Assembly (NCBI GenBank): GCA_018650845.1
Contig: JABIFF010000005.1
Location: 1-64,000, forward strand
From: Chloroflexota bacterium
GTDB taxonomy: Bacteria; Chloroflexota; Dehalococcoidia; Lucifugimonadales; Lucifugimonadaceae
Direction of reading: 5' to 3'
DNA: 64,000 bases
Below the pieces are notes generated by a model. The model did no database searches, was not told the DNA's origin, and worked only from the letters and a program-made list of their open reading frames with translations. Positions 1 through 64,000 of the stretch are shown here, in pieces. The translations under genes and the position numbers were made by a program. Numbering within the stretch: position 1 is the first letter of the stretch; each line of letters opens with the position of its first letter.

Positions 1-2
1 AA

Positions 3-245
3 GCGGGTTGGGGATACGACGCTCTGTTTGTTCAACTTGGGCTTACAGGCTTCGTTCTTACTTTCTTCGGTGGTGCACTACTAATAGCTCCGTCCATAAA
101 GAAAGCTCTCGCTGCTGTCAGGGAGCACGGTGTGGATTCTGGAGAGGCGAAATCAGCACTTGGCCGGCTGAATCTCATCTCTAGGCTCGATCTTCTACTT
201 TTGTTTCTAGTTGTGCTGAACATGGTTTTGAAGCCAGGGCTCTAA
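3..245 (+). CDS. C-terminal part of an integral membrane protein (DUF2269-like guess)
   Basis: The reading frame is open from the left window edge to a TAA at 243-245, so only the last 80 residues are visible. They show a hydrophobic segment (FVLTFFGGALLIAP), a short polar loop rich in charged residues, and a second hydrophobic segment (LDLLLLFLVVLNMVLKPGL) reaching the C-terminus. This two-helix end with a charged cytoplasmic-looking loop resembles small predicted integral membrane proteins of the DUF2269 type, but too little is present to be sure. A clear intrinsic terminator follows about 40 bases later, so this is the last gene of its transcript. Confidence 0.6.
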   Translation, partial: AGWGYDALFVQLGLTGFVLTFFGGALLIAPSIKKALAAVREHGVDSGEAKSALGRLNLISRLDLLLLFLVVLNMVLKPGL

Positions 246-284
246 GCTTTCGGGTTCTCTCGAACCGCTTCATTCGTACGCAAT

Positions 285-321
285 AAAAGGCGCCTACTTC
301 TTCGGAAATGGGCGCTTTTTT
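285..321 (+). terminator. Intrinsic terminator after the membrane protein gene
   Basis: A stem with left arm AAAAGGCGCC and right arm GGGCGCTTTT (one bulged base) is followed directly by a run of T. It lies 40 bases after the stop codon of the partial membrane protein gene. Confidence 0.75.
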
Positions 322-380
322 ATTTTTGGGATTTCACCGAAGCTTCATCGCACATGCAAGGCAAACACTCTCGATCTCTC

Positions 381-424
381 AGGAAATGTGCCTCTGGCAC
401 CAGAAAACGTGCCGCTGGTACTCA
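381..424. repeat. Two tandem short hairpins of the 'cagaaaacgt' type
   Basis: Two adjacent mini-hairpins, GTGCC-tct-GGCAC and GTGCC-gct-GGTAC, each preceded by a GAAAxxGTGCC-like sequence. The second one shares its CAGAAAACGT flank with the small terminator hairpins seen at 34442-34463 and 38167-38190, where they read as leftward terminators. Here no gene ends on the minus strand, so the role is unclear. Confidence 0.4.
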
Positions 425-549
425 CAGCAAACTCTAAGGCTGTTGTAACCGTTTTGTAATGTTGCGCATCCAATAATTAGATCGCAGAAAACAAACACCA
501 GTTATCCCTATCGCTATTTCAGGGATTAATAAAAACGGAGGACAGTTAT

Positions 550-633
550 ATGGCAATGAAAAAGTTCATAGCAGGTGCGGTAGCTGCCTCTGCGGTTGCT
601 GCGATTTTGCTGAATGCACGAAAGAGTGCATAA
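550..633 (+). CDS. 27-residue small membrane or signal-peptide-like protein
   Basis: A short frame with ATG at 550 and TAA at 631-633 is preceded by a strong ribosome site (CGGAGGA, 536-542, eight bases before the ATG) and followed by a near-perfect terminator at 684-715. The peptide starts MAMKKF, continues with an alanine/glycine-rich hydrophobic stretch (IAGAVAASAVAAILL) and ends in NARKSA. That is one potential transmembrane helix with positive ends, or a bare signal peptide. An inverted repeat (ATCCCT, 11 bases, AGGGAT) lies just upstream in the leader. Being a self-contained cistron with its own translation and termination signals makes it likely to be real, but no function can be named from the sequence. 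Confidence 0.6.
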   Translation: MAMKKFIAGAVAASAVAAILLNARKSA

Positions 634-683
634 GCGTGCGTAAAGCCACCTGACCTTTGGCTTGCTAGCACCTCCGAAAGCAT

Positions 684-715
684 GGCCCGGGCGCAAAGCT
701 CGGGCCTTTGCTTTT
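684..715 (+). terminator. Strong intrinsic terminator after the small ORF
   Basis: Nine paired bases, GGCCCGGGC (684-692) with GCTCGGGCC (698-706), one of them a G-T wobble, a five-base loop GCAAA, then TTTGCTTTT. It ends exactly where the palindromic repeat element at 716 begins. Confidence 0.85.
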
Positions 716-1033
716 GCGTTAGTCGCGGGTTTAGCTCCGGGCATCACTGACGTGACTTGGTCGCCGCGGCAATCTACCCATCCTCTAACTCCTTCCCGAA
801 GGAAGGAGGACTGGTTGTTCATATTGACCAATAGCAACTTGAGCAGCTTGAAACAAGTTCTCCCCCGGATAGGGGGAGTTAGAGGGGGAGACTGCAGCGT
901 AAGCCGAGTCGTTCGACGACGAGCGCGACTAACGCCAGATTGCCGCTGCGACCAAGTCACGTCAGTGACGCCCGGAGCTAAACGAGATTGCAGCTCGGAG
1001 TTGAGTTACGTGAGTAACGATCGCGACTAACGC
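716..1033. repeat. 318-bp palindromic repeat element (family A)
   Basis: The ends are an inverted repeat of 12 bases (GCGTTAGTCGCG at 716-727 and its complement at 1022-1033). Inside lies a second, much longer inverted repeat: 730-775 is the reverse complement of 937-982 with only two mismatches over 46 bases. The centre carries a hairpin of the CTCCCCCGG/AGGGGGAG kind and a GTCGTTCGACGAC palindrome. Shorter relatives of this material recur at 2700, 34269 and 48120. Open frames crossing it on both strands are considered by-products of the repeat. It encodes no transposase; it resembles a non-autonomous, MITE-like or BIME-like element. Confidence 0.75.
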
Positions 1034-1042
1034 CATAAGCTA

Positions 1043-1070
1043 TTGCTTTTTAGAACAGATGTTCTATTAT
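1043..1070 (+). promoter_or_regulatory. SOS promoter with LexA box upstream of imuB
   Basis: A perfect palindrome GAACAGATGTTC (1053-1064) matches the Gram-positive/actinobacterial LexA operator GAAC-N4-GTTC. It sits precisely between a -35-like TTGCTT (1043-1048) and a -10-like TATTAT (1065-1070) separated by 16 bases, so a bound repressor would occlude RNA polymerase. The first gene downstream is imuB, a classical SOS target. The leader from the predicted start near 1077 to the gene is long (about 185 bases to the first ATG, about 325 to the second). Confidence 0.8.
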
Positions 1071-1260
1071 TGGTCTTCCAGTCGATATTTGCTTCTCAAA
1101 CACGAGAACTGCAAACAGTCCAAAAGTTGGGTCGACTGTTGAATTTGGCGGACTAAGCCCCGTCTCGCTTGCAGCGCTAAGCCCTGCTTATCAGGCTGGC
1201 GTTGATTGATTTTCAGGTCGGGTTTACGGCCTTCACCCTCCATCACGTAACGCGCCATCT

Positions 1261-2694
1261 ATGAGACGAGCCATAACCAAAATCAAAGCACCAGTTCCGA
1301 CTGTGAATTCCCAACCCACAGCACCTCGAAACGCCATCACCCAGAAGCCCCAGTCGTCAACCAAACCAGCAACACGCGATCTCTCAGAAAGCGCATCCAA
1401 GATGCTTGCGTGTTTGCGGATTCCTAATTTCCCGTGGCAGGTTGAGATCATGCGAAAGCCAGAACTTCACGATCGATCAGCGATCGTGGCTGGCAAGGCG
1501 CTAGATCTTGCTGAAGAGCTAACTGCAGCAGTTGGCACATCGGGTACAGCAGCATCGAAAGCCGCAGCAAAAAATTCGCTTTCTGCCCGGGTCGTTCTCG
1601 CAGCATCGCCGGACCTAACCGACGTGATGCCGGGAATGCCTCTCACAGAAGCAACGTCACGCCATCGGGGCGTGTTGATCATCGAAGCCGACACTCCGCT
1701 CTACGCCCTAGTCTTCGATGAAATCATCGAGAATCTGGAACAGCTCGTACCCGATATCGAGGCAGCGGCTCCGGGTCTTGCTTACGTGGGTATCTGGGGA
1801 CTCGAAAGTCTCTACGGAGATGACGCACACGTCGTGCGACTACTTGCAGGTGCTGTCGATGGTTTCGACCTGCGTATCGGCGTTGGCGATAACAAGTGGC
1901 TGGCGTACGCAGCATCGCTACTGAGCCGGGTCAACAGCGGTCGAAAAGTAACGGGCGAACCGGGTCGATTCCTCGACCAGTTCCCGGTCGATTCACTCCC
2001 AGTCCCCTACTCACTCGTTAAAAGGCTCCATGCTTTTGGGCTAACGACGATGGGCCACATTGCCGATATTCCACGAGGACCTATGGAGGCGCAGTTCGGG
2101 CAAGCAGGGGGAACGGCGTGGGATTTGGCGAACGGTATCGATAACCGTCCGCTAATGCCAAAGCGAAGCGTTCTTGGTGTTTCAGAGCATCTCGATTTTC
2201 CAGACCCCACAGTGAGCATGGCAACTATCGTTCCAGCTATCGAAAGCTTGCTTGGTCGGGCATACGGACGATCCCAACTTTCACGACGTTTTGCCCGGCA
2301 GACAAATCTCCAGTCGCAAGTTTTCCAGCATGCTCCGTGGACCATGCGAGTTTCGTTTAAAGATCCAGCGGGAAACAAAAACCAGGCGCTGTTTGCGATC
2401 AAGTCGAAGCTCGACATGGCCGAAATTCCGGGGCCTCTCGAAGATATGCGAATAACGCTTTCGGGCATCACTGGCGAGGCGGGTCGGCAGGAATCGATGT
2501 GGAAAGAGGTTAAACGAGATACCGATCTACAGGAGACGATTAGCCAGCTTCGATCGCGCTTGCGAGTAGCACCGCCGATCTACCAAGTGCGAGAGCTAGA
2601 ACCGTGGTCGAGAATTCCTGAACGCAGGTACGCGCTGGTCCAACTAAGCAGTGGTGGTGGTGGTGAAGAAGAGGAGACAGCAAAAGTTGGCTAA
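1261..2694 (+). CDS. imuB: ImuB-like Y-family DNA polymerase homologue
   Basis: This is a catalytically inactive Y-family polymerase relative that acts as the adaptor of the ImuB-DnaE2 mutasome in damage-induced mutagenesis. The conserved fold begins at Met48 (LACLRIPNFPWQVE), so translation may really start at 1402; the first 47 residues are low-complexity and neither ATG has a good ribosome site. The palm aspartates of active polymerases are not seen: the position of the usual SxDE motif reads GIWGLESLYGD, the ImuB pattern. The C-terminus has EPWSRIPERR (about 447-456), typical of ImuB/DinP-type proteins of actinobacteria and Chloroflexota, followed by a glycine/glutamate tail. It lies behind a LexA-controlled promoter and ahead of a DUF6504 gene. 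No imuA or recA-like partner is adjacent. Confidence 0.85.
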   Translation: MRRAITKIKAPVPTVNSQPTAPRNAITQKPQSSTKPATRDLSESASKMLACLRIPNFPWQVEIMRKPELHDRSAIVAGKALDLAEELTAAVGTSGTAASKAAAKNSLSARVVLAASPDLTDVMPGMPLTEATSRHRGVLIIEADTPLYALVFDEIIENLEQLVPDIEAAAPGLAYVGIWGLESLYGDDAHVVRLLAGAVDGFDLRIGVGDNKWLAYAASLLSRVNSGRKVTGEPGRFLDQFPVDSLPVPYSLVKRLHAFGLTTMGHIADIPRGPMEAQFGQAGGTAWDLANGIDNRPLMPKRSVLGVSEHLDFPDPTVSMATIVPAIESLLGRAYGRSQLSRRFARQTNLQSQVFQHAPWTMRVSFKDPAGNKNQALFAIKSKLDMAEIPGPLEDMRITLSGITGEAGRQESMWKEVKRDTDLQETISQLRSRLRVAPPIYQVRELEPWSRIPERRYALVQLSSGGGGEEEETAKVG

Positions 2695-2699
2695 GACCG

Positions 2700-2776
2700 G
2701 TTCTCCCCCGGACAGGGGGAGTTAAAGGGGGAGACTGCGCTGCGAAGCCGAGTCGTTCGACGACGAGCGCGACTAA
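2700..2776. repeat. Family A repeat between imuB and the DUF6504 gene
   Basis: A CTCCCCCGGACAGGGGGAG hairpin followed by TTAAAGGGGGAGACTGC and then the AGCCGAGTCGTTCGACGACG module. The same block, in the same order, occurs inside 860-933 and at 34269-34345. Here it is squeezed between the imuB stop codon and the next start, so in a shared transcript it would form hairpins. Confidence 0.75.
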
Positions 2777-2785
2777 GAAAAAAAC

Positions 2786-3184
2786 ATGCCTACACCAAGC
2801 ACCACACATTCAGGCGGCATCAAGCCGCTAAACGCCCCACGGGTCGTTCATGTCCGAACTGATTCGAACGGCAATCCGACTTCGATACAAGCTCCACCAG
2901 CTATCGACTCGCCGCGTGCTCGACGCACCGCCAACAGACGCCGAACCAACCCACGCTCTTCAAGAGCGAGGGAACAGAGCAAACCTCAGCGCACTTTGCT
3001 TTCCGACGGAAAGTGGATGAAGGTCGCAGAAATTGAGAACCTGTGGAAGGTGAACGACGAGTGGTGGCGAGGACCAGAAGAAGAAATCGCCAGGCTCTAC
3101 TACGTGCTACGACTCGAAAGTGGACAGCAGATAACCGTCTACCTCGATCTAATCGCTAACAGCTGGTTCCGACAGGCCGGATAA
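2786..3184 (+). CDS. DUF6504 family protein, ImuB companion
   Basis: A 132-residue protein whose N-terminal half is basic and disordered (many Arg, Ser, Pro) and whose C-terminal half (about 70-132) carries the DUF6504 pattern: LWKVNDEWWRGPEEEIARLYYVLRL, then QITVYLDLIANSWF. Small proteins or domains of this family regularly follow, or are fused to, the Y-family ImuB protein in actinobacteria and Chloroflexota, which fits the position here, 91 bases after imuB on the same strand. The molecular role is not established; a part in the mutasome is inferred only from gene neighbourhood. A family A repeat separates the two genes, and no separate promoter is obvious. Confidence 0.75.
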   Translation: MPTPSTTHSGGIKPLNAPRVVHVRTDSNGNPTSIQAPPAIDSPRARRTANRRRTNPRSSRAREQSKPQRTLLSDGKWMKVAEIENLWKVNDEWWRGPEEEIARLYYVLRLESGQQITVYLDLIANSWFRQAG

Positions 3185-3201
3185 CAACTGCTAAAGCGCA
3201 A

Positions 3202-3906
3202 TTACCAGACCAGCACTTCATCCAAGTGAGGCTTGATCTTAGCGAAGGTCCGGCTGACACTATCGACTGTCGTATCGAACGAGTGCATCCCATTTACCCG
3301 AGCGACTTCTGCACCTTCATCAAGCAACTGCTGATAAGCGTTTGATTCAATATCAAAAGCACGATTATTTTCTAATCGCAGAAATCTATCGACAGCAACT
3401 TCCGCATCAGCCGTTAGGTGGATCGAAACATCGGGCTTGACCAGCGTTTCAGCAAGATCTCTAAACCAAGGGCGGTTGTGTATCGCATCTTTCACGATCG
3501 TTGCCAATTCAGGAGCTCTAATCAAAAGAGCACCGATGGAAGACAAAAGATAGCGATCGGCAACAACAATTTTGCCCTGCTCTAGCGCGGGAAGAATAAT
3601 GTTGTGGCTAGTGTGTAATTTATCGGCCATATAGGCGACTTCATATGCCAGAGGGTCGATTTCAGAACGACGATTCTGCCTATGAAAAACCTGAAACATT
3701 GAAGATCGTTTAAGGCGATCAGACGGCAGTTTTACACGAAGTACATCGTAGCCATCAGATTCAAGCTCACGGCACATCTTGCGTACGATCGTGCTAGCAC
3801 CGCAACCGTTCATCCCTTCAACGGCAATGAATCGGCCAGACGTATCGTGGCTGACTAACTGAAATGGGTCGCTTTCAGCGGTCTTAGCATCCTGATGGTT
3901 GGTCAA
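3202..3906 (-). CDS. dTMP-kinase-like protein lacking the P-loop lysine
   Basis: The 234-residue protein has the thymidylate kinase layout: an N-terminal P-loop strand (RFIAVEGMNGCGAST, 25-39), the DRY motif (D117-R118-Y119) and a helical C-terminal half with a LID-like segment (RFLRLENNRAFD). The catalytic P-loop lysine of GxxGxGKST is replaced by alanine (Ala37); the codon is GCT on the coding strand, so this is not a translation artefact. A TTG start with TGGAG six bases upstream fits the ribosome site. Canonical Tmk phosphorylates dTMP, but loss of this lysine would usually cripple phosphoryl transfer, so the protein may bind nucleotide in a regulatory or structural role or use a different chemistry. 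It lies downstream of the dehydrogenase gene on the same strand, with 162 bases between. Confidence 0.7.
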   Translation of the reverse strand: MTNHQDAKTAESDPFQLVSHDTSGRFIAVEGMNGCGASTIVRKMCRELESDGYDVLRVKLPSDRLKRSSMFQVFHRQNRRSEIDPLAYEVAYMADKLHTSHNIILPALEQGKIVVADRYLLSSIGALLIRAPELATIVKDAIHNRPWFRDLAETLVKPDVSIHLTADAEVAVDRFLRLENNRAFDIESNAYQQLLDEGAEVARVNGMHSFDTTVDSVSRTFAKIKPHLDEVLVW

Positions 3907-4068
3907 TCGAGCTCCAAAGAAATCTACGAAAATTCCGAGACGAGGTACAGATACAGGGCTAGATGAGTGTTGCTAAAAAGCCTGCACATCCATGCCCACA
4001 CAACACGCACTAGCGAATCTATACCGGTGCACAACCGACACTACATAGAAATTAAATACGGCGTATCA

Positions 4069-5232
4069 CTAAAAAACATCTTTGTTGAGCTCAATTACAG
4101 CTTTCATAGGGCGCGAACCGCTTCTACGCCCTAGCGCCCAATCGACACAGCTTTCGATGAACGGAACAGCTTTATCAATCTCAACAACATCAGTTATCAA
4201 GCTTTTGAACGGCTGAGGGTTTCCTGATAGCAGTTCAATACTGGCTTGCAAATCTGTCAATGAGATTCCTCGCTGGCCAGACATTTTCACAGACTTCCCC
4301 GTGGATAAAACAAACTCTTGAAATGCTCCTGCGTTCGGAACACCACTGTTGTTACGACGTTGAAGTTCTGAAAGATTCACATCGCCCCCAGGCAAAGAAA
4401 TAACCGATGGATTCGAAGCAGAGACGAAATTGATCAACCCGCCCGGCTTGAGATAGGCCAGAGCATCTAGCGCTGACTGCTCGACAGCTTCAGCAGAGGT
4501 ACAAACAACTACCGCTTCCGGGCCAATACCGCCAAGATTTCCAACAACAGTGTCGGCAACCGAACTCGTTCTAGAAATCACATCGGAAGTTTCAAAATAG
4601 CCATGGTCTACAGCCCAACGATACCGAGGTGATGAGCCATGAATCATCAATACCGAACGGTAACCGGAAAGTCGAAAAACAATCGAATTAATCAGCGCAA
4701 CAGGACCGTCACCAACTACAACTGCACGCCGTACTCCCAGCGAATCCCTTACGGTGCTGGCGAGCCTCGCTGAATATATAGCGGTGGCAACAGGCACGAT
4801 CATAGTGCCGATAGGCTTCAGCATTCGATGCGAAATTCGATGAATTAGCCATGGAACCGATTCGGCATCTTGAATCAGCACTCGACTCTGAAGCAAGCCG
4901 TCGTAACTAAGCCCCAATATTTCGTCAGGGTTAACCGGGTTTACGGGATTGAATACAACAGCATCACCCTGCTTCCAGCTGCTAACTGATTCACCTACCG
5001 CAACAACTATTCCAACTCCCTCGTGGCCCAATATATTCGCAACGGCATCTTGCCCTCTGCGATACACCTGAATATCAGTCCCGCACAGCCCTACGAATCT
5101 GGGAGCGACTACCACGTCGTGAGGTCCGCATTCTGGCGTGATGGTTGTCGATAAATCAGCGCCCGAATATCGATTACGAGTCAGCGCTAAATGTTTTTTG
5201 GCTCTTGCAGGTGAAATTTGCGGAATCTCCAA
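4069..5232 (-). CDS. Zinc-type medium-chain alcohol dehydrogenase family protein
   Basis: A 387-residue MDR-family protein. The catalytic zinc site is visible as Cys50 in GLCGTDIQ and His70-Glu71 in GHEGVG. The usual four-cysteine structural-zinc lobe is absent; that region reads FNPVNPVNPDE. A Rossmann segment follows (VVVGDGPVALINS, about residue 170-185). The start is a TTG behind GGTGG, and no better internal start keeps the first strand. It is divergent from dnaE2 across an AT-rich gap and may be co-transcribed with the kinase-like gene. The substrate cannot be read from the sequence; sorbitol- and threonine-dehydrogenase-like enzymes have the same outline. Confidence 0.75.
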   Translation of the reverse strand: MEIPQISPARAKKHLALTRNRYSGADLSTTITPECGPHDVVVAPRFVGLCGTDIQVYRRGQDAVANILGHEGVGIVVAVGESVSSWKQGDAVVFNPVNPVNPDEILGLSYDGLLQSRVLIQDAESVPWLIHRISHRMLKPIGTMIVPVATAIYSARLASTVRDSLGVRRAVVVGDGPVALINSIVFRLSGYRSVLMIHGSSPRYRWAVDHGYFETSDVISRTSSVADTVVGNLGGIGPEAVVVCTSAEAVEQSALDALAYLKPGGLINFVSASNPSVISLPGGDVNLSELQRRNNSGVPNAGAFQEFVLSTGKSVKMSGQRGISLTDLQASIELLSGNPQPFKSLITDVVEIDKAVPFIESCVDWALGRRSGSRPMKAVIELNKDVF

Positions 5233-5589
5233 CTACCACCGTGAATTTACTCACAGCGGTTTTAGCACCAGCAACACATCTTCACGTGATTACATTTACG
5301 CATTTTGTAAATAATCAGCCCAGCATATCATTTGCAGAGCAAAGATTTATAGCGAAGATTTACTCTCGATTAGCCGAATATTCCTATATAGCATTTCACA
5401 ATTCAAAATATCGATTTACGGCAAATTACTCGCAGTACAGACTGCCGTGACATACGACATTAACGTTGGGAGATCATGAGCCAGTAAGGCATCCTGTGCA
5501 GTCCTAGCCTCGCGCACGTGGGCAACGCACGCGCTGGCGAGAAAACCTTGCATACGCAAGCACGACACTGAGCGAGTAGAAATGGCTCG
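5233..5589. other. AT-rich intergenic gap upstream of dnaE2
   Basis: The first 200 bases are much richer in A and T than the flanking genes and presumably hold the leftward promoter of the dehydrogenase gene. The last 100 bases are GC-rich and hold a small perfect hairpin (CTTGC-atac-GCAAG, 5547-5560) shortly before the dnaE2 start. No GAAC-N4-GTTC LexA box was found here. A frame of 101 codons that crosses the gap overlaps the dehydrogenase gene and is not believed. Confidence 0.5.
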
Positions 5590-8500
5590 ATGGACAAGTT
5601 CTCAGAAATAGAAAAAGCCCTACCAGCGAAAGAAGTTGTTGGGTCACCCGGTCGAACGTCCGAAACTGCAGGGACTACCGACCCGCGCTACGAAACAAAA
5701 TCTCGGCGGCGACAAGCAACTTTCAAATCGAAAGAGGCTTCTTCGCCAGATCCAGCGCCAAATCGGACGTCAGATCAAAGCGACAATCCTGCACATGATG
5801 GCTGGATCAGTGGTGGGCGTGGCATCACAGGAGTGCTCAACGATGAACACGCCGAACTACTAAAAACACGTGGAACTGAACGCGACCAGCGGCTCGACAC
5901 TGTCGATTCAGCCACCCGTAACCCTGCCGCAGAGAACGGGCCAACGGCACACTACGCAGAGCTTCATGCTCACAGCAACTACTCGTTCCAAGAGGGAGCA
6001 TCGGAGACTTGGGATTTACTGCTCACCGCCAAGCAGCTAGGGCTTCACGCCCTCGCTATCACCGATCACGATAACGTCAGCGGCGTTATGGAATTCGCCC
6101 AAGCTGCCAAAGAACTTGGTATCAAACCGGTCATCGGCATTGAAATCACTCTGGCTCACGGGGTTGATGAACCAACCGGCACAGAACACGAACCGGCCGA
6201 ACGCCCGCACATAACCCTTCTCGCAGAAAACACCGCTGGCTACCGAAACATATCGCTACTCACCACGCGTGCGCACATCGATGCCCAAGAGCGTAACGAT
6301 CCACATCTCGATCCTGCCCTACTCGCTGAACATTCAGAAGGTGTTATTTGCCTGTCGGGCTGTCGACGAGGAGAGATTTCCAAGCTGGCATCAGCTGGTG
6401 ATATCGATTCAGCCCAGCGTGCCGCCAGCAAGTACATAAAAATCTTTGGGAAAGAAAATTTCTTTCTTGAGTTGCAGCAAAATCTCGTCATGGGCGATGT
6501 TCAGCGCAATCGACATATGGCGGCGATCGCTGGCGATTTAGGTGTAGGAATCGTTGCCACCAACAACGCTCACTACCACGTTCGGGATAGGCACCGACTC
6601 AACGATTCGCTGGTTGCGATCAAGCACAACAAGTCGCTCGAAGCGAGCCACCGAGAACGTCGACCCAACGATCAGTTCTTTCTGAAATCACCTGAAGAAA
6701 TGAGTGTTCTTTTCAGCGAGCATCCTGAGGCAATATCGAACACCGTCAAAATTGCCGACAGGTGCCAGTTCGATCTGACTTCCGATGCTATTTACGACTT
6801 TCCGTCCTACGAATTCTTACCACCCGGGCACACTGAATCGACGTACCTGAGGAAGATCTGCGATGAAGCAGCGGTGCGGCGGTACGGCAGCCTCACGCCA
6901 GAAGTAACAGCTCGACTCGACAAAGAATTCGATCTGCTGGAAAAGCACGGTCTTGTCGGCTTTATGCTGCAGTACTACGACATCATCCGAATCGCCCGTG
7001 AGGTGCAAGAAGATCTCGGACTAGTCGAACCGGGACTGCCAATCGAAGAGAATCCACCGGGTCGAGGTCGTGGATCGTCAGTGGCGTTGCTGATCGGTTA
7101 TCTAACCGGGTTATCGCACATCGACCCGCTCAAATTCGGGCTAAGGCTGGATAGGTTTTTACCCGAAACCACTGATGGCGAAAAACTATCTCCACCCGAT
7201 ATCGATCTCGACTTTCCACGTGAAATCCGCGCTGAACTAATCCTGCGAATTCACGAACGCTGGGGCTACGAACGCGCCGTGCTCACAGGCATGATTTCGA
7301 CCTACCGAATTCGTGGTGCAGTGCGTGATTTGGGCAAGGCTCTGGGCATAGCTGAAGACGATCTGGGCCGACTCAACAAACGGCTCGATGGGCACAGTTC
7401 CATTCCGGCTTTAGCAAAAGAAATGGCAGAGCTTCCTGAGTTTCGAGATCGAGTCGACGCGCCCGTGTGGCAGATGCTCATCGAACTCGCACAGCAGTTA
7501 AACCACTTTCCAAAATACCTCGCACAACACCCCGGCGGAATGATCCTCTCGGCACGGCCTCTATCGGAAACCGTACCCCTTCAGCGCAGCGCCATCGACG
7601 GTCGATACATCTGTCAGTGGGACAAAAATGCCTCCGAAGACGCTGGTTTCGTGAAGATAGATTTTCTTGCGCTTGGCGCACTTTCACAGTTATCGGAAGC
7701 GCTAGAACTCATAAGAAAACAGACTGAAGAAAGAGTCGATATTTCTCGCATCGACTTCGAAGATCACGCCGTTTACACCGATATTCACAACGCCGATACG
7801 ATCGGTGTTTTCCAGATCGAATCAGCGGCCCAAATGCAGACCGTAACCCGTCTACGGCCGCGTAACCTGACGGAAATGGCATGGGAAGTCGGAGCAGTTC
7901 GACCGGGCGTTGGTGTGAACGATGGCGTGACGCTTCTAATAAGGCGTCACATGGGTAAAGATCCCGACTGGAAGTACGATCATCCGCTTGAAGAAGCGGC
8001 TTTGGGACGTACGTATGGCGTGCCGCTTTACCAGGACCAACTTGGCGAACTGGCGATGCACGTAGCTGGCATGAGTGCGGTCGAAGGCGACCAAATGCGT
8101 CGTGCGTTCACTCGGCGAAATAACGAGCGACACATAGCGGTTTGGAAAGACAAGTTCATCACCGGTGCGCTAGCGAAAGGTGTCCCACCCGATGCCGCCG
8201 AACGCGTTTTTGGAAAATTCCACGGCATGTACCAATTTCCAGAAGCACACGCCTTTGCCTTTGGCGTAACGGCATACCAAATGTCGTGGCTTAAGCACTA
8301 CTGGCCACTCGAATTTTTCGTGGGGCTCTTCAACAACCAGCCGATGGGTTTTTACAACCTTGAAACGCTAAAAGAGGATGCGGTTCGGCACGGGGTCAAA
8401 GTACTGGGTCCCGACATAAATCTAAGCGGTGAAAAGGCTGTGATTGAGAACGGCGCGCTGCGTATGGGATTCACTCACGTGGCGAAACTTCGAACCGCTA

Positions 8501-9201
8501 CAGCCGCGCCGATTATCGAAGAGCGGGCTAAAGCTGGAGAGTTTGTATCTCTGGCGAATTTCATGTCTCGAACCGGAGTTCAGCAGGAAATTCTCGATCA
8601 CCTATCGGCGGCTGGTGCGCTAGATCAGTTCGACGAAATCGCCGATCTTGATCGTGAGCCACCGACGGTCGCCGACCGTAGGCATCTTCGCTGGGAATCA
8701 GGCCTGCGCTATCGCCCACGTGGCGAGAAGAAAGATGGCTCACGTCAGTTGGCGTTCGAGATGCCTGTAGAGCAAGACGTAGTGGCACTACCGAACGAAT
8801 CGGGCTGGGATCGCATGATCGGCGAGTACTCGGCGACCGGCGTGTATCCGCAGGGCCACTTGATGTCGAAGATCAGGCCGCACTTGCCTTCGACAGTGAT
8901 ACGCAGCGAAGAGGTTCGAAATTATGCGAATGGTGATCGAATTTCAGTGGCGGGTCTTGTGATCAGGCGACAAAAACCAAATGGCAAGACAGTCTTCATC
9001 ACGCTTGAAGATGAGTTTGGTCATTCGCCTTTGATCATCTGGCCAGCGATGTACGAACGGTTCAAGCTACAGATCAAAGAATCGCTGCTCCTCGCCACCG
9101 GCACAGTATCTCGACGCGAAGGCACAATGAACATCGTCGTCGAAACGATCAAGCCTATCCCGGAGTCGGTTCCAGATTTCCATTCAAGGGATTGGGGTTA
9201 G
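5590..9201 (+). CDS. dnaE2: Error-prone DNA polymerase III alpha subunit DnaE2
   Basis: A C-family polymerase (1203 residues) that performs lesion bypass with ImuB. The PHP domain begins at about residue 122 (YAELHAHSNYSF) with ITDHDNVSG further on; the palm catalytic triplet is in PDIDLDF (Asp537, Asp539, Asp541); thumb and fingers follow; an OB-fold near the C-terminus starts at DRISVAGLVIRRQ. The order and length after residue 120 fit DnaE2 rather than replicative DnaE1, which carries a longer tau-binding C-terminus. The first 120 residues are a polar, disordered extension not usual for the family; the ribosome site at 5590 is weak, so the start is uncertain. It belongs with imuB and the DUF6504 gene but is separated from them by two leftward genes and has no visible LexA box of its own. 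Confidence 0.9.
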   Translation: MDKFSEIEKALPAKEVVGSPGRTSETAGTTDPRYETKSRRRQATFKSKEASSPDPAPNRTSDQSDNPAHDGWISGGRGITGVLNDEHAELLKTRGTERDQRLDTVDSATRNPAAENGPTAHYAELHAHSNYSFQEGASETWDLLLTAKQLGLHALAITDHDNVSGVMEFAQAAKELGIKPVIGIEITLAHGVDEPTGTEHEPAERPHITLLAENTAGYRNISLLTTRAHIDAQERNDPHLDPALLAEHSEGVICLSGCRRGEISKLASAGDIDSAQRAASKYIKIFGKENFFLELQQNLVMGDVQRNRHMAAIAGDLGVGIVATNNAHYHVRDRHRLNDSLVAIKHNKSLEASHRERRPNDQFFLKSPEEMSVLFSEHPEAISNTVKIADRCQFDLTSDAIYDFPSYEFLPPGHTESTYLRKICDEAAVRRYGSLTPEVTARLDKEFDLLEKHGLVGFMLQYYDIIRIAREVQEDLGLVEPGLPIEENPPGRGRGSSVALLIGYLTGLSHIDPLKFGLRLDRFLPETTDGEKLSPPDIDLDFPREIRAELILRIHERWGYERAVLTGMISTYRIRGAVRDLGKALGIAEDDLGRLNKRLDGHSSIPALAKEMAELPEFRDRVDAPVWQMLIELAQQLNHFPKYLAQHPGGMILSARPLSETVPLQRSAIDGRYICQWDKNASEDAGFVKIDFLALGALSQLSEALELIRKQTEERVDISRIDFEDHAVYTDIHNADTIGVFQIESAAQMQTVTRLRPRNLTEMAWEVGAVRPGVGVNDGVTLLIRRHMGKDPDWKYDHPLEEAALGRTYGVPLYQDQLGELAMHVAGMSAVEGDQMRRAFTRRNNERHIAVWKDKFITGALAKGVPPDAAERVFGKFHGMYQFPEAHAFAFGVTAYQMSWLKHYWPLEFFVGLFNNQPMGFYNLETLKEDAVRHGVKVLGPDINLSGEKAVIENGALRMGFTHVAKLRTATAAPIIEERAKAGEFVSLANFMSRTGVQQEILDHLSAAGALDQFDEIADLDREPPTVADRRHLRWESGLRYRPRGEKKDGSRQLAFEMPVEQDVVALPNESGWDRMIGEYSATGVYPQGHLMSKIRPHLPSTVIRSEEVRNYANGDRISVAGLVIRRQKPNGKTVFITLEDEFGHSPLIIWPAMYERFKLQIKESLLLATGTVSRREGTMNIVVETIKPIPESVPDFHSRDWG

Positions 9202-9267
9202 GGGTTGGAGCTAGAACGAGCACTAAAGCGTTACCCCCGTTCGCAATAACGACCTTATAAAAAGTGG

Positions 9268-9360
9268 CATCCTGAGGTTCTCGAAGGAGACAGATCACTC
9301 GATGTAGGGACCATACCCGAACGGCTGAACGGGCAAATCCTGAACCAAGTTCAGAATGAC
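9268..9360. repeat. Intergenic repeats: 'cctgaggttctcgaagg' unit and REP-like hairpin
   Basis: Two dispersed units lie in the gap before the CDGSH gene. The first (GGCATCCTGAGGTTCTCGAAGG, about 9268-9289) is repeated at about 43664-43685. The second (9337-9360) is a REP-like imperfect palindrome, ATCCTGAACCAAGTTCAG followed by AATGAC, related to those at 34213, 48005 and in the 130-bp elements. Confidence 0.65.
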
Positions 9361-9423
9361 GAGTTGGGTCAGCTTCGCTACCATCAACTTAGGATGAACC
9401 GAGTGGCGGACGATGGAGTCGAA

Positions 9424-10080
9424 ATGGCAAAAGTAAAAATCACAGAGACGGAAGATGGGCCACTTCTCGTTGAGGGCCAAATTCAGCTAATCGACGCACG
9501 TCGAATCGAGATCGAAACGCGCGGCAAAGCACGCCTTTGCCGATGCGGCATGTCAAACAAAAAGCCGTTTTGTGATAACTCGCATAAGTCATCTGACTTT
9601 GGTGCGGAGAGCGGGCAAACGGAAGAAGAATTTCTCAGTCCAAAACCAGTTTCGAGACGACGCGAATACACAGGTGACGGAATCAAAGTCAGCTTCGATG
9701 CATCGGTATGTATCCATGTTGCCGAGTGCCTCAAGCTCATGCCCGAAACGTTCGATCTACGATCACGACCGTGGATCAATTTGGAGAGCGCCGACATACA
9801 GAAAGTCGTCGATACGGTCCGCAACTGCCCAAGCGGTGCGCTGCGGTACGAACTTGAAGATCAACAATCGGCCAAGATCGAGCCGGAACCAGCTGAACCA
9901 ACAGTAAGAGCATGGCGCAATGGGCCTTTGAGAATCAGAGGTGAAGTCGAAATCGTCGACGTTAAAGGCGACACGGTCCTCGAAGGCGATAGAGCAGCCC
10001 TGTGTCGATGTGGAGCCTCACGAAACAAGCCGTTTTGTGACAATACCCATAAGCTGATCAAATTCGCAGCCACCACTTAA
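9424..10080 (+). CDS. Double CDGSH iron-sulfur protein with central mono-cluster ferredoxin domain
   Basis: Three iron-sulfur modules in one 218-residue chain. The N-terminal CDGSH (mitoNEET-type) motif reads CRCGMSNKKPFCDNSH and the C-terminal one CRCGASRNKPFCDNTH; each should hold a [2Fe-2S] cluster with 3-Cys/1-His ligation. Between them is a divergent ferredoxin domain of the Fer4_19 type (VCIHVAECLKLMPETF, then NCPSGALRYE). The start at 9424 is chosen because GGAG lies six bases upstream; an earlier ATG at 9364 lies inside repeat-derived sequence. The arrangement suggests electron transfer or cluster storage in the cytoplasm. It has no obvious operon partner: dnaE2 ends 222 bases before it and the next gene is convergent. 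Confidence 0.88.
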   Translation: MAKVKITETEDGPLLVEGQIQLIDARRIEIETRGKARLCRCGMSNKKPFCDNSHKSSDFGAESGQTEEEFLSPKPVSRRREYTGDGIKVSFDASVCIHVAECLKLMPETFDLRSRPWINLESADIQKVVDTVRNCPSGALRYELEDQQSAKIEPEPAEPTVRAWRNGPLRIRGEVEIVDVKGDTVLEGDRAALCRCGASRNKPFCDNTHKLIKFAATT

Positions 10081-10097
10081 TTTTGTGTGTGACTCGA

Positions 10098-10583
10098 TTA
10101 CGTAAACGGCACTAATTCAACATCTGCTGGCAAATACAGCGGATGTTTTGGGTGCCCTGCTGCCGTCAAACCGAAACACTTGACCGGCTTGCCTGAACCA
10201 GCGACTAAATCCAACACCACAGCAGATCGTTCGCTATCAGCCGCGCCATGATTACCCCAAGCGATGATCACGGTTTTGGCACGTGACAAAGCCAAGCCAA
10301 CCTCAGCATCGTTGTCATCGCCAACAGGATCAGCAGAAGCAAAAAGCAGCGCAGGTTCGGTAGCCATAAATCCGAATAGATTCACGATTTCAAGCCGACC
10401 AAATCCTTCACGCTTCGCAAACCCAATGCAGCGTTTGATCGTCGGATCATCGTGATCAGCATCGGCTGTCGAAGGATTCAACATCACGAACACGCAGGTC
10501 GATGAGCCACCGAACTCACGCGTCAGTAGATATCGATATCGACCATCATCGGAATAACGGGCTTTGTCGGGAACAGAGCTCAT
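10098..10583 (-). CDS. DUF1643 domain protein
   Basis: A 161-residue protein matching the DUF1643 pattern: YRYLLTREFG near the start, FVMLNPSTADADHDDPTIKRCIGFA, then NLFGFMATEP and IIAWGNHGA. The family is widespread in bacteria and phages and has no settled function. The ATG at 10583 is nine bases after the stop of the universal stress protein gene, so the two are probably co-transcribed leftwards. It is convergent with the CDGSH gene; the two stops are 17 bases apart. Confidence 0.85.
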   Translation of the reverse strand: MSSVPDKARYSDDGRYRYLLTREFGGSSTCVFVMLNPSTADADHDDPTIKRCIGFAKREGFGRLEIVNLFGFMATEPALLFASADPVGDDNDAEVGLALSRAKTVIIAWGNHGAADSERSAVVLDLVAGSGKPVKCFGLTAAGHPKHPLYLPADVELVPFT

Positions 10584-10592
10584 GCCCTGAGT

Positions 10593-11435
10593 TTAGTGAA
10601 TACTCGAGCCAAGCAGAGCCTGTTGTCGAGGCGAAACAACCACGATAGGTCCGGGAGCTCGATGAACCAGCCAGTCGGCAACACTTCTACGCATCCAGCG
10701 AGTCAGACCACCAGCACCACGTGTGGTCAGAACAACCACACTACCCGGACGTCGATTCATTGATCGAATGATTGATTCTCCGGGATGCCCGGTCATTAGT
10801 TCAGGAATTGCCAGAACTTTGCGTTTCGCCAATCGTTCGGAAAGTCGCTCAAGATAGGCACCTGCCACATCTCGTTCCTCTGAAGTCGCCTGTTCATCAA
10901 TCACCCGCAACAAGTAGATCGGTGTCAAAGCTGATTGAGCGAACGAAATCGCACTCTCAAGCGCAGTCTCTGCAAGTTCCGAGCCATCCAACGGGACGAT
11001 GACGCTCGAGTTTGGCTCGGTGTGCCCTTCAATGCGTTGCACGTTATCGGAACGGACGACATAGACAGGAACCGAAACCTCGGAGATGACGGCATCGGTA
11101 ACACTACCGAGAAGTCCTCTGGCAATACCAGAACGACCACGAGTGGTCATCACGATTAGTTCGACATGTTCATCTTCGGCATGCTGCACGATGGCATCGG
11201 CAGCAGCACCAGTTCCAACGTGAAAGCATGCACCGTAGCCACTATGTTTGAGTGATGACGATACTTCCTCGAGATAGAGCTCTGAGTCGTCGTAAACCAA
11301 ATCGCCGGGCTTGCCGCTTGCGACTGTAACAAGGCACAACGTTGTGCTCGATTTATCGGCGAGAGATACAGCGATGGGCAGTGCCATTTCCGCTAACTGC
11401 GACCCATCCAAAGGCACCAGTATTTTATTCAACAT
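10593..11435 (-). CDS. Tandem universal stress protein
   Basis: Two UspA domains in one 280-residue protein. Domain 1 begins LNKILVPLDGSQLAEMALPIA and ends with the ATP-binding loop MTTRGRSGIARGLLGSVT; domain 2 begins SSVIVPLDGSELAETALESA and ends LTTRGAGGLTRWMRRSV. Both retain the G-2x-G-9x-G-type nucleotide loop in recognisable form (the second is degenerate). The start at 11435 is preferred over one 75 bases upstream because GGAGAG lies seven bases before it and the domain starts immediately. It follows the DUF1667 gene by 35 bases and precedes DUF1643, suggesting a leftward stress/redox operon. Confidence 0.88.
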   Translation of the reverse strand: MLNKILVPLDGSQLAEMALPIAVSLADKSSTTLCLVTVASGKPGDLVYDDSELYLEEVSSSLKHSGYGACFHVGTGAAADAIVQHAEDEHVELIVMTTRGRSGIARGLLGSVTDAVISEVSVPVYVVRSDNVQRIEGHTEPNSSVIVPLDGSELAETALESAISFAQSALTPIYLLRVIDEQATSEERDVAGAYLERLSERLAKRKVLAIPELMTGHPGESIIRSMNRRPGSVVVLTTRGAGGLTRWMRRSVADWLVHRAPGPIVVVSPRQQALLGSSIH

Positions 11436-11470
11436 CACACCGCTCTCCTTCTCCACAACCCACTCGCGAA

Positions 11471-11836
11471 CTAGGCGCTCTTTACATTTCGGGTAGCGAC
11501 AACATCGCAACCGGTTCCGAGCACGTCGGCAATCAACACATCGCCAACCTTGATTGGAGCTTGCACTCGAACGCCAGTAATTTCGTCCATAGCCTCAAGC
11601 ATCATGGCTTTTGGAATAGGAGGGTTGGTTCGCACGCTCACTAGCGGCCAATCGCCACCATCAACAGGCATAGAGGTTGTGACCGTTCGACGTGGGTCGA
11701 AAAGCTCGGAGGCGACATAGTCGTTCGCCAGCTTGCAGAGGTGATTCTTCACCCCGGTTACGCCGTCTTCTTTTGTCCACTCCACGTCAACCGGGCAGCT
11801 CACCGGGCAGACGATACATACGATGGTGGAATTCAA
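11471..11836 (-). CDS. DUF1667 cysteine-rich protein
   Basis: A 121-residue protein with the CxxC-x3-C start typical of DUF1667 (IVCIVCPVSCPVDVE), a later NHLCK cysteine and a C-terminal domain with a GTGCDV cysteine. In many anaerobes and Chloroflexota this family is the third gene of a set with a GlpA-like dehydrogenase and an FAD/NAD oxidoreductase, exactly as here; its start codon overlaps the end of the preceding oxidoreductase gene by four bases, implying translational coupling. It probably holds an iron-sulfur cluster and passes electrons from the two flavoproteins; this is inferred from cysteines and context. Confidence 0.85.
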   Translation of the reverse strand: MNSTIVCIVCPVSCPVDVEWTKEDGVTGVKNHLCKLANDYVASELFDPRRTVTTSMPVDGGDWPLVSVRTNPPIPKAMMLEAMDEITGVRVQAPIKVGDVLIADVLGTGCDVVATRNVKSA

Positions 11837-13095
11837 TCTTCTATCTCCGCTGTGATTTCGTTATCTATGACGTTTTTGAAGCGCCCTTTACCAACTCGTA
11901 CCCGAATCATTCCCGCCGGTTCCATGTGCGGCATCTTCAAGCGCCTGAGCACTTCACCGCCGCTCTTGAACACGACCGATTTGTCGTGCTCTTCCTTCCA
12001 TGGACGCATAGTGAAATCGACAGCGTCTTCACCACTGATCGTTGCTGGAAGAACGTATCGCAATCCCTCTCCCGCTTTCATCGTGATCTTCGGCTCGGGG
12101 AGTTGACCAGTCATCGCCCACTGCGCCGCCGCCACGCCAGCCTTCTCAGATTCGAGAGTGGCGAAGTCGACTACGTCGTGCACTTGAAGCACGTTTCCAC
12201 AAGAGAAGATTCCCGGAATGGAAGTTCGGAATGAATCATCGACAACCGCGCCGTTTGTAGCTCGGCTCATCTCGACACCCACGCCAACAGCAAGTTCTGT
12301 CTCTGGAATTAGGCCAACCGATAGAAGCAGCGTGTCGCACTCGACGAATCGCCTTGTGCCTTTTATCTCGCCCATCTTTGGTCCGACTTCGGCAAGAGTC
12401 ACCCCAGTGACACGTTCCTTGCCGTGAATCTCGGCAACCGTAGTGCTGAGATAAAGCGGAATATCGAAATCTTCCAGACATCGAACTAAGTTTCCGGCGA
12501 TTCCACTTGGCTGGGGGAGAATCTCAGCCACGCAGACAACTTCAGCCCCTTCGAGCGTGAGTCGTCGAGCCATAATCAGCCCGATATCGCCGGAACCTAA
12601 AATCACAACTTTTCTGCCAACGGCCAAGTTGCGAACGTTCATATAGTTCTGGACCGACCCGGCAGTGTAGACACCAGCAGGTCGAGTTCCAGCAGTTCCG
12701 ATAGCGCCACGAGTTCGCTCACGACAGCCGGTGGAGATAATCACCGCACCAGCTTGAATCGTTTGAATACCCTTTTCGTTCCGAACGGTGATCAGGCGAT
12801 CATCCGTCAAATCGGTAACCGTAGTTTTGAGCCACGTTTCGACCCCACGTTCATTTACGCGGTCTTCGTAAATCGCAGCATATTCAGGGCCTGTTAACGC
12901 CTCTTTGAACACTTTCGTTCCGAAGCCATCGTGAACCTGTTGGTTCAAAATGCCGCCGACACGATCATCACGTTCGAGAAGAATTACGCGTTTTGCGCCA
13001 GCGCCTTTGGCCTCTGCAGCAGCAGCAAGCCCGGCAGGACCTCCGCCGATGACAGCGACGTCGGCAATTTCGGGAGCGCTAGATGCTGTCACCAT
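11833..13095 (-). CDS. FAD/NAD(P)-dependent oxidoreductase, partner of GlpA-like protein
   Basis: A 420-residue two-dinucleotide-binding-domain flavoprotein. The FAD-binding motif is at the start (VAVIGGGPAGLAAAAEA), the NAD-binding motif in the middle (KVVILGSGDIGLIMAR) and the second FAD contact near residue 300 (GIFSCGNVLQVHDVVD). Its start shares a base with the stop codon of the GlpA-like gene and its end overlaps the DUF1667 gene, so the three form one tightly coupled unit. Homologues in this arrangement are annotated as subunits of anaerobic glycerol-3-phosphate or other hydroxyacid dehydrogenases; the true substrate here is not evident. Confidence 0.88.
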   Translation of the reverse strand: MVTASSAPEIADVAVIGGGPAGLAAAAEAKGAGAKRVILLERDDRVGGILNQQVHDGFGTKVFKEALTGPEYAAIYEDRVNERGVETWLKTTVTDLTDDRLITVRNEKGIQTIQAGAVIISTGCRERTRGAIGTAGTRPAGVYTAGSVQNYMNVRNLAVGRKVVILGSGDIGLIMARRLTLEGAEVVCVAEILPQPSGIAGNLVRCLEDFDIPLYLSTTVAEIHGKERVTGVTLAEVGPKMGEIKGTRRFVECDTLLLSVGLIPETELAVGVGVEMSRATNGAVVDDSFRTSIPGIFSCGNVLQVHDVVDFATLESEKAGVAAAQWAMTGQLPEPKITMKAGEGLRYVLPATISGEDAVDFTMRPWKEEHDKSVVFKSGGEVLRRLKMPHMEPAGMIRVRVGKGRFKNVIDNEITAEIED

Positions 13096-14600
13096 TACTT
13101 CGCCCCAGCTTTCTCTTTGGCTCTCTTCGCTTTGCTCTCGGCTCGGAGATCTTCAGTCGTTCCGAGGAACAGCCACGAATCGCCACCATTGAGAGTTATA
13201 TCTTCAGGAGATTTACCGTTCTCGAGCAGCAGATCGACAATTCGAGGGCCGCAGAAACCACCCTGACATCGTCCCATCGTCGCCCGTGACCGGTACTTGA
13301 TTGCATTGAGAGAAGTCGCATCTAGCTTGTTGTTGATGGCGTCGACGATTTCAGTCTTGGTCACCATTTCGCAGCGACAAACCACTTCGCCGTAACCGGG
13401 GTCTTCGTTGATCAAGCGATCGACAGTTGAAAGAGTTTCTTCCCTTGTGCGGTGCACCGAAGACCACGTCTTCTGGAAGTTAGAACTTTCGCCTGCGGGG
13501 ATACGTTCACGCACCCAACTAGAAACATGTTCGGCAATTGCAGGAGCGGCTGTAAGCCCTGGAGACTCGATACCAACTAGCTGCATCACACCCGGTGCCT
13601 CTTCGACTTCTTCCACAACAAAGTCGCCGAATCCACCTTCTTTTGAAGTCACGAGTTTGGGTCGCATGCCGGAATAGGCGGTGATCACATCACGAGGCGA
13701 TAGCCCTGGCAAGAATTCAGCGGCTTCCTTAAGAAGCTGTCGACGAATCTTTGAAGTAGTCCGAACGTCGTCACCATCATTCGTATAGTCGGCAGATGGA
13801 CCGAGGAGGATGTTGCCATCAGTCGTTGGAGTGATGTGAATGCCGAGTCCTGCGCCACCCTTTGGTGGAACCGGGTAAACCATGCTGTTGATGAGCCCAC
13901 CAACTCGCTTATCGAGAATTACGTACTCACCTCGACAAGGCCAAACACGCCAGCGATGAACGCCGGTCATTCGAGCAATCTTGTCGGAGTTGAGACCGGC
14001 TGAGTTGACGATCAATCCCGCACTGATCGTCTCGTTTGGGGTCTCAATTTCGAATGCACCTTCAGTGCCTTTGATGCTGGTAACTGGCGAATCGAGTTTT
14101 ATATCTACGCCGCCGGCAGTAGCAGATTCCGCCAATGCGATTGTCAGCGAGTAAGGACACGCGATGGCAGCGGTTGGAACGTTTAGTGCCCCTGCGCCTT
14201 CGATGTTCGGTTCCATCTTTTTGAGCGTGGCGCGGTCGATGATTTCGAGATCAGGGACTTCGTTGGCATCGCCCTTGGCTTTTAGTCCCTCAAGATCGGG
14301 AACTTCAGCTTCGCCTAGAGCAACAATTACCTTGCCGACACGCTTGAAGGGAACGTCTAGGTCGGCACAATACTGTTCGAACATCTTGGCGCCAGCGACG
14401 TTGAATTTCGCTTTCACCGATCCGAATGGAACGTTAATGCCAGTGTGAACAACACCACTGTTTTTGCCGCTTGTTCCACGAGCTACGTCAGCAGCTCGTT
14501 CGAGCACGGTGATCCTGAGATCGTATCGACTCAGTTCACGTGCGATTGCACTCCCGACTACTCCACCACCGATGATTGCGACATCGTATTTTTCAGACAT
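13095..14600 (-). CDS. GlpA-like FAD dehydrogenase with BFD [2Fe-2S] domain
   Basis: A 501-residue flavoprotein of the DAO/GlpA family. It opens with the FAD motif (DVAIIGGGVVGSAIARELS), continues with a substrate domain in which GVVHTGINVPFGSVK is conserved among GlpA/L2HGDH-like enzymes, and ends with a bacterioferritin-associated-ferredoxin-type domain with four cysteines (VVCRCEMVTK and GRCQGGFCGPRI). The ATG at 14600 has GGAGAC eight bases upstream; an upstream extension of 44 codons has no such signal. It heads the operon with the FAD/NAD oxidoreductase and DUF1667. Oxidation of glycerol-3-phosphate or a related 2-hydroxyacid with electrons sent to the membrane is the likely role. Confidence 0.87.
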   Translation of the reverse strand: MSEKYDVAIIGGGVVGSAIARELSRYDLRITVLERAADVARGTSGKNSGVVHTGINVPFGSVKAKFNVAGAKMFEQYCADLDVPFKRVGKVIVALGEAEVPDLEGLKAKGDANEVPDLEIIDRATLKKMEPNIEGAGALNVPTAAIACPYSLTIALAESATAGGVDIKLDSPVTSIKGTEGAFEIETPNETISAGLIVNSAGLNSDKIARMTGVHRWRVWPCRGEYVILDKRVGGLINSMVYPVPPKGGAGLGIHITPTTDGNILLGPSADYTNDGDDVRTTSKIRRQLLKEAAEFLPGLSPRDVITAYSGMRPKLVTSKEGGFGDFVVEEVEEAPGVMQLVGIESPGLTAAPAIAEHVSSWVRERIPAGESSNFQKTWSSVHRTREETLSTVDRLINEDPGYGEVVCRCEMVTKTEIVDAINNKLDATSLNAIKYRSRATMGRCQGGFCGPRIVDLLLENGKSPEDITLNGGDSWLFLGTTEDLRAESKAKRAKEKAGAK

Positions 14601-14904
14601 AAAGTCTCCACGATTCCGCCGACTGCGTTGTGGTCTGATCTCGTGAAAAGCACTAAATACAAACGACCACACGGAGTGGGATTGCTGCGGGACAGCCCAA
14701 CTCACCGCCGTAAATCCCCCCCGACGGAACAATGCTTTGTAGGGGGTTCTCCAAAACCTTAGCTCGCACCTTTAGAGCGGAAGCCGAAAATGCCTGAGCA
14801 TCTCGTGAGGATGGGCGATGCTGGACATGAGCCTATTTAGGCGTAAACTCCCGCCGGTACGAGGTATCCGCAAACGCACCAGAAAAATAATTCGGAGAAA
14901 TCGC
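14601..14904. other. Divergent intergenic region, glpA-like gene and ThDP enzyme gene
   Basis: About 300 bases separate two divergent starts. It must hold promoters for both directions, but no clear -10/-35 pair, operator palindrome or riboswitch was recognised. A GC-rich part around 14710-14745 has runs of C and G that might pair. Confidence 0.4.
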
Positions 14905-16539
14905 ATGACCATCGACGTCGCCACCGGAATCGCACGAATCCTCAAGCAAGAAGGCGTTCCGTGGGTATCCACCTTCCCGGTCAGCAAGGTCAACAACTCG
15001 TTCGGTCGAGAAGGCCTAAAACTCCTCATGATGCGAGACGACCGCTACGCCGTGAGCGTTGCTGATGCGTATTCCCGAGTCAACAACGGCAACAAGATTG
15101 GCGTGTGTACATTCTCTGGCGGTATCAACGCAGCAGGTGAGCAGGTTGCCTACTCAGGGATAGCGCAGGCATACGAAGACGGATCGCCAGTGCTTTGCAT
15201 AGTCGATGCGGTGCCAGCCGGATCAAGCCAGAACACTCGGTTCGATCAGGATGCCAGCTTGCGCGGCGTTTCGAAGTGGTACGGGTATATCGACAAGCCA
15301 GAACGCACTCCCGAATTTCTGCGTCGAGCGTTCACCATGCTCCGATCCGGTCGACCTGGGCCAGTGGTTCTCGGCATTCCGAACGCAGCCGCTACCTACG
15401 ACGAAACAGCCGACCCGTACCGTTCACCAAAGGGCTGGAAGTCACTCCCTGACCCTGAAGATATTCAAATCGCTGTCGACGAACTCAATGCTGCAAAAAG
15501 TCCGATTTTGTTCGTTGGTGAAGGTGTTTTGTACTCCAACGCCACTGACGAGCTAAAGGCATTCGCCGAGAAGGCCAACTTGCCAGTTATTACAACGTTA
15601 AAGGCAAAAGGTGCGTTCCCGGAGAACCATCCTCTTTCGGTCGGAACCCGTGGTGATCACGTTCTGAAATTCATGAACGATGCCGACCTCGTGTTTGCGG
15701 TCGGAGCATCGATATCGCCGGGCAGGTTTGGTCACGGCATTCCCGATGCGGCTAACAAGAAGATTATTCAGTGCAACATCGATGAATATGACATCAACCG
15801 AATGTACCCGACTCACCACGCTGTGATCGGCGACGCAAAATCGACGCTTGGGTCGCTTACGGCTTCGCTAAACGGCGGTTCCAGTCGAGCCGATGTCACA
15901 GCTTCCGTGAAGGAAATCAAAGACAGTGCGATGGCGCAGTTCCACGAAGTAATGGAATCGGACGCTACACCGATTAATCCGTACCGAATTTACGGCGATC
16001 TAATGAAGGTTCTCGATCGCAATAATTCGTTTGTTACTCACGAATCAGGGAACACTCGTGATCAGTTAAGCACAGCGTACGAAACGCTAATTCCACGAGG
16101 TTTCCTCGGTTGGGGTAACGTTTCGTCGCTTGGCTACAGCTTCCCGGCTGTGGTCGGTGCGAAGCTCGCTTATCCCGACCGCCAGTGTGTCGCCGTGATC
16201 GGTGATGCGGCGCTTAGCTACATGCTTGGCAATCTGGAAGTGCTTACCCGCTTGGAAATGGGCATCACGATCGTCCACGTCAACAACGGTGGCTTCTCGG
16301 GCTACGGTCCGGGATTCTGGGGTGAGGGTCACGATCCCTACACGTTCGATGTATCGGGCGATGATGTGATCAATATGACGGCCGCTATCGAGCACATCGG
16401 TTGGCAAACGGAAAAGGTCACCGAGCCAGGTGAAGTTTCGGCTGCGCTCGAACGAGCCTTCACCGCCAACCGAGCGAACAAACCCGCCTACATAGAAATC
16501 ATCGCCAGCCAATACCCCGTCTACGGCGATTGGGCGTAG
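14905..16539 (+). CDS. Acetolactate-synthase-like ThDP-dependent enzyme, Glu-to-Asp variant
   Basis: A 544-residue protein with the three domains of the ThDP decarboxylase/acetolactate synthase family: N-terminal PYR domain, central domain (LNAAKSPILFVGEGVLYS) and C-terminal PP domain with the cofactor motif GDAALSY...VNNGGF. The PYR glutamate that activates the cofactor in this family normally lies in an RHEQ/RQER-like motif; here the sequence is R44-D45-D46-R47, so Asp46 replaces it, unlike the second family member at 26171. The ATG at 14905 has GGAGA seven bases upstream. A strong terminator at 16626 closes the transcript. It is not a housekeeping acetolactate synthase (no small subunit nearby); decarboxylation or carboligation of a 2-oxoacid is inferred. 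Confidence 0.85.
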   Translation: MTIDVATGIARILKQEGVPWVSTFPVSKVNNSFGREGLKLLMMRDDRYAVSVADAYSRVNNGNKIGVCTFSGGINAAGEQVAYSGIAQAYEDGSPVLCIVDAVPAGSSQNTRFDQDASLRGVSKWYGYIDKPERTPEFLRRAFTMLRSGRPGPVVLGIPNAAATYDETADPYRSPKGWKSLPDPEDIQIAVDELNAAKSPILFVGEGVLYSNATDELKAFAEKANLPVITTLKAKGAFPENHPLSVGTRGDHVLKFMNDADLVFAVGASISPGRFGHGIPDAANKKIIQCNIDEYDINRMYPTHHAVIGDAKSTLGSLTASLNGGSSRADVTASVKEIKDSAMAQFHEVMESDATPINPYRIYGDLMKVLDRNNSFVTHESGNTRDQLSTAYETLIPRGFLGWGNVSSLGYSFPAVVGAKLAYPDRQCVAVIGDAALSYMLGNLEVLTRLEMGITIVHVNNGGFSGYGPGFWGEGHDPYTFDVSGDDVINMTAAIEHIGWQTEKVTEPGEVSAALERAFTANRANKPAYIEIIASQYPVYGDWA

Positions 16540-16625
16540 GCAACACATACCCCTCGTCTCGACCGAAGCGGTAGCGGAGCGGAGAGATCTTAGACGGTGG
16601 CTGAATGCGTTTTCTGAGAGATCGA

Positions 16626-16662
16626 GAAGAGCGGACAGATTCGTCAGTCCGCTCTTCTATTT
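16626..16662 (+). terminator. Perfect 11-bp intrinsic terminator
   Basis: GAAGAGCGGAC (16626-16636) pairs without mismatch with GTCCGCTCTTC (16647-16657) around a ten-base loop, followed by TATTT. It lies 87 bases after the ThDP enzyme stop codon. Confidence 0.8.
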
Positions 16663-16699
16663 AACGACATTCGGTTGTGAGTGATTTCAGCGCAAATCA

Positions 16700-16770
16700 G
16701 ATTTCTTGAGCGGAGTCATCGGAGTCGAAGGATCTGAGGCAGGGTCGCGGACACTTCTCGCAAATGGAAA
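16700..16770. repeat. Dispersed repeat 'gagcg-agtcatcggagtcga-ggatctg'
   Basis: The block AATCAGATTTCTTGAGCGGAGTC and ATCGGAGTCGAAGGATCTGAGG also appears, with few changes, at about 37900-37945, and a shortened inverted form is seen near 43828-43860. It is intergenic in each case. Confidence 0.5.
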
Positions 16771-16787
16771 GGACTTTTGGGCAGCAC

Positions 16788-17189
16788 TCACCTAGCCCCA
16801 CTCCATTCCGTCAACAGTTTCACTAGCTCCGGATATTTTCCGGCTATGCCGACCATGTGGGGTGTTTTGCCGTCGGAATCGGCGGCTTCCGAATCGGCTC
16901 CAGCTTTTAGAAGCATCTTCACAGCATCGCCCTGCCCGCTTCTCATTGCGATGTTGAGGGGGAGTCGGCCTGTGCCGGTTGGAAAATTAGGGCCGGCTCC
17001 GGAATCGAGCATTAGCTTGATCACTTCTGGGATTTCTCGAACCAGCGCCCAGTGGAGACCCGACCAACCCTTGAAATCGACTTCATCGATATCGACTCCG
17101 GGCACGTTCAGGCGGGCCGAGACTTCTTCGACAGGCGCCGAGCGGCATATGAGATTTGGGAGTGTCGGTTCAGAGCGGTCAGTGGGCAT
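16788..17189 (-). CDS. Small ankyrin-repeat protein
   Basis: A 133-residue protein consisting almost wholly of ankyrin repeats, visible as GWSGLHWALVREIPEVIKLMLDSGA, then TGRLPLNIAMRSGQGDAVKMLLKAGAD and SDGKTPHMVGIAGKYPELVKLLTE. No signal peptide or catalytic domain is present. Ankyrin repeats mediate protein binding; the partner is unknown. It stands alone between convergent/other genes on the minus strand; the NHL-repeat gene behind it ends 118 bases before its start, so a shared transcript is possible. Confidence 0.8.
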   Translation of the reverse strand: MPTDRSEPTLPNLICRSAPVEEVSARLNVPGVDIDEVDFKGWSGLHWALVREIPEVIKLMLDSGAGPNFPTGTGRLPLNIAMRSGQGDAVKMLLKAGADSEAADSDGKTPHMVGIAGKYPELVKLLTEWSGAR

Positions 17190-17275
17190 ATCGGTGATAT
17201 TTCATCTAGCGGATGGAAGAATATCTGTGAGATTCGATGATGAGATTCAAATTAGCGATTCCACCCTCACCTAAA

Positions 17276-17295
17276 TCCTCTCCCCCGGGAGAGGA
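17276..17295. repeat. Short CCTCTCC hairpin (dispersed family)
   Basis: TCCTCTCC (17276-17283) pairs with GGAGAGGA (17288-17295) over a four-base loop. It lies in a stretch (17262-17300) of the widespread 'cctctcc...ggagagg...gtgagggtgg' type. Relatives are at 19389, 37849 and 48058. Confidence 0.55.
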
Positions 17296-17307
17296 CTTTC
17301 ACAAACC

Positions 17308-18312
17308 CTAATCAACCAACGTCAGTTTCGTGTAGCGGCCGCCGATTAGCCATTCGGTGACGTAGATGTTTCCTGCATCATCCGAAGTGACGCCGTGCGG
17401 ACTGTTGAACAGTCCTTCAACCAAGCGAGATGTTCGCTGCGGAATACCGGCAGAGTCAGGTTCATTCGGCCACGCAGGTTCTTCAGAAACCGGAGTGTTA
17501 TCGCCGATATAGCCAACGAGTTCGTCGTTCGGACCAACCACCGTGATTCGAGCGTTCAATTCGCCCACCAGCAAATTCTCTCCGTAATTGGCAAATACCG
17601 TTGGGCGATCAAAATAGTCAGCGCCAATGGTACGAATGTAATCGCCTTCCATATCGAACACCTGCACCCTGCCGTTCGCCCTGTCGGCGACAAGCAGTTC
17701 GGGCGTGCCCGAGCGAGTATCGATCCACAGCGAATGCGGACAATCGAAACGACCTGCTCCACGCGAACCGTCTATCGATCGCAGGTACTCACCGTTCTGG
17801 TTGTAGCGATGAACCAAGCTCTTGCCATATCCATCGGCAACCCAGATATCGCCGTTGCCGCCAAGATGTTCATCGAAGGCGATAACGCTGGTCGGCGAAA
17901 ACAGTCCTCCCTGCAAGCCAGGCACAGCCGGCTCGAACAATTCCATCTCGACCAACCCGGCCAACGAAACCCGCACAACTTTGCCTTGAAGCGGATCAGG
18001 CAGGTACTCATATTCATGATCGGGATGTCGCTTACGACCGTTATCAGCGATCCATATCGACTGCGTAAATCCAAGAGTCGAAAGGGTCAGTCCATGCGCT
18101 TCGATCACTGGAATTTCGAATGACCGGACCAACTCGCCCTCAGTCGTGAGGATCACAACCAGAGATTCGGTGGGGTGAAACGTGACTATCTCGCCTTCAT
18201 TCGAGAAAGCCATTCCGTGGTGAGCCCAACCGCGCGGAACAGAAGACGCCGCAGGCAAGCTCGCCCAATCGCCAATCCAGTCGAACTCTAAATCGCCAGC
18301 CGAAACTCGCAT
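17308..18312 (-). CDS. NHL-repeat beta-propeller protein
   Basis: A 334-residue protein built of NHL-type repeats. Clear blades include GLTLSTLGFTQSIWIADNG, FSPTSVIAFDEHLGGNGDIWVADGYG, FDCPHSLWIDTRSGTPELLVADRANGR and FNSPHGVTSDDAGNIYVTEW, giving a six-bladed propeller. No signal peptide is visible, so it is probably cytoplasmic. Relatives are annotated as peptidylglycine monooxygenase-like or 6-bladed propeller proteins; sugar-lactone hydrolysis is one possible activity, but no lactonase metal site can be identified. It is next to the phytanoyl-CoA dioxygenase-like gene on the same strand with 70 bases between, suggesting a catabolic cluster. Confidence 0.8.
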   Translation of the reverse strand: MRVSAGDLEFDWIGDWASLPAASSVPRGWAHHGMAFSNEGEIVTFHPTESLVVILTTEGELVRSFEIPVIEAHGLTLSTLGFTQSIWIADNGRKRHPDHEYEYLPDPLQGKVVRVSLAGLVEMELFEPAVPGLQGGLFSPTSVIAFDEHLGGNGDIWVADGYGKSLVHRYNQNGEYLRSIDGSRGAGRFDCPHSLWIDTRSGTPELLVADRANGRVQVFDMEGDYIRTIGADYFDRPTVFANYGENLLVGELNARITVVGPNDELVGYIGDNTPVSEEPAWPNEPDSAGIPQRTSRLVEGLFNSPHGVTSDDAGNIYVTEWLIGGRYTKLTLVD

Positions 18313-18382
18313 CTACTACCCCCGGGTCATCGAATTATCAAAACCAAACCCAAGATCCATTTCTCAGAATCCTGGCAAGCGA

Positions 18383-19264
18383 TCAAGTAGGTTTTACTTC
18401 CTCGAAGTGAGTCTTGCTCAGCTCTTCCTGAATCTCGAAAATCGATCCTTTATCAGCAGGCTTTGGCTCTGCGACTCGAACCGGCGCGCCGTTGAATCGA
18501 GGAACGTTTGTGCCTTCTCCCCGGAGCATGTCTGCTTGCCACTTCTCCCAGTCACCGAATCCGCCAATTGGGAATGCGTCGGCTGCGGAGTAGCCCATGA
18601 GCAACAATCGACGTGCGTTTGCCGACATGTTTGGCTCGGAGCCGTGAAGCGCTCGAACGTGGTGAAGAGAAATATCGCCTTCGTTCAGCAGAATTTGTCC
18701 AGCGGTGTCCATGTCGACATCCGACATCTGAACCGCCCCAACGAACACACCATCTTCGTGATGATCGTAGGCAGGCCCCTTGTGGGATCCGGGCATGACC
18801 ATCAGGCAGCCGTTTTCGACCGTCATGGCGTCGATAGCAACTCCAACCTCAAGAATGTCGTCGTTAGTCGCAGGGTAGAAGCCCCAGTCGGTGTGCCATT
18901 CGACCTGCGCTCCACCACCCGGTGCCTTGTTGTTGAGCTTGGTGTGGTGGTGGCGAATGTCGGAACCAATCAGCTGCTCAAGAATGTCGAGCAGCTTGGG
19001 GTTTCGCATCGCACGGTTGTAGGCGTCGTGATGCAGGTGCGGGTTCTTGATTCGTCGAAGTTTTGGGTTGTCAGCAGAGTGACCAGCCTTGATATCGATA
19101 TCGAAGACTTCGGTGTGGGCAGAAACCTCTCGCGACTTCTCAACAAACTCGTCGGTGACTTCTTGGAGCTCACGAACTTCAGCCGGTGTGTATACCTCTC
19201 GAACAGCGATGTAGCCGTCTCGGTTGTAAGTATCGATCTGATCCTGTGTCAGTATCTTCGCCAT
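18383..19264 (-). CDS. Phytanoyl-CoA dioxygenase family protein
   Basis: A 293-residue Fe(II)/2-oxoglutarate-dependent oxygenase. The metal triad is visible: His124-x-Asp126 in EWHTDWGF and distal His207 in RALHGSEPN, with the 2-oxoglutarate-binding arginine probably in NARRLLLMGY. The start at 19264 is preferred to one 12 bases upstream because GAGGA lies directly before it and would overlap the earlier ATG. Family members hydroxylate diverse small molecules and are numerous in marine Chloroflexota; the substrate here is unknown. The gene precedes the NHL protein and follows a leftward terminator of the enolase-family gene. Confidence 0.88.
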   Translation of the reverse strand: MAKILTQDQIDTYNRDGYIAVREVYTPAEVRELQEVTDEFVEKSREVSAHTEVFDIDIKAGHSADNPKLRRIKNPHLHHDAYNRAMRNPKLLDILEQLIGSDIRHHHTKLNNKAPGGGAQVEWHTDWGFYPATNDDILEVGVAIDAMTVENGCLMVMPGSHKGPAYDHHEDGVFVGAVQMSDVDMDTAGQILLNEGDISLHHVRALHGSEPNMSANARRLLLMGYSAADAFPIGGFGDWEKWQADMLRGEGTNVPRFNGAPVRVAEPKPADKGSIFEIQEELSKTHFEEVKPT

Positions 19265-19388
19265 GCTTTTCCTCATATAAATCTACGAAATAGAAAGATG
19301 GCGAAAGTTTAGGCGCGCGAGCGGGTGTGGGCAAGGTCGCGAACGCGCTGTCATGCTGAACTCTTGCGACTCTATTCCGGAGTTAACT

Positions 19389-19421
19389 AAAAAGTCCTCT
19401 CCCTAATTGGGTGAGGACTTT
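19389..19421 (-). terminator. Terminator of the enolase-superfamily gene
   Basis: On the minus strand AAAGTCCTC pairs with GAGGACTTT (nine bases plus inner pairs), followed by further T, 31 bases after the enolase-family stop codon. Confidence 0.65.
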
Positions 19422-19451
19422 GAAATCAAATTTGCACAGGACCGATGACGT

Positions 19452-20627
19452 TTAGTCGTCCTGACCACGCTTTGCCCAGTTGGCATTTTCGAACATGTTC
19501 AGTCCGGGGTCGGCAATGACGCCGGCTGATGTGTAGTTCGGTGGGTTCGCCTTGATGAAGTCTTCATCTAGCTCGATGCCCCAGCCGGGCTTGTCTGGCA
19601 CAGGGAAGTAGCCATCGACCACTTCTGGGTAGCCAGTTCCGGCCTTCTTCACATGCGGATCGGCAAAATCGTTGAAGTGCTCAAGAATCTTTGCGTTACG
19701 CAGCGTGAGACACAGGTGCAGTGCAGCCATTGTCGACACGATTCCACCAACGTTGTGCGGTGCGACCATGATCGAGTAGGTCTCGGCTGTCGAAGCGATT
19801 TTCTTCGTTTCGAAGATTCCACCCGACTGCGTAATGTCGGTCTGCAAAACGTCTACGTTCTGCGATCCCCAAATTTCTCTGAACTCTGGAGCGCCGTAAA
19901 GTCGTTCGCCCGTAGCGATCGGCAATGATGTGTGCTGCCGTACTGATTGCAGTGCTGGGGTGTCACCGGGGCGTACCGGTTCTTCGATCCAACCGATGTT
20001 GTACTTTTCGATATGTCGTGCGATTTCACGAGCTTGCACTGGTGCGAATCGACCGTGCATTTCGATCATAATTTGCGCACGAGTTCCAGCGACGTTCGCA
20101 ACGGCTTCAATCAAATCTAGTGATCGGAAGAACTCGTGTCGCTCGAGCTCCATGTCGCCATTTCCAAACGGATCGAACTTCATGCCACGGTATCCGCGGT
20201 CGACCACTTTTCGTGCCGCTTCAGCGAATGCTTCAGGCGTTCGTTCGACGGTGTACCAGCCATTTGCGTAGGCAGGAATCTTCTCTTTGACCTGACCACC
20301 AAGAAGCTTGTAGACCGGCTGACCAGTCTTCTTACCGATGATGTCCCAGAACGCGAGTTCAACAAGCGCAAGGCCTGTGTAAACAACTTCGCCCGGCTTA
20401 CCAAAGTCGAGCAGTGTCATTCGGCGGTAAAGAGCTTCGATGTCGAACGGATCGTGGCCAATGAAGTGGCGCTGTGCGTCCTTGAGGTACTCGATGACCG
20501 TGTGAGTCTTTCCGAGAACACGGGCTTCACCGACTCCAATGATTCCCTCATCAGTTTCGATAATGCAGTAGGTCAGATTTCGCCAGGGAGTACCCAGCAC
20601 CAGTGTTCGGAATCCAGTGGTCTTCAT
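19452..20627 (-). CDS. Mandelate racemase/muconate lactonizing enzyme family protein
   Basis: An enolase-superfamily enzyme of 391 residues: capping domain (1-115) then a TIM barrel. Probable metal ligands are Glu189 (IEMHGRF), the EE pair at 215-216 (WIEEPV) and Glu241 (TGERL); Lys150 of RGMKFDP and the histidine in APHNVGG are candidate acid/base residues. The MHGRF segment recalls galactonate dehydratase-like enzymes, in which His185 follows a metal ligand in the same spacing, so acid-sugar dehydration is the best guess. Many paralogues of this superfamily have been reported in SAR202 genomes. The gene is divergent from an MFS transporter and is followed by its own terminator. Confidence 0.85.
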   Translation of the reverse strand: MKTTGFRTLVLGTPWRNLTYCIIETDEGIIGVGEARVLGKTHTVIEYLKDAQRHFIGHDPFDIEALYRRMTLLDFGKPGEVVYTGLALVELAFWDIIGKKTGQPVYKLLGGQVKEKIPAYANGWYTVERTPEAFAEAARKVVDRGYRGMKFDPFGNGDMELERHEFFRSLDLIEAVANVAGTRAQIMIEMHGRFAPVQAREIARHIEKYNIGWIEEPVRPGDTPALQSVRQHTSLPIATGERLYGAPEFREIWGSQNVDVLQTDITQSGGIFETKKIASTAETYSIMVAPHNVGGIVSTMAALHLCLTLRNAKILEHFNDFADPHVKKAGTGYPEVVDGYFPVPDKPGWGIELDEDFIKANPPNYTSAGVIADPGLNMFENANWAKRGQDD

Positions 20628-20813
20628 GCTTCTCTCGTCGGGACTAGCTTTGCCGTGAGTGGTGCTTAGGCACCCTCAAAAATATCACCAGACGCATTCT
20701 AAGGGGATTCAGCCTCGCAAGGGAGATCGAACTGTGCGGTAATTGCGCGGCAGTAGGTAATCTGACTGCTATTCTTTTTCGCATATTTAACCACCTTGTG
20801 TGATGAGACGTGC

Positions 20814-22115
20814 ATGGTCGACGAAGCGGCAGAAGCAACTCAACAATCCCAAACCTCTGACGATCAACCCGCTGAACCTAAAAAGATCAGTGCGGTTGAA
20901 AAGTTCAAGCTAAGCGCGGCCGTTTTTAGCTCGCCAGGATTCTCATGGTTGGTCATGGCAAACGGCGCCATGTTCATGGGCTTCCAGATGCGCAACATGG
21001 GCCAGGCGTGGCTGGTTCTGGAACTAACCGATTCAGCTTTCATGGTCGGGCTAGTGAACGCCATGCCATCGATGGCGTTGCTGCTGCTATCGCCTGTCGG
21101 CGGTGTTCTTGCCGACAGGCTCAACAAACGAACTGTGGCTTTACGTGGGCGATTTTTCGTGATGATTATTTCCTTTGGAGTCGCTTTTCTTGTCGGCTCG
21201 GGAGGTGTCGAGGTTTGGCACCTACTGATTACCGGCTTGCTGCTCGGCGTTGCATTCGCACTGAGCAATCCCTCGTCGCAAACGATCGTCATGGATATCG
21301 TGGGTCGCAAACGTATGGTCAGTGCTATTTCGGTCAATAACTCCATTTCGAATCTTGGAACGATGATTGGTCCTGCCGTTGGCGGTTTGCTAATAGCCAA
21401 CTACGGAAACGCCGCAATGTTCTGGCTCACAGCGGGAATTTATGTGTTCGCCTACGCCGGGTTCTTGGGTGTGCCGGGGGGAGCTGCCAAAGAATCGACC
21501 GAGAGTGCAGGTTGGTCGTCGGCATTTACCCAGATGGGCGAAGGGCTGAAATATTCGATGAACACATCCCGTATCAAATGGCTGATGTTCACGCTGACCG
21601 GAGCCATCTACTGGGGAGTCGTCCAGCCGCTTATCCCGATCTACGCTCGCGATGTTCTGGGCGTTGGCTCTACCGGATTTGGCGTGATGATCGCCGCTAC
21701 TGGAGCCGGTTCACTGATCGGTGCGGTGGTCATATTCGGCATTGGAGATTTGCCTCGAAAAGGAATGATGGTGACCCTTTCGACAATCGTTGTGGCAGGT
21801 TCATATTCGCTTTTTGCGATTTCCGGAAGTTTTGCGATTTCTCTCGTGGCGCTGTTTATTTCAGGACTCGCCAGCGCAGTTTGGTTCACATCGATCTTCA
21901 CACTGCTGCAAACGATGGTCGACGACGAGATGCGCGGCCGAGTGATGGGTTTGGCGATGTCGGGCGCAATGCTGATGGGATTCGGATTCATGCTCGGCGG
22001 CATACTCGCCGATACCTATAGCCCAGCAGTCGCTCTTCACACCGCTGCGGCACTGTGGGTGCTGTGGGGCCTGCTCGCCTTCTGGCGTTCTCCCGAACTG
22101 CGAAAAGCGAACTAG
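20814..22115 (+). CDS. Major facilitator superfamily transporter (EntS-like)
   Basis: A membrane protein of 433 residues with about 12 hydrophobic segments. It carries the MFS loop motif GGVLADRLNKRTV after the second helix and the EntS/MFS_3-like N-terminal pattern (GFQMRNMGQAWLVLELTDSAFMVGLVNA). A soluble, acidic N-terminal tail of about 35 residues precedes the first helix. The ATG at 20814 is chosen over a TTG at 20796; neither has a strong ribosome site. Export of small molecules or drugs is the usual role of this subgroup. Its stop codon overlaps by four bases the stop of the convergent kinase-like gene. Confidence 0.85.
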   Translation: MVDEAAEATQQSQTSDDQPAEPKKISAVEKFKLSAAVFSSPGFSWLVMANGAMFMGFQMRNMGQAWLVLELTDSAFMVGLVNAMPSMALLLLSPVGGVLADRLNKRTVALRGRFFVMIISFGVAFLVGSGGVEVWHLLITGLLLGVAFALSNPSSQTIVMDIVGRKRMVSAISVNNSISNLGTMIGPAVGGLLIANYGNAAMFWLTAGIYVFAYAGFLGVPGGAAKESTESAGWSSAFTQMGEGLKYSMNTSRIKWLMFTLTGAIYWGVVQPLIPIYARDVLGVGSTGFGVMIAATGAGSLIGAVVIFGIGDLPRKGMMVTLSTIVVAGSYSLFAISGSFAISLVALFISGLASAVWFTSIFTLLQTMVDDEMRGRVMGLAMSGAMLMGFGFMLGGILADTYSPAVALHTAAALWVLWGLLAFWRSPELRKAN

Positions 22116-22714
22116 GCACCGGTTGGTTTTTGGCTAGAGTTTGAGCTTGCGCCGTCGAAGAGAAAACCAGCGTGCTCACGAGGCTGCTCGTTCTGGAAGT
22201 ATTCGTCTTCGCCGGGCATCCACTCTTCGACCCACTTCGCACGAATCGCTTCGCCATCACGCGCCACTCCACGTTCAAGACGTAAATCACGTGGGCAATC
22301 GACCCAAACAGCCACCTGCCAGTAGTCACGTAAATCCCGGCGCAGCGCCGTCACGCCTTCAACGATCGCTATGCCTTTTGGCGGAATTTCAAACCAGTCG
22401 CCCAAAGTATCGGTTGGCCAGTCGTAGCGTTGGTGCTTTGAAGTTAGCCCGGCCATTAGAGGGTTCAAGGCACGCTCGGCGAAAGTGCTTAGCTGCCAGT
22501 TGGATTCGTCGTTCCAATCGGCGAAATCATCTAGGTGGATCAGCGTGCAATCATCTAGTCCGGCGGCAAGGTTTCTCGATAACGTCGATTTGCCCGAACC
22601 GCCACCACCATCGATTCCGACAAGCACTGGCGAATCAGGCCGTGCGCTCTTCGCTGCCTGCACAGCTGAGAGGATTTGGTCGAAGCTCGAATATGTGCCA
22701 CTTGGTTCTGACAT
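22112..22714 (-). CDS. Uridine-kinase-like P-loop NTPase
   Basis: A 200-residue P-loop kinase: Walker A in GIDGGGGSGKSTLS (33-46), then an IHLDDFADW segment, and IAIVEGVTALRRDLRDYWQVAVWVDCPRDLRLERGVARD, all typical of the uridine kinase/phosphoribulokinase-like family. It is shorter than true Udk and lacks its clear uridine-binding pattern, so the phosphoryl acceptor is unknown. The ATG at 22714 reads MSEPSG. It is convergent with the MFS gene and divergent from the esterase gene at 22853. Confidence 0.75.
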   Translation of the reverse strand: MSEPSGTYSSFDQILSAVQAAKSARPDSPVLVGIDGGGGSGKSTLSRNLAAGLDDCTLIHLDDFADWNDESNWQLSTFAERALNPLMAGLTSKHQRYDWPTDTLGDWFEIPPKGIAIVEGVTALRRDLRDYWQVAVWVDCPRDLRLERGVARDGEAIRAKWVEEWMPGEDEYFQNEQPREHAGFLFDGASSNSSQKPTGA

Positions 22715-22852
22715 GACCGTAACTTTATGTGCCGATCAGCAACCATGCCATCGCTACTCTGATAAATTTCTGCCATCAAATCTGAAATCGACCCGTTCAC
22801 ATAATCAGAACAACTTCAGCAAGCTCACCAGAACGCCTAGACGGAGAACCCA

Positions 22853-23788
22853 ATGCCACTTCACCCGCAAGTCAAAGAACTGATGGATCGCCGAGCAGCA
22901 CTTGGCTTCCCCGACAACCGAGATGTAACCCCAGACGTGGCGCGCGCTAACGCACGCGCCGGCAAGGCTTCGATTCCCGCCGATCAGGAACCTGTAGGCG
23001 AAATTACCGAACGCACCATTCCGGGTCCGGGTGGTGAAATTCTTATTCGCATTTACCGACCAACAACCGAAGGGCCGCACCCGCTGATTATGCTGTTCCA
23101 CGGTGGCGGCTGGGTTATCGGTGATGTCGATAGCGAAGACTCCATGTCACGGGGACTCGTGAATCGTGTGGACGCTGTACTCGTCTCTGTCGACTACCGA
23201 ATGGCTCCCGAAGTGCGATTTCCGGGCGCACCGGAAGATTGCTACGCAGCAACCGTTTGGGCAGTCGAGCATGCTGAAGAACTGGGCGTCGATGCTTCAA
23301 ATCTGGCGGTTGCCGGAACATCAGCCGGTGGCAATCTGTCGGCTGCCGTAGCGCTTATGACACGAGACCGTGGCGGACCGGTCATTAAGCATCAGGTGTT
23401 GTTCTGCCCTGTGATCGACCATGATTTTGAGCGATCATCGGTTATAGAAAACGCTGAAGGCTACGGACTTACTCGTGAAGGCATGATCTGGTTCTGGGAT
23501 CAGTACATTGGTCCAGACGGAGACCCACTTCATCCTTACGCATCTGTGATTCGAGCCGAAGATCTTTCGGGACTCGCTGACGCCACAGTGATCGCCGCTC
23601 AATACGACCCGCTGCTTGATGAAGCCGCCGATTACGCAGCTGCTCTTAAGGCAGCTGGCAACGATGTGACTTACACCGAGTACCCGGGCATGACGCACGG
23701 TTTCAACGGATCGTTCGGCCTAATCGACGATGCTGTAAAGGCGTGCGATGAAGCTTCGGCAGGCATCCTAAAGTCGTTCGCCAAGTAA
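22853..23788 (+). CDS. HSL-family alpha/beta hydrolase (esterase), copy 1
   Basis: A 311-residue carboxylesterase of the hormone-sensitive-lipase family. The oxyanion motif HGGGW is at about residue 83, the nucleophile serine is in GTSAGG, the acid in AQYDPLLDE and the histidine in MTHGF. The ATG at 22853 has GGAGA eight bases upstream. A close paralogue follows directly after 31 bases in the same direction, so this is a tandem duplication and probably one transcript. It likely hydrolyses short-chain esters in the cytoplasm; no signal peptide is visible. Confidence 0.9.
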   Translation: MPLHPQVKELMDRRAALGFPDNRDVTPDVARANARAGKASIPADQEPVGEITERTIPGPGGEILIRIYRPTTEGPHPLIMLFHGGGWVIGDVDSEDSMSRGLVNRVDAVLVSVDYRMAPEVRFPGAPEDCYAATVWAVEHAEELGVDASNLAVAGTSAGGNLSAAVALMTRDRGGPVIKHQVLFCPVIDHDFERSSVIENAEGYGLTREGMIWFWDQYIGPDGDPLHPYASVIRAEDLSGLADATVIAAQYDPLLDEAADYAAALKAAGNDVTYTEYPGMTHGFNGSFGLIDDAVKACDEASAGILKSFAK

Positions 23789-23819
23789 TTTTTCTTCTGA
23801 ATCACGTTAGAAAACCACC

Positions 23820-24761
23820 ATGCCGTTTCATCCCCAAGTAATAGCGTTTCGAGACAAACGAGTAGCCTTGAAGCTCGCTCCCAATAGCGAAGTGTCGCCA
23901 GCGCAAGCTCGTGAGAACTCTCGCATTTGGCGAGCGGCGATACCTTCTGATCTCGAACCGGTTGGTGAGATAACAGATCGCACGATTCCGGGTCCAGCTG
24001 GCGATCTTCCGATTCGGATATATCGACCCGACTCGGAAGGTCCTCACCCGTTGCTGATGCTTTTTCACGGCGGCGGATGGCTAATTGGCGATCTCGACCA
24101 CGAAGATCCGTCGTCTAGACGAATGTGCAATCAGCTGAACGCAGTCGTCGTATCGGTCGATTATCGACTTGCACCCGAGACTCGATTTCCGGGTGCGCCA
24201 GAAGATTGCTACGCGGGATTATTGTGGGCAGTAGAACACGCTGACGAACTTGGAATCGATGCTTCGAACATAGCTTTGGCGGGAACTTCAGCTGGTGGGA
24301 ATCTGACCGCCGCAGTCGCTCAGATGGCGCGGGACAAGAGTGGTCCGAAGATCAAGCATCAGGTGCTGTTCTGCCCAGTGATCGACTACAGCTTCGACCG
24401 AGCTTCATACGAGACGCACGGTGATTCGTTCGCCTTAACCCAAGACAGCATGCGATTTTTCTGGAAGCAGTATTTGGGGCCCGATGGCGAATCGAACGGG
24501 CACACTCCATACGCTTCGCCGATACGCGCCGAGTCGTTGGCAGGACTTCCTGATGCCACGATCATCACCGCTGAATTCGACCCGCTTGTCGACGAAGCAA
24601 TCGATTACGCCGAAGCTTTACGAGCCGCCGGGATTGATGTCACTTACACCCAATACCCGGGCATGGCGCACGCATTCAACGAACTAATCGGAATTTTCGA
24701 TGCTGCACAAGTAGCTGTCGATGAAGCATGCGATCGGGTGTTGTTTTCGTTTAAAAAGTAA
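23820..24761 (+). CDS. HSL-family alpha/beta hydrolase (esterase), copy 2
   Basis: A 313-residue paralogue of the preceding gene, with the same motifs: HGGGW, GTSAGG, the acid in AEFDPLVDEA and histidine in MAHAF. Long blocks are shared (for example RFPGAPEDCYA and IKHQVLFCPVIDY versus VIKHQVLFCPVID). Differences concentrate in the N-terminal cap (VSPAQARENSRIW), which shapes substrate entry, so the two copies may have diverged in specificity. The start follows the previous stop by 31 bases. Confidence 0.9.
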   Translation: MPFHPQVIAFRDKRVALKLAPNSEVSPAQARENSRIWRAAIPSDLEPVGEITDRTIPGPAGDLPIRIYRPDSEGPHPLLMLFHGGGWLIGDLDHEDPSSRRMCNQLNAVVVSVDYRLAPETRFPGAPEDCYAGLLWAVEHADELGIDASNIALAGTSAGGNLTAAVAQMARDKSGPKIKHQVLFCPVIDYSFDRASYETHGDSFALTQDSMRFFWKQYLGPDGESNGHTPYASPIRAESLAGLPDATIITAEFDPLVDEAIDYAEALRAAGIDVTYTQYPGMAHAFNELIGIFDAAQVAVDEACDRVLFSFKK

Positions 24762-24820
24762 CGGGCACCTCCCATATTATGGAAAATACCCGCTACTTGA
24801 ACCGTCCGAAAGCTAAGAAT

Positions 24821-25519
24821 TTAGCCTTGAAGCTGCCCGACCCACTCATCGGTGGTCTGAACTGAGCTTGCGATCATGCGGAAGTTCAGCAGGGCTGCTT
24901 CGTAAGCATCGCCCTTCGGAAGAACAGCACCTGCGGTAGCGTCCTTTGCAATAGCAACCTCAAAGCCATCTTCGATCAAGTCACGCATATGAGCTTCGAC
25001 ACAGAGATTCGCCGACATGCCGCCGAGAATCACTTTGTTAATGCCGTGCTTGCGAAGTTGCAAAGAAAGATCGTTAGTCTTCGGCCCGTAGACCTTGTGC
25101 GGGCTTGAAACTACAACGCCATCTTTTTCGATAAGCGGTTTGAGCGACTCTTCCCAATCGGCTCCTGAGCCATCGAATCCGTCGACATTCAAAGGCCCTT
25201 TACGGTCGAACATGTTGATGGCGTGCATCATCGTCTCGACAGCACCTTCGAACTTCCAGCCGTGATCTGTTGGGTAGTAGTAGTGCGGTGAAACGAACAC
25301 GGGGGTGTTTGAAGCCTGAGCAGCCTCGATGAGCTTCTTCAGATTCGCGACTGTGCCGTTCTTTTCGACACTTGGGCCGACGATACCCCAAGTAACGCCA
25401 TCTTCCGATAGGAAATCGATCTGAGGATCGGTGATCACTACAGCTGTAGTACCGGGCGTGATTTCAAATCCGGGATTCGGTAGCACTTCGTCGTAGTGTT
25501 GTGGTTCTGCGGTCGTCAT
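24821..25519 (-). CDS. Isochorismatase-family cysteine hydrolase
   Basis: A 232-residue hydrolase of the isochorismatase/nicotinamidase fold. The triad can be placed: Asp in VVITDPQIDFL, a lysine in SPHKVYGPKTND, and the cysteine in GGMSANLCVEAHMRDL. The ATG at 25519 is chosen because AAGGGG lies upstream and the 21 extra codons before it look non-coding. Family members cleave C-N or ether bonds in many substrates (for example N-carbamoyl compounds), and the true one here is not evident. It is convergent with the second esterase gene. Confidence 0.85.
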   Translation of the reverse strand: MTTAEPQHYDEVLPNPGFEITPGTTAVVITDPQIDFLSEDGVTWGIVGPSVEKNGTVANLKKLIEAAQASNTPVFVSPHYYYPTDHGWKFEGAVETMMHAINMFDRKGPLNVDGFDGSGADWEESLKPLIEKDGVVVSSPHKVYGPKTNDLSLQLRKHGINKVILGGMSANLCVEAHMRDLIEDGFEVAIAKDATAGAVLPKGDAYEAALLNFRMIASSVQTTDEWVGQLQG

Positions 25520-25687
25520 TTTTAGCCCCTTGCAAACGTAGTTGATATTCGTACGTATGGCTCCGTCCAGCCCAACATACACAGTCAGATGCAGGAATCT
25601 CAGGAAGGGTTCAGGGCGATTGGCGACTAGAACGGCTAGAGACTAGTCATGGGACAGTTCGCTCACAGATTTACGACAGGCAAACGA

Positions 25688-26098
25688 CTAGTTCTCATCC
25701 ATATCCCGCAGTTGCCTTTCGGCGAAGTCGCCAGCGTACGGAATTTTGAATCGCATTCCAATAAACGCCTGAAACATAAGGAAGAGCCATAGAAACACGC
25801 CAAGAATTCCAAGCAGAACCGACAGAAGCGCACCGATGATCGGAATAAAACCAAGGATGACTGAAGCGATCGACAGCGGGACGAATACGGCGATAGCTTG
25901 CATAGCGTGGAATCGAACAAAGCTATTTTCTTTTTCGATTATCAGGAAGGCGATTCCAGTCACCCAGCCGATCAAGTACGCCAGTGCTGCAACGATATTC
26001 TGACTAATACCAAGAGTTGTTTTTTGGCTTGCGTACTTGCGACGAGGCTCCTCGTCTTTATCTTCGTTTTCGGAATTTGGCTCGTACTTATATTTCAT
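25688..26098 (-). CDS. DUF4870 membrane protein
   Basis: A 136-residue protein with a charged N-terminus (about 28 residues) and three hydrophobic segments. It shows the DUF4870/Tic20-like signature: VAALAYLIGWVTGIAFLIIEKEN, VRFHAMQAIAVF and later FLMFQAFIGMRFKIPYAGDFAERQL. These small membrane proteins are widespread and of unknown function. The gene lies downstream of the ThDP enzyme at 26171 in the same direction. Confidence 0.85.
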   Translation of the reverse strand: MKYKYEPNSENEDKDEEPRRKYASQKTTLGISQNIVAALAYLIGWVTGIAFLIIEKENSFVRFHAMQAIAVFVPLSIASVILGFIPIIGALLSVLLGILGVFLWLFLMFQAFIGMRFKIPYAGDFAERQLRDMDEN

Positions 26099-26120
26099 TG
26101 TGCTCTTTCGGTTCTACAAG

Positions 26121-26145
26121 AAAGGGCGATCTTACGACCGCCCCT
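26121..26145 (-). terminator. Weak terminator between the ThDP enzyme and DUF4870 genes
   Basis: On the minus strand AGGGGCG and CGCCCTTT can pair with one bulged base around a ten-base loop, followed by TTTC. It lies 26 to 50 bases after the stop of the ThDP enzyme gene. Confidence 0.4.
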
Positions 26146-26170
26146 TCAAAGATCTATTTCGGTTGCGGGA

Positions 26171-27817
26171 CTAGTCCTTGTATTCCGAGAACTCTAACCA
26201 CTGCTGCGTCTTTACGTCCAGCAGAACGTGCTTGCCCTCATCTTCGTTGATCTGACGAGCCTTAGTCAAAGCTCCACCGATTTCTGAAGGGTCGGTGATC
26301 TTGATACCAACACCGCCGAGGTCTTCAGAAATTCCAGCGTAATCGCCGTACATATTTCCTGCGTTGTACTCTTCCATCGCAGTAGGCAATGCCCGGTTGT
26401 AGCCACCCATCGTTCCGTTGTTAAGCAGAACAGTAGTGATAGGCGCACCGATTCGGGTCGAAGTCTCCAAATCGAGACCCGACATACCGAACGCAGCGTC
26501 ACCCATGAAATTCACACAGAACTTATCAGGGTTAGCGATTTTGGCACCGATCATCAAGGGGATACCGTATCCGAGGTGAGTGCTCTTGCCCCAGCCGATA
26601 TAGCTGTGCGGAACGGTGGCGGTGTAGAACGGCATGATCTGGTCACGGGGGTGCCCAGCATCGTGAGTAACGATAGTCGTCTCATGGTCGACTGCCTTGT
26701 TCATCTCGTTGACGAGTCGGTAAGGGTTAATCGGATCCATGTTCGAATTGAGCAGTTCAGCCCAGTCGTTCATCCACTCTTTCTTGACTTCAGCAACAGC
26801 TTCTCGGGTCGAAGTATCTGACTTGCGACCTTCTTCACCAATCTCAGCCTTCACTTCGTCTACAAGCATGCAGAGCGTCTTCATAGCGTCACCAACAAGA
26901 CCGATATCGGTGGTGTATTCCTTGTCGATATCTTCAGAATTCACAGTTGAGTGAATCAGGGTTTTGCCAGCAGGAATGTTGATTCCGAAGTTAGTCTTCG
27001 TGAGACTGGCACCGATGGCGAACAGTACGTCGCTCGACTTGAGCCATTCCCATACACCCTTAGGCGCAGTCTTGTTTGCAGCACCGAGAGACAGCGGGTG
27101 TCGTTCGTCGATGGCCGACTTGCCCGGCATTGAGGTGATGATAGGAATCTGTGTGAGTTCGGCAAGCTCGGTTAGCTTGGCTGAAGCACCAGCGTAGAGC
27201 ACTCCCTGACCAGCATAGATAACAGGTTTCTTGGCGGAGAGCAGCTTCTTCAATGCAGCCCGCAAATCAGATTTGTCAGGAGCTGCTACATATCGCTTCG
27301 GTGATCGGAAATCATCAAGGCTTGAAACCTCGTTGCCCATGATGTCGCGCTGCATTTCCAGCAACACGGGTCCGGGTCGACCGTTCTTCATAATCGAAAG
27401 AGCCTGGCGCATCTGTGCGGGGATGCGGTCTGCACTGGTGATCGACTGTGCCCACTTGGTGATCAGTCGGAAGTTGTCGGGACCTGAGAAGTTAGGAGCT
27501 ACCGGGGTTACATTGGTACCGGGTCCGTCTGGAAGGAAGATGATTGGAACACCCTCGGAAGATGCCTGAGCGATTCCACCGAATGCATTTTCAATTCCGG
27601 GTCCACCTTGGCAGGCGAATACGCCAAACTTGCCTTGAGTAGCCATCATTCGAGAGAATCCGTCGGCGGCCATAATCCCGCCACGTTCCTGACGGAACAC
27701 GAAAGGCTTAATGCCTTCTTTGGCGACTGCTTCAATGAGTGGGTTTGCTGGGAAGCAAGCCATCCATTCGACGCCTTCTTGCTTCAGTATTTTTGCAATC
27801 GCCTCGTAACCGTTCAT
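26171..27817 (-). CDS. Acetolactate-synthase-like ThDP-dependent enzyme
   Basis: A 548-residue ThDP enzyme with the same architecture as the one at 14905. Here the activating glutamate is intact (R42-Q43-E44-R45), and the PP-domain cofactor motif is GDAAFGMSG...LLNNGTMGG. The N-terminus (MNGYEAIAKILKQEGVEW) and central domain (KLLSAKKPVIYAGQGVLYA) confirm the family. It is a paralogue of the first enzyme but the two are far apart on the map and on opposite strands. A role in 2-oxoacid decarboxylation or carboligation is inferred; regulatory small-subunit genes typical of IlvBH are absent. Confidence 0.87.
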   Translation of the reverse strand: MNGYEAIAKILKQEGVEWMACFPANPLIEAVAKEGIKPFVFRQERGGIMAADGFSRMMATQGKFGVFACQGGPGIENAFGGIAQASSEGVPIIFLPDGPGTNVTPVAPNFSGPDNFRLITKWAQSITSADRIPAQMRQALSIMKNGRPGPVLLEMQRDIMGNEVSSLDDFRSPKRYVAAPDKSDLRAALKKLLSAKKPVIYAGQGVLYAGASAKLTELAELTQIPIITSMPGKSAIDERHPLSLGAANKTAPKGVWEWLKSSDVLFAIGASLTKTNFGINIPAGKTLIHSTVNSEDIDKEYTTDIGLVGDAMKTLCMLVDEVKAEIGEEGRKSDTSTREAVAEVKKEWMNDWAELLNSNMDPINPYRLVNEMNKAVDHETTIVTHDAGHPRDQIMPFYTATVPHSYIGWGKSTHLGYGIPLMIGAKIANPDKFCVNFMGDAAFGMSGLDLETSTRIGAPITTVLLNNGTMGGYNRALPTAMEEYNAGNMYGDYAGISEDLGGVGIKITDPSEIGGALTKARQINEDEGKHVLLDVKTQQWLEFSEYKD

Positions 27818-28127
27818 TCGTTAAATCTCCTGAGATCGAATTCGTTCGATTGATGACCCAATGCTTCCGCTCAAGACCCGCCTATTAAGGAAGCCGTTGG
27901 GAAAGTCCCATGAGTGTAGACCTGACCAATAGTGTGCGCAATTTGATTTTCAAAGCCAGCGAAAATGGGGAAACATCTCAAATCGCGCACAAAATCTTCT
28001 AGGAAACACAGGTTGTGGTCTGGGTAAGGTTTGAACATCTGCTGCGTAACCGCCTGCAGCAAAGAACTTACGAAAAGGCCTCACAGCCTTCAAAGCCCGC
28101 CTGCAATGCCGGGGAGATCGAACGAAA
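27818..28127. other. 310-bp intergenic region before ftsZ
   Basis: This region separates the divergent ThDP enzyme and ftsZ. A ribosome site (GGGGAGA) precedes the ftsZ start by about 11 bases. No terminator, riboswitch or repeat of the families described elsewhere was recognised; the promoter for ftsZ must lie here. Confidence 0.4.
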
Positions 28128-29276
28128 ATGCCTGATCACAACACTCCTATCCCAGAAGGTTCTGTTGGTACCGCAAACATCAAAGTAGTTGGTGTTGGTG
28201 GTGGTGGACAGAACGCCGTCAACCGTATGTACCGAGAACGAGTACCGGAAGTTGAATATATTTCTGTAAATACCGATTCGCAGGCATTAGATGCTGCTTC
28301 GGTTCCTGTACGACTACGTGTTGGTGACTCGACTGCTCGAGGTCTTGGTGTTGGTGGAGACCCTTCTAAGGGTCGACAGTGTCACGAAGAAGACCGCGAC
28401 GAAATCAAGGAAGTGCTCAAGGGCGCTGACCTCGTATTCGTTGCAGCAGGTATGGGTGGTGGAACGGGAACTGGTGGAGCTCCTGTTGTAGCTGAAGTCG
28501 CAAAAGATCTCGGCGCACTCACAGTTGGTGTCGTAACAAAGCCTTTCGCATTTGAAGGTGCCGTTCGCAAGAAGAAAGCACTCGAAGGCATTGAGCTGCT
28601 TCGCAAAGAAGTCGACACCCTAATCGTTATTCCTAACGATCGCCTCCTCGCTATTTCAGATGAACAGCTCACGATGGATCGTGCGTTCAAGCTGGCTGAC
28701 GATGTTCTTCGACAGGGCATCCAGTCGATCGCTGAATTGATTCTTGTACCCGGTGAAATCAACCTCGACTTCGCCGACGTTCGTGCAGTTATGGACAACG
28801 CCGGTCCTGCATGGATGGCTATCGGTAAGGGCTCAGGCGAAAACCGTGCGATCGAAGCTGCAGAAGAAGCGATCAACTCGCCTCTACTGGAAGTTGAAAT
28901 TGCCGGAGCCAAAGGTGTGATCTTCAACATCACCGGTGGCACAGATTTGACGCTAGACGAAGTCCAGCGTGCTTCAGAGGTGATCGCTTCGACCGTTCAC
29001 CCCGACGCCAACATCATCTTCGGTACGGTTACCGACCCGAAGATGGAGAATGAAGTAAAACTCACTATCATCGCCACCGGATTCCCGGTTGCTGGTGAAA
29101 TTGAGGAAGAAGCTGAAGCGGTTGCTCGACAGGCACTCGATGATCCTGCATCAATGGCGATTCCGCCGTTCTTGCGACACCACCCGGCAGCGCGGACACG
29201 CTACCGAAACGGTGGGATGTATCGAGAATCTGCAGAGACTCAGCGTGAAGAAACCGCAGTAATGGCCGACGACTAA
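28128..29276 (+). CDS. ftsZ: Cell division protein FtsZ
   Basis: The tubulin-like GTPase that forms the division ring. The N-terminal GTP-binding part has [16 protein letters not shown], the tubulin signature GGGTGTG at about 108-116, and the T7 region [11 protein letters not shown]. The conserved C-terminal domain ends near residue 325, followed by a short linker and IPPFLRHHP, a plausible partner-binding C-terminal peptide. The length (382) is normal. It is not inside a division/cell-wall (dcw) cluster: neighbours are a ThDP enzyme and a LuxR-type regulator, as is common in Chloroflexota. A strong terminator follows. Confidence 0.95.
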
Positions 29277-29406
29277 CGGCAAATCCGTGTTTTCTGCGAC
29301 AAGTACGAGAATCTCTAATTCGTTCGTAAGTGTCGCTGAACAATTAGTATGAACGGATCGAGCTTATTCCCACCTGACAGTGATATGGCTCAACCTGGTA
29401 ACTAGG

Positions 29407-29442
29407 AAGGGGCAGGATTTATTCCTGCCCCTTTCGCTTTTT
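29407..29442 (+). terminator. Strong terminator of ftsZ
   Basis: AAGGGGCAGGA (29407-29417) pairs perfectly with TCCTGCCCCTT (29423-29433) around a five-base loop, followed by TCGCTTTTT. It is 131 bases after the ftsZ stop. Confidence 0.85.
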
Positions 29443-29495
29443 AATGGCCAGATAAACGAACTCTGTCGGCTCAAGCATCTCGCTAGTGTTCACAC

Positions 29496-32495
29496 TTGGC
29501 ATTGGGGGTCGCTTATCATGCAGGCCAATTTCCAGAGCATCATCAGGGTTACACTTTGCCGCCAAAAGCCGACAATAATCAGCACGTGGGTCGTGTTGAG
29601 GAGCTTTCAAATCTAAGCTCAGCCTTCAACAGTGCCTCCGATGGCAGAGGCGGCATCGTGATGCTTGGCGGCGAACCAGGAATCGGTAAAACTCGCCTGC
29701 TCGAGGAGCTCGAACTATTAGCCACGAAACAGGCTGCTCTCGTAATAAGAGGGACCTGTTACGAAGGTGATAGCACTCCGCCCTACTGGCCATGGATTCA
29801 AGCGCTCAGATCAGTTCTAACGTCTCCAACACAAGCGGTTATTTCGGCTCTTGAATCAAGGGTGGACTCTGTGTCAGAGATCGTCCCTGAAGTTGTACGA
29901 ATGTTCCCCGGCACAGAAACAGCGCCTCAACTAGAGGGTTCTCAGGCCCGATTTAATCTGTTCGATTCGATCACTTCTTTTCTAAGAGAGCTGTCCGAAT
30001 CACAACCCGTCGTCGTTATCCTCGATGATCTGCACTGGGCAGATCAATCCTCTTTGGATCTACTCGAGTTCTTTGCACAAAATATAGGCTCTAGCCCCGT
30101 GTTGATCGTCGGCGGTTATCGAGACATGGAACTCTCTCGCCGGCACCCTCTGTCGGACAAGATCGCGTCTCTGGCTCGTAATCGCAGTTTCCAGCGCATA
30201 ACTGTTAGGGGCCTGAACCGAGACGAAGTTCAGGAGCTTGTTGAATCGGTTGGTGGAATAAAACTATCGCCCGAATTGGCAGTTGAGATTCACGAAAGAA
30301 CAGAAGGCAACCCGTTTTTCGCAGGCGAAGTTGCTAGAGATTTATCTCGCAATTCCGTCGATAAAAATGGAATAGTCAACACTATCGAATTTCGTGTACC
30401 CGAAGGCGTACGCGAAGCTATCGGCATTCGCCTAAACCGCCTTTCAGAAAAATGTAATCAGGTTCTCCGAACGGCATCTGTTGTGGGCAGAGAATTTAAT
30501 TTCGATCTGCTTTCCAAGATCAATCCTGAATTCTCGACAGAAGACCTTCTGCACCTACTGGAAATTGCCGATGCAGCAGTTGTTATCCGAGAGGTGCATG
30601 GCGAAAGCGGTCGCTACGAATTTGCGCACGCGCTAATTCAGCAAACTCTGAACGAAGAACTGACTACCGGACGACGTTTGCAGCTCCACGCCCAAATTGT
30701 TGGGTCAATCGAAGAGCTTTATGCCGATCACATTCACGAGCACTACTCGGAATTGCTCCACCATGCTCAAGAAGCCGAGACAATTTTAGGTTCTGACGTA
30801 ACGGCAACTTACGCCCTTCTTTCGGCTGAGCAGGCTCTCAATTCATATGCTTGGTCGGACGCAGAAACAAAGTTCAAAGTCGCCTACGAATCTTTGGGGA
30901 GTGAAACTCCGTCAGAGACGAACGCACGGATATTGTTCGGACTGGGCAAGGTAGAGCTTCAAACGCTTACCTACCCAGATATTCAGCGGGGTTGGGACAA
31001 AGTTGCTGAGGCATTCCATCTGTTCGATCAGCTAGGTGATGCCGATGCAGCGGTAGCTGTAGCTGTGCGATCCAGAGGGTTCATCCCGTTCTGGCTCTAC
31101 AACACCATGCCAGTATTCTCACGTGCTCTAGAACTTGCCGAGCCAGAATCTTCAGAAGCAGGGACTCTACTCAATTTGTTCGGCGCAGCAGCCCGATATG
31201 AAGAGGAAGATTCCGAAAAGGCTGAACGATCACTGGCGAGCGCTCTGGTAATCGCACAGAAAAACGGCGATCGGCAGCTTGAGACCGGCACGCTTGCGGA
31301 GTTGAGCATGAGTGCTCTTTCCGAGGGTGACACCCAGTCGGCTCTCGATATCGCAAGGCAAGCCATCGATCTATCTTCAGAACATAATTTTCCGTTAATT
31401 GAAATGTATGCCCACTTCATCTCATCGGCGGCATATGAGGGCATTGGAAACGCAGAGAAAGCACGTCATCACGCCGAAGCGGAACGTTCTATTGAACAAC
31501 GAACTGGCTCAGTAATTGGGGGAGCGTGGAACAGGTACCACGTTGCTTACGGGCAAGGTGCCCGCGACGAAATCGACCAGCTTGGCGATCTAATCGACTC
31601 TCAATATCCAACAGACAGGGTCGTTCGTTTATTTGTTGGAATCGGAGCTTGGAATATCGGCAAAGATTCCAATTTGCAAGACAGAATTACGACTGCGCAG
31701 AACGCTGGGCGCACTGCACCTAATTTATTTCAAAAATCGTCGCATGCAGTATTTTTGGCATTGGCAGGCTGGGTAACAAGAAATCAAGAAGTTTCAGCTT
31801 TCGCAAGCGACTTAGGAAGTGAAATCCTAAACGCCCCAAAAATAACGCAACACATCGAAATCTACTCTCGAATTTCCGTCGGACTAAACGCAGCGATAAC
31901 CAGTGATTCCAAAGAAGCAGCGACTCACTACGAAGCACTGCGAAACTTGCCAGGCATGTTCGCTGAATTTCATTTCCAGTTCAGTTCTCAACGACTTCTA
32001 GGATTACTTGCCCACACAGCAGGAATGAATCAGCAGTTTGATGAGCATTTCGAAACAGGGCTCAAAACGAGCAAGATATCTGGATACAAGCTCGAATACG
32101 CATGGATAGCTCACGACTTCGCCGAACGGCTACTTCAGTCAGATGAATCTGCGGACCGCTCTCGTGCCACAGCGATCGTGGCAGCTGGGCTAGAAGAGAT
32201 AGACGGACTTGGCATGTCGGCTGTCGAAAATAATCTGAATAGCTTGAACGGGATTATTGAATCTACCGAATCCGATTCAGCACCGCCGCAAAACCCGGTA
32301 GGTCTCACCGATCGCGAAATCGAGGTACTCCGCCTCGTCGCTGCCGGTCGAACGAATCAACAGATTGCCGAACAGCTCGTCATCGCTCAAACCACTGCGG
32401 CAAAACACGTCGCCAATATTCTCGGAAAAACCGGGAGTGCGAATCGCACAGAAGCTGCGACATTCGCTAACCATCACGGAATAACCGAAGCCTGA
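29496..32495 (+). CDS. LuxR-family transcriptional regulator with AAA ATPase domain (LAL type)
   Basis: A 999-residue MalT/LAL-like regulator. An AAA ATPase domain carries Walker A GEPGIGKT (about 59-66) and Walker B VVVILDDLHWAD, followed by a long helical (TPR-like) region and a C-terminal LuxR helix-turn-helix (LTDREIEVLRLVAAGRTNQQIAEQL, about 937-960). The first residues read from a TTG at 29496; other start codons up to the HVGRVEEL segment are possible because no strong ribosome site is present. Such proteins sense a ligand and ATP and activate promoters. The divergence of upstream genes and lack of a paired operon leave its targets open. Confidence 0.85.
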   Translation: MALGVAYHAGQFPEHHQGYTLPPKADNNQHVGRVEELSNLSSAFNSASDGRGGIVMLGGEPGIGKTRLLEELELLATKQAALVIRGTCYEGDSTPPYWPWIQALRSVLTSPTQAVISALESRVDSVSEIVPEVVRMFPGTETAPQLEGSQARFNLFDSITSFLRELSESQPVVVILDDLHWADQSSLDLLEFFAQNIGSSPVLIVGGYRDMELSRRHPLSDKIASLARNRSFQRITVRGLNRDEVQELVESVGGIKLSPELAVEIHERTEGNPFFAGEVARDLSRNSVDKNGIVNTIEFRVPEGVREAIGIRLNRLSEKCNQVLRTASVVGREFNFDLLSKINPEFSTEDLLHLLEIADAAVVIREVHGESGRYEFAHALIQQTLNEELTTGRRLQLHAQIVGSIEELYADHIHEHYSELLHHAQEAETILGSDVTATYALLSAEQALNSYAWSDAETKFKVAYESLGSETPSETNARILFGLGKVELQTLTYPDIQRGWDKVAEAFHLFDQLGDADAAVAVAVRSRGFIPFWLYNTMPVFSRALELAEPESSEAGTLLNLFGAAARYEEEDSEKAERSLASALVIAQKNGDRQLETGTLAELSMSALSEGDTQSALDIARQAIDLSSEHNFPLIEMYAHFISSAAYEGIGNAEKARHHAEAERSIEQRTGSVIGGAWNRYHVAYGQGARDEIDQLGDLIDSQYPTDRVVRLFVGIGAWNIGKDSNLQDRITTAQNAGRTAPNLFQKSSHAVFLALAGWVTRNQEVSAFASDLGSEILNAPKITQHIEIYSRISVGLNAAITSDSKEAATHYEALRNLPGMFAEFHFQFSSQRLLGLLAHTAGMNQQFDEHFETGLKTSKISGYKLEYAWIAHDFAERLLQSDESADRSRATAIVAAGLEEIDGLGMSAVENNLNSLNGIIESTESDSAPPQNPVGLTDREIEVLRLVAAGRTNQQIAEQLVIAQTTAAKHVANILGKTGSANRTEAATFANHHGITEA

Positions 32496-32511
32496 TCTGT
32501 TTCGTATTCAG

Positions 32512-32533
32512 GCGTACTCATTTATAAGTACGC
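32512..32533 (+). terminator. Stem-loop after the LuxR regulator gene
   Basis: GCGTACT (32512-32518) pairs with AGTACGC (32527-32533) around an eight-base loop, 16 bases after the stop codon. There is no T run after it, so termination is only a suggestion. Confidence 0.35.
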
Positions 32534-32616
32534 AGTTCCTCTGCCCGCCTTAATCGTCAAGAAATAAAGATTCTTATATCTAGCGATGTGGCGCGCCGTT
32601 CGATAGCCGACAGTAG

Positions 32617-32650
32617 TTTGCATACCGGTCAAATCCACCGGTCACGCAAA
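32617..32650. promoter_or_regulatory. Inverted repeat just upstream of the DsbA-fold gene
   Basis: TTTGC-AT-ACCGGT (32617-32629) faces ACCGGT-CAC-GCAAA (32637-32650) with seven bases between. It sits 23 bases before the start of the downstream gene, where it could be an operator or a translational-control hairpin. Confidence 0.4.
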
Positions 32651-32673
32651 TCAGGTGAATAGGACCGATCGAC

Positions 32674-33375
32674 ATGGTTATCGCAATCAACACACACACA
32701 ACAACAGAATCAATCCGACCAGCATCAGTGCCATCAAATGACGCTGAACAAGTTACCGAGGTCACAATCACTCACTATGCTGACCCCTTCAGCCCGTGGT
32801 CAGCGGCTTTCCAGTCCGTACTCTCGGAACTTCAAATCCGGTACGGCAACCGGTTACGCATCGATTACAAAATGGGTGGAATGGCACGAAACGTAAGTCA
32901 GTGGATCGAAGAGCAAGGATTCGATGACGAATCTATCGTTGAATGGATCGACGGGGTAGCCGATAGCTCCAAAACTTCGATCGATTCTGATTTCATCGCA
33001 AAAACAGGAGTGAAAACAACATGGGTTGCGGCCCTCGCTTTCACTGCCGCCATGAAGCACGACGCTGAGTCGGCGATCAGATTTTTGAACCGGATGATTA
33101 CGGGATTCCAGGTCGAATCACAATCCGCAACACGAGACACCATTACGCGATTCGCTAATGAATCGGGGCTTGATGGCAGTCGTGTCGTTCGAGAGGCTTT
33201 CTTCGATTCGAATATCAGTGATTTTGCGTGGCAGCGAAACGGCATGGAACTGGCCGGACTCGGGTTCGACTCCATTCTGATTTCAGACGGAACGAATCAA
33301 CGAGTGGTCGAAAAAGAATTTTCAGTCGATGCTTACGTGCAAATCATCGATGAAATCGCTCCACGCCTTAGCTAA
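32674..33375 (+). CDS. DsbA/FrnE-like thioredoxin-fold protein without active-site cysteines
   Basis: A 233-residue protein with the DsbA-family layout (thioredoxin fold with helical insert). It begins with a polar 28-residue tail, then VTITHYADPFSPWSAAFQSVL, where the FrnE/DsbA family has DPxCPWC; the two cysteines are replaced by Ser40 and Ser43. No other cysteine is seen in the chain, so disulfide chemistry is excluded. The cis-proline region reads FDSILISDG. A binding rather than redox role is implied; relatives include heme- or metal-related thiol proteins and GST-kappa-like proteins. AGGA lies about nine bases before the ATG. Confidence 0.75.
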   Translation: MVIAINTHTTTESIRPASVPSNDAEQVTEVTITHYADPFSPWSAAFQSVLSELQIRYGNRLRIDYKMGGMARNVSQWIEEQGFDDESIVEWIDGVADSSKTSIDSDFIAKTGVKTTWVAALAFTAAMKHDAESAIRFLNRMITGFQVESQSATRDTITRFANESGLDGSRVVREAFFDSNISDFAWQRNGMELAGLGFDSILISDGTNQRVVEKEFSVDAYVQIIDEIAPRLS

Positions 33376-33486
33376 TCATCAGAGGAAGACACGCTGAATG
33401 AGTCAGTCAGCTTGTTCGACCGCGTCGTCTAGCAACGATTACCCAGACTCAGCGTTTCAGTGCCTCCCGGTTGACCACCGGGAATC

Positions 33487-33524
33487 AAACCCGTCATACA
33501 TGTCATGCGTATGGCGGGTTTTGC
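33487..33524 (+). terminator. Terminator downstream of the DsbA-fold gene
   Basis: AAACCCGTCATAC (33487-33499) pairs with GTATGGCGGGTTT (33509-33521) over 13 positions (one T-G wobble) around a nine-base loop and is followed by T. It lies 112 bases after the stop, so a 110-base untranslated tail, including a small GGTTGACCACC hairpin, would be transcribed. Confidence 0.8.
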
Positions 33525-33591
33525 TGTTAAACGTTTGTGTACATCGTTATTCGAGAGAGCGCTTCGACTTCGAATGGAGCTACAGGCAGCG

Positions 33592-34056
33592 CTAGCTCGG
33601 CAGGGCGTCTAGTGCTCGATTAGCCAGAGCGCTGGGGCCTGCGTAGCGTGTGTCGGCTACTACGTTGAAAGCATCGGCGAGCTGGTTCATGGTCTTAGCG
33701 GGCGCCGGGGCGACTCGATAGCGAAACTTTTCGACTCGCTTAGAGATTCGAAGTGCGAGAGGTCCGGACTTGGCGCGCTGGGCAGCGTTCTTTGGTGAAG
33801 CGCCCATTTCGACTTGCCCGACCATTGTTCGGAAGTCGCACTCGGAGCCGCCTTTGATGTAGCACTGAAGCGTTTTTGAAATGTTGGCAGCGGCTTCAAT
33901 GTAAAGCGGTTCGTCGTCTTCGAACACGCACACCAGTCCCGGCTTGTCGCCGAGCATCCATGTGCCCTCTTCAGTGAGCGCGGATCCTTCGCCATCAACC
34001 AGATCGTTGAACAGCGATTCCCATTTTCCAAGATGTGCAGGTGTGAAGTTAGACAT
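33592..34056 (-). CDS. Unrecognised 154-residue protein with GIY-YIG-like core
   Basis: No firm family assignment. Residues 40-55 read GLVCVFEDDEPLYIE, followed by AAANISKTLQCYIKGG, which resembles the GIY-YIG nuclease pattern (G-x-Y-x-F...PLYIG...N-x-x-x-R-L), but the tyrosine and arginine catalytic positions are not conserved, so it may be a degenerate or non-catalytic relative. The C-terminal half is basic with KRVEKFRYRVAPAPAK. The ATG at 34056 has GGGAGA seven bases upstream. It is a single leftward gene between a terminator and a repeat-filled gap. A DNA-related role is a guess. Confidence 0.6.
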   Translation of the reverse strand: MSNFTPAHLGKWESLFNDLVDGEGSALTEEGTWMLGDKPGLVCVFEDDEPLYIEAAANISKTLQCYIKGGSECDFRTMVGQVEMGASPKNAAQRAKSGPLALRISKRVEKFRYRVAPAPAKTMNQLADAFNVVADTRYAGPSALANRALDALPS

Positions 34057-34212
34057 TAGTTCTCCCGATTGCCACACGGTTAGCTAACTGCATTCTAGAT
34101 GCGAATGGCCTGTTTCGGAAATTTTGTGTCTGAATTTCTGGTGATATTGGCGGTGATGATCAATGCTGTGCCTACGATTTGATCGAGGACAGCTACTTCG
34201 TGCTGCTTCGAG

Positions 34213-34236
34213 ATCCTGAATCGAGTTCAGGATGAC
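34213..34236. repeat. REP-like hairpin
   Basis: ATCCTGAATCGAGTTCAGGAT followed by GAC: the two halves ATCCTGAA and TTCAGGAT pair perfectly around five bases. The same unit with its flanks (TCGAG before, GCGGTTG-like after) occurs at 48005-48028. Confidence 0.7.
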
Positions 34237-34268
34237 GGGGTTGGTTGTAGCAGGCGGGAATTAACCAA

Positions 34269-34405
34269 TCCTCCCCCGGACAGGGGGAGCTAGAGGGGGA
34301 GACTGCAGAGACAGCCGAGTCGTTCGACGACGAGCGCGACTAACGAGATGCCGCCGCGCGACCAAGTCGTCGACGACGCTCGGAGCTAAACGAGTGCAGC
34401 GGCAC
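34269..34405. repeat. Family A modular repeat
   Basis: Carries CCTCCCCCGGACAGGGGGAG, the AGCCGAGTCGTTCGACGACGAGCGCGAC module, and then an inverted-orientation module GCGACCAAGTCGTCGACGACGCTCGGAGC ending in TAAACGAG. The same two modules, in the same order, are found at 900-983 and 48150-48235. No gene is present in 34078-34441. Confidence 0.7.
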
Positions 34406-34441
34406 AATTCTCTCGAATCAGTGATTTTCGCCCATGCCGCA

Positions 34442-34463
34442 GAAAACGTGGCTTTGCCACCTA
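34442..34463 (-). terminator. Stop-codon-linked mini terminator of the first Eis-like gene
   Basis: On the minus strand the stop codon TAG is followed at once by GTGGC-aaa-GCCAC and then GTTTTCT. A similar arrangement is seen at 38167-38190. Confidence 0.55.
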
Positions 34464-35690
34464 GAACATTAGTGGGCACCAGGGCGCCCGTTCGGCGGCA
34501 AACATAGCGTCTGCCAATGCGATAGAACCGTCGGTGTTTTCTTCGACTCGACCTGCTCTTTCAAGCTCAGCCAGCTTCGCGCCACCAAGATAAATCGTCG
34601 AAAGCGTAGCCGTCGGAAGAGTAATATCTGCCGCCTTCGTTGTCGGCACACACGTTGCGCCATCAGGACCACCAGTTAGCTCGAATCGACCACCCCACTC
34701 GGGGATGAACGAATCTTCCACCTCGAACACCAAACTGCCTTCAGCCATATATGTCCGAGCTGAAAGAGCCTCGGCAACGTCCAAGAGCCGATACCAAACT
34801 CCGTCGTACGGCTTTCGCTCAAGCTGTCGCTGGTCTTCAAGCATCCAGGGCAAAGCATCATCCACCGGCGAACGCCACGTGCTGAGCGTGTCGTATAAAT
34901 CTACGTTCAGCAGGTGATTCCATAGTGCGGCATGCGACGCAGCGTTGCTGTGAACAACCATGTCGGCGTTGAGCAAACCATGAACCTGCTCGCCAAACAC
35001 ATGCAATTCTTTTACCAAATAGTGTGCGTAACCGAGAGCATGCCCATCTTCTTCGTACACGACAAGCCAGGGCTTGCCCCAATCACCACCACCGCTAAGA
35101 CCGAGCGCCCATCGATCCCAACTCAGGTCGTTTTTTCTAGGAATACCAGAGTGTGAATTCACTGCTGCTTCCCATGCTTCAGGGAACACTTTCCGGGCTT
35201 CTTCAGGGCTGACATACCGAGTTTTGCCAGGAATTTCTGGGGAGTTCTTGATAACTGCCTTGCGAGTGTCGATTTTGAAATTTTCGTGCTGAATCGACAT
35301 TCCGTAGCCAAAGCGACCGTAAATCGCACTTTCCGATGCCCACAGGGAAGCAACTGGTTGGCCCTTGTCGCGTTCCTGTCGCAACAGATGTTCCATCATG
35401 TTGGTGAGGATGCCACGTCGACGATGAGTGGTTGCAACTGTTACTGCGGTCACACCGGCATTCTTGATAATTTCTCCACCGGGAACAGCGCTTTCGAAGG
35501 CGATCGCACCGGAGGTGCCAACAACTTCTTCGCCGTCGAACGCCGCCATCGACATCTCAGGTGTGAAGGTTTGCCGATCAAGCCGATACTCAGCTTCACT
35601 CGGCTCGTAGTGTCCGCCAAATCCTCGGTCTAGCGAAATCCAGAACCTACGCCTCTCAGCCTCGGTAAATTGTCGGTATTCGATAGTCAT
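34461..35690 (-). CDS. Eis-like GNAT acetyltransferase, copy 1
   Basis: A 409-residue protein with the Eis architecture: GNAT domain with acetyl-CoA loop (VTAVTVATTHRRRGILTNMM), second GNAT-like domain, and a C-terminal sterol-carrier-like domain. The chain ends in CPLMF; in Eis enzymes the C-terminal phenylalanine carboxylate acts as the catalytic base, and this is kept here. The start at 35690 removes 16 unlikely codons that overlap the neighbour. It follows a paralogue by 26 bases on the same strand. Acetylation of amines on small molecules is the likely role; an aminoglycoside resistance role would need tests. Confidence 0.85.
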   Translation of the reverse strand: MTIEYRQFTEAERRRFWISLDRGFGGHYEPSEAEYRLDRQTFTPEMSMAAFDGEEVVGTSGAIAFESAVPGGEIIKNAGVTAVTVATTHRRRGILTNMMEHLLRQERDKGQPVASLWASESAIYGRFGYGMSIQHENFKIDTRKAVIKNSPEIPGKTRYVSPEEARKVFPEAWEAAVNSHSGIPRKNDLSWDRWALGLSGGGDWGKPWLVVYEEDGHALGYAHYLVKELHVFGEQVHGLLNADMVVHSNAASHAALWNHLLNVDLYDTLSTWRSPVDDALPWMLEDQRQLERKPYDGVWYRLLDVAEALSARTYMAEGSLVFEVEDSFIPEWGGRFELTGGPDGATCVPTTKAADITLPTATLSTIYLGGAKLAELERAGRVEENTDGSIALADAMFAAERAPWCPLMF

Positions 35691-35716
35691 GGTGTGTTCG
35701 CTGAGAATCCTATTGC

Positions 35717-36958
35717 CTAGAAGTAGTGCGCACACCACGGTGATGAATCGGTTGAAAACATGCCATGAAGCTTGGCGACTGAACCGGTCGTAATCGCGTC
35801 GATTCGCCCGGCTTCAACTAGCGGTCCCGGAGTCATTCCTCCGAGATAAATCGCAGATAAGTCAGCCGGAGTCATAACCACATCAGGCTTGTCGGTAGTC
35901 TTCTTCACCGACGCCTGTGAGTCGTCTATATCGAGCACGTAAGTACCCGCCACAGCTGGCTGCGACTCGGAAACAAGCCCGATTTTCAGCCGGCCATCAG
36001 CGTTGTAAGTTCGAGCTTCAAGAGCCTTAGGAATATCAAGAAGTCGAACCCACAGAGCGTCGTGCGACTTGCGATTCAAACGACGTGGGTCGGAAAGCAT
36101 CCACCACAGCGGATCGTCGGAAGGACGATTCACAGCGGTGACCTTGCCAACAAGATCAAAATTCAAAATGAATCGCCACATCGTTGCGTGGGCAGTATCG
36201 GTAACCGAAACCTGCTCAACGACTTCGAGCGTGCCCATGTCGGAATCGCCGATTCGATGCATTCGGTACGCGACGTAGCCAGTCTGTTCTCCGGCTTCCT
36301 GGCAGATGGCGAAGAACAGTTCACTTCCGCCGCCACGCACACGTTCTTCATCGAACAGTTCGTAACGCCAGCGACCTTCGTTACGGTTCACTGAACCGAT
36401 GGTCTGCTGGTGCATTTGGTCATATATTCCGGGCAGCATTGCGGCAGCTTCGTCGGCGTCGACAAAGTAAACACTAGCGGCCGATTCGTTTGAAGGATCA
36501 ACCGGCGAGTGCGAGAACGCACCGAAGCTAGGATCGATTTCCCAATCGTAGGAATTCACGGCAAGCCCGTAGTCGAATCGACTGTAGAGATGCGACTGAG
36601 AAGCCCAGAGTCCGCTCACGATGTCGCCACGTTCACGTGCTTCGTCGTGAATCTGAGCCATCATGCGCGAGAACGCACCTTGCCTCTGATGTGTAACCGA
36701 CGTCGTCATATAAGCCACGCCAGCCATCGGCACGCTAGCTCCGCCGGGGACGGTCAGCGAGTAGGAATCAGCACCACCGGTGCCAACAATTCGATCCGAT
36801 GAAGTATCGACAGCTGCGACTAATCGGTCGAGCTCTGCCCTGTCGTTTCGCAGGCGTGCAATGTCGTCCGGGTGCACATGCTGCCCGAATCCGTGCCGAA
36901 CGGCTTTGCGCCATTCGGTGAAATTGCTGTCTGTTACTGAACGTAGTTCGATAGTCAT
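35717..36958 (-). CDS. Eis-like GNAT acetyltransferase, copy 2
   Basis: A 413-residue paralogue of the next gene, with acetyl-CoA motif VAYMTTSVTHQRQGAFSRMM, LYSRFDYGLAV as in Eis family members, and a C-terminal tail WCAHYF ending in the catalytic-type phenylalanine. The start at 36958 (MTIELRSV) mirrors the paralogue's MTIEYRQF. An earlier frame start is rejected because it would run into the divergent dehydrogenase gene. The two genes form a leftward tandem pair. Confidence 0.85.
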   Translation of the reverse strand: MTIELRSVTDSNFTEWRKAVRHGFGQHVHPDDIARLRNDRAELDRLVAAVDTSSDRIVGTGGADSYSLTVPGGASVPMAGVAYMTTSVTHQRQGAFSRMMAQIHDEARERGDIVSGLWASQSHLYSRFDYGLAVNSYDWEIDPSFGAFSHSPVDPSNESAASVYFVDADEAAAMLPGIYDQMHQQTIGSVNRNEGRWRYELFDEERVRGGGSELFFAICQEAGEQTGYVAYRMHRIGDSDMGTLEVVEQVSVTDTAHATMWRFILNFDLVGKVTAVNRPSDDPLWWMLSDPRRLNRKSHDALWVRLLDIPKALEARTYNADGRLKIGLVSESQPAVAGTYVLDIDDSQASVKKTTDKPDVVMTPADLSAIYLGGMTPGPLVEAGRIDAITTGSVAKLHGMFSTDSSPWCAHYF

Positions 36959-37067
36959 TGGAATTACAAATACGGGCATCTCATTGGCCCGACGACGTAT
37001 GCTACGTGTTGCACAACATCCGAACCACCCACCCAAGTAACAAAAAGCAACTAAAGGTACGTTCCGA

Positions 37068-37832
37068 ATGCCCGCCCTTCTTGAGAACAAAATCGCACTG
37101 ATTACCGGAGCCAGTTCAGGCATTGGTCGTGATACAGCGATAGTTATGGCTGGTCACGGAGCGAAGGTTGTTGTTGCAGCACGACGAGAAGCTGATCTTG
37201 CTGAGACGGTGTCGATGATCGAGGCGGCTGGCGGCACGGCTACTTATGCCGTTACTGATGTTTCTAATGGCGCTCAGGTTGAACGTGCGGTTCAGCACGC
37301 CGTTTCTACTTATGGCGGCCTAAATGCGGCGTTCAATAACGCTGGAATCCTCGAACCAAACGGTCATCTTCACGAAGTTGAAGATGACGACTTCGACGCC
37401 ATCATCAATGTGAACCTCAAAGGCGCTTTCTTGAGCATGAAGTACGAAATCGGCTACATGATCGAGAACGGAGGCGGCGCTATCGTCAACGATTCTTCGT
37501 ACATGGGGCTGAACGGCGGAACGGGTCGGCAACCCGCGTACACAGCGAGCAAGCACGGAGTGATCGGACTCACGAGGGCTGCGGCGCGTGACTACGCTCG
37601 CAAGGGCATTCGAGTGAACGCTGTTTGTCCCGGTGTGATCGATACCACGATGATGCACGGACTCGACCGAGGTGGCGATCCTGCGACACGGGCGAAGATG
37701 GAGTCGTGGGTGCCGATGAATCGATACGGCGAGCCTTCCGAGGTTGGCCAAGTCGTGTCGTTCTTATGTTCCGATTCCGCCAGCTACGTAACCGGTCAGG
37801 CAGTTCCGGTCGATGGCGGCGTGACGAGTTAA
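37068..37832 (+). CDS. Short-chain dehydrogenase/reductase
   Basis: A classical SDR of 254 residues. It has the cofactor motif TGASSGIGRD near the start, NNAGI in the middle, and the catalytic Tyr158-x3-Lys162 in YTASKHG, with the upstream serine in NDSSYMG. The C-terminal YVTGQAVPVDGG is typical of the 3-oxoacyl-/glucose-dehydrogenase-like group. A region of RRE after the second strand suggests NADP rather than NAD. The start has AAAGG upstream. It is divergent from the Eis-like pair; substrate unknown. Confidence 0.88.
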   Translation: MPALLENKIALITGASSGIGRDTAIVMAGHGAKVVVAARREADLAETVSMIEAAGGTATYAVTDVSNGAQVERAVQHAVSTYGGLNAAFNNAGILEPNGHLHEVEDDDFDAIINVNLKGAFLSMKYEIGYMIENGGGAIVNDSSYMGLNGGTGRQPAYTASKHGVIGLTRAAARDYARKGIRVNAVCPGVIDTTMMHGLDRGGDPATRAKMESWVPMNRYGEPSEVGQVVSFLCSDSASYVTGQAVPVDGGVTS

Positions 37833-37848
37833 CGTTCGGCATTAAAGC

Positions 37849-37885
37849 TCCCTCTCCTAGCAGGAGAGGGCTGGGGTGAGGGAGG
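37849..37885. repeat. CCTCTCC hairpin with 'gggtgaggga' tail
   Basis: CTCCCTCTCC-tagca-GGAGAGGG followed by CTGGGGTGAGGGAGG. It is the same class as the units at 17276 and 48058 and lies right after the SDR gene, where it may double as a terminator. The rest of the gap to 38166 carries the 16700-type repeat at about 37900-37945, a stem-loop at 37976-38011 and a REP-like unit at 38031-38082; no gene is seen. Confidence 0.6.
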
Positions 37886-37975
37886 AATCACCCGCTGTCG
37901 AAATCTGATTTCCCGAGCGAAGTCATCGGAGTCGAGGGATCTGGGGTGGGGACGCGCACTCATCGACAAACGCGA

Positions 37976-38011
37976 AACGACTCAGGCAGGGCGAACCCCA
38001 ACTGAGTCGTT
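37976..38011. terminator. Bidirectional stem-loop between convergent genes
   Basis: AACGACTCAG (37976-37985) pairs perfectly with CTGAGTCGTT (38002-38011) around 16 bases. It lies between the SDR gene (rightward) and the NAD-dependent oxidoreductase gene (leftward), so could end either transcript. Confidence 0.5.
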
Positions 38012-38030
38012 ATTCATAACTATAGTGGCT

Positions 38031-38082
38031 ACTGATTCTGAATCAACCCTTCGACGGAGCTCAGGATGCAGTTCAGAATGAC
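38031..38082. repeat. REP-like arm with an inserted 20-odd bases
   Basis: ACTGATTCTGAATCA and GTTCAGAATGAC match the two halves of the right arm of the 130-bp elements, but are separated by an extra ACCCTTCGACGGAGCTCAGG-containing stretch. No partner arm is found 130 bases away. Confidence 0.5.
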
Positions 38083-38166
38083 AACGTGGGCGCTCGCGCG
38101 TTCCAAGAAGTCAAAGTCGAGCTGAAGCCTCATCGCCTCGACTCAGCCAACAATACCCAATCTCTC

Positions 38167-38190
38167 AGAAAACGTAGCCACCGCTACCTG
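38167..38190 (-). terminator. Stop-codon-linked mini terminator of the NAD-dependent oxidoreductase gene
   Basis: On the minus strand GTAGC-ggt-GGCTAC overlaps the TAG stop codon and is followed by GTTTTCTGAG. It is the same design as 34442-34463. Confidence 0.5.
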
Positions 38191-39113
38191 GTCCACTGCG
38201 CCTGGTATGGCTGTGGCTCAACATCGTTTGGCTCTGGATCTCGAAGCGTGCCCTCACGCCACGACTCAACCGGAACCCATCCAAGGAGTTTCTCGGCCTT
38301 AGTTACCGATAAAGGACTTCGGAATCCTTCGATTGGCTCACGAAGTTTCACGTCAGGGTGAACCTGTTTGATCGCATCCATCGTCGGAATATCGAGCACT
38401 GTGTCGGTTGCGTTGATGAAGAAAGCTTCGGCTCCGCCAAATTCCTTCTCAATGGTCAAACGGCAAGCTCGGGCTGCGTCGTGTCGACCCACCCAGCTCC
38501 AGAATCCGCCGGCGGCTCGACCAGTGACGGAAGTCTTGTCACCAGATTCAAGGTGAGATTTTCCGTGAGCAGGGTCCCACAGTGCGTGGAATCGCATGTT
38601 GGCGATCTGAACCTTGCCCTCACGACGTCGAACAAACGCCGATGCCATCTCTTCACCAAGCCATTTTGACTGGGAATAGGCATCTTCAACCCGAGTCGAG
38701 TGGTTTTCATCGACTGGGTAGTACTCAGGTGTGTACACCTTTTGGCCCCAACCAGCACCAACAGCGTTGATCGACGAAGCCATGCAAATACGCTCGATGC
38801 CGTGAATTTCGGCTGCTTCGAGAACGTTCCAGTTGGAAAGCATGTTGATGCGGAACAGCTTGTGCTCAGCATCCTTGTTAGGCGCAGGAATAGCAGCCAT
38901 GTGCACAACAGCGTCGGCACCGGTTAGTGCGTTAACCACTTCACCGAAGTTGGTTACATCGACGTCCCACCACTGAGCAGAGTTAGAAGGAGAACCGGGT
39001 CGTGGCGGTACCGAATCGACGTTGTATACGTCGTATCCAGCTGCTGCGAACTCGGCGATGATGTATTCACCAGCCCTACCCGATCCGCCTGTAACAACTA
39101 CCTTCTCTGCCAT
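38184..39113 (-). CDS. NAD-dependent epimerase/dehydratase family protein (extended SDR)
   Basis: A 309-residue extended SDR. The cofactor motif VVVTGGSGRAGEY is at the N-terminus, the serine in MASSINAVG, and the Tyr-x3-Lys in YSQSKWLGEE. The C-terminal part (VTKAEKLLGWVPV) is the usual end of sugar-nucleotide or uronate dehydrogenase-like enzymes. The ATG at 39113 with GGAGA six bases upstream is preferred over one 57 bases earlier. Uronate dehydrogenase is one possible activity, but the exact sugar is not determined. Divergent from the SDR at 39227; the short gap holds the inverted repeat CGGCAT-N7-ATGCCG (39134-39152), a candidate operator. Confidence 0.85.
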   Translation of the reverse strand: MAEKVVVTGGSGRAGEYIIAEFAAAGYDVYNVDSVPPRPGSPSNSAQWWDVDVTNFGEVVNALTGADAVVHMAAIPAPNKDAEHKLFRINMLSNWNVLEAAEIHGIERICMASSINAVGAGWGQKVYTPEYYPVDENHSTRVEDAYSQSKWLGEEMASAFVRRREGKVQIANMRFHALWDPAHGKSHLESGDKTSVTGRAAGGFWSWVGRHDAARACRLTIEKEFGGAEAFFINATDTVLDIPTMDAIKQVHPDVKLREPIEGFRSPLSVTKAEKLLGWVPVESWREGTLRDPEPNDVEPQPYQAQWTR

Positions 39114-39226
39114 TCGATTCTCCGTCTTGAATGCGGCATGTTTAGGATGCCGATAAAAAAATTCTGTCATCCAGTATGAACCGGCTATTCAGTCATTGCG
39201 AACTCTTTGCGGGTAACATCTTTGGC

Positions 39227-39967
39227 ATGACATCACTCAAAGGAAAAACAGCACTCGTAACCGGCGCATCCAAAGGCATCGGTAAAGCTATCGCAATCGC
39301 TTTTGGCGAAGCAGGGGCGAACGTTGTCGCCACTGGCAGGAATCAGGACGAGATCACCGACGTAACAGCGACGATCAGCGCACGTGGAAGCAACGCACTC
39401 GGCGTTACGGCCGATCTTGGAGTGGAATCCGAAATCGATCTTCTCGTGGAAGCTGCGAAAAATGAATTCGGTGGTGTCGACATCCTCGTGAACAACGCAG
39501 GGATCATTCAAGACAGAATCCCTATCGTTGATCTCGACGCCGACCTTTGGCGTGACATCTTGAACGTGAACCTCACAGGATCGTTCTTAATCACCCAAAA
39601 ACTTCTATCGGGAATGATCGAACGTGGAAGTGGCAAGATCATCAACATTTCGTCTATTGGCGGGCGAAAAGGTGGATACGGCCGGGGGGCATATAGAGTC
39701 ACCAAAGCCGGTTTGATTAGCTTCACAGAAACATTAGCTGCCGAAGTCTACGAACATGGGATTATGGTGAATGCCATCTGCCCTGCCGGTACTGATACCG
39801 AAGGATTCCGCCAAGTGTTCAACACCGCTGGCCGATCGGAAGACCCCAAGCTGATGGAGCCAAAAGAAATCGCCGATGTGGCGCTGTTCCTTGCCGGTGA
39901 CACTAGTTCGTCGATCACAGGCGCTGCTATCGACGCATTCGGCGGCTCGAACCCGCTGTTCAACTAA
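39227..39967 (+). CDS. Short-chain dehydrogenase/reductase
   Basis: A 246-residue classical SDR: TGASKGIGKAIA, NNAGIIQDR and the Tyr-x3-Lys of YRVTKAG, with SSIGGRKG before it. The second strand is followed by GRN, suggesting NADP use. It resembles gluconate 5-dehydrogenase-like and FabG-like enzymes. The start at 39227 (MTSLKGK) is preferred because an earlier ATG adds 17 codons with no ribosome site. Its stop overlaps the stop of the convergent FAD oxidoreductase by four bases. Confidence 0.87.
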   Translation: MTSLKGKTALVTGASKGIGKAIAIAFGEAGANVVATGRNQDEITDVTATISARGSNALGVTADLGVESEIDLLVEAAKNEFGGVDILVNNAGIIQDRIPIVDLDADLWRDILNVNLTGSFLITQKLLSGMIERGSGKIINISSIGGRKGGYGRGAYRVTKAGLISFTETLAAEVYEHGIMVNAICPAGTDTEGFRQVFNTAGRSEDPKLMEPKEIADVALFLAGDTSSSITGAAIDAFGGSNPLFN

Positions 39968-41148
39968 CCCATCGAACGATTCACTTCGCCTTTGCCATCG
40001 AGCAGCAAATCGTTCTCAGCGAACCGCTCGATTCGGAACGGGTGAACATCGATCATGTCTGTCGAGCCGTCAACAACAAGATCGCTCATGATCTTGCCTG
40101 TGCCGGGGCTTAGCTTGAATCCATGACCACTGAAGCCTGCACCGACAAATAAACCGTCCAATGCTTGCACCTTGCCGAATGCCGGATGGAAGTCGGGTGA
40201 GCAGTCGTACACACCCGTGTAACCCTGCATTTTTGAAGCCAGTTCCTGACCCGGGAAGCGATTTGCAAATCGTTCCATCAGGCTAACCTCTTCATCCAAG
40301 ATTGGCGCCTTTGCAGCTTCGACTTCGTCATCGATAGGCCCACGCATAGGATCGTGTTCGCCAAGCAACGCCAGCGTTCCACGTTCAGGTCGGTAGTAAG
40401 CCTTTGAGACTCGATCGGAAACTACAGGATGAATATCACCAAAGTCGGGCGTTCGTTCGACCACAGCGATGGCGTGTCGCACCGGGGTGATCGGTAGTTC
40501 AACGCCATGTGGTGCCAATAACGCACTTGTTCGGAATCCAGCTTCGACAATTACGGTATCGGCAGAAATCACGCCCTCAGAAGTTTCTACGCCGGTAACT
40601 TTTCTGCCTTCAGAAGTGACTCTAAGCACTTCAGGCCCGACGCGAACATCGACACCAAGTTCACGCGCTGCAGCGATGAACGAATTCGCTACCGTCGATC
40701 CATCAGCGTGCCCCGAATTGGGTTCCCAGGCTCCTGCTGCTACATCGTCACGGACCAGTCGTGGTTCAATTTCGCCAACTTCATCGACTGATATGTACCG
40801 AGCGTCAATGCCAAGCCTTTGCTGCATTTCGACTACTTCACGACCATGCCCAAGCTCGTCTTCAGGGAACAGAATTAGGAATCCAGTCTTGCGAAATCCG
40901 CTTTCGCCAACACCGACAATATTCTCCCAGTCGCCGTACATCTCACGACCGTACATCGTGACCTTCACCAGCGATTCGAGCGTGTAGTGCATTCGGACAA
41001 TCGCACTCGACCAGCCGGAAGCTCCCGAAGCGATGCCGTCTTTTTCGATTAGGACAATCTTCCCTGCGCCACGCTTTGCCAAATGCCACGCGGTTGAAGC
41101 GCCGTGAACACCACCGCCAACAACAACGATGTCTGCCGTATCTGCCAT
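39964..41148 (-). CDS. DAO-family FAD oxidoreductase (sarcosine oxidase beta-like)
   Basis: A 394-residue flavoprotein. The N-terminal FAD motif is DIVVVGGGVHGASTAWHLA; a GASGWSSAIVR segment follows, and the second flavin contact is GLFVGAGFSGHGFKLSPGTGK, characteristic of the sarcosine oxidase/dimethylglycine dehydrogenase family. AGGAGA lies nine bases before the ATG. Oxidation of an N-methyl amino acid or related amine is likely. It is divergent from the Ldh-type dehydrogenase at 41355; their shared intergenic region holds a clear palindrome. Confidence 0.87.
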   Translation of the reverse strand: MADTADIVVVGGGVHGASTAWHLAKRGAGKIVLIEKDGIASGASGWSSAIVRMHYTLESLVKVTMYGREMYGDWENIVGVGESGFRKTGFLILFPEDELGHGREVVEMQQRLGIDARYISVDEVGEIEPRLVRDDVAAGAWEPNSGHADGSTVANSFIAAARELGVDVRVGPEVLRVTSEGRKVTGVETSEGVISADTVIVEAGFRTSALLAPHGVELPITPVRHAIAVVERTPDFGDIHPVVSDRVSKAYYRPERGTLALLGEHDPMRGPIDDEVEAAKAPILDEEVSLMERFANRFPGQELASKMQGYTGVYDCSPDFHPAFGKVQALDGLFVGAGFSGHGFKLSPGTGKIMSDLVVDGSTDMIDVHPFRIERFAENDLLLDGKGEVNRSMG

Positions 41149-41264
41149 CGAATCGAATCTCCTGAAAAGCGTCTGCAAGCGCCCATGTATGCGTCCCACG
41201 CCTGTCGCGCACTACTTTGACACAAGAATCCGTTCAACAACAGGGGCGCGCCAATCACCAAAGC

Positions 41265-41316
41265 TGCCGAGTGCTAGTAATATTCGCCACATCAGAAATC
41301 ACGAGTGCACTCGGCA
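41265..41316. promoter_or_regulatory. Palindromic operator between divergent oxidoreductase genes
   Basis: TGCCGAGTG (41265-41273) faces CACTCGGCA (41308-41316), and the second site is itself part of a perfect 12-base palindrome, CGAGTGCACTCG (41302-41313). The site sits between the starts at 41148 and 41355, so one dimeric or tetrameric regulator could control both genes. Confidence 0.5.
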
Positions 41317-41354
41317 TTCCCAAACGCACCAAATAGAAAGTTCAGTTTCAGAAA

Positions 41355-42452
41355 ATGGTTCTCGAGAAGCTTAAGCACGTCCCAGATCCTACTTACGTTC
41401 AGCAGGCACCGTTGGTCGAGTTCATTACGAACCTGTTCACAGCCGCTGGAATGCCAGACGGCGAAGCTCGTCTTTGTGCTGACGTGTTGGTCGATGCCGA
41501 CATGAACGGAATCGACACTCACGGCGTTTGCTACAACCTCGATCTGCACTATCTCACTGGACTAATGAACGGCTACATCAACCCAACGCCTAACGTTCAG
41601 GTCACTTACGAAACGCCGGGAACTGCCGTTATCGACGCCGACAGAGGCATGGCGATGATCGCCAGCGTGAAGGCGATGGAACTGGCTATCGAGAAGGCAA
41701 AGACCACAGGTATGGCTTCCGTGGCTGTGAAAAATTCTTCGCACTACGGAGCAGCTGGCTACTATGCTCGACTCGCCCTGAAGCACGACATGATCGGCTA
41801 CACGATGTCGTCGGGTGGCGGTCGTGTGATCATTCCAATGAACGCTCGGTACCCGTGGATGGGTACGAACCCAATGGCGTTCGCTGCTCCGGCTGGCGAA
41901 GAACCTCCGTTCGTTATCGACATGGCTTCGTCGATGACTTCATACGGCAAGGTTTCGATCGCTCAGGCGTTTGGGGTCGATATTCCTGAGGGATGGGCGC
42001 AGGACGCCAATGGCAAACCTGTAACCGACATTTCAAAGCGAAGCGAAGCGATTGGTCAGCCTCCGCTTGGTGGCAAGTACGATACCGGCGCTCACAAGGG
42101 CACTGGAATCGGCGTGATGGCTGATGTGCTTGGTGGAGTTCTGCCGGGTGAACGACTTTCGGGTTTGATGATGGACAACCCTAAGGGCGGACGTTTCTGT
42201 CACTACTTCCAGGCGACTCGAATCGATGGGTTCCGACCTGCCGACGAGTTCAAGACCGACATGGACGAAATGCTCCGAGCGTTCCGCGCTCAAGAGCCTT
42301 CACCCGAAGCCGCAGGCGACGTAATGTACCCCGGCTACCCAGATGCTGGATACGTAACCAAACGCAAAGAATCCGGAGTTCCGCTCCCTCGCCACACAGT
42401 CGAATACTTCAAAAAGATGGCCGATACGTTGAACGTGGAGTTTTCGATCTAG
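41355..42452 (+). CDS. Ldh-family (malate/L-lactate/ureidoglycolate-type) dehydrogenase
   Basis: A 365-residue NAD(P)-dependent enzyme of the L-lactate/L-malate dehydrogenase family that has no Rossmann fold. Recognisable parts are GIDTHGVCYNLDLHYL near the start, NSSHYGAAGYYARLAL, and GTNPMAFAAPAGEEPPFVIDMASSMTSYGKV. The length is normal. Possible substrates are malate, sulfolactate, ureidoglycolate or 2,3-diketo-gulonate; none can be singled out. It faces the sarcosine-oxidase-like gene across a palindromic operator, suggesting co-regulation in a catabolic route. Confidence 0.87.
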   Translation: MVLEKLKHVPDPTYVQQAPLVEFITNLFTAAGMPDGEARLCADVLVDADMNGIDTHGVCYNLDLHYLTGLMNGYINPTPNVQVTYETPGTAVIDADRGMAMIASVKAMELAIEKAKTTGMASVAVKNSSHYGAAGYYARLALKHDMIGYTMSSGGGRVIIPMNARYPWMGTNPMAFAAPAGEEPPFVIDMASSMTSYGKVSIAQAFGVDIPEGWAQDANGKPVTDISKRSEAIGQPPLGGKYDTGAHKGTGIGVMADVLGGVLPGERLSGLMMDNPKGGRFCHYFQATRIDGFRPADEFKTDMDEMLRAFRAQEPSPEAAGDVMYPGYPDAGYVTKRKESGVPLPRHTVEYFKKMADTLNVEFSI

Positions 42453-42470
42453 GAACGTGGGCAGACTTCT

Positions 42471-43172
42471 TTGTACGACCTTACTCCCGAACAAATTGAG
42501 CGTATTTCGAATTTCCGAGGATATGGAATTCCAAGCGCCAAGTTTTGGTTCGTCGGGATGGAGGAAGGCGGAGTTCCCAGCAACGAGGAACTCCAGATCA
42601 GAGCCGACAAGTTTAGTCGGTTTGAGGATCTGGCAAAGTCACACGAAAACTTCAAATCGCACAATATGAGGAAGTCAGTACCAACCTGGCGGATCATGTC
42701 CGCCATAGTGGGTCGTATAAACGGCAATCGTGATTGGTGGGATCTCGAGTCCACAAGGGATTATCAGTCAAGGTACCTAGGTCGACCGGGCGGTGAAACA
42801 TTTCTCACCGAGGTGCTTCCGATGCCTAAAAAAGCAATAAGCGAATGGCCCTACGAAAACCTACTTGGTACACCAAACGAGTATTTAGAAACCGTCCAGG
42901 ATTCGCGGCTGCAGCTACTGCGGAACGACTATTCGGAGTCCAGCCCTAAGCCGGAATACATCTTTTGTTATGGCAAGGAATTCTGGGGCAAGCACGTCTC
43001 AGTATTCGACGGAATTAATTTTGAATCTGAGCTGGAAGGATCTGTCCAGTGGGGGATATATGAGAGCTCCGTCGTAATTCAAACGAAGATGTTCGGGTAT
43101 GGCTGGCACGGATTTAACGAAGAATTCGTCAACAATGTCTGCGAACTTGCCTTGTCGAAGCGCTCGGCTTAG
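42471..43172 (+). CDS. Unrecognised 233-residue protein, possible uracil-DNA-glycosylase-like fold
   Basis: Not assigned to a family with certainty. The order of strand-like motifs recalls the UDG-like superfamily: a first loop FWFVGMEEGG (25-34), then FLTEVLPMP (111-119), YIFCYGKEFW (163-172) and VVIQTKMFGYGWHG (201-214), where UDG-like enzymes have their catalytic loop, base-recognition strand, and C-terminal His loop. The catalytic acids are not conserved as in Ung. The start is a TTG at 42471, 18 bases after the Ldh stop; ATG at 42558 would remove the first motif. Base composition is a little lower in GC than neighbours. It could be a repair or defence protein; this is a fold guess only. 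Confidence 0.55.
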   Translation: MYDLTPEQIERISNFRGYGIPSAKFWFVGMEEGGVPSNEELQIRADKFSRFEDLAKSHENFKSHNMRKSVPTWRIMSAIVGRINGNRDWWDLESTRDYQSRYLGRPGGETFLTEVLPMPKKAISEWPYENLLGTPNEYLETVQDSRLQLLRNDYSESSPKPEYIFCYGKEFWGKHVSVFDGINFESELEGSVQWGIYESSVVIQTKMFGYGWHGFNEEFVNNVCELALSKRSA

Positions 43173-43183
43173 TGAATCAGAAT

Positions 43184-43216
43184 TAAAAAGAAAAGCCCCC
43201 GGTTTTGCCGGGGGCT
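43184..43216 (-). terminator. Terminator of rnpB
   Basis: AGCCCCCGG (43194-43202) pairs with CCGGGGGCT (43208-43216). Read leftwards it is followed by TTTTCTTTTT, a good intrinsic terminator about 20 bases beyond the 3' end of the RNase P RNA. Confidence 0.85.
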
Positions 43217-43234
43217 ATTCACGTGAGTCTTGCC

Positions 43235-43613
43235 GCGAGGCAGACTATAAGCCGAGTCCTGTACTGATGAGGAAGAGCCTCACCAGTGACGGTCATCCAT
43301 CTAGGCCTGCAATTGCTCGCAGGCTCAAGCAACCAACCCGGAAGCTACCCGAATCCGGTCATCACTTCCCTATTTGGTCTTGCACCGAGTGAGGTTTACC
43401 TTGCCCCGCATGTCGCCATCCGGGCGGTGCGCTCTTACCGCACCCTTTCAGCCTTACCGATGCGCCGATTTCTCGACGGTCCGGCGGTTTTCTTTCTGTT
43501 GCACTTTCTGTCGGGTCGCCCCGCCCTGCCGTTAGCAGGCACTCTGATTCATGAGGTGCTCGGACTTTCCTCCCCTACGCCTAAACGCAGCGGCGACCGT
43601 CCGTCCTCCTCGC
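43235..43613 (-). ncRNA. rnpB: RNase P RNA (bacterial type A)
   Basis: On the minus strand the 5' part carries the conserved P4/J-region GAGGAAAGTCCGAGC and the 3' part ends ACAGGACTCGGCTTATAG; both are signature segments of bacterial RNase P RNA. The ends (GCGAGG and CCTCGC) pair to form helix P1, which sets the limits used here (about 379 bases). The central part contains GGGTGCGGTAAGAGCGCACC, the usual conserved core. The ribozyme subunit cleaves tRNA 5' leaders together with RnpA. An open reading frame of 112 codons on the opposite strand across this gene is not believed. Confidence 0.93.
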
Positions 43614-43663
43614 GACATTTTTAAGGGTACAAGGTTTCGAACGGCAGGCGGTATCCCGAACAG

Positions 43664-43742
43664 TGTCATCCTGAGGTTCTCGAAGGACGACAGGCAACTG
43701 GCAGCAACCTTCGACGATGTCATGCTGAACTTGATTCAGTAT
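43664..43742. repeat. Repeat cluster after rnpB
   Basis: A 'catcctgaggttctcgaagg' unit (43664-43685, twin of 9268) and a single left REP arm TGTCATGCTGAACTTGATTC (from 43719). The latter has no partner arm 130 bases away. Confidence 0.6.
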
Positions 43743-43872
43743 TACGTGCGACGCTGAACAAATTTTCGACTTGGGCAAGCTCCCTGCTTCAATGGTAAAA
43801 GCTGCCACTAAACCACCACCCCACCAGATCCCTCGGCTGCCACTCGGGAAATCAGATTGTTGGTCCGCAAAA

Positions 43873-44002
43873 TGTCATGCTGAACTTGATTCAGTATTAC
43901 GTTCGAGACGCGACAACTCGTTGATCAAGGCAAGTCTGCTCAAAGCTGAGTCGACAGTAGTCCCCACTTCGGCTACTGATTCTGAATCGAGTTCAGAATG
44001 AC
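43873..44002. repeat. 130-bp REP pair element, copy 1
   Basis: A left arm (TGTCATGCTGAACTTGATTC...) and a right arm (ending GTTCAGAATGAC) are inverted relatives of each other, each containing a CTGAA/TTCAG palindrome. The distance from outer end to outer end is exactly 130 bases, as in two further copies. The interior is not palindromic. Confidence 0.75.
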
Positions 44003-44032
44003 AGTGACTGTGAAAACATTTCTCGTCGGAGC

Positions 44033-44875
44033 TTACGCGTGCGCCGCCAACCACGGCAAGACGACCGGCAGCATTTTCTCAGGGTACTCACGATTGATGT
44101 TGTGCCCTGCTCCAACGATTTTCTGCGAAGTGAACGAATCGCTGTTTGGAAGAATTCCAGCCAAGTAATCGTCAGGCAGAATTCCGCCAGCGTCTGGATC
44201 AGCTTGAAGCAGGATTACCGGTACCTGAATGTTTGCCAGCATCGCAGCAGGATCGTCGAAGCCTTTATACGTTCCTCCCACCACTCCACGCAGAATGTCG
44301 GCGTCCATCTGCAACAAGCACTCAGCCTTCCACTTAGAAAAATACTCTGGCTGGTTCGGAGTTGCTTCCTGCAATTTAGGAGCCATCTCCTCAATAGACA
44401 TTCCAGCTTCAATGAAATTTAAGTGAAGCTGGAAGCCGCTCATGGTTGGACTGCTATTGGCACGCGCTGGACGAACTCGACCAAATACTGCCGGGTCTTC
44501 AAGCACGACAGCCTTCAGGTTCGATGGCGGATTATTCGCCATGGCGACGGTATTGCCGCCACCCATCGAGTGCCCCCAGACGATGGTCGGTTCCTTGCAC
44601 ACGTTTTCCATCACGTAGCGAATGTCACGTGCGTGATCTTCACGCTCGTAGGCGCCTGAAGCGTGACCGGAGAACCCATGCCCACGCTGATCCATCGTGA
44701 TCACGTGGTAGTCATTTAGCAACTCGTCTATCACCCGCAAGAAGCCATCACGCCGGCTTGTTACTCCGTGGAGTAGAAGCAGCGTTGGGCCGTTGTTGGG
44801 TCCGACCGAGTAGCCAATTTCGATTTCACCAGTGTTGATCGTGTGATCTGTAAATCCGTTCAGCAGTAGTGGCAT
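44033..44875 (-). CDS. Alpha/beta hydrolase fold protein
   Basis: A 280-residue hydrolase: LLLLHGVTSRRDGF (oxyanion region), nucleophile elbow GHSMGGG, and histidine in GAGHNINRE, with the acid probably in LLQADPDAGG. The start at 44875 (MPLLLNGF) is chosen because the frame upstream opens only with a TTG. It is a soluble cytoplasmic-type enzyme; relatives include haloalkane/epoxide hydrolase- and carboxylesterase-like enzymes, so the substrate is open. It is leftward, between two REP pair elements. Confidence 0.82.
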   Translation of the reverse strand: MPLLLNGFTDHTINTGEIEIGYSVGPNNGPTLLLLHGVTSRRDGFLRVIDELLNDYHVITMDQRGHGFSGHASGAYEREDHARDIRYVMENVCKEPTIVWGHSMGGGNTVAMANNPPSNLKAVVLEDPAVFGRVRPARANSSPTMSGFQLHLNFIEAGMSIEEMAPKLQEATPNQPEYFSKWKAECLLQMDADILRGVVGGTYKGFDDPAAMLANIQVPVILLQADPDAGGILPDDYLAGILPNSDSFTSQKIVGAGHNINREYPEKMLPVVLPWLAAHA

Positions 44876-45003
44876 AAGTTCGGTCGGCTCCGATGAGACT
44901 GAGTTGCGGTAGGTATCGTCGAACGACACTTTACTCGTTGTGTCACAAGCAGCCAACAATTCCCGACCCTATTGCACAGGCAAGCCGATTTAATGCCCAA
45001 CGC

Positions 45004-45133
45004 TGTCATGCTGAACTTGATTCAGTATCACGTGCGAGCACGATCATATATTGAAGTTGAAAACAGTATTCGACTCTCGGTCGGCTACGGAATTCCGCTT
45101 TGGCTACTGATTCTGAATCGAGTTCAGAATGAC
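45004..45133. repeat. 130-bp REP pair element, copy 2
   Basis: Outer arms TGTCATGCTGAACTTGATTC and CTGATTCTGAATCGAGTTC...GAC as in copy 1, again exactly 130 bases end to end, but the interior (including GTGCGAGCACGATC) is unrelated. It lies between the hydrolase gene and ppdK. Confidence 0.75.
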
Positions 45134-45166
45134 GTGGCTCGCTTGAACGAACGTGCCGCCTGCACA

Positions 45167-47740
45167 CTAGACCGAAAGCGCCGCCTGCGCTGCTGCAAGT
45201 CTGGCGATTGGAATTCTGAACGGTGAGCAGGAAACATAATCGAGACCTGCAGCGTGGAAGAATTCGATCGAAGCAGGATCGCCACCATGCTCGCCACAGG
45301 CGCCAAAGCTCATGTGGTGACCGCTAGATTCAACCGATTCAACCGCCATGTTGATCAACTTCCCAACTCCAGAAACGTCAAGAGTTTCAAACGGATTGCT
45401 CACCAAAATGCCTTCTTCGGTGTACTTGCCCATGAACGCGTTCTCGGCGTCGTCACGAGAGAATCCCAAAGTCGTTTGCGTGAGGTCGTTTGTTCCGAAG
45501 CTGAAGAAGTCGGCAGCCTCGGTCATTTCATCGGCGACAACACACGTTCTAGGCAATTCGATCATCATGCCGATCGGCACATCAGAAACGGTCCGTTCGT
45601 CGAGAATCGCCTGAACGTTCTTCCTGAGCTTAACCATTTCGGAAATGAAGCCGACCATCGGCATCATGATCTGTGCCCGGGGCCAGATTCCGGATTCCAA
45701 GTAGACCTTTGCCGAAGCATCGGCGATAGCTCGCACCTGCATTTCATAAATCTCGGGGTAAACCAAGCCAAGCCTGCAACCCCGCATGCCCAGCATAGGA
45801 TTCGTCTCGCTGAGTTCGTCGATCCGGCGAGCGATTTCCGATGACGTTGCCTCCGATTTGTCTGGCAAGAACTCGTGAAGCGGTGGATCGAGTAATCGAA
45901 TAATCACCGGGCTTGTGCCAAGTTCGTTGAATATTCCGTAAAAATCTTCTGTTTGAATCGGCAGTAGCTCTTCGAGTGCTTCGGCTCGTGATTCAACATT
46001 GTTGGCAAGAATCATCGTTTGCATCTTCGGCAATCGATCTTCGCCAAAGAACATGTGCTCGGTTCGGCACAATCCGATTCCCTCAGCGCCGAATCGCTTG
46101 GCGTTCCGTGCGTCTGTTGGAGTATCGGCATTCGCCATTACTTTTAGGCGACGTTTCGAATCGGCCCAACTCAGCAACGTATCGAGCTCGCCTTCGTTGG
46201 AAGCTGCGACAAGATCGGGTTCGCCGATGATCACCGATCCCGTCGTGCCATCGATTGTTATCAGCGTGCCCTCGTCGTAGATCACGCCGAATATCGAAAT
46301 ATGCCTCGCTTCGAGGTCGACATCCAACCCCTCACACCCGGTGATACACGGCTTACCCATGCCCCTCGCCACGACGGCGGCATGTGACGTTAGACCGCCC
46401 TTTGCGGTGAGAATTCCCTGAGCAGCGATAAACCCGTGAATATCGTCTGGTGAAGTTTCGGGTCGAACCAGAATGACGTGCTCGCCCTTTTGCGCTCGTT
46501 GCTCAGCGATATCGGCGTCGAGAGTGATGAAGCCCACAGCTGCCCCAGGCGATGCACTCAGCCCTGTTGCGACTACATCCATTCCATGGTCAGCAGGAAG
46601 CTGAGGAAGAAGCAACTGGGTCAGATCTGAAGGATCGACTCGCATGATCGCTTCGTCCTCTGAAATCAGACCTTCTCCCGCCATATCGACTGCCATCTTC
46701 ACGCCGGCTTGAGCAGTTCGCTTGCCGTTTCGAGTTTGAAGAATAAACAGTTCATTTTGCTGAATGGTGAACTCGATATCCTGCATGTCACGGTTGTACT
46801 TTTCGAGCGTTTGCGTGTGCTTTAGTAGATCGAGATAGGCGTCAGGGAATATTTTTGCCATCGCCGTAACCGGTTCGGGCGTGCGAATGCCTGCAACCAC
46901 ATCTTCGCCCTGTGCCGATTGCAAGAATTCACCGTAGAGCTTGGCGTCGCCAGTAGAGGGATTTCGAGTGAAGCACACACCGGTTCCCGATTGTTCGCCA
47001 AGGTTTCCGAACACCATCGCTTGAACGTTTACGGCTGTTCCCAAAGTGTTCGGGATGCTTTGCATTTCACGGTAGGTCTGCGCTCGTTTGCCATGCCACG
47101 ATTCGAACACTGCCATTACACAGCGGTGAACCTGCTCGTAAGGATCTTGCGGGAACGGTTTTCCAACGCCAGCTTCAAAGACCTTTTTGAAACTGCCTAC
47201 AAGTGCTTCAAGACCTGATTCGCTAAGTGCCATCGGACTCTCAACTCGTTCGTCTTTTAAGGCAAGTTGGAGCACATCGTCGTAGGCTCGTTTGTCGATT
47301 CCTTCAACTACTTCGCCGTACATTTGAACGAGTCGGCGGTAAGAATCGAAGGCGAAATGTCGATTCTCCGAAGCGAGGGCCAGCGCTTCGACTGACAGGT
47401 CGTTCAAGCCAATATTGAGAATCGTGTCCATCATTCCCGGCATAGAAATGGGTGCGCCGGAACGAACAGAAACTAGAAGTGGATCGGTTGTGCCACCGAA
47501 TTGCTTATCGGTTTGCTTTTCAAGTTCGTTCAGCTGGCTGTTGAAAGATTGCCAGAACTCGCTGGAGAGCCTGCTGCCCTGTTCGTAGTAGACCTTGCAG
47601 GCGTCGGTCGAAACGACAAATCCGGGAGGGACAGGTATGCCTATCTGAGTCATCTTCGAAAGACCGAAGCCTTTACCACCAAGCACTTCGGGACCAACGA
47701 TGCTTGTATCTCGAAAATCGAAGATGAACTGTGCCGTCAT
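45167..47740 (-). CDS. ppdK: Pyruvate, phosphate dikinase
   Basis: The enzyme converts pyruvate, ATP and phosphate to PEP, AMP and pyrophosphate, reversibly. Length (857) is normal. The ATP-grasp N-terminal domain starts FDFRDTSIVGPEVLGGKGFGL, the phospho-histidine is in GGLTSHAAVVARG (about residue 453), and the C-terminal PEP-binding TIM barrel has the catalytic cysteine in SFGACGEHGGDP. The ATG at 47740 with AGGAG eight bases upstream is preferred. With pyk located 4 kb away it sets the PEP/pyruvate balance. It is followed by a REP pair element and preceded by a repeat-rich gap. Confidence 0.95.
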   Translation of the reverse strand: MTAQFIFDFRDTSIVGPEVLGGKGFGLSKMTQIGIPVPPGFVVSTDACKVYYEQGSRLSSEFWQSFNSQLNELEKQTDKQFGGTTDPLLVSVRSGAPISMPGMMDTILNIGLNDLSVEALALASENRHFAFDSYRRLVQMYGEVVEGIDKRAYDDVLQLALKDERVESPMALSESGLEALVGSFKKVFEAGVGKPFPQDPYEQVHRCVMAVFESWHGKRAQTYREMQSIPNTLGTAVNVQAMVFGNLGEQSGTGVCFTRNPSTGDAKLYGEFLQSAQGEDVVAGIRTPEPVTAMAKIFPDAYLDLLKHTQTLEKYNRDMQDIEFTIQQNELFILQTRNGKRTAQAGVKMAVDMAGEGLISEDEAIMRVDPSDLTQLLLPQLPADHGMDVVATGLSASPGAAVGFITLDADIAEQRAQKGEHVILVRPETSPDDIHGFIAAQGILTAKGGLTSHAAVVARGMGKPCITGCEGLDVDLEARHISIFGVIYDEGTLITIDGTTGSVIIGEPDLVAASNEGELDTLLSWADSKRRLKVMANADTPTDARNAKRFGAEGIGLCRTEHMFFGEDRLPKMQTMILANNVESRAEALEELLPIQTEDFYGIFNELGTSPVIIRLLDPPLHEFLPDKSEATSSEIARRIDELSETNPMLGMRGCRLGLVYPEIYEMQVRAIADASAKVYLESGIWPRAQIMMPMVGFISEMVKLRKNVQAILDERTVSDVPIGMMIELPRTCVVADEMTEAADFFSFGTNDLTQTTLGFSRDDAENAFMGKYTEEGILVSNPFETLDVSGVGKLINMAVESVESSGHHMSFGACGEHGGDPASIEFFHAAGLDYVSCSPFRIPIARLAAAQAALSV

Positions 47741-48004
47741 CACTGCAACTCCTATCGACCGGGCCAAACCCGATTGAACAACGCGCTTCCACATATGTGG
47801 GCTTTGGTTATTGCGACCAACCCACGGATTACACGCTCAGTTGCTTGTCGGTTTCACGCTTAGCACCAAGCATGTAACTCTCACTGACTCACAACTACAT
47901 CATCGTGAATTTGGTGATGAGGTAACAGGAATACTCGTAGTTATTTCGTGAGCGAAAGTGGTCGTGTGGCAGTAATCTGTGCAGGTACTGCGTACTGCAT
48001 CGAG

Positions 48005-48028
48005 ATCCTGAATCAAGTTCAGGATGAC
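48005..48028. repeat. REP-like hairpin
   Basis: ATCCTGAA-tcaag-TTCAGGAT followed by GAC, with the same flanks as the unit at 34213. Confidence 0.7.
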
Positions 48029-48057
48029 GCGGTTGAGCGTGGTTGGGTTTGTGCCTG

Positions 48058-48327
48058 TCCCCTCTCCTTCGGGAGAGGCTAGGGAGAGGGTAGATTGCAG
48101 ATAGCGACAAGTCATCCTATGACGCCAGAGCCATCACGAGATTGCAGCTTGAGCCGAGTCGTCCTACGACGAGCGCGACTAACGCCAGACTGTGACCCGC
48201 GACCAAGCCGTCCGACGACGCCCGGAGCTGACAAATCCTCCCCCGGACGGGGGGAGTTAGAGGGGGAGATTGCAGCGAGAGCCGAGTGTTCGACGGCGAG
48301 CGCGATCAACGTCGCGACTAACACTAA
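48058..48327. repeat. Repeat cluster: CCTCTCC hairpin and family A modules
   Basis: 48058-48090 holds CCCCTCTCC-ttc-GGGAGAGGCTAGGGAGAGGG. From 48120 follow family A modules in alternate orientation: AGCCGAGTCGTCCTACGACGAGCGCGAC, then GCGACCAAGCCGTCCGACGACGCCCGGAGC, then the CTCCCCCGGACGGGGGGAG hairpin with AGTTAGAGGGGGAGATTGCAGC, and AGCCGAGTGTTCGACGGCGAGCGCGATC. The order differs from 716-1033, showing that the modules reshuffle. The preceding gap (47741-48004) has no recognised feature. Confidence 0.7.
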
Positions 48328-49292
48328 GACGTGTGCGGAATTACGTCAGGCGGAATTACGCCTAGCTTGCCAGCCTGATAATCGGCAAACGCCTGCTGAA
48401 GCTCTTCCTGAGTGTTCATCACAAACGGACCGTACCAAGCGACCGGCTCACGAATTGGCTGTCCACCAAGCAGAAGTATTTCCAGATCGGGAGACTTACT
48501 GTCCTGCTCTTCATCGGCAGAGAAAACCAGAGAATCGCCCGTACCGAACACTGCCGTCTGACCAAGATGAATCGGATTACGATTTGGTCCAACTGTTCCG
48601 TTTCCAGCAAGCACGTAAGCAAGTGCGTTGTACTCAGGATTCCACGGTAGTTCCACCTGTGCACCGGGACTCACCGTGGCGTGAACATAAGTGATCGGTG
48701 AGTAGGTGATACCGGGACCATCATGGCCATCGAGCGATCCGGCGATCACACGAATTAGCGCACCGCCGTCATCTGAACTAAGTAGAGACAAATTCGTACG
48801 AGAAATATCCTGATAACGCGGCTTTGCCCACTTCTTGTCACGAGGCAGGTTCACCCACAGCTGGGTCCCATGAATAGTTCCACCGCTGACAACGATCTCT
48901 TCAGTTGGCACTTCTATATGCAGTATTCCGGCGCCAGCAGTCATCCACTGCGTGTCGCCATCGCTAATAACTCCACCGCCACCTTCGGAATCACGGTGCT
49001 TGAATTCGCCCTCGATCATGTAGGTGACCGTTTCGAATCCACGGTGCGGATGCCACGGAGTGCCCTTCGCCTCGCCAGCGCGCCATTCGTTTTCGCCCAT
49101 CTGATCCAACATGATGAACGGATCGAGGTGCTGTTGAGGAATTCCAGCGAACCCACGTCGCACTGGAAAGCCTTCGCCTTCAAATCCAGAAGGAGCGGTA
49201 GTGATAGTCACAACGGGTCGAACTACTCCGCCGGCAGCAGGGAGCGCTACACGATCTAAAGCAAGAATATTGTCGACTGTTACGGCGGGCAT
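48324..49292 (-). CDS. Pirin family protein
   Basis: A 322-residue bicupin. The N-terminal domain contains the metal-binding motifs WHPHRGFETVTYMIEG and AGAGILHIEVP, giving the His, His, His, Glu ligand set of pirins; the C-terminal domain is a second cupin without those ligands. The ATG at 49292 has GGAGA five bases upstream. Pirins act as iron-binding co-regulators or as quercetin-type dioxygenases. An operator-like palindrome sits 70 bases upstream, suggesting control by a HxlR- or MarR-type regulator, as is common for pirin genes. Confidence 0.88.
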   Translation of the reverse strand: MPAVTVDNILALDRVALPAAGGVVRPVVTITTAPSGFEGEGFPVRRGFAGIPQQHLDPFIMLDQMGENEWRAGEAKGTPWHPHRGFETVTYMIEGEFKHRDSEGGGGVISDGDTQWMTAGAGILHIEVPTEEIVVSGGTIHGTQLWVNLPRDKKWAKPRYQDISRTNLSLLSSDDGGALIRVIAGSLDGHDGPGITYSPITYVHATVSPGAQVELPWNPEYNALAYVLAGNGTVGPNRNPIHLGQTAVFGTGDSLVFSADEEQDSKSPDLEILLLGGQPIREPVAWYGPFVMNTQEELQQAFADYQAGKLGVIPPDVIPHTS

Positions 49293-49361
49293 GATTTTCT
49301 CCAGCACTTAGCCAGCACTTAGAAGGCTAAGAAGTAGCGATTCGTACATCAGAATAATTGC

Positions 49362-49378
49362 ACTTACTAATAGTAAGT
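49362..49378 (-). promoter_or_regulatory. Perfect palindromic operator upstream of pirin
   Basis: ACTTACTA-a-TAGTAAGT: eight bases on each side of one central base are perfectly complementary. It is 70 bases upstream of the pirin start and fits the TACT/AGTA-type sites recognised by HxlR/MarR-family regulators. No such regulator gene is in the window. Confidence 0.6.
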
Positions 49379-49452
49379 TGATAACAACAAGTTAGCAAGT
49401 CGTTATACACATCAGATGCAAAAATTCCGAAAAGGATTCTTAAACGATCCCG

Positions 49453-50898
49453 TTAGGTTCGCGGAATTACTTCGACGCTGTCTTCGCCTGTGATCACACG
49501 TTCAAGCAATGACGATGCTGCAGCTTTCGCAAGCGCAACATCGGTGCCTTGAATTTCAGTGAGAAGTTTCTCGACATCAACCGGTTCGACATTTTCGGAG
49601 CCAATGCTAGCTCGTGCCTGTTCGAGCCGTTCTAACGGCGCGGCCAGATCGTTCAGTGTGCCGTACGCGGAAGCTACCGATCTAACTGCCCTACTGAACT
49701 CGCGCTCTGCCTCTGAAATCTCTTCTGCCAGAGTATCGCCAACCACAGGTCGCAGTTTTTTCTTGATGCGAAGTCCCCACCGCTGAACCTGCTCAATTAC
49801 AGCCTTTTCAAGTTCATCTGCGTGCCAAGACGAATGCCGAGATACGCCGACTTCCCGTTCGTTGCGTGCGTCACGTGACGGACATTCGTAGTAGCGGTAC
49901 GACTTGGAAGCAGAGGTCCCGTCGACGCGCTTCCATGCACGACGTCGCGTCAGACCTGAAAGACCTCTTCCGCAAAGATCGCAGCGTGCGATTCCTCCGA
50001 GCAGGTATGGTGGCTCGGTGGCTCGTCGACGAACCGGTTTGCGAGTTTTCGTTACGGCGTCGGCCCGATTAAATATTTCTCGATCGATTAGCGGTTCGTG
50101 GCTACCGGCGATTCGAACGCCGTAGCGTGTGTACGTGCCCAGATAAGTCCGATTTTTGAGAATGCCAGAAACAGCCAATGCCGACCATGGCCGACCTGTA
50201 CGAGTCAAAAGCCCACGATCGTTTAGCGAACGAGCAATAGCCCGTAGTCCGGGACCACCGAGTGGTTTCGAATTTTCAGCGTGCCAGGGGCCGGCATAAG
50301 TTTCAAATATTTCGCGAACGATTTCAGATTCGCCCTCAGCCGGTTTCAGCAAGCCGTCAGTGCCAGCTTCATAACCGAACGGGGTTCGCCCCAACACTTC
50401 ACCACGTGATGCTTTGGCAACAATGGCGTCTCGAATACGCGCCTGGCGTTGTGGTGATCTTCCACCTAGCCCAAGTAGCTCTTCGCCGCTCTGAAGGGCA
50501 TCAGGTCGATTCGGATCCGTGCACCGAACTTCGGTTCCGAGTCGTTCTAGCTCAAGCAGTCGAGTAACAAGCGTTTCGATATCTTCAGCTAAATGCGATG
50601 CGTCAGGAACGATCACCAGCGCTAAACGAGCGTTTGCGCCTTTGAACGACGCGATCATTTGGCGATAACGATCGTGCCTTGCATCGAAATCGTTGACTTG
50701 CTCATCTTCGCTGGGCTCGAACCAGTTGACTAGCTGGTGAGAATTTCGCTGGCAGTAAAGTTCGATTTCTGCGCGCGGACTAAGACGATCACCAGAATCA
50801 AAAACGTCCCCATCATTTTGACTTTCGTCATCATGATTCAGGGACGCGTTCTTACTTTGACTTTGGGCGGGTTCGCTATGGAATCCGACTGCCCGCAA
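49453..50898 (-). CDS. Large serine recombinase homologue with degenerate catalytic domain
   Basis: A 481-residue protein with the large serine recombinase layout: N-terminal resolvase-like domain (1-165), Recombinase domain (RIRDAIVAKASRGEVLGRTPFGYEAG, later RSLNDRGLLTRTGRPWSALAVSGILKNRTYLG), zinc ribbon (RCDLCGRGLS and YYECPSRD) and a C-terminal coiled coil. The catalytic serine of the AVGYxRVST motif is Pro10 in AVGFHSEPA, and the DRLSR arginines are DASHL (99-103). A 25-residue polar insert follows the first strand. A TTG start directly abuts the stop of the zinc-ribbon gene, so the two are one operon. It cannot catalyse normal serine recombination; DNA binding only is likely. No attachment sites or mobile element genes surround it. 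Confidence 0.85.
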   Translation of the reverse strand: MRAVGFHSEPAQSQSKNASLNHDDESQNDGDVFDSGDRLSPRAEIELYCQRNSHQLVNWFEPSEDEQVNDFDARHDRYRQMIASFKGANARLALVIVPDASHLAEDIETLVTRLLELERLGTEVRCTDPNRPDALQSGEELLGLGGRSPQRQARIRDAIVAKASRGEVLGRTPFGYEAGTDGLLKPAEGESEIVREIFETYAGPWHAENSKPLGGPGLRAIARSLNDRGLLTRTGRPWSALAVSGILKNRTYLGTYTRYGVRIAGSHEPLIDREIFNRADAVTKTRKPVRRRATEPPYLLGGIARCDLCGRGLSGLTRRRAWKRVDGTSASKSYRYYECPSRDARNEREVGVSRHSSWHADELEKAVIEQVQRWGLRIKKKLRPVVGDTLAEEISEAEREFSRAVRSVASAYGTLNDLAAPLERLEQARASIGSENVEPVDVEKLLTEIQGTDVALAKAAASSLLERVITGEDSVEVIPRT

Positions 50899-51600
50899 TT
50901 ATTGTTCTGTCAGGAGAGCCCTGCCACAGCTGCAGGGAATAGGGCCGTCAGCCGCTCGAAGTCGAGTCAGCTCACCAACAGGGAGTCGAACTGCACAACC
51001 CTGGCAAACGCCACGGTCGACACGTACAACTGCGATACCTCGGTTAGATCGGAACAAGCGTGTGTATCGAGCGAGGTCTTCTTCAGGAATCTGCGATGCT
51101 TCGGCGTTGCGGGTTTCAAGCATTTCGTTGAATGCTGTTCCACGCTTAGCCTTTTCCGACCGGAGCTCTACCTGCCGAGTCTCCCAGGTCTTTTCTCGAT
51201 CGCTGAGTTCTTTGGTCAAATCTTCGAACTGCTGACGAGCGTGCTCTGCAGCTACTTCAGCCGGAGCAATCGATTCTTCAATCTGCGCTAGGTTTCGTCG
51301 GGCTGCCGAGTGTTCGGTCTCGATAGCCGTGAGCTCTCGAACATTGGTGATTGCGCCACCATAAAGTCGGGATTCCAGTTCTGCGACCTGTTCTTTCAGT
51401 GTCGCTAGATCGGATTCAAGCCGGGCGGTTTCAACCTTGGCTTCTAATTCCCGAACTCGGGTCTTCTCGCAGGTGTCCCTCAGCTCAGGAAGTCCACCTT
51501 CAGAGCTAAGCTCTTTCTCAACCTCCCTATATTCACGACGTTTCAGAGCTAGAGCCTGGTCAGTATCTTGAAGGGAAAGGAGAGATTGTGCGATTGTCAC
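50899..51600 (-). CDS. C4-type zinc-ribbon coiled-coil protein
   Basis: A 233-residue protein: a long coiled coil (from LLSLQDTDQALALKRREYREVEKEL to about residue 170) followed by a C-terminal zinc ribbon with CQGC and CSCG (VCQGCAVRLPVGELTRLRAADGPIPCSCG). This is the pattern of the CdsZ/zinc-ribbon regulatory proteins (zf-RING_7 group) that are broadly conserved and proposed to act in RNA or nucleic-acid functions. The GTG at 51600 with AGGA upstream is chosen; a longer frame from 51783 lies in the promoter region of pyk. The recombinase-like gene follows with no space, suggesting coupled expression. Confidence 0.82.
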   Translation of the reverse strand: MTIAQSLLSLQDTDQALALKRREYREVEKELSSEGGLPELRDTCEKTRVRELEAKVETARLESDLATLKEQVAELESRLYGGAITNVRELTAIETEHSAARRNLAQIEESIAPAEVAAEHARQQFEDLTKELSDREKTWETRQVELRSEKAKRGTAFNEMLETRNAEASQIPEEDLARYTRLFRSNRGIAVVRVDRGVCQGCAVRLPVGELTRLRAADGPIPCSCGRALLTEQ

Positions 51601-51733
51601 GTAGTGATCCTGAGGTCCGAAAATGGCGGAAAGTTGCCGGGGGGTTCTATTGAATACTAGTCCTATGAGTTTCGGTGTCAAATCCGCATGGGCTATCCTC
51701 ACCCCAAAAACAGGCCAACCTGTCATCGGAAAT

Positions 51734-51750
51734 GTGTATCCTCGATACAC
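51734..51750. promoter_or_regulatory. Perfect inverted repeat between the zinc-ribbon gene and pyk
   Basis: GTGTATC-ctc-GATACAC: seven complementary bases on either side of a three-base centre. It lies 49 bases before the pyk start and between divergent transcripts, so it is a candidate operator for either one. Confidence 0.5.
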
Positions 51751-51798
51751 CGTTTTATGATGAAGTAGTACTTCCCTATCCAATATTTGGAGATTCGA

Positions 51799-53292
51799 TT
51801 GGCCGATACCGACAGTTCTTATTTACTTCCGCCGTTCCTTAAGAGCCGAGCGCGCACACGCATTGTTTGCACTATTGGCCCTGCAACAGGGACTCTATCT
51901 CGGATCAAACGGCTAATTCGTGCGGGTATGTCGGTTGGCAGATTAAATCTCAGCCACGGAAATTCTGAGCACCATAATCACTATGTTCAGATTCTAAGGC
52001 AAGCCGCCGAAGAAATGGGAGTCGCTGTCGGCATCCTAGCCGACCTGCCTGGTCCGAAGTACCGCGTCGGCGAAATGGCGCAGCCAGAAATCACACTTTC
52101 GACTGGTCAGCACTTCATCCTCCAACGCACTCCCTGCGACGGAACCTCTGAACGCGCCAATGTTTGGCCGCTAGGGCTTCACTCCGATATCAAGAAGGGT
52201 GCACCAGTTCTTATTGATGAAGGCTCTATTGAACTTCGCGTAGAAGAAATCGATGAAGAAGAGATTCACTGCCGAGTAACAATGGGCGGTGTTATGAAGC
52301 CAAATAAGGCTGTTACTGCTCCCGGAAACACGACAACTGTCGACTATTTCACTCCTGAGACAGAAGATGCCCTTAGCTGGGTTATTTCATCTGATATCGA
52401 CTACGTAGGGCTTTCGTACGTCCGAGATGGTGGCGACGTAGAGCGCGTTCGTAAGCACCTTTCTGACGGCGGAGTCACGCCTCAGCTAGTGGCGAAAATC
52501 GAGATTCAGCAGGCTGTCGATAATCTCAGCGATATTCTTGAAAAATCAGATGCTGTGATGGTCGCCCGTGGTGATCTTGGTGTCGAGCTTCCATTCGAAC
52601 GAGTGCCATCTGTCCAAAAACAGATCATCCGCATGGCTAACGAAATCGGCAAGCCGGTAATCACTGCCACGCAGATGATGGAATCGATGATCGAATCGCC
52701 ATCACCTACTCGCGCTGAAGTCACCGATGTCTACAACGCTGTTCGGGATGGAACCGACGCAATCATGCTTTCCGCCGAGACATCGGTAGGAAAGCACCCG
52801 TTCCGCGCTGTTCAGGCAATGACAAAAATTTCCAAGCGCGCAGAACGTTATCTGGAATATCCAAAACTGGCAGGCCGCAGACGTACAGCTGCCTCCAAGG
52901 GCGGACTCGCCGTCGATGATGCAATTGCCGACGGCGCAGCCGTGGCAGCAGCAAGTCTGAACGCCAAAGCAATCGTCGCATTCACCGCCTCAGGCAGCAC
53001 AGCAGGTCGTGTGGCCGCATACAGGCCCGTAACGCCCCTGCTTGCTCTCACGCCAGATATCGGCGCAGGTGCCAAGCTTGCTCTCCGCTGGGGAGTGATC
53101 CCTGTTGTGGTTGAAGAACATAGCGATATTCAAGATATGTTCGCCGCCGCTTCAGATCTAGCACTTCAGACGAAGATAGCCAAAGAAGGCGATGTGATCG
53201 TTGCAGTTGTCGGACTTCCAATTGGAGTACCGGGAACAACGAACTTGCTGCGAGTTATCACGCTTCCAGAACCGGTTAGCCACAAAGGCTAA
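51799..53292 (+). CDS. pyk: Pyruvate kinase
   Basis: A 497-residue enzyme of glycolysis making ATP and pyruvate from PEP. The N-terminal strand (RIVCTIGPATGT), NLSHGNSEHH, the metal/K+ segment AKIEIQQAVDN and MVARGDLGVELP, and ITATQMMESMIESPSPTRAEVTDV are all typical. The C-terminal domain (AIVAFTASGSTAGRVAAYRP) is present. The TTG at 51799 has TGGAGA 6-11 bases upstream; a TTG 12 bases earlier has no such signal. With ppdK nearby it allows the PEP/pyruvate step to run both ways. The gene is divergent from the zinc-ribbon operon across a palindrome. Confidence 0.95.
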   Translation: MADTDSSYLLPPFLKSRARTRIVCTIGPATGTLSRIKRLIRAGMSVGRLNLSHGNSEHHNHYVQILRQAAEEMGVAVGILADLPGPKYRVGEMAQPEITLSTGQHFILQRTPCDGTSERANVWPLGLHSDIKKGAPVLIDEGSIELRVEEIDEEEIHCRVTMGGVMKPNKAVTAPGNTTTVDYFTPETEDALSWVISSDIDYVGLSYVRDGGDVERVRKHLSDGGVTPQLVAKIEIQQAVDNLSDILEKSDAVMVARGDLGVELPFERVPSVQKQIIRMANEIGKPVITATQMMESMIESPSPTRAEVTDVYNAVRDGTDAIMLSAETSVGKHPFRAVQAMTKISKRAERYLEYPKLAGRRRTAASKGGLAVDDAIADGAAVAAASLNAKAIVAFTASGSTAGRVAAYRPVTPLLALTPDIGAGAKLALRWGVIPVVVEEHSDIQDMFAAASDLALQTKIAKEGDVIVAVVGLPIGVPGTTNLLRVITLPEPVSHKG

Positions 53293-53333
53293 CGCTGGCT
53301 TCTGGTGCTAACTCGAAACTGACCCGGAACGAT

Positions 53334-54752
53334 TTAATCGTCGTCGCCCGGTTTCGGCTTTTTGGCTGCGACCTCGATGGCGTCTCGCAACTTTTCGATC
53401 TCGTCGAGATCGGCAGGTTGAGCACCGTAGCAGGCGGCATTGAATCTGTTCGTCACGGTTTCGATTGGCGCTCCGGGCAGGAACACCGCCAAAGCTGAAA
53501 CACGCTCGTTTGGTGTGGACTTCGGATCAAATATCATTCCGCGTTTAATCGCGTGTGTGAGCGTGTCGAAATACAGTAAGAAAGCCTCGGCTACGCCACG
53601 ATCGCCCTCAGGCCACTTCCATAGAGAACGCTTCTTTCCGCCCTTCATCCAGCTTGGGACAAGTCCAGAAAGCAGCTTCATCATGTCAGCGGTGGCATCG
53701 GCATCGCCGCGAATCGATTCTCGATCAGTGTCATCGTCTTTAGAGACCCGAGTCGCAAACTTCCTGTAGGCAAATACAAGTACGAAGAACAACACGACGA
53801 TCAACAACAGTGACAACGGCCACCTGAGTGCTCCAACTGCAAAATCTGACGCTTGCTCGGCACGCTCCATTGCCGGGTTGACCATATCTTCAGATAGTTG
53901 GCCGGGAGCCTCTTGTTCGATTTCGTCTTCTTCCTCAACGAATCGTTCTTTTATCCAGAGAATTAGATTCCAGAGCGCAGTCATTATCCATTCGATTGGA
54001 TATCGCAGAACCCACAACAGCGCATCGATGAAAGCAGCCCAAACGTTGATAGCGCCCCGAACACCTATGTCGCCGTATCGACCTGTCAACATGCCGCCAA
54101 TGGCTCCGATGCCAAGCAGTCCACCAACAGTTACGCCGATCACCAACGGCCAGCGAGCCTGCCCTTTGTCTTTCGTTTGCGGCAGTCTCGACGCTGCCAT
54201 TCCGATCAACGCAGCTCCGAAAAACGGCAGTAGCAACGGCGAAATACCGATATCAGAACGGATCGCACTAAATTCAATCAGCAATCCGACAGCGATTAAA
54301 CCAGTCCCAATTTTGAAAGCACGACTCAGCCTATTCGCCACGCCGCCTTCAACAAGAATCCCTTGAGCCCTATACCAAATCCACGCCGCAGCGATTACGC
54401 CGATAAGTACGTCTGCGACTCCTTCAGCGCCGTAAGTGCCACCGAACGTATCGACTGGCCACGCTATCTTGAACGTCCACGGATCGGTCACCGTTACGGT
54501 AGCCATCGCTAAATAGACGGCCAACAACGCTACGAATGCCTGATAAATAGCGAGCGTCGTCGGATCACGTTTCATGCCGCCGAACAGCCATGAGGTTCCC
54601 ACTCCAACGCTGAAAAGCATCAGCACCGCCAACCACGGCAACGGCGATCCGCCTAGCCCGACCATTCCGGCTAGGATGGCGAGTGCAACGAACCACCAGA
54701 CGCTCTCGACAATGACCAGTGAGGCGTATGAAACGATCGCGTAGCTACGCAT
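53334..54752 (-). CDS. DUF4129 transmembrane protein
   Basis: A 472-residue membrane protein with about seven or more hydrophobic segments in its first 350 residues and a cytoplasmic C-terminal DUF4129 domain (about 385-460). DUF4129 is common in proteins linked to membrane transglutaminase-like proteins and DUF58/MoxR operons. Its start shares a base with the DUF58 stop codon, so expression is coupled. Unlike many such operons, the transglutaminase (TgpA) core domain is not seen, either in this protein or next to it. Confidence 0.8.
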   Translation of the reverse strand: MRSYAIVSYASLVIVESVWWFVALAILAGMVGLGGSPLPWLAVLMLFSVGVGTSWLFGGMKRDPTTLAIYQAFVALLAVYLAMATVTVTDPWTFKIAWPVDTFGGTYGAEGVADVLIGVIAAAWIWYRAQGILVEGGVANRLSRAFKIGTGLIAVGLLIEFSAIRSDIGISPLLLPFFGAALIGMAASRLPQTKDKGQARWPLVIGVTVGGLLGIGAIGGMLTGRYGDIGVRGAINVWAAFIDALLWVLRYPIEWIMTALWNLILWIKERFVEEEDEIEQEAPGQLSEDMVNPAMERAEQASDFAVGALRWPLSLLLIVVLFFVLVFAYRKFATRVSKDDDTDRESIRGDADATADMMKLLSGLVPSWMKGGKKRSLWKWPEGDRGVAEAFLLYFDTLTHAIKRGMIFDPKSTPNERVSALAVFLPGAPIETVTNRFNAACYGAQPADLDEIEKLRDAIEVAAKKPKPGDDD

Positions 54753-56140
54753 TAGCGGTCACCCTGTTTTGAGTCGCCCGCGGAAACAGGAAGTTCATCC
54801 CATTCACTGGCGATCGTAGACGGGCGCTGAAAATCTATCGGACCTGAAATATTTGAATCGTCGAGGAACATCGACCGGCCGTCTCGTACTTCAAAGTCGG
54901 GATAGTCAGGCGGATCTTCTCGACCAGTATGGAACAGAATTACGGGGTGGCCGATTCGTTTTAGTCCGAGCAGATATGCCATCGTTCTCGGGTGATAAAT
55001 ACCACCAACGTGAATCAACGTCGCTCCGGGTGGGATGGCTCCACGGCGGCTGCGTGCCAGTTCGTCTAAAGTACGCACTCCGATCGGATGAACCATCGCC
55101 AATGACTCAAGCAGCATCGTTAGCTGGCTGGGCCCGGTTCCGGGTAACACAACCGAACGCGAGGCGCTCACCGAGCTAACACCGTTGGTAATTAGCCCGA
55201 CGTTGTAGCCGAGATCCAAAGCGTGGTTCGCCAAAGAAGCAGCCGCTGTCATCGATCCCTCAAGTACGTCGGAACGATAGCCCTCCCACGGCACGCTCGT
55301 CGTCACCGCTTCGGCAAAGATCACAGCATGTTCGGAAACGCTCGGGTCGAACTGCCGCACAAACATATCGCCACGGCGCGCCGTCGTTTTCCAATCGATT
55401 CGTTTGATCGGATCGCCCGGTCGGTACTCTCGCACACCCGCCGGTCGAGAAGGATCGTCCCATAGGCGATCACGCGATAGCGAATCACCGATAGGCCTTC
55501 GAGCCGGCAGCATGAATCCGGGGATAGCTTTGATGGTTGGGTAAACATAAATCGACCACGGCGTGTGGTCGAGCATGGCTTCAGCCGGGTATAGGCCGAA
55601 TAAATCGCCACTTCTCAATCGAGTCTTCCCAAGGCGATATGTGCCGCGAGCCAGCGCTGTAACTTTGCGCTTGACCTTGATCCGTTCGTAACCGCCTAGA
55701 GATGTCGAAGCCTGTATTTCGGCTCCACCTAGATATGCCTGTTCGACTGCTCGTTGCCCTTCGATTAGTAGGCCACGCGGAACATATTCGTTGATCTCGA
55801 GCCACGGCACGGGAAGCGGCTTGCGATTTTCGATCGTGAACGTAATTTCGATCTCGTCATCTTGAAAGGCGTGATCGACAGATGCGGTTCGATCAATAGT
55901 GATCTCTTCGAGCGACAACGCAGCCCAGATTCGAGAAGCGATGGCGATTACAAATGCCAGCGCACCAACTGCCGCTATCAGAGGTTCATGTGCGACTGCT
56001 CCGACGATAACTACGATTATCAACAGAAGCACAAATATCTCGCCGAGTGGATTCAGCGAGGTCGCACGAGATGCCAGTAGCGCGGGCCGACGGTACTTGG
56101 CCTCAAGACCTCGTGCCATCCAAGTGCCGTACATCGCCAT
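54752..56140 (-). CDS. DUF58 domain protein
   Basis: A 462-residue protein with two hydrophobic segments near its start (FVLLLIIVVIVGAVAHEP and LIAAVGALAFVIAIA) and the DUF58 domain with VREYRPGDPIKRIDWKTTARRGDMFVRQF, the hallmark of the family, followed by a VWA-like segment. It is the second gene of the MoxR operon; the stop of moxR ends exactly where this gene begins. The family is thought to be MoxR-dependent and to help assemble or activate surface or metal-containing complexes; that role is not shown for this organism. Confidence 0.88.
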   Translation of the reverse strand: MAMYGTWMARGLEAKYRRPALLASRATSLNPLGEIFVLLLIIVVIVGAVAHEPLIAAVGALAFVIAIASRIWAALSLEEITIDRTASVDHAFQDDEIEITFTIENRKPLPVPWLEINEYVPRGLLIEGQRAVEQAYLGGAEIQASTSLGGYERIKVKRKVTALARGTYRLGKTRLRSGDLFGLYPAEAMLDHTPWSIYVYPTIKAIPGFMLPARRPIGDSLSRDRLWDDPSRPAGVREYRPGDPIKRIDWKTTARRGDMFVRQFDPSVSEHAVIFAEAVTTSVPWEGYRSDVLEGSMTAAASLANHALDLGYNVGLITNGVSSVSASRSVVLPGTGPSQLTMLLESLAMVHPIGVRTLDELARSRRGAIPPGATLIHVGGIYHPRTMAYLLGLKRIGHPVILFHTGREDPPDYPDFEVRDGRSMFLDDSNISGPIDFQRPSTIASEWDELPVSAGDSKQGDR

Positions 56141-57136
56141 CTATTCTCGCTCGATCGGAACTGTGGTCGCCTCAACGATGTCGCCAACGATTTGGGCGGT
56201 AGCCTGTCCTCGCAGCTGTGTTGTGGTTTCCGCGAGCAGCCGGTGAGCAAGCACCGGAACAGCAAGATATTTCACATCGTCTGGCAGTACGTATGAACGT
56301 CCGTTTATAGCTGCCCAACCTTGCGCTGCGTGCTGAAGAGCAAGCGACGCACGAGGGCTGGCTCCGAGTCGCAATGCACTGCTGTTTCGAGTGCCTTCGA
56401 TGATGTCGAGGAGATAGTCGCGAACAGTGTCGTTGACTGTCACGCTGTCGACGGCAACACGGGCAGCAATCAGTTGTTCAGCAGTTGCTGAAGGCTTGAT
56501 GGCGTCGGGATTTTCACCAGCACGGAATCGATCAAGCATTGAGGATTCTTCATTACGGTCGGGATAGCCAAGCGAAGCACGCACCATGAATCGGTCGAGC
56601 TGCGCTTCTGGCAGTGGGAACGTACCTTCCATCTCGACAGGGTTGAGAGTCGCCATCACCATGAACGGCTCTGGAAGTGGCGTAGTTATTCCGTCGATAG
56701 AAGCCTGGCGTTCTTGCATCGCTTCGAGCAGTGCGGATTGCGTTCGTGGGGTTGCTCGGTTGATTTCGTCGGCGAGAAGAATCTGAGAGAAAACAGGACC
56801 TTCTCGGAATTCGAATTCGCCCTTTGAGGCGTTATAGAAGTTCACGCCGAGTACATCGCCGGGAACTAGGTCCGGTGTGAACTGAATACGACCAAACTGA
56901 CAATCGAGAGAAGCAGCTAACGCTTTTGCCAGCGTCGTTTTACCCGTACCCGGTACGTCTTCGAGAAGCACGTGACCTCGACATAACAGTGCGAGAACTG
57001 CGATATCGATTGTTTCGGATTTACCGACAATTACTCGTTGAACCGACTCACGAATTTCGGTCGCAAGCTGTTGTACGGACGCTACATCCGCTGATGAAGA
57101 TGATTCTGTCACTCTGGTCTGACTCTCTATCGCCAA
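56141..57136 (-). CDS. MoxR family AAA+ ATPase
   Basis: A 331-residue AAA+ ATPase: Walker A VPGTGKTT, Walker B ILLADEINRA, sensor 1 MATLNPVEMEGTFPLPEAQLDRF and the C-terminal lid. The family activates or assembles cell-surface or cofactor-containing protein complexes. The start is set at a TTG (57136) because GGAGA sits five bases before it; a GTG seven codons upstream is also possible. It is the first gene of the moxR-DUF58-DUF4129 operon, with all junctions zero or one base. Confidence 0.9.
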   Translation of the reverse strand: MAIESQTRVTESSSSADVASVQQLATEIRESVQRVIVGKSETIDIAVLALLCRGHVLLEDVPGTGKTTLAKALAASLDCQFGRIQFTPDLVPGDVLGVNFYNASKGEFEFREGPVFSQILLADEINRATPRTQSALLEAMQERQASIDGITTPLPEPFMVMATLNPVEMEGTFPLPEAQLDRFMVRASLGYPDRNEESSMLDRFRAGENPDAIKPSATAEQLIAARVAVDSVTVNDTVRDYLLDIIEGTRNSSALRLGASPRASLALQHAAQGWAAINGRSYVLPDDVKYLAVPVLAHRLLAETTTQLRGQATAQIVGDIVEATTVPIERE

Positions 57137-57295
57137 TTGATTCTCCGATACGCACACCGGAACGTAAGGTGCAGTAGTTTACGCTGAGAACGACCTCTCG
57201 GCAGGTTCTATTTTGAGACGAGGGCGATGAGACTCAATGGCGCGGGTGAGTCATATTCGCGTAATGGCGTGGACTCGATCATCCAAAGTTTCGGT

Positions 57296-58369
57296 TCACC
57301 CGATTCGATCGAGACAAAGCTGACTGGTAGTCACATGCATAACAGTCGATTCTCTTTCACGTTTCCTAACGGTCATGCCGTCCTCTCTCGAAAGATCAAG
57401 AAATCCGACGCGCACCGTCTGCCATTCGGACGACGATATAGCCGGATTACGCTTCACTTCCCAAACACTTTCTCCCGACTCAAACGTCTCGGCGTCGCTT
57501 GTCGGCCACCAGAATGAACCGTCTGCACAAAAGTGCTGGCCCCACTGGGGGTAGCCTTCGGGGTATACCAGTCCATCAGTCACATACGCCGTCCATCCTG
57601 CCAAAATCGCTTCATCAGTCGGTTGTTCGGTGACAGACGCAGGATCGATTGAAGAAGGGAACTCCCGAATCGTTTCGACTTCTGCATCACCAGTCATGTG
57701 AACAGCGGCTTCAGAATTATCAGGCGGGAACATTTCCAAACACGTTGTGCTGCGAGTGATCTTCATTTCGACGGGAGGACCCCAGCCCGTCTGCATAACT
57801 TTTCCATCTTCACGAGACACGACAAAGAACGTGAATGTACGTCCTTGATTCTCGCCCAGCAGGAACGTCGCAGTCATAGCGATCTTGCCCCATTGGCGAG
57901 ATGACATCGAGGCAGTTCGCGTTGCCCCCCAAGTCACTTCGGAGTTGACCGTTCCATCGGTGTTGAACACCACTCCGTCATCGCAGAAATTTACCGACTG
58001 TGTTGCTCCCGATGGATCGACGTATTCCATAACGGTGTTCGTCAGGAACTCACGCCAACCTTCAAAAACAACTTCGTCTTCGGGTTGCTCGTCGTTTAGC
58101 TCAGGGTCGAGCCAATCAGGGAATATGGGATCGGCTAGTTGCTCGTCGGTGATCTTGCTTACGACAGGCTCAGGAGTCGATGTAGGCACTGGTGTATCTA
58201 TCGGAACAGGCGTGACGGTAACCCTGGTGAAGGTTGGGACGACAGCCGAGGTAGCGCTTGGAGCAGCGGCAGCTTCGCCCACAGATTCACCTGCGCTGTC
58301 GCTTGCACAAGCAGCGAACGCAGTGGTTGTTATAGAGAGAATTACAAGAACCAGCCCAGAACGCCGCAT
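57296..58369 (-). CDS. Lipoprotein of an unrecognised two-repeat family
   Basis: A 357-residue protein with a lipoprotein signal peptide ending in TTTAFAAC (Cys21) and a Thr/Pro-rich linker. It contains two copies of a domain of roughly 130 residues: the first from LDPELNDEQPEDEVVFEGWREFLTN, the second from TEQPTDEAILAGWTAYVTD, each with a single N-terminal cysteine-glycine (FCDDG, FCADG), a tryptophan-containing middle (WGAT, WEVKRNPA) and a final TRSTTCLE or TTSQLCLD cysteine. The two conserved cysteines per domain could form a disulfide in the exported protein. AGAGGTG lies seven bases before the ATG. The neighbouring gene at 58471 encodes a single-domain relative. Function unknown; an extracytoplasmic ligand-binding role is possible. 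Confidence 0.8.
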   Translation of the reverse strand: MRRSGLVLVILSITTTAFAACASDSAGESVGEAAAAPSATSAVVPTFTRVTVTPVPIDTPVPTSTPEPVVSKITDEQLADPIFPDWLDPELNDEQPEDEVVFEGWREFLTNTVMEYVDPSGATQSVNFCDDGVVFNTDGTVNSEVTWGATRTASMSSRQWGKIAMTATFLLGENQGRTFTFFVVSREDGKVMQTGWGPPVEMKITRSTTCLEMFPPDNSEAAVHMTGDAEVETIREFPSSIDPASVTEQPTDEAILAGWTAYVTDGLVYPEGYPQWGQHFCADGSFWWPTSDAETFESGESVWEVKRNPAISSSEWQTVRVGFLDLSREDGMTVRKRERESTVMHVTTSQLCLDRIG

Positions 58370-58470
58370 ACGAATCACCTCTTTGAAGATGAAGATATCG
58401 ATCAATTCGGGGGCATTTTAAGCCATCGTCGCAAAACGTGCTTTTCAGCTAGAAAATGACCAAGCTAGAA

Positions 58471-59121
58471 CTATTGCAAGCTCTGCAAGCAGATATCGCT
58501 TCGAGTTATATCTGCCTCTGCCGGGTTCGGATTGTTCGTAAGAAATACCTTGCCAACCCGCCTGACCAATGTGAACGGTGTCCACTCACGACCGGCCCAC
58601 GTACCGCCGACTATGTCGACTCGCACCGCTATAGTCCCCCAATCGAGAAACGATAACGCTGGGGATCGTTCGACTCGCCAGTTCTGAAGATCGCTGTGAG
58701 GACCGTTTGCGGTCATGATCACGCCGTTGGTGCAGAGATGAAGCGGTGGTTCTCCCTGTCGCCGAACGATCGCGGTGTTGTTCAAAAACCGAGTCCATCC
58801 CTTGAAAACCAGTTCGTCTTCCGGCCGCTCTTCAACGAGTTCAGGATCCAAATCGAGAGGAAATTCTGGCGGCCCATAATCGATATCCGCTGGCGATATC
58901 GTCGGAGTTGGCGTAGGCGTTGGAGTCGGAGTTTCAGTTGGTTGCGGAGTAACCGTTATCCGAATCCAAGTCGGTTGAATACTAGTCGGCGCCAACGTTG
59001 GTTTTGGAGACGCGCCAATACCGCCATCTCCGCAGCCAACAATGAAAACAGCTGTGGCGGCCAGCGACAGAATCGCCAACCCGCCAATTCGTTTGATGAA
59101 CGAGTTCCTAAACAACAACAA
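58471..59121 (-). CDS. Lipoprotein, single-domain relative of its neighbour
   Basis: A protein of 216 residues with a lipoprotein signal (ATAVFIVGC, Cys30) and a Thr/Pro repeat linker (TPTPTPTPT). Its single domain matches those of the neighbour: LDPELVEERPEDELVFKGWTRFLNN, CTNGVIM, WRVERSPALSFLDWG and a final ITRSDICLQ cysteine. The start is read as one of three consecutive TTG codons overlapping the stop of the FAH-like gene; a later TTG is possible. It lies 101 bases upstream of its paralogue on the same strand. Confidence 0.75.
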   Translation of the reverse strand: MLLFRNSFIKRIGGLAILSLAATAVFIVGCGDGGIGASPKPTLAPTSIQPTWIRITVTPQPTETPTPTPTPTPTISPADIDYGPPEFPLDLDPELVEERPEDELVFKGWTRFLNNTAIVRRQGEPPLHLCTNGVIMTANGPHSDLQNWRVERSPALSFLDWGTIAVRVDIVGGTWAGREWTPFTLVRRVGKVFLTNNPNPAEADITRSDICLQSLQ

Positions 59122-60016
59122 CCGTGTTGGTTAAGGTTCCGATCTTGTCGATAGTGATGTTCACGACATCGCCAGCTTGCAGAGTGAATTCTGGTGGCGG
59201 GATAGTGCCAGTTCCGGTCATCACCGAAGTTCCGTCTGGAATCGAGTTGTGTCGAACCAGCCAGCCAACAAGATATTCGCAATCACGCTTCATATCAGCA
59301 GTGTTTGCTTCGCCTCTAAACGCTTCTTTGCCGTCTCGGTCGATAGTGAGAGTGACGGAAAGCTTTTGGGCATCGCCAATCGATTCTTTAGAAACGAGAG
59401 CCGGGCCAAGCGAAGCTGATTTGTCGTAGACCTTCGCCTGTGGAAGATACAACGGGTTTTCACCTTCGATAGTTCGACTGCTCATGTCGTTACCGCAGGT
59501 GTAACCAACAATCTTGCCGCCGTAGGTTACGAAAGCCAGCTCAGGCTCGGGAACGTCCCAGCCTGAGTCGCCGCGAATACCCACTTCGTCGAACGGTGAC
59601 TGCAATCGATCGAGAGTTGCTTTGAAAAATGACTCAGGTCGATCTGCGTCGTAGACCTTGGCGTAAACGTCGGGCGATCCACTCTCGGCCTGTCGTTCTC
59701 GCATCGAATCCATGTAAGTAACGCCAAACGCCCAAACTTCGGGAGCGTCGACCGGTGGCAGCAGGGTTACGCCGTGGCAACCAGGTTTTGCGCCTTCGAG
59801 CATTTCGGCGGCGGAAGTCGTAGCTGCACCTTTGTTGGCAGCGAGAATTCCGCGGGTGACTGAATCGATATCAGAACCCGTGATCGAGGCGGTTTTGAAT
59901 AGATCTAGAGTCGAGCCGATCTGAGAGTTGAGAGCGGTGAGGTCGGTCACCTGCCCTGCGTCGTCTTCAACGCCGACGTGCTTGGTGCCGTTCTGGAGGT
60001 ACTGGTAGTAACGCAT
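59108..60016 (-). CDS. Fumarylacetoacetate hydrolase family protein
   Basis: A 302-residue enzyme of the FAH fold. Metal-binding acid residues are visible in VPEPELAFV (E-x-E) and the aspartate in GYTCGNDMSSRTIEG. An N-terminal domain typical of the ureidoglycolate lyase-like/2-keto-3-deoxy acid branch is present. The start at 60016 (MRYYQYLQ) is preferred over one 54 bases earlier. Likely activity is cleavage or hydration of a 2-oxoacid; adjacency to sugar-acid genes in this genome fits 2-keto-3-deoxy-acid metabolism, but this is a guess. The stop overlaps the lipoprotein gene. Confidence 0.85.
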   Translation of the reverse strand: MRYYQYLQNGTKHVGVEDDAGQVTDLTALNSQIGSTLDLFKTASITGSDIDSVTRGILAANKGAATTSAAEMLEGAKPGCHGVTLLPPVDAPEVWAFGVTYMDSMRERQAESGSPDVYAKVYDADRPESFFKATLDRLQSPFDEVGIRGDSGWDVPEPELAFVTYGGKIVGYTCGNDMSSRTIEGENPLYLPQAKVYDKSASLGPALVSKESIGDAQKLSVTLTIDRDGKEAFRGEANTADMKRDCEYLVGWLVRHNSIPDGTSVMTGTGTIPPPEFTLQAGDVVNITIDKIGTLTNTVVVV

Positions 60017-60235
60017 TTTTCGCTTTCGCTGAACTTGCGAGCGGGGTGTCTGAGTAGTTCTCATAACCACACTCTTCTAACCGAAGTAGAAATGTTGCCG
60101 ACAAGGTTAACCGAGTGGGCGGGGTTATGGCAGTTCCAATGAATATTGACCATGAGGATCGAAATTGGTGATCGCCCCGAAGACCAGTTGGTTCCTAACG
60201 GCGTATATCTTTGTAGATAAGGAATTTTCTACTTC

Positions 60236-61717
60236 GTGTCCCAATCTCGTTTGAGCCACAACCGAATAGTCGCGAGCGCGTTGATTATGATCATCAGCCT
60301 GATCGCGTTCATCACCATTAGCTCGCAATCGTTAACTGTCGCCCGGGCGGAATCAGATCTCGCACTTTCGGTAATGAGTCAGAAGGTTGAGATCGACTAC
60401 GGCGAAAAGATCGCAATCACAGCCATTGTCGATGCGGGAATTGATGCTGACCAAATCCAGGCGGTGCGAACGCTGTTTCGTGCACGCGGCGGTTCGACAA
60501 TATGGTCGTACTCGTACCCTCAATTTTCGCCAAGCAGCACAGGCACGAACGTACTAGAAGTATCCTTTGAGATTCTGACCGGGCCGGGTTCCTACTACCC
60601 TCCCGGCGCTGAATTCGACATCGAGATAGAAATCACTGATTCCACCGGCGAAACTGCCTCTGTAATCTCGCCCGAGCCGATCGAATATCTCGACCCCGCT
60701 TACGATTGGGAGCGAGTCAAAGGCAACGGCTACACGATCGTCTACTACGGGGTTGCTCGTTCGAGCGTCGACGACCTAATCGAAAAAATCGACCACCGCA
60801 TCCCTACGCTCGAAGCAACTCTCGGCGTGACCGATCCGCCGAATTTCAAGGCGATAGTCTTCCCGAACATTCAGGATGCAACACCATCGTTCCCACCGGT
60901 GAGCAAGACCGCAACCGATCAATTCTTGTTCGCCGGATTCGCCCAGCCCGAGTATCGACTGTTCGTGCAGGGGCAGATGAACTCCACAACATTCACTCAC
61001 GAGCTTGCTCATCTTTATACGCACGAGGCGGTTTCCTCGTCGTTCTTAGGCGGCATACCGTCGTGGCTGAACGAGGGTCTATCTCGGTTCCTCGAATCGG
61101 GATCAAGCGAGCAATCGAATAACCGACTGCGTGACAGCGTTCGCCCCGATGAGCTTCTTTCGCTCAACCACATGCAAACGATTCCCGGTCAGCGCAGCGA
61201 TGTGTTCATCTTCTATCCACAGGCCGGAGCATTCGTTGGATATTTGGTCGAGGAATACAGTCACGCGACGATGGCTGATTTTCTGGACCAACTGAACAAA
61301 GGGCGTGCGGTTGAAGACGCCTTCGAAATAATTTTCGACAAGCCGTTATATGAAGCTGAAAACGACTGGCGAGCGCTATTTGGGGCTGATGCCCTTCCGA
61401 TTCCTGTGGCAACAGTTGAGCCAGTGGAATCTAGTGTCGACCAAGCCGACAACACCCGCGTACCGTTGATCGACTACGAAGCGGCTGCCGACGCAGCGAG
61501 CGGTAACTCGTCTAGCCAGCCGCAAGCTACGACCACAACAGCACCCTCTTCATTGCCAACAGTTACACCTGAAAACACACCCGTGTTTGATCCGTCGATC
61601 TTCGAAGAAAAACAAAATCCCAACTGGGCAGTTGCCGGAATTGTTATCGGGTTATCGGTAATAGTGGGGGTATGGCTGTTCACATCTCGACGTAGAATGC
61701 CGAAGCGCAAATCCTAG
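60236..61717 (+). CDS. Membrane-anchored peptidase MA-like metallohydrolase
   Basis: A 493-residue protein with an N-terminal signal or anchor helix (IVASALIMIISLIAFITIS), a gluzincin-type zinc site HELAH (255-259) with the third ligand probably Glu280 in WLNEGLSRF, and a C-terminal membrane helix (WAVAGIVIGLSVIVGVWLF) followed by basic residues. The active domain should therefore face the outside. The family is the peptidase MA-like group. The start is a GTG with AAGGA 12 bases upstream, so it is somewhat uncertain. It is divergent from the FAH-like gene and followed after 31 bases by the AcuC-like gene, possibly co-transcribed. Confidence 0.85.
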   Translation: MSQSRLSHNRIVASALIMIISLIAFITISSQSLTVARAESDLALSVMSQKVEIDYGEKIAITAIVDAGIDADQIQAVRTLFRARGGSTIWSYSYPQFSPSSTGTNVLEVSFEILTGPGSYYPPGAEFDIEIEITDSTGETASVISPEPIEYLDPAYDWERVKGNGYTIVYYGVARSSVDDLIEKIDHRIPTLEATLGVTDPPNFKAIVFPNIQDATPSFPPVSKTATDQFLFAGFAQPEYRLFVQGQMNSTTFTHELAHLYTHEAVSSSFLGGIPSWLNEGLSRFLESGSSEQSNNRLRDSVRPDELLSLNHMQTIPGQRSDVFIFYPQAGAFVGYLVEEYSHATMADFLDQLNKGRAVEDAFEIIFDKPLYEAENDWRALFGADALPIPVATVEPVESSVDQADNTRVPLIDYEAAADAASGNSSSQPQATTTTAPSSLPTVTPENTPVFDPSIFEEKQNPNWAVAGIVIGLSVIVGVWLFTSRRRMPKRKS

Positions 61718-61748
61718 CGCTTGGCCTTCTATCGAACGAAATCATAGC

Positions 61749-62897
61749 GTGACTACCAACTGGCAAAATCCCAGAACCGCTTTCGTCTACACCGGCGAGC
61801 TATCGCAGTACCAACTTTCGCCCGAACACCCGCTGCGACCAATTCGCTTGCATCACATGCACGAGTTGATGAAGGCTTCGGGATTGTTTGGGTTGCCGAA
61901 TGTCGATTCGCCTTCGCCACGCATCGCTTCGAAAGCTGAAATAGAAACAAGTCACGACTCTGACTACGTCTCGATAGTTGAGGCGATTTCTGGTGGAGCC
62001 ATCGCTCCCAGCATGGGCGAGTTCGGTCTCGGCACATCGGACAATCCAGTGCGAAAAGGAATGTACGAAACGACCGCGCTATGTGTTGGGTCGACGCTCA
62101 CAGCAAGCGAACTAGTAACTTCAGGCAAAGCAGATATCGCCTTCGCTCCCGCTGGCGGAGTTCATCACCATGCGATGCCCCGAGGCGCAGCTGGGTTTGG
62201 AGTGTTCAACGACGCCGTAATCGCAATGAACGCTATGGTCAAAGCTGGACTACGAGTCGCCTACATCGATATCGACTGCCATCATGGCGACGGCGTGCAA
62301 ATGGGCCACTACGATTCTGATCAGGTACTCACAATTTCGATTCACGAATCAGGTCAATGGCTGTTCCCAGGCACCGGTTATGTTCAGGAAATAGGTTCAG
62401 GCGACGGCACGGGATATTCCGTGAATGTTCCGCTGGCGCCATATACCCAGGACGATGAATGGCACAAAGCGTTCGACGAGGTGATCCCACCGTTGGTTCG
62501 AGCTTTCAAGCCAGACGTACTGTTCACTCAGCTTGGAATCGATACGCACTTTCAAGATCCGCTTACCCATCTGGCGCTGACTACTCAAGGTTTTAATCTG
62601 GCAGTGCAGAAGCTCAGCGTGCTGGCCGCAGAAGTTGGCAAGTGGGTGGCAGTTGGCGGTGGTGGCTACGATTTATCGGCTGTGGCGAGATCGTGGACAA
62701 TGGCATTGGCAACGATGGCAAATCATGAGCTGCCTGATCAGGTGCCGGCTGAGTTCCGATCGCTTGAACATCTAACGAATTTCGCCGATACAGCACCCGA
62801 CCCGAGTGAAGATCGCTATCTAAGCGAAATCCAAAGTTTTAACACCAAGACGTTGAAAGAGATTCAGTCGTTGGTATTCCCAAAATTCGGAATTTAA
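61749..62897 (+). CDS. acuC: AcuC/histone-deacetylase family protein
   Basis: A 382-residue zinc-dependent deacetylase of the class I HDAC/AcuC family. Active-site features are GGVHHHAMP (catalytic histidines), DIDCHHGDG (zinc Asp/His), GIDTH (zinc Asp) and GGGGYDL (catalytic Tyr). AcuC deacetylates acetyl-CoA synthetase in other bacteria; acetylpolyamine amidohydrolases share the fold, so the substrate is not certain. The start is the GTG at 61749. It is one of the few recognised targets for protein acetylation control in the window. Confidence 0.85.
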   Translation: MTTNWQNPRTAFVYTGELSQYQLSPEHPLRPIRLHHMHELMKASGLFGLPNVDSPSPRIASKAEIETSHDSDYVSIVEAISGGAIAPSMGEFGLGTSDNPVRKGMYETTALCVGSTLTASELVTSGKADIAFAPAGGVHHHAMPRGAAGFGVFNDAVIAMNAMVKAGLRVAYIDIDCHHGDGVQMGHYDSDQVLTISIHESGQWLFPGTGYVQEIGSGDGTGYSVNVPLAPYTQDDEWHKAFDEVIPPLVRAFKPDVLFTQLGIDTHFQDPLTHLALTTQGFNLAVQKLSVLAAEVGKWVAVGGGGYDLSAVARSWTMALATMANHELPDQVPAEFRSLEHLTNFADTAPDPSEDRYLSEIQSFNTKTLKEIQSLVFPKFGI

Positions 62898-62962
62898 CAG
62901 TTCGATCATCTCGTCATGAAGAAAGGCTGAGACCGACCGACTTACGACTCCATAATCGACAC

Positions 62963-63092
62963 TGTCATGCTGAACTTGATTCAGTATCACGGTCGGCGGA
63001 CGATGAATGGCCGACTCCAGCAAGATTGATCGACACTGAGTAGATCAACAACCCCGCTTCGGCTACTGATTCTGAATCAAGTTCAGAATGAC
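62963..63092. repeat. 130-bp REP pair element, copy 3
   Basis: Left arm TGTCATGCTGAACTTGATTC and right arm CTGATTCTGAATCAAGTTC...GAC, exactly 130 bases end to end, with an interior (GGTCGGCGGACGATGAATGG and so on) unlike those of copies 1 and 2. It lies between two convergent genes. Confidence 0.75.
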
Positions 63093-63106
63093 AATATCGC
63101 TAGCCC

Positions 63107-64000
63107 CTACTCTCCACCCTCGGCGAACATTCCTCGCAGCGCTGGATACAAATGTCGATACCGGCCGTAGGCGTCGTCGTAGACATCACGCACTGCCGCA
63201 TCAGGCGTCACCGATTTCAAATCCGTTAACCACGCCTTACCAGCGTCAACCACGCCACCGAACTCGCTAGCTCCGACTGCCGCAAGCATTGCTGCTCCCA
63301 GCGGAGCGCCTTCTGACGGCCCAACCGTGCGTAGCGGCAAGTTAGCAACGTCGCTGAGCATCTGGAGCCATACTGCGCTGCTAGCCCCTCCTCCTACTGC
63401 AACAGCTTCATCAGGATGAACATCAAGAGCTGTCATGAGTTCCAACGAATCTCGTAGGGCGAACGACACACCTTCCATCACCGCACGAGTCATGTGCCCT
63501 CGCGTGGTTCCGCCGTGCATGCCGAAGAACACTCCACGAGCATTGGCATCGGCGTGAGGTGTTCGTTCTCCGGTTAGATACGGCAAGAAAGTGACGCCGC
63601 CAGATCCCGCAGAAGTCATAGCGGCTTCAGCAACCAAATCATCGAACGTAGCGTCGCCCGACGATTTCCGCCACCAGTCGAGTGCTGCACCAGCCGAAAG
63701 CACCACACCCATCAAATACCAAGTGTCGGGAGTTGCGTGGCGCATTGAGTGAATCCGCATCTCAGGATCCGTAACCGGCAAAGTGGTTGGAGCCACTACG
63801 GTTCCCGACGTGCCTACAGAAAACAGTGCATCCCCAGCGGAAACCACGCCGGCTCCTATCGCAGCACAAGCGTTGTCGGCCCCGCCACCAACAACCGGAA
63901 CGCCTTCTGCTAAACCGGTCGCTATCGCGGCTGATTTCGTAACGCCACCCGCAATTTGAGCCGATTCGATGATTGGTGGCAGCAATTCTGAATTCACATT
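63107..64000 (-). CDS. xylB: Xylulokinase, C-terminal part (gene cut by window edge)
   Basis: The frame is open to the right window edge, so the N-terminal domain lies outside. The visible ~298 residues are the C-terminal FGGY-kinase domain: VVGGGADNACAAIGAGVV, SVGTSGTVVAP, FLPYLTGERTPHADANARGVFFGM and VAVGGGASSAVWLQMLSDV, typical of xylulokinase, which phosphorylates D-xylulose with ATP. Other FGGY kinases (gluconate, ribulose) have a different LxGERxP context, which favours XylB. The gene is leftward and convergent with acuC. Confidence 0.85.
   Translation of the reverse strand, partial: NVNSELLPPIIESAQIAGGVTKSAAIATGLAEGVPVVGGGADNACAAIGAGVVSAGDALFSVGTSGTVVAPTTLPVTDPEMRIHSMRHATPDTWYLMGVVLSAGAALDWWRKSSGDATFDDLVAEAAMTSAGSGGVTFLPYLTGERTPHADANARGVFFGMHGGTTRGHMTRAVMEGVSFALRDSLELMTALDVHPDEAVAVGGGASSAVWLQMLSDVANLPLRTVGPSEGAPLGAAMLAAVGASEFGGVVDAGKAWLTDLKSVTPDAAVRDVYDDAYGRYRHLYPALRGMFAEGGE

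Follow-up and report, generated by a model that had tools for sequence, protein, structure and literature searches.

A serine recombinase homologue without catalytic residues, carried as a chromosomal gene through much of the Dehalococcoidia

Recombinase genes are usually taken as marks of mobile DNA, and in large serine integrases the region of the Recombinase domain and zinc ribbon binds DNA, as seen in integrase-DNA structures. MrpR (YopR), the SPbeta repressor, is derived from a recombinase; it is reported to have lost recombinase function and to act via DNA binding (PMC10516654). TldR is presented as a phage regulator derived from TnpB (PMC13418256). We found no description of a serine recombinase turned by domestication into a cellular gene of a bacterial class in the open literature searched by title and abstract opening, a scope that excludes subscription papers and preprints. 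The word 'recombinase' is absent from the main text of the paper on cultivated SAR202 bacteria (PMC10444878).

We have analyzed a window of 64,000 nucleotides (the whole stretch of DNA under study, contig JABIFF010000005.1) from the genus Candidatus Lucifugimonas, in the SAR202 cluster of the class Dehalococcoidia. It contains a homologue of the large serine recombinases, here called SR, that is a stable chromosomal gene through much of the class. Judged by its sequence, its catalytic chemistry is gone, and its DNA-binding face is more uniform than that of active relatives. Automatic annotation may well label the family an integrase. The features discussed are as follows.

49453..50898, minus strand: SR, large-serine-recombinase homologue without catalysis residues, 481 amino acids, TTG start (open reading frame, Pfam, orthologues, catalytic residues)
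50476..50898, minus strand: SR residues 1-141, N-terminal linker and resolvase-like domain (alignment, profile comparison)
50029..50340, minus strand: SR residues 187-290, Recombinase (DNA-binding) domain (PF07508 at residues 190-284, conservation)
49783..50004, minus strand: SR residues 299-372, recombinase zinc ribbon (PF13408, ligand table; three Cys kept)
50899..51600, minus strand: ZNR, CT398/CdsZ-like coiled-coil and zinc-ribbon protein, directly upstream of SR
51658..51683, minus strand: promoter-like element upstream of ZNR, conserved in the genus (alignment of 15 genomes)
51787..53292, plus strand: pyk, pyruvate kinase, divergent neighbour (Pfam); the true start may lie slightly downstream
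43232..43612, minus strand: rnpB, RNase P RNA (Rfam), on the same strand as SR and, in this genus, 5.8 kb downstream of it

The likeness of SR to large serine integrases lies in the Recombinase and zinc-ribbon Pfam domains common to both. The family profile matches the C-terminal DNA-binding parts of the A118 integrase (4KIS, 6DNW) and of SPbeta YokA/SprA (9DXH), with 94 and 85 bits, and SR matches PHROG integrase family 95 over residues 152-476 (E 7.1e-49). It differs from the integrases in lacking the catalytic set, in its vertical inheritance, and in occupying a fixed chromosomal place with no element around it. Among phage relatives 329 records match, none of which covers 80% of the query, all at less than 60% identity, and the ten phage matches listed fall within SR residues 154-454. 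What we propose for SR is the same idea as for MrpR, a former recombinase that binds DNA, although binding by SR has not been shown. The two differ in origin: MrpR is encoded by a phage and has the fold of the tyrosine recombinases, whereas SR has the domains of serine recombinases, not that fold, and is a chromosomal gene of the class.

The SR gene and its immediate neighbours

The SR reading frame is intact over 481 codons. An earlier note on this DNA, made from the sequence without database searches, held that the Recombinase domain and zinc ribbon were retained, and Pfam bears this out, with 59.7 bits for PF07508 (cut-off 21.1) and 38.4 bits for PF13408 (cut-off 25.3). Both domains are present in all 33 members of our set A1. 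PF00239 (Resolvase) reaches 17 bits, under its cut-off of 23.3; by profile comparison the N-terminal domain is homologous to the active domain (hhalign probability 99.3%, E 1.4e-20). SR is the sole PF07508 match in the source assembly, which is 87% complete. AlphaFold, given four sequences as input, returned a model with a mean pLDDT of 44, which is unusable; helices at residues 389-409 and 415-430 appear in it, where a coiled coil is in question, and are weakly conserved. The closest named match, 88% identical, is from Candidatus Lucifugimonas marina JH1073, a cultured strain with a closed genome, and the DNA target of SR can therefore be sought in vitro.

We place the start of ZNR at 51600 because of a conserved length of about 233 amino acids, in agreement with the coordinates of the earlier note. 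Its profile matches CT398 (CdsZ), HP0958 and MSMEG_4306 over nearly the full length (E 7.8e-30 to 6.7e-21), and it differs from these proteins in being paired with SR. The NCBIfam CdsZ equivalog is not met (36.2 bits against a cut-off of 275). HP0958 binds flaA mRNA through its zinc ribbon, according to the paper on MSMEG_4306 (PMC5947703).

SR begins at the stop codon of ZNR, as had been noticed earlier, its TTG abutting the TAA in the same frame. The genes are not fused, as they were then called, but abut, probably with translational coupling. From this arrangement we infer that coupled translation and a joint task are suggested. In 84 of the 96 distinct orthologous loci ZNR directly precedes SR, on the same strand and at a distance of no more than 236 nt, often 0-12 nt; one of the 12 remaining loci is a contig edge. 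The pair is indeed divergent from pyk (Pfam), which holds this position in 37 of the 46 loci of the order, with at least two of the nine misses at contig ends. The absence of phage or element genes nearby was also borne out, in that none of 18 flanking open reading frames (35.7 kb to the window end) matches a mobile-element family at E<=1e-5; four of the 18 match no Pfam family.

Allowing up to three mismatches, the promoter-like element upstream of ZNR is found once per genome in four genomes, with no match in the control. The genus alignment of the pyk-ZNR region contains no clear dyad, only this conserved element. A search for an operator by counting gapped 4+4-mers over 75 upstream regions gave promoter-like words only, the top word occurring in 14 of the 75 against 9 of 75 in one shuffle. 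A strict promoter pattern occurs upstream of the RNA gene in 7 of 43 regions against 1.9 expected from mononucleotide shuffles, so that rnpB promoters are suggested, not shown.

Loss of catalytic residues and constraint on the remaining domains

Our alignment comprised 97 family members and 20 active recombinases, of which 17 belong to the same class and three come from elsewhere in the phylum. Duplicates (L094, L095, L098, L103) had been removed before the counts of 96 and 97, the truncated rows L071, L077 and L139 were retained among the 97, and the active controls exclude L166, L176, L178 and L179, whose N-terminal part is missing, broken or in another frame. All 20 active recombinases keep R8, S10, R68 and R71. 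The corresponding columns in SR hold S8, P10, H102 and E105, which confirms both the replacement of the nucleophile serine by Pro10 and the loss of the catalytic arginines reported from the sequence at the outset. Across the family none of the four residues is kept in 44 members, one in 47 and two in six, and no member has three or four. Many different residues occur in the S10 and R71 columns; serine stands at S10 in five of the 97, never together with R68 and R71. Since no member has a catalytic set and the N-terminal domain retains its homology by hhalign, we judge from these sequence comparisons that the cleavage chemistry is lost and that the fold is probably kept.

A single member, L107 in genome G234, has both R8 and S10, with R68 and R71 gone; decay may here be at a late stage, or the residues may have come back by chance. 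Among the active recombinases, L186 (G048) and L170-L172 (G010, G014, G017) have N-terminal domains that by eye are nearest to the dead family, to which they are not joined in the tree.

Pairwise identity was compared between 84 family rows and the 20 active rows, with the same-genus loci L052-L064 excluded, as they were from the distance tests. In the catalytic-like part the mean is 0.25 for the family against 0.35 for the active recombinases, and in helix E 0.39 against 0.38. The order is reversed in the Recombinase domain (0.46 against 0.31) and the zinc domain (0.45 against 0.36), with 0.22 against 0.20 in the C-terminal part. Since diversity is not the same in both sets, it is the contrast between domains that is useful. 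Nine positions of the Recombinase and zinc domains (R219, T232, R233, Y256, R258, G260, H267, R318 and W322) show 90-99% fixation across the family, compared with 0-35% among active relatives. This fixed face suggests a fixed kind of target, an inference for which there are no binding data. For Cys49 the fixation is 94% in the family and 25% in active recombinases.

The zinc ligands are kept in 93 of the 97 members under a loose rule requiring three Cys followed soon after by Cys or His, with 66 of the Cys type and 27 of the His type. By this rule the source SR is one of the 27, its fourth ligand probably being His and not Cys. In four of the 97 rows, including a truncated one, this set of ligands is incomplete. 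In the source's family the fourth ligand appears to have changed from Cys to His (27 of 97 rows, loose rule).

Within the genus, dN/dS is 0.06 for the catalytic-like part, 0.04 for helix E, 0.06 for the Recombinase domain, 0.11 for the zinc domain, 0.25 for the C-terminal part and 0.36 for the N-terminal linker. These values come from 3-7 pairs per domain, and 71 for the linker, and dS is saturated. The core of the dead domain is thus also under selection within the genus, which argues against that domain being a mere relic. A 'polar insert' that had been described in the catalytic domain is present at about residues 11-40, in the form of a rapidly changing linker (dN/dS of 0.36 over residues 1-40).

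Distribution and descent

With SR as query, matches are found in 51 of 60 genomes (the source and 59 relatives), those in G039 and G042 being weak. The family profile matches 203 of 294 Dehalococcoidia genomes at E<=1e-20. On a hand count 153 of these genomes reach 4e-50 or better and the other 50 score no better than 1.5e-45, and we take the family to be carried by the 153, about half of the sampled class genomes. The border was checked by inspecting 15 genomes at or below it; the remaining 37 genomes with weaker matches lie outside that check. The strongest two of the 15, G291 (5.2e-54) and G325 (4.0e-50), contain family members adjoining ZNR. Among the other 13, 11 have at least one match bearing both active-type motifs (YxRxS and [DSNA]RxxR); in G127 and G064 RxxR is present and the frame as read starts past the serine position. 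In a set of 400 genomes from the phylum, matches at E<=1e-50 occur in 24, of which 21, including the source, belong to the class. The three others (1e-52 to 1e-55) gave four loci, three of them recombinases with the full catalytic set and the fourth, L166, with an in-frame stop; the dead family is thus seen in this class only among these 400.

In small SAR202 genomes (1.0-1.5 Mb) SR is shortened, to 378 and 405 amino acids in L049 and L050, or absent, as in genome G024, and loss of the gene seems to be under way there.

We built a tree from the DNA-binding columns only, leaving out 17 rows that were near-copies, fragments or divergent. One branch in it separates all 80 dead rows from the 20 active rows. 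The SH-aLRT support of this branch is 91, below the usual 95, and the deep forks are unresolved. Of 13 taxonomic families with at least two rows 11 are clades, f48 and f85 being the exceptions, and the order is not a clade. Pairwise distances of SR correlate with those of ZNR (r 0.75 over 70 loci) and of PYK (r 0.67 over 27 loci), and in neither case did any of 199 permutations reach as high a value. Because the ZNR and PYK genes are linked to SR, joint transfer is not excluded by these correlations. One origin and largely vertical descent fit best. The core observation of the earlier note is confirmed, and proves broader than was thought. The note had missed how widely the family occurs in the class, and that rnpB is a neighbour.

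The rnpB neighbourhood and the role of SR

In the source window pirin, PPDK and hydrolase genes separate SR from rnpB, whereas in many relatives the two adjoin. We searched 54 hand-picked loci with Rfam. rnpB was found in 41 and not in the other 13. It follows SR within 1 kb, on the same strand, in 39 of the 54 (within 100 nt in 25), and lies on the opposite strand in two of the 41. An RNase HI-like frame was seen by eye between SR and rnpB in 12 loci outside SAR202, and confirmed by Pfam in L129.

Where genomes lack the dead SR and have both ZNR and rnpB, the pair lies within 1 kb on one strand in 12 of 29, two of them outside the class. The linkage of ZNR to rnpB is therefore older than SR, which most likely joined a ZNR-(RNase HI)-rnpB cluster that already existed. 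We have accordingly lowered the claim that the rnpB neighbourhood is evidence of SR function. None of the six loci of family f30 has ZNR directly upstream, yet in four of them SR is followed by rnpB (three) or SRP RNA (one); at L110 and L111 yceD and fatty-acid genes lie on the other side of SR, of which only yceD was tested with Pfam. This arrangement hints at a link of SR with these RNA genes, without proving it.

We think it likely that one ancient domestication produced a vertically inherited, sequence-specific DNA-binding protein, where the binding is inferred and no target or operator has been found. The observed basis is a single branch of the tree, no catalytic set in the members examined, stable adjacency to ZNR, purifying selection and retention of the DNA-binding domains. 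As an evolutionary statement, the earlier reading of a domesticated gene in a core setting is well supported, because neither outcome named as refuting it has appeared: orthologues do not keep the serine as part of a catalytic set (0 of 97, L107 alone having R8 and S10), and the linkage to ZNR is found elsewhere. A large serine recombinase, probably borne by a mobile element, would have landed next to ZNR, ahead of RNase HI-rnpB, in a common ancestor of many Dehalococcoidia. There it would have lost the ability to cleave DNA and passed into vertical inheritance as a gene of the host. We infer that SR and ZNR are produced jointly through coupled translation, and that SR most likely dimerizes through its dead N-terminal domain while its Recombinase and zinc domains bind one fixed, two-fold-symmetric site without cutting, as integrases bind attachment sites. 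It would then be a sequence-specific factor in transcription or DNA architecture, perhaps at its own pyk/ZNR-rnpB locus. Against this count the lack of any demonstrated binding or target and the operator searches that returned promoter-like sequence only. To these are added the unusable AlphaFold model, the incomplete zinc ligands in four of 97 rows, the shortened or absent SR in some SAR202 genomes, the SH-aLRT of 91 and the saturated dS.

The neighbouring genes could be read differently: together with ZNR, RNase HI and RNase P RNA, SR would have been recruited to RNA metabolism, where RNA or RNA-DNA hybrids would be the substrate of its Recombinase domain and zinc ribbon. The closeness of rnpB in 39 of 54 loci, the SRP RNA in two more, the RNase H genes sharing the cluster and the mRNA binding described for HP0958 would all fit. 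We nevertheless find this unlikely, given that the ZNR-rnpB linkage predates SR and that the domains kept in SR are established DNA binders in integrases. It is likewise improbable, and a little more so, that SR is a protein partner of ZNR, kept for that contact with its DNA binding disused. Tight linkage, the correlated SR-ZNR distances and the constraint on the catalytic-like core within the genus (dN/dS 0.06) are in accord with partnership, but the DNA-binding domains are the most conserved part of SR across the class, and SR persists in 12 of 96 loci without ZNR directly upstream (one a contig edge).

That SR is still a recombinase, using an altered active site or catalysis supplied by a partner, could draw on the homology of its N-terminal domain to the active one, the constraint on that core within the genus and the near-fixation of Cys49. 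At most two of the four key residues survive in any of the 97 members, however, the positions of S10 and R71 vary greatly and no mobile-element family occurs among the 18 flanking frames, so that we give this very little credence. Least credible is a decaying pseudogene, which the loss of catalytic residues and the shortened L049 and L050 might have suggested. Frames are open class-wide in one conserved place, dN/dS within the genus is low, and the zinc ligands and DNA-binding domains are conserved; for the source SR we reject it.

Returning to the domesticated DNA-binding protein, we offer one extension that we regard as speculative and rather doubtful. SR may be a cell-owned, class-wide protein for site-specific DNA bridging or regulation, for which the ancestral attachment site survives at housekeeping RNA genes, and which with ZNR controls or organizes rnpB and, in some lineages, SRP RNA. 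If true, a serine integrase would have turned into a chromosomal housekeeping regulator.

Some individual loci may be recorded. Both within the class and beyond it, ZNR and rnpB are neighbours without SR, at G072:C1:377289-378855, G057:C1:163398-164507 and G364:C29:74796-76319; the gap of about 520 nt in G072, whose sequence was not read, would fit an RNase HI gene. At L121:5410-6300 (plus strand) a gene of the RNase HII family replaces RNase HI between SR and rnpB. SRP RNA is found in two of the 13 loci without rnpB, 44 nt downstream of SR at L120:3665-3932 (minus strand) and 64 nt downstream at L111:5424-5685 (plus strand), and these two loci belong to different families. In one genome a c-di-AMP riboswitch lies downstream of SR (L128:2539-2670, minus strand).
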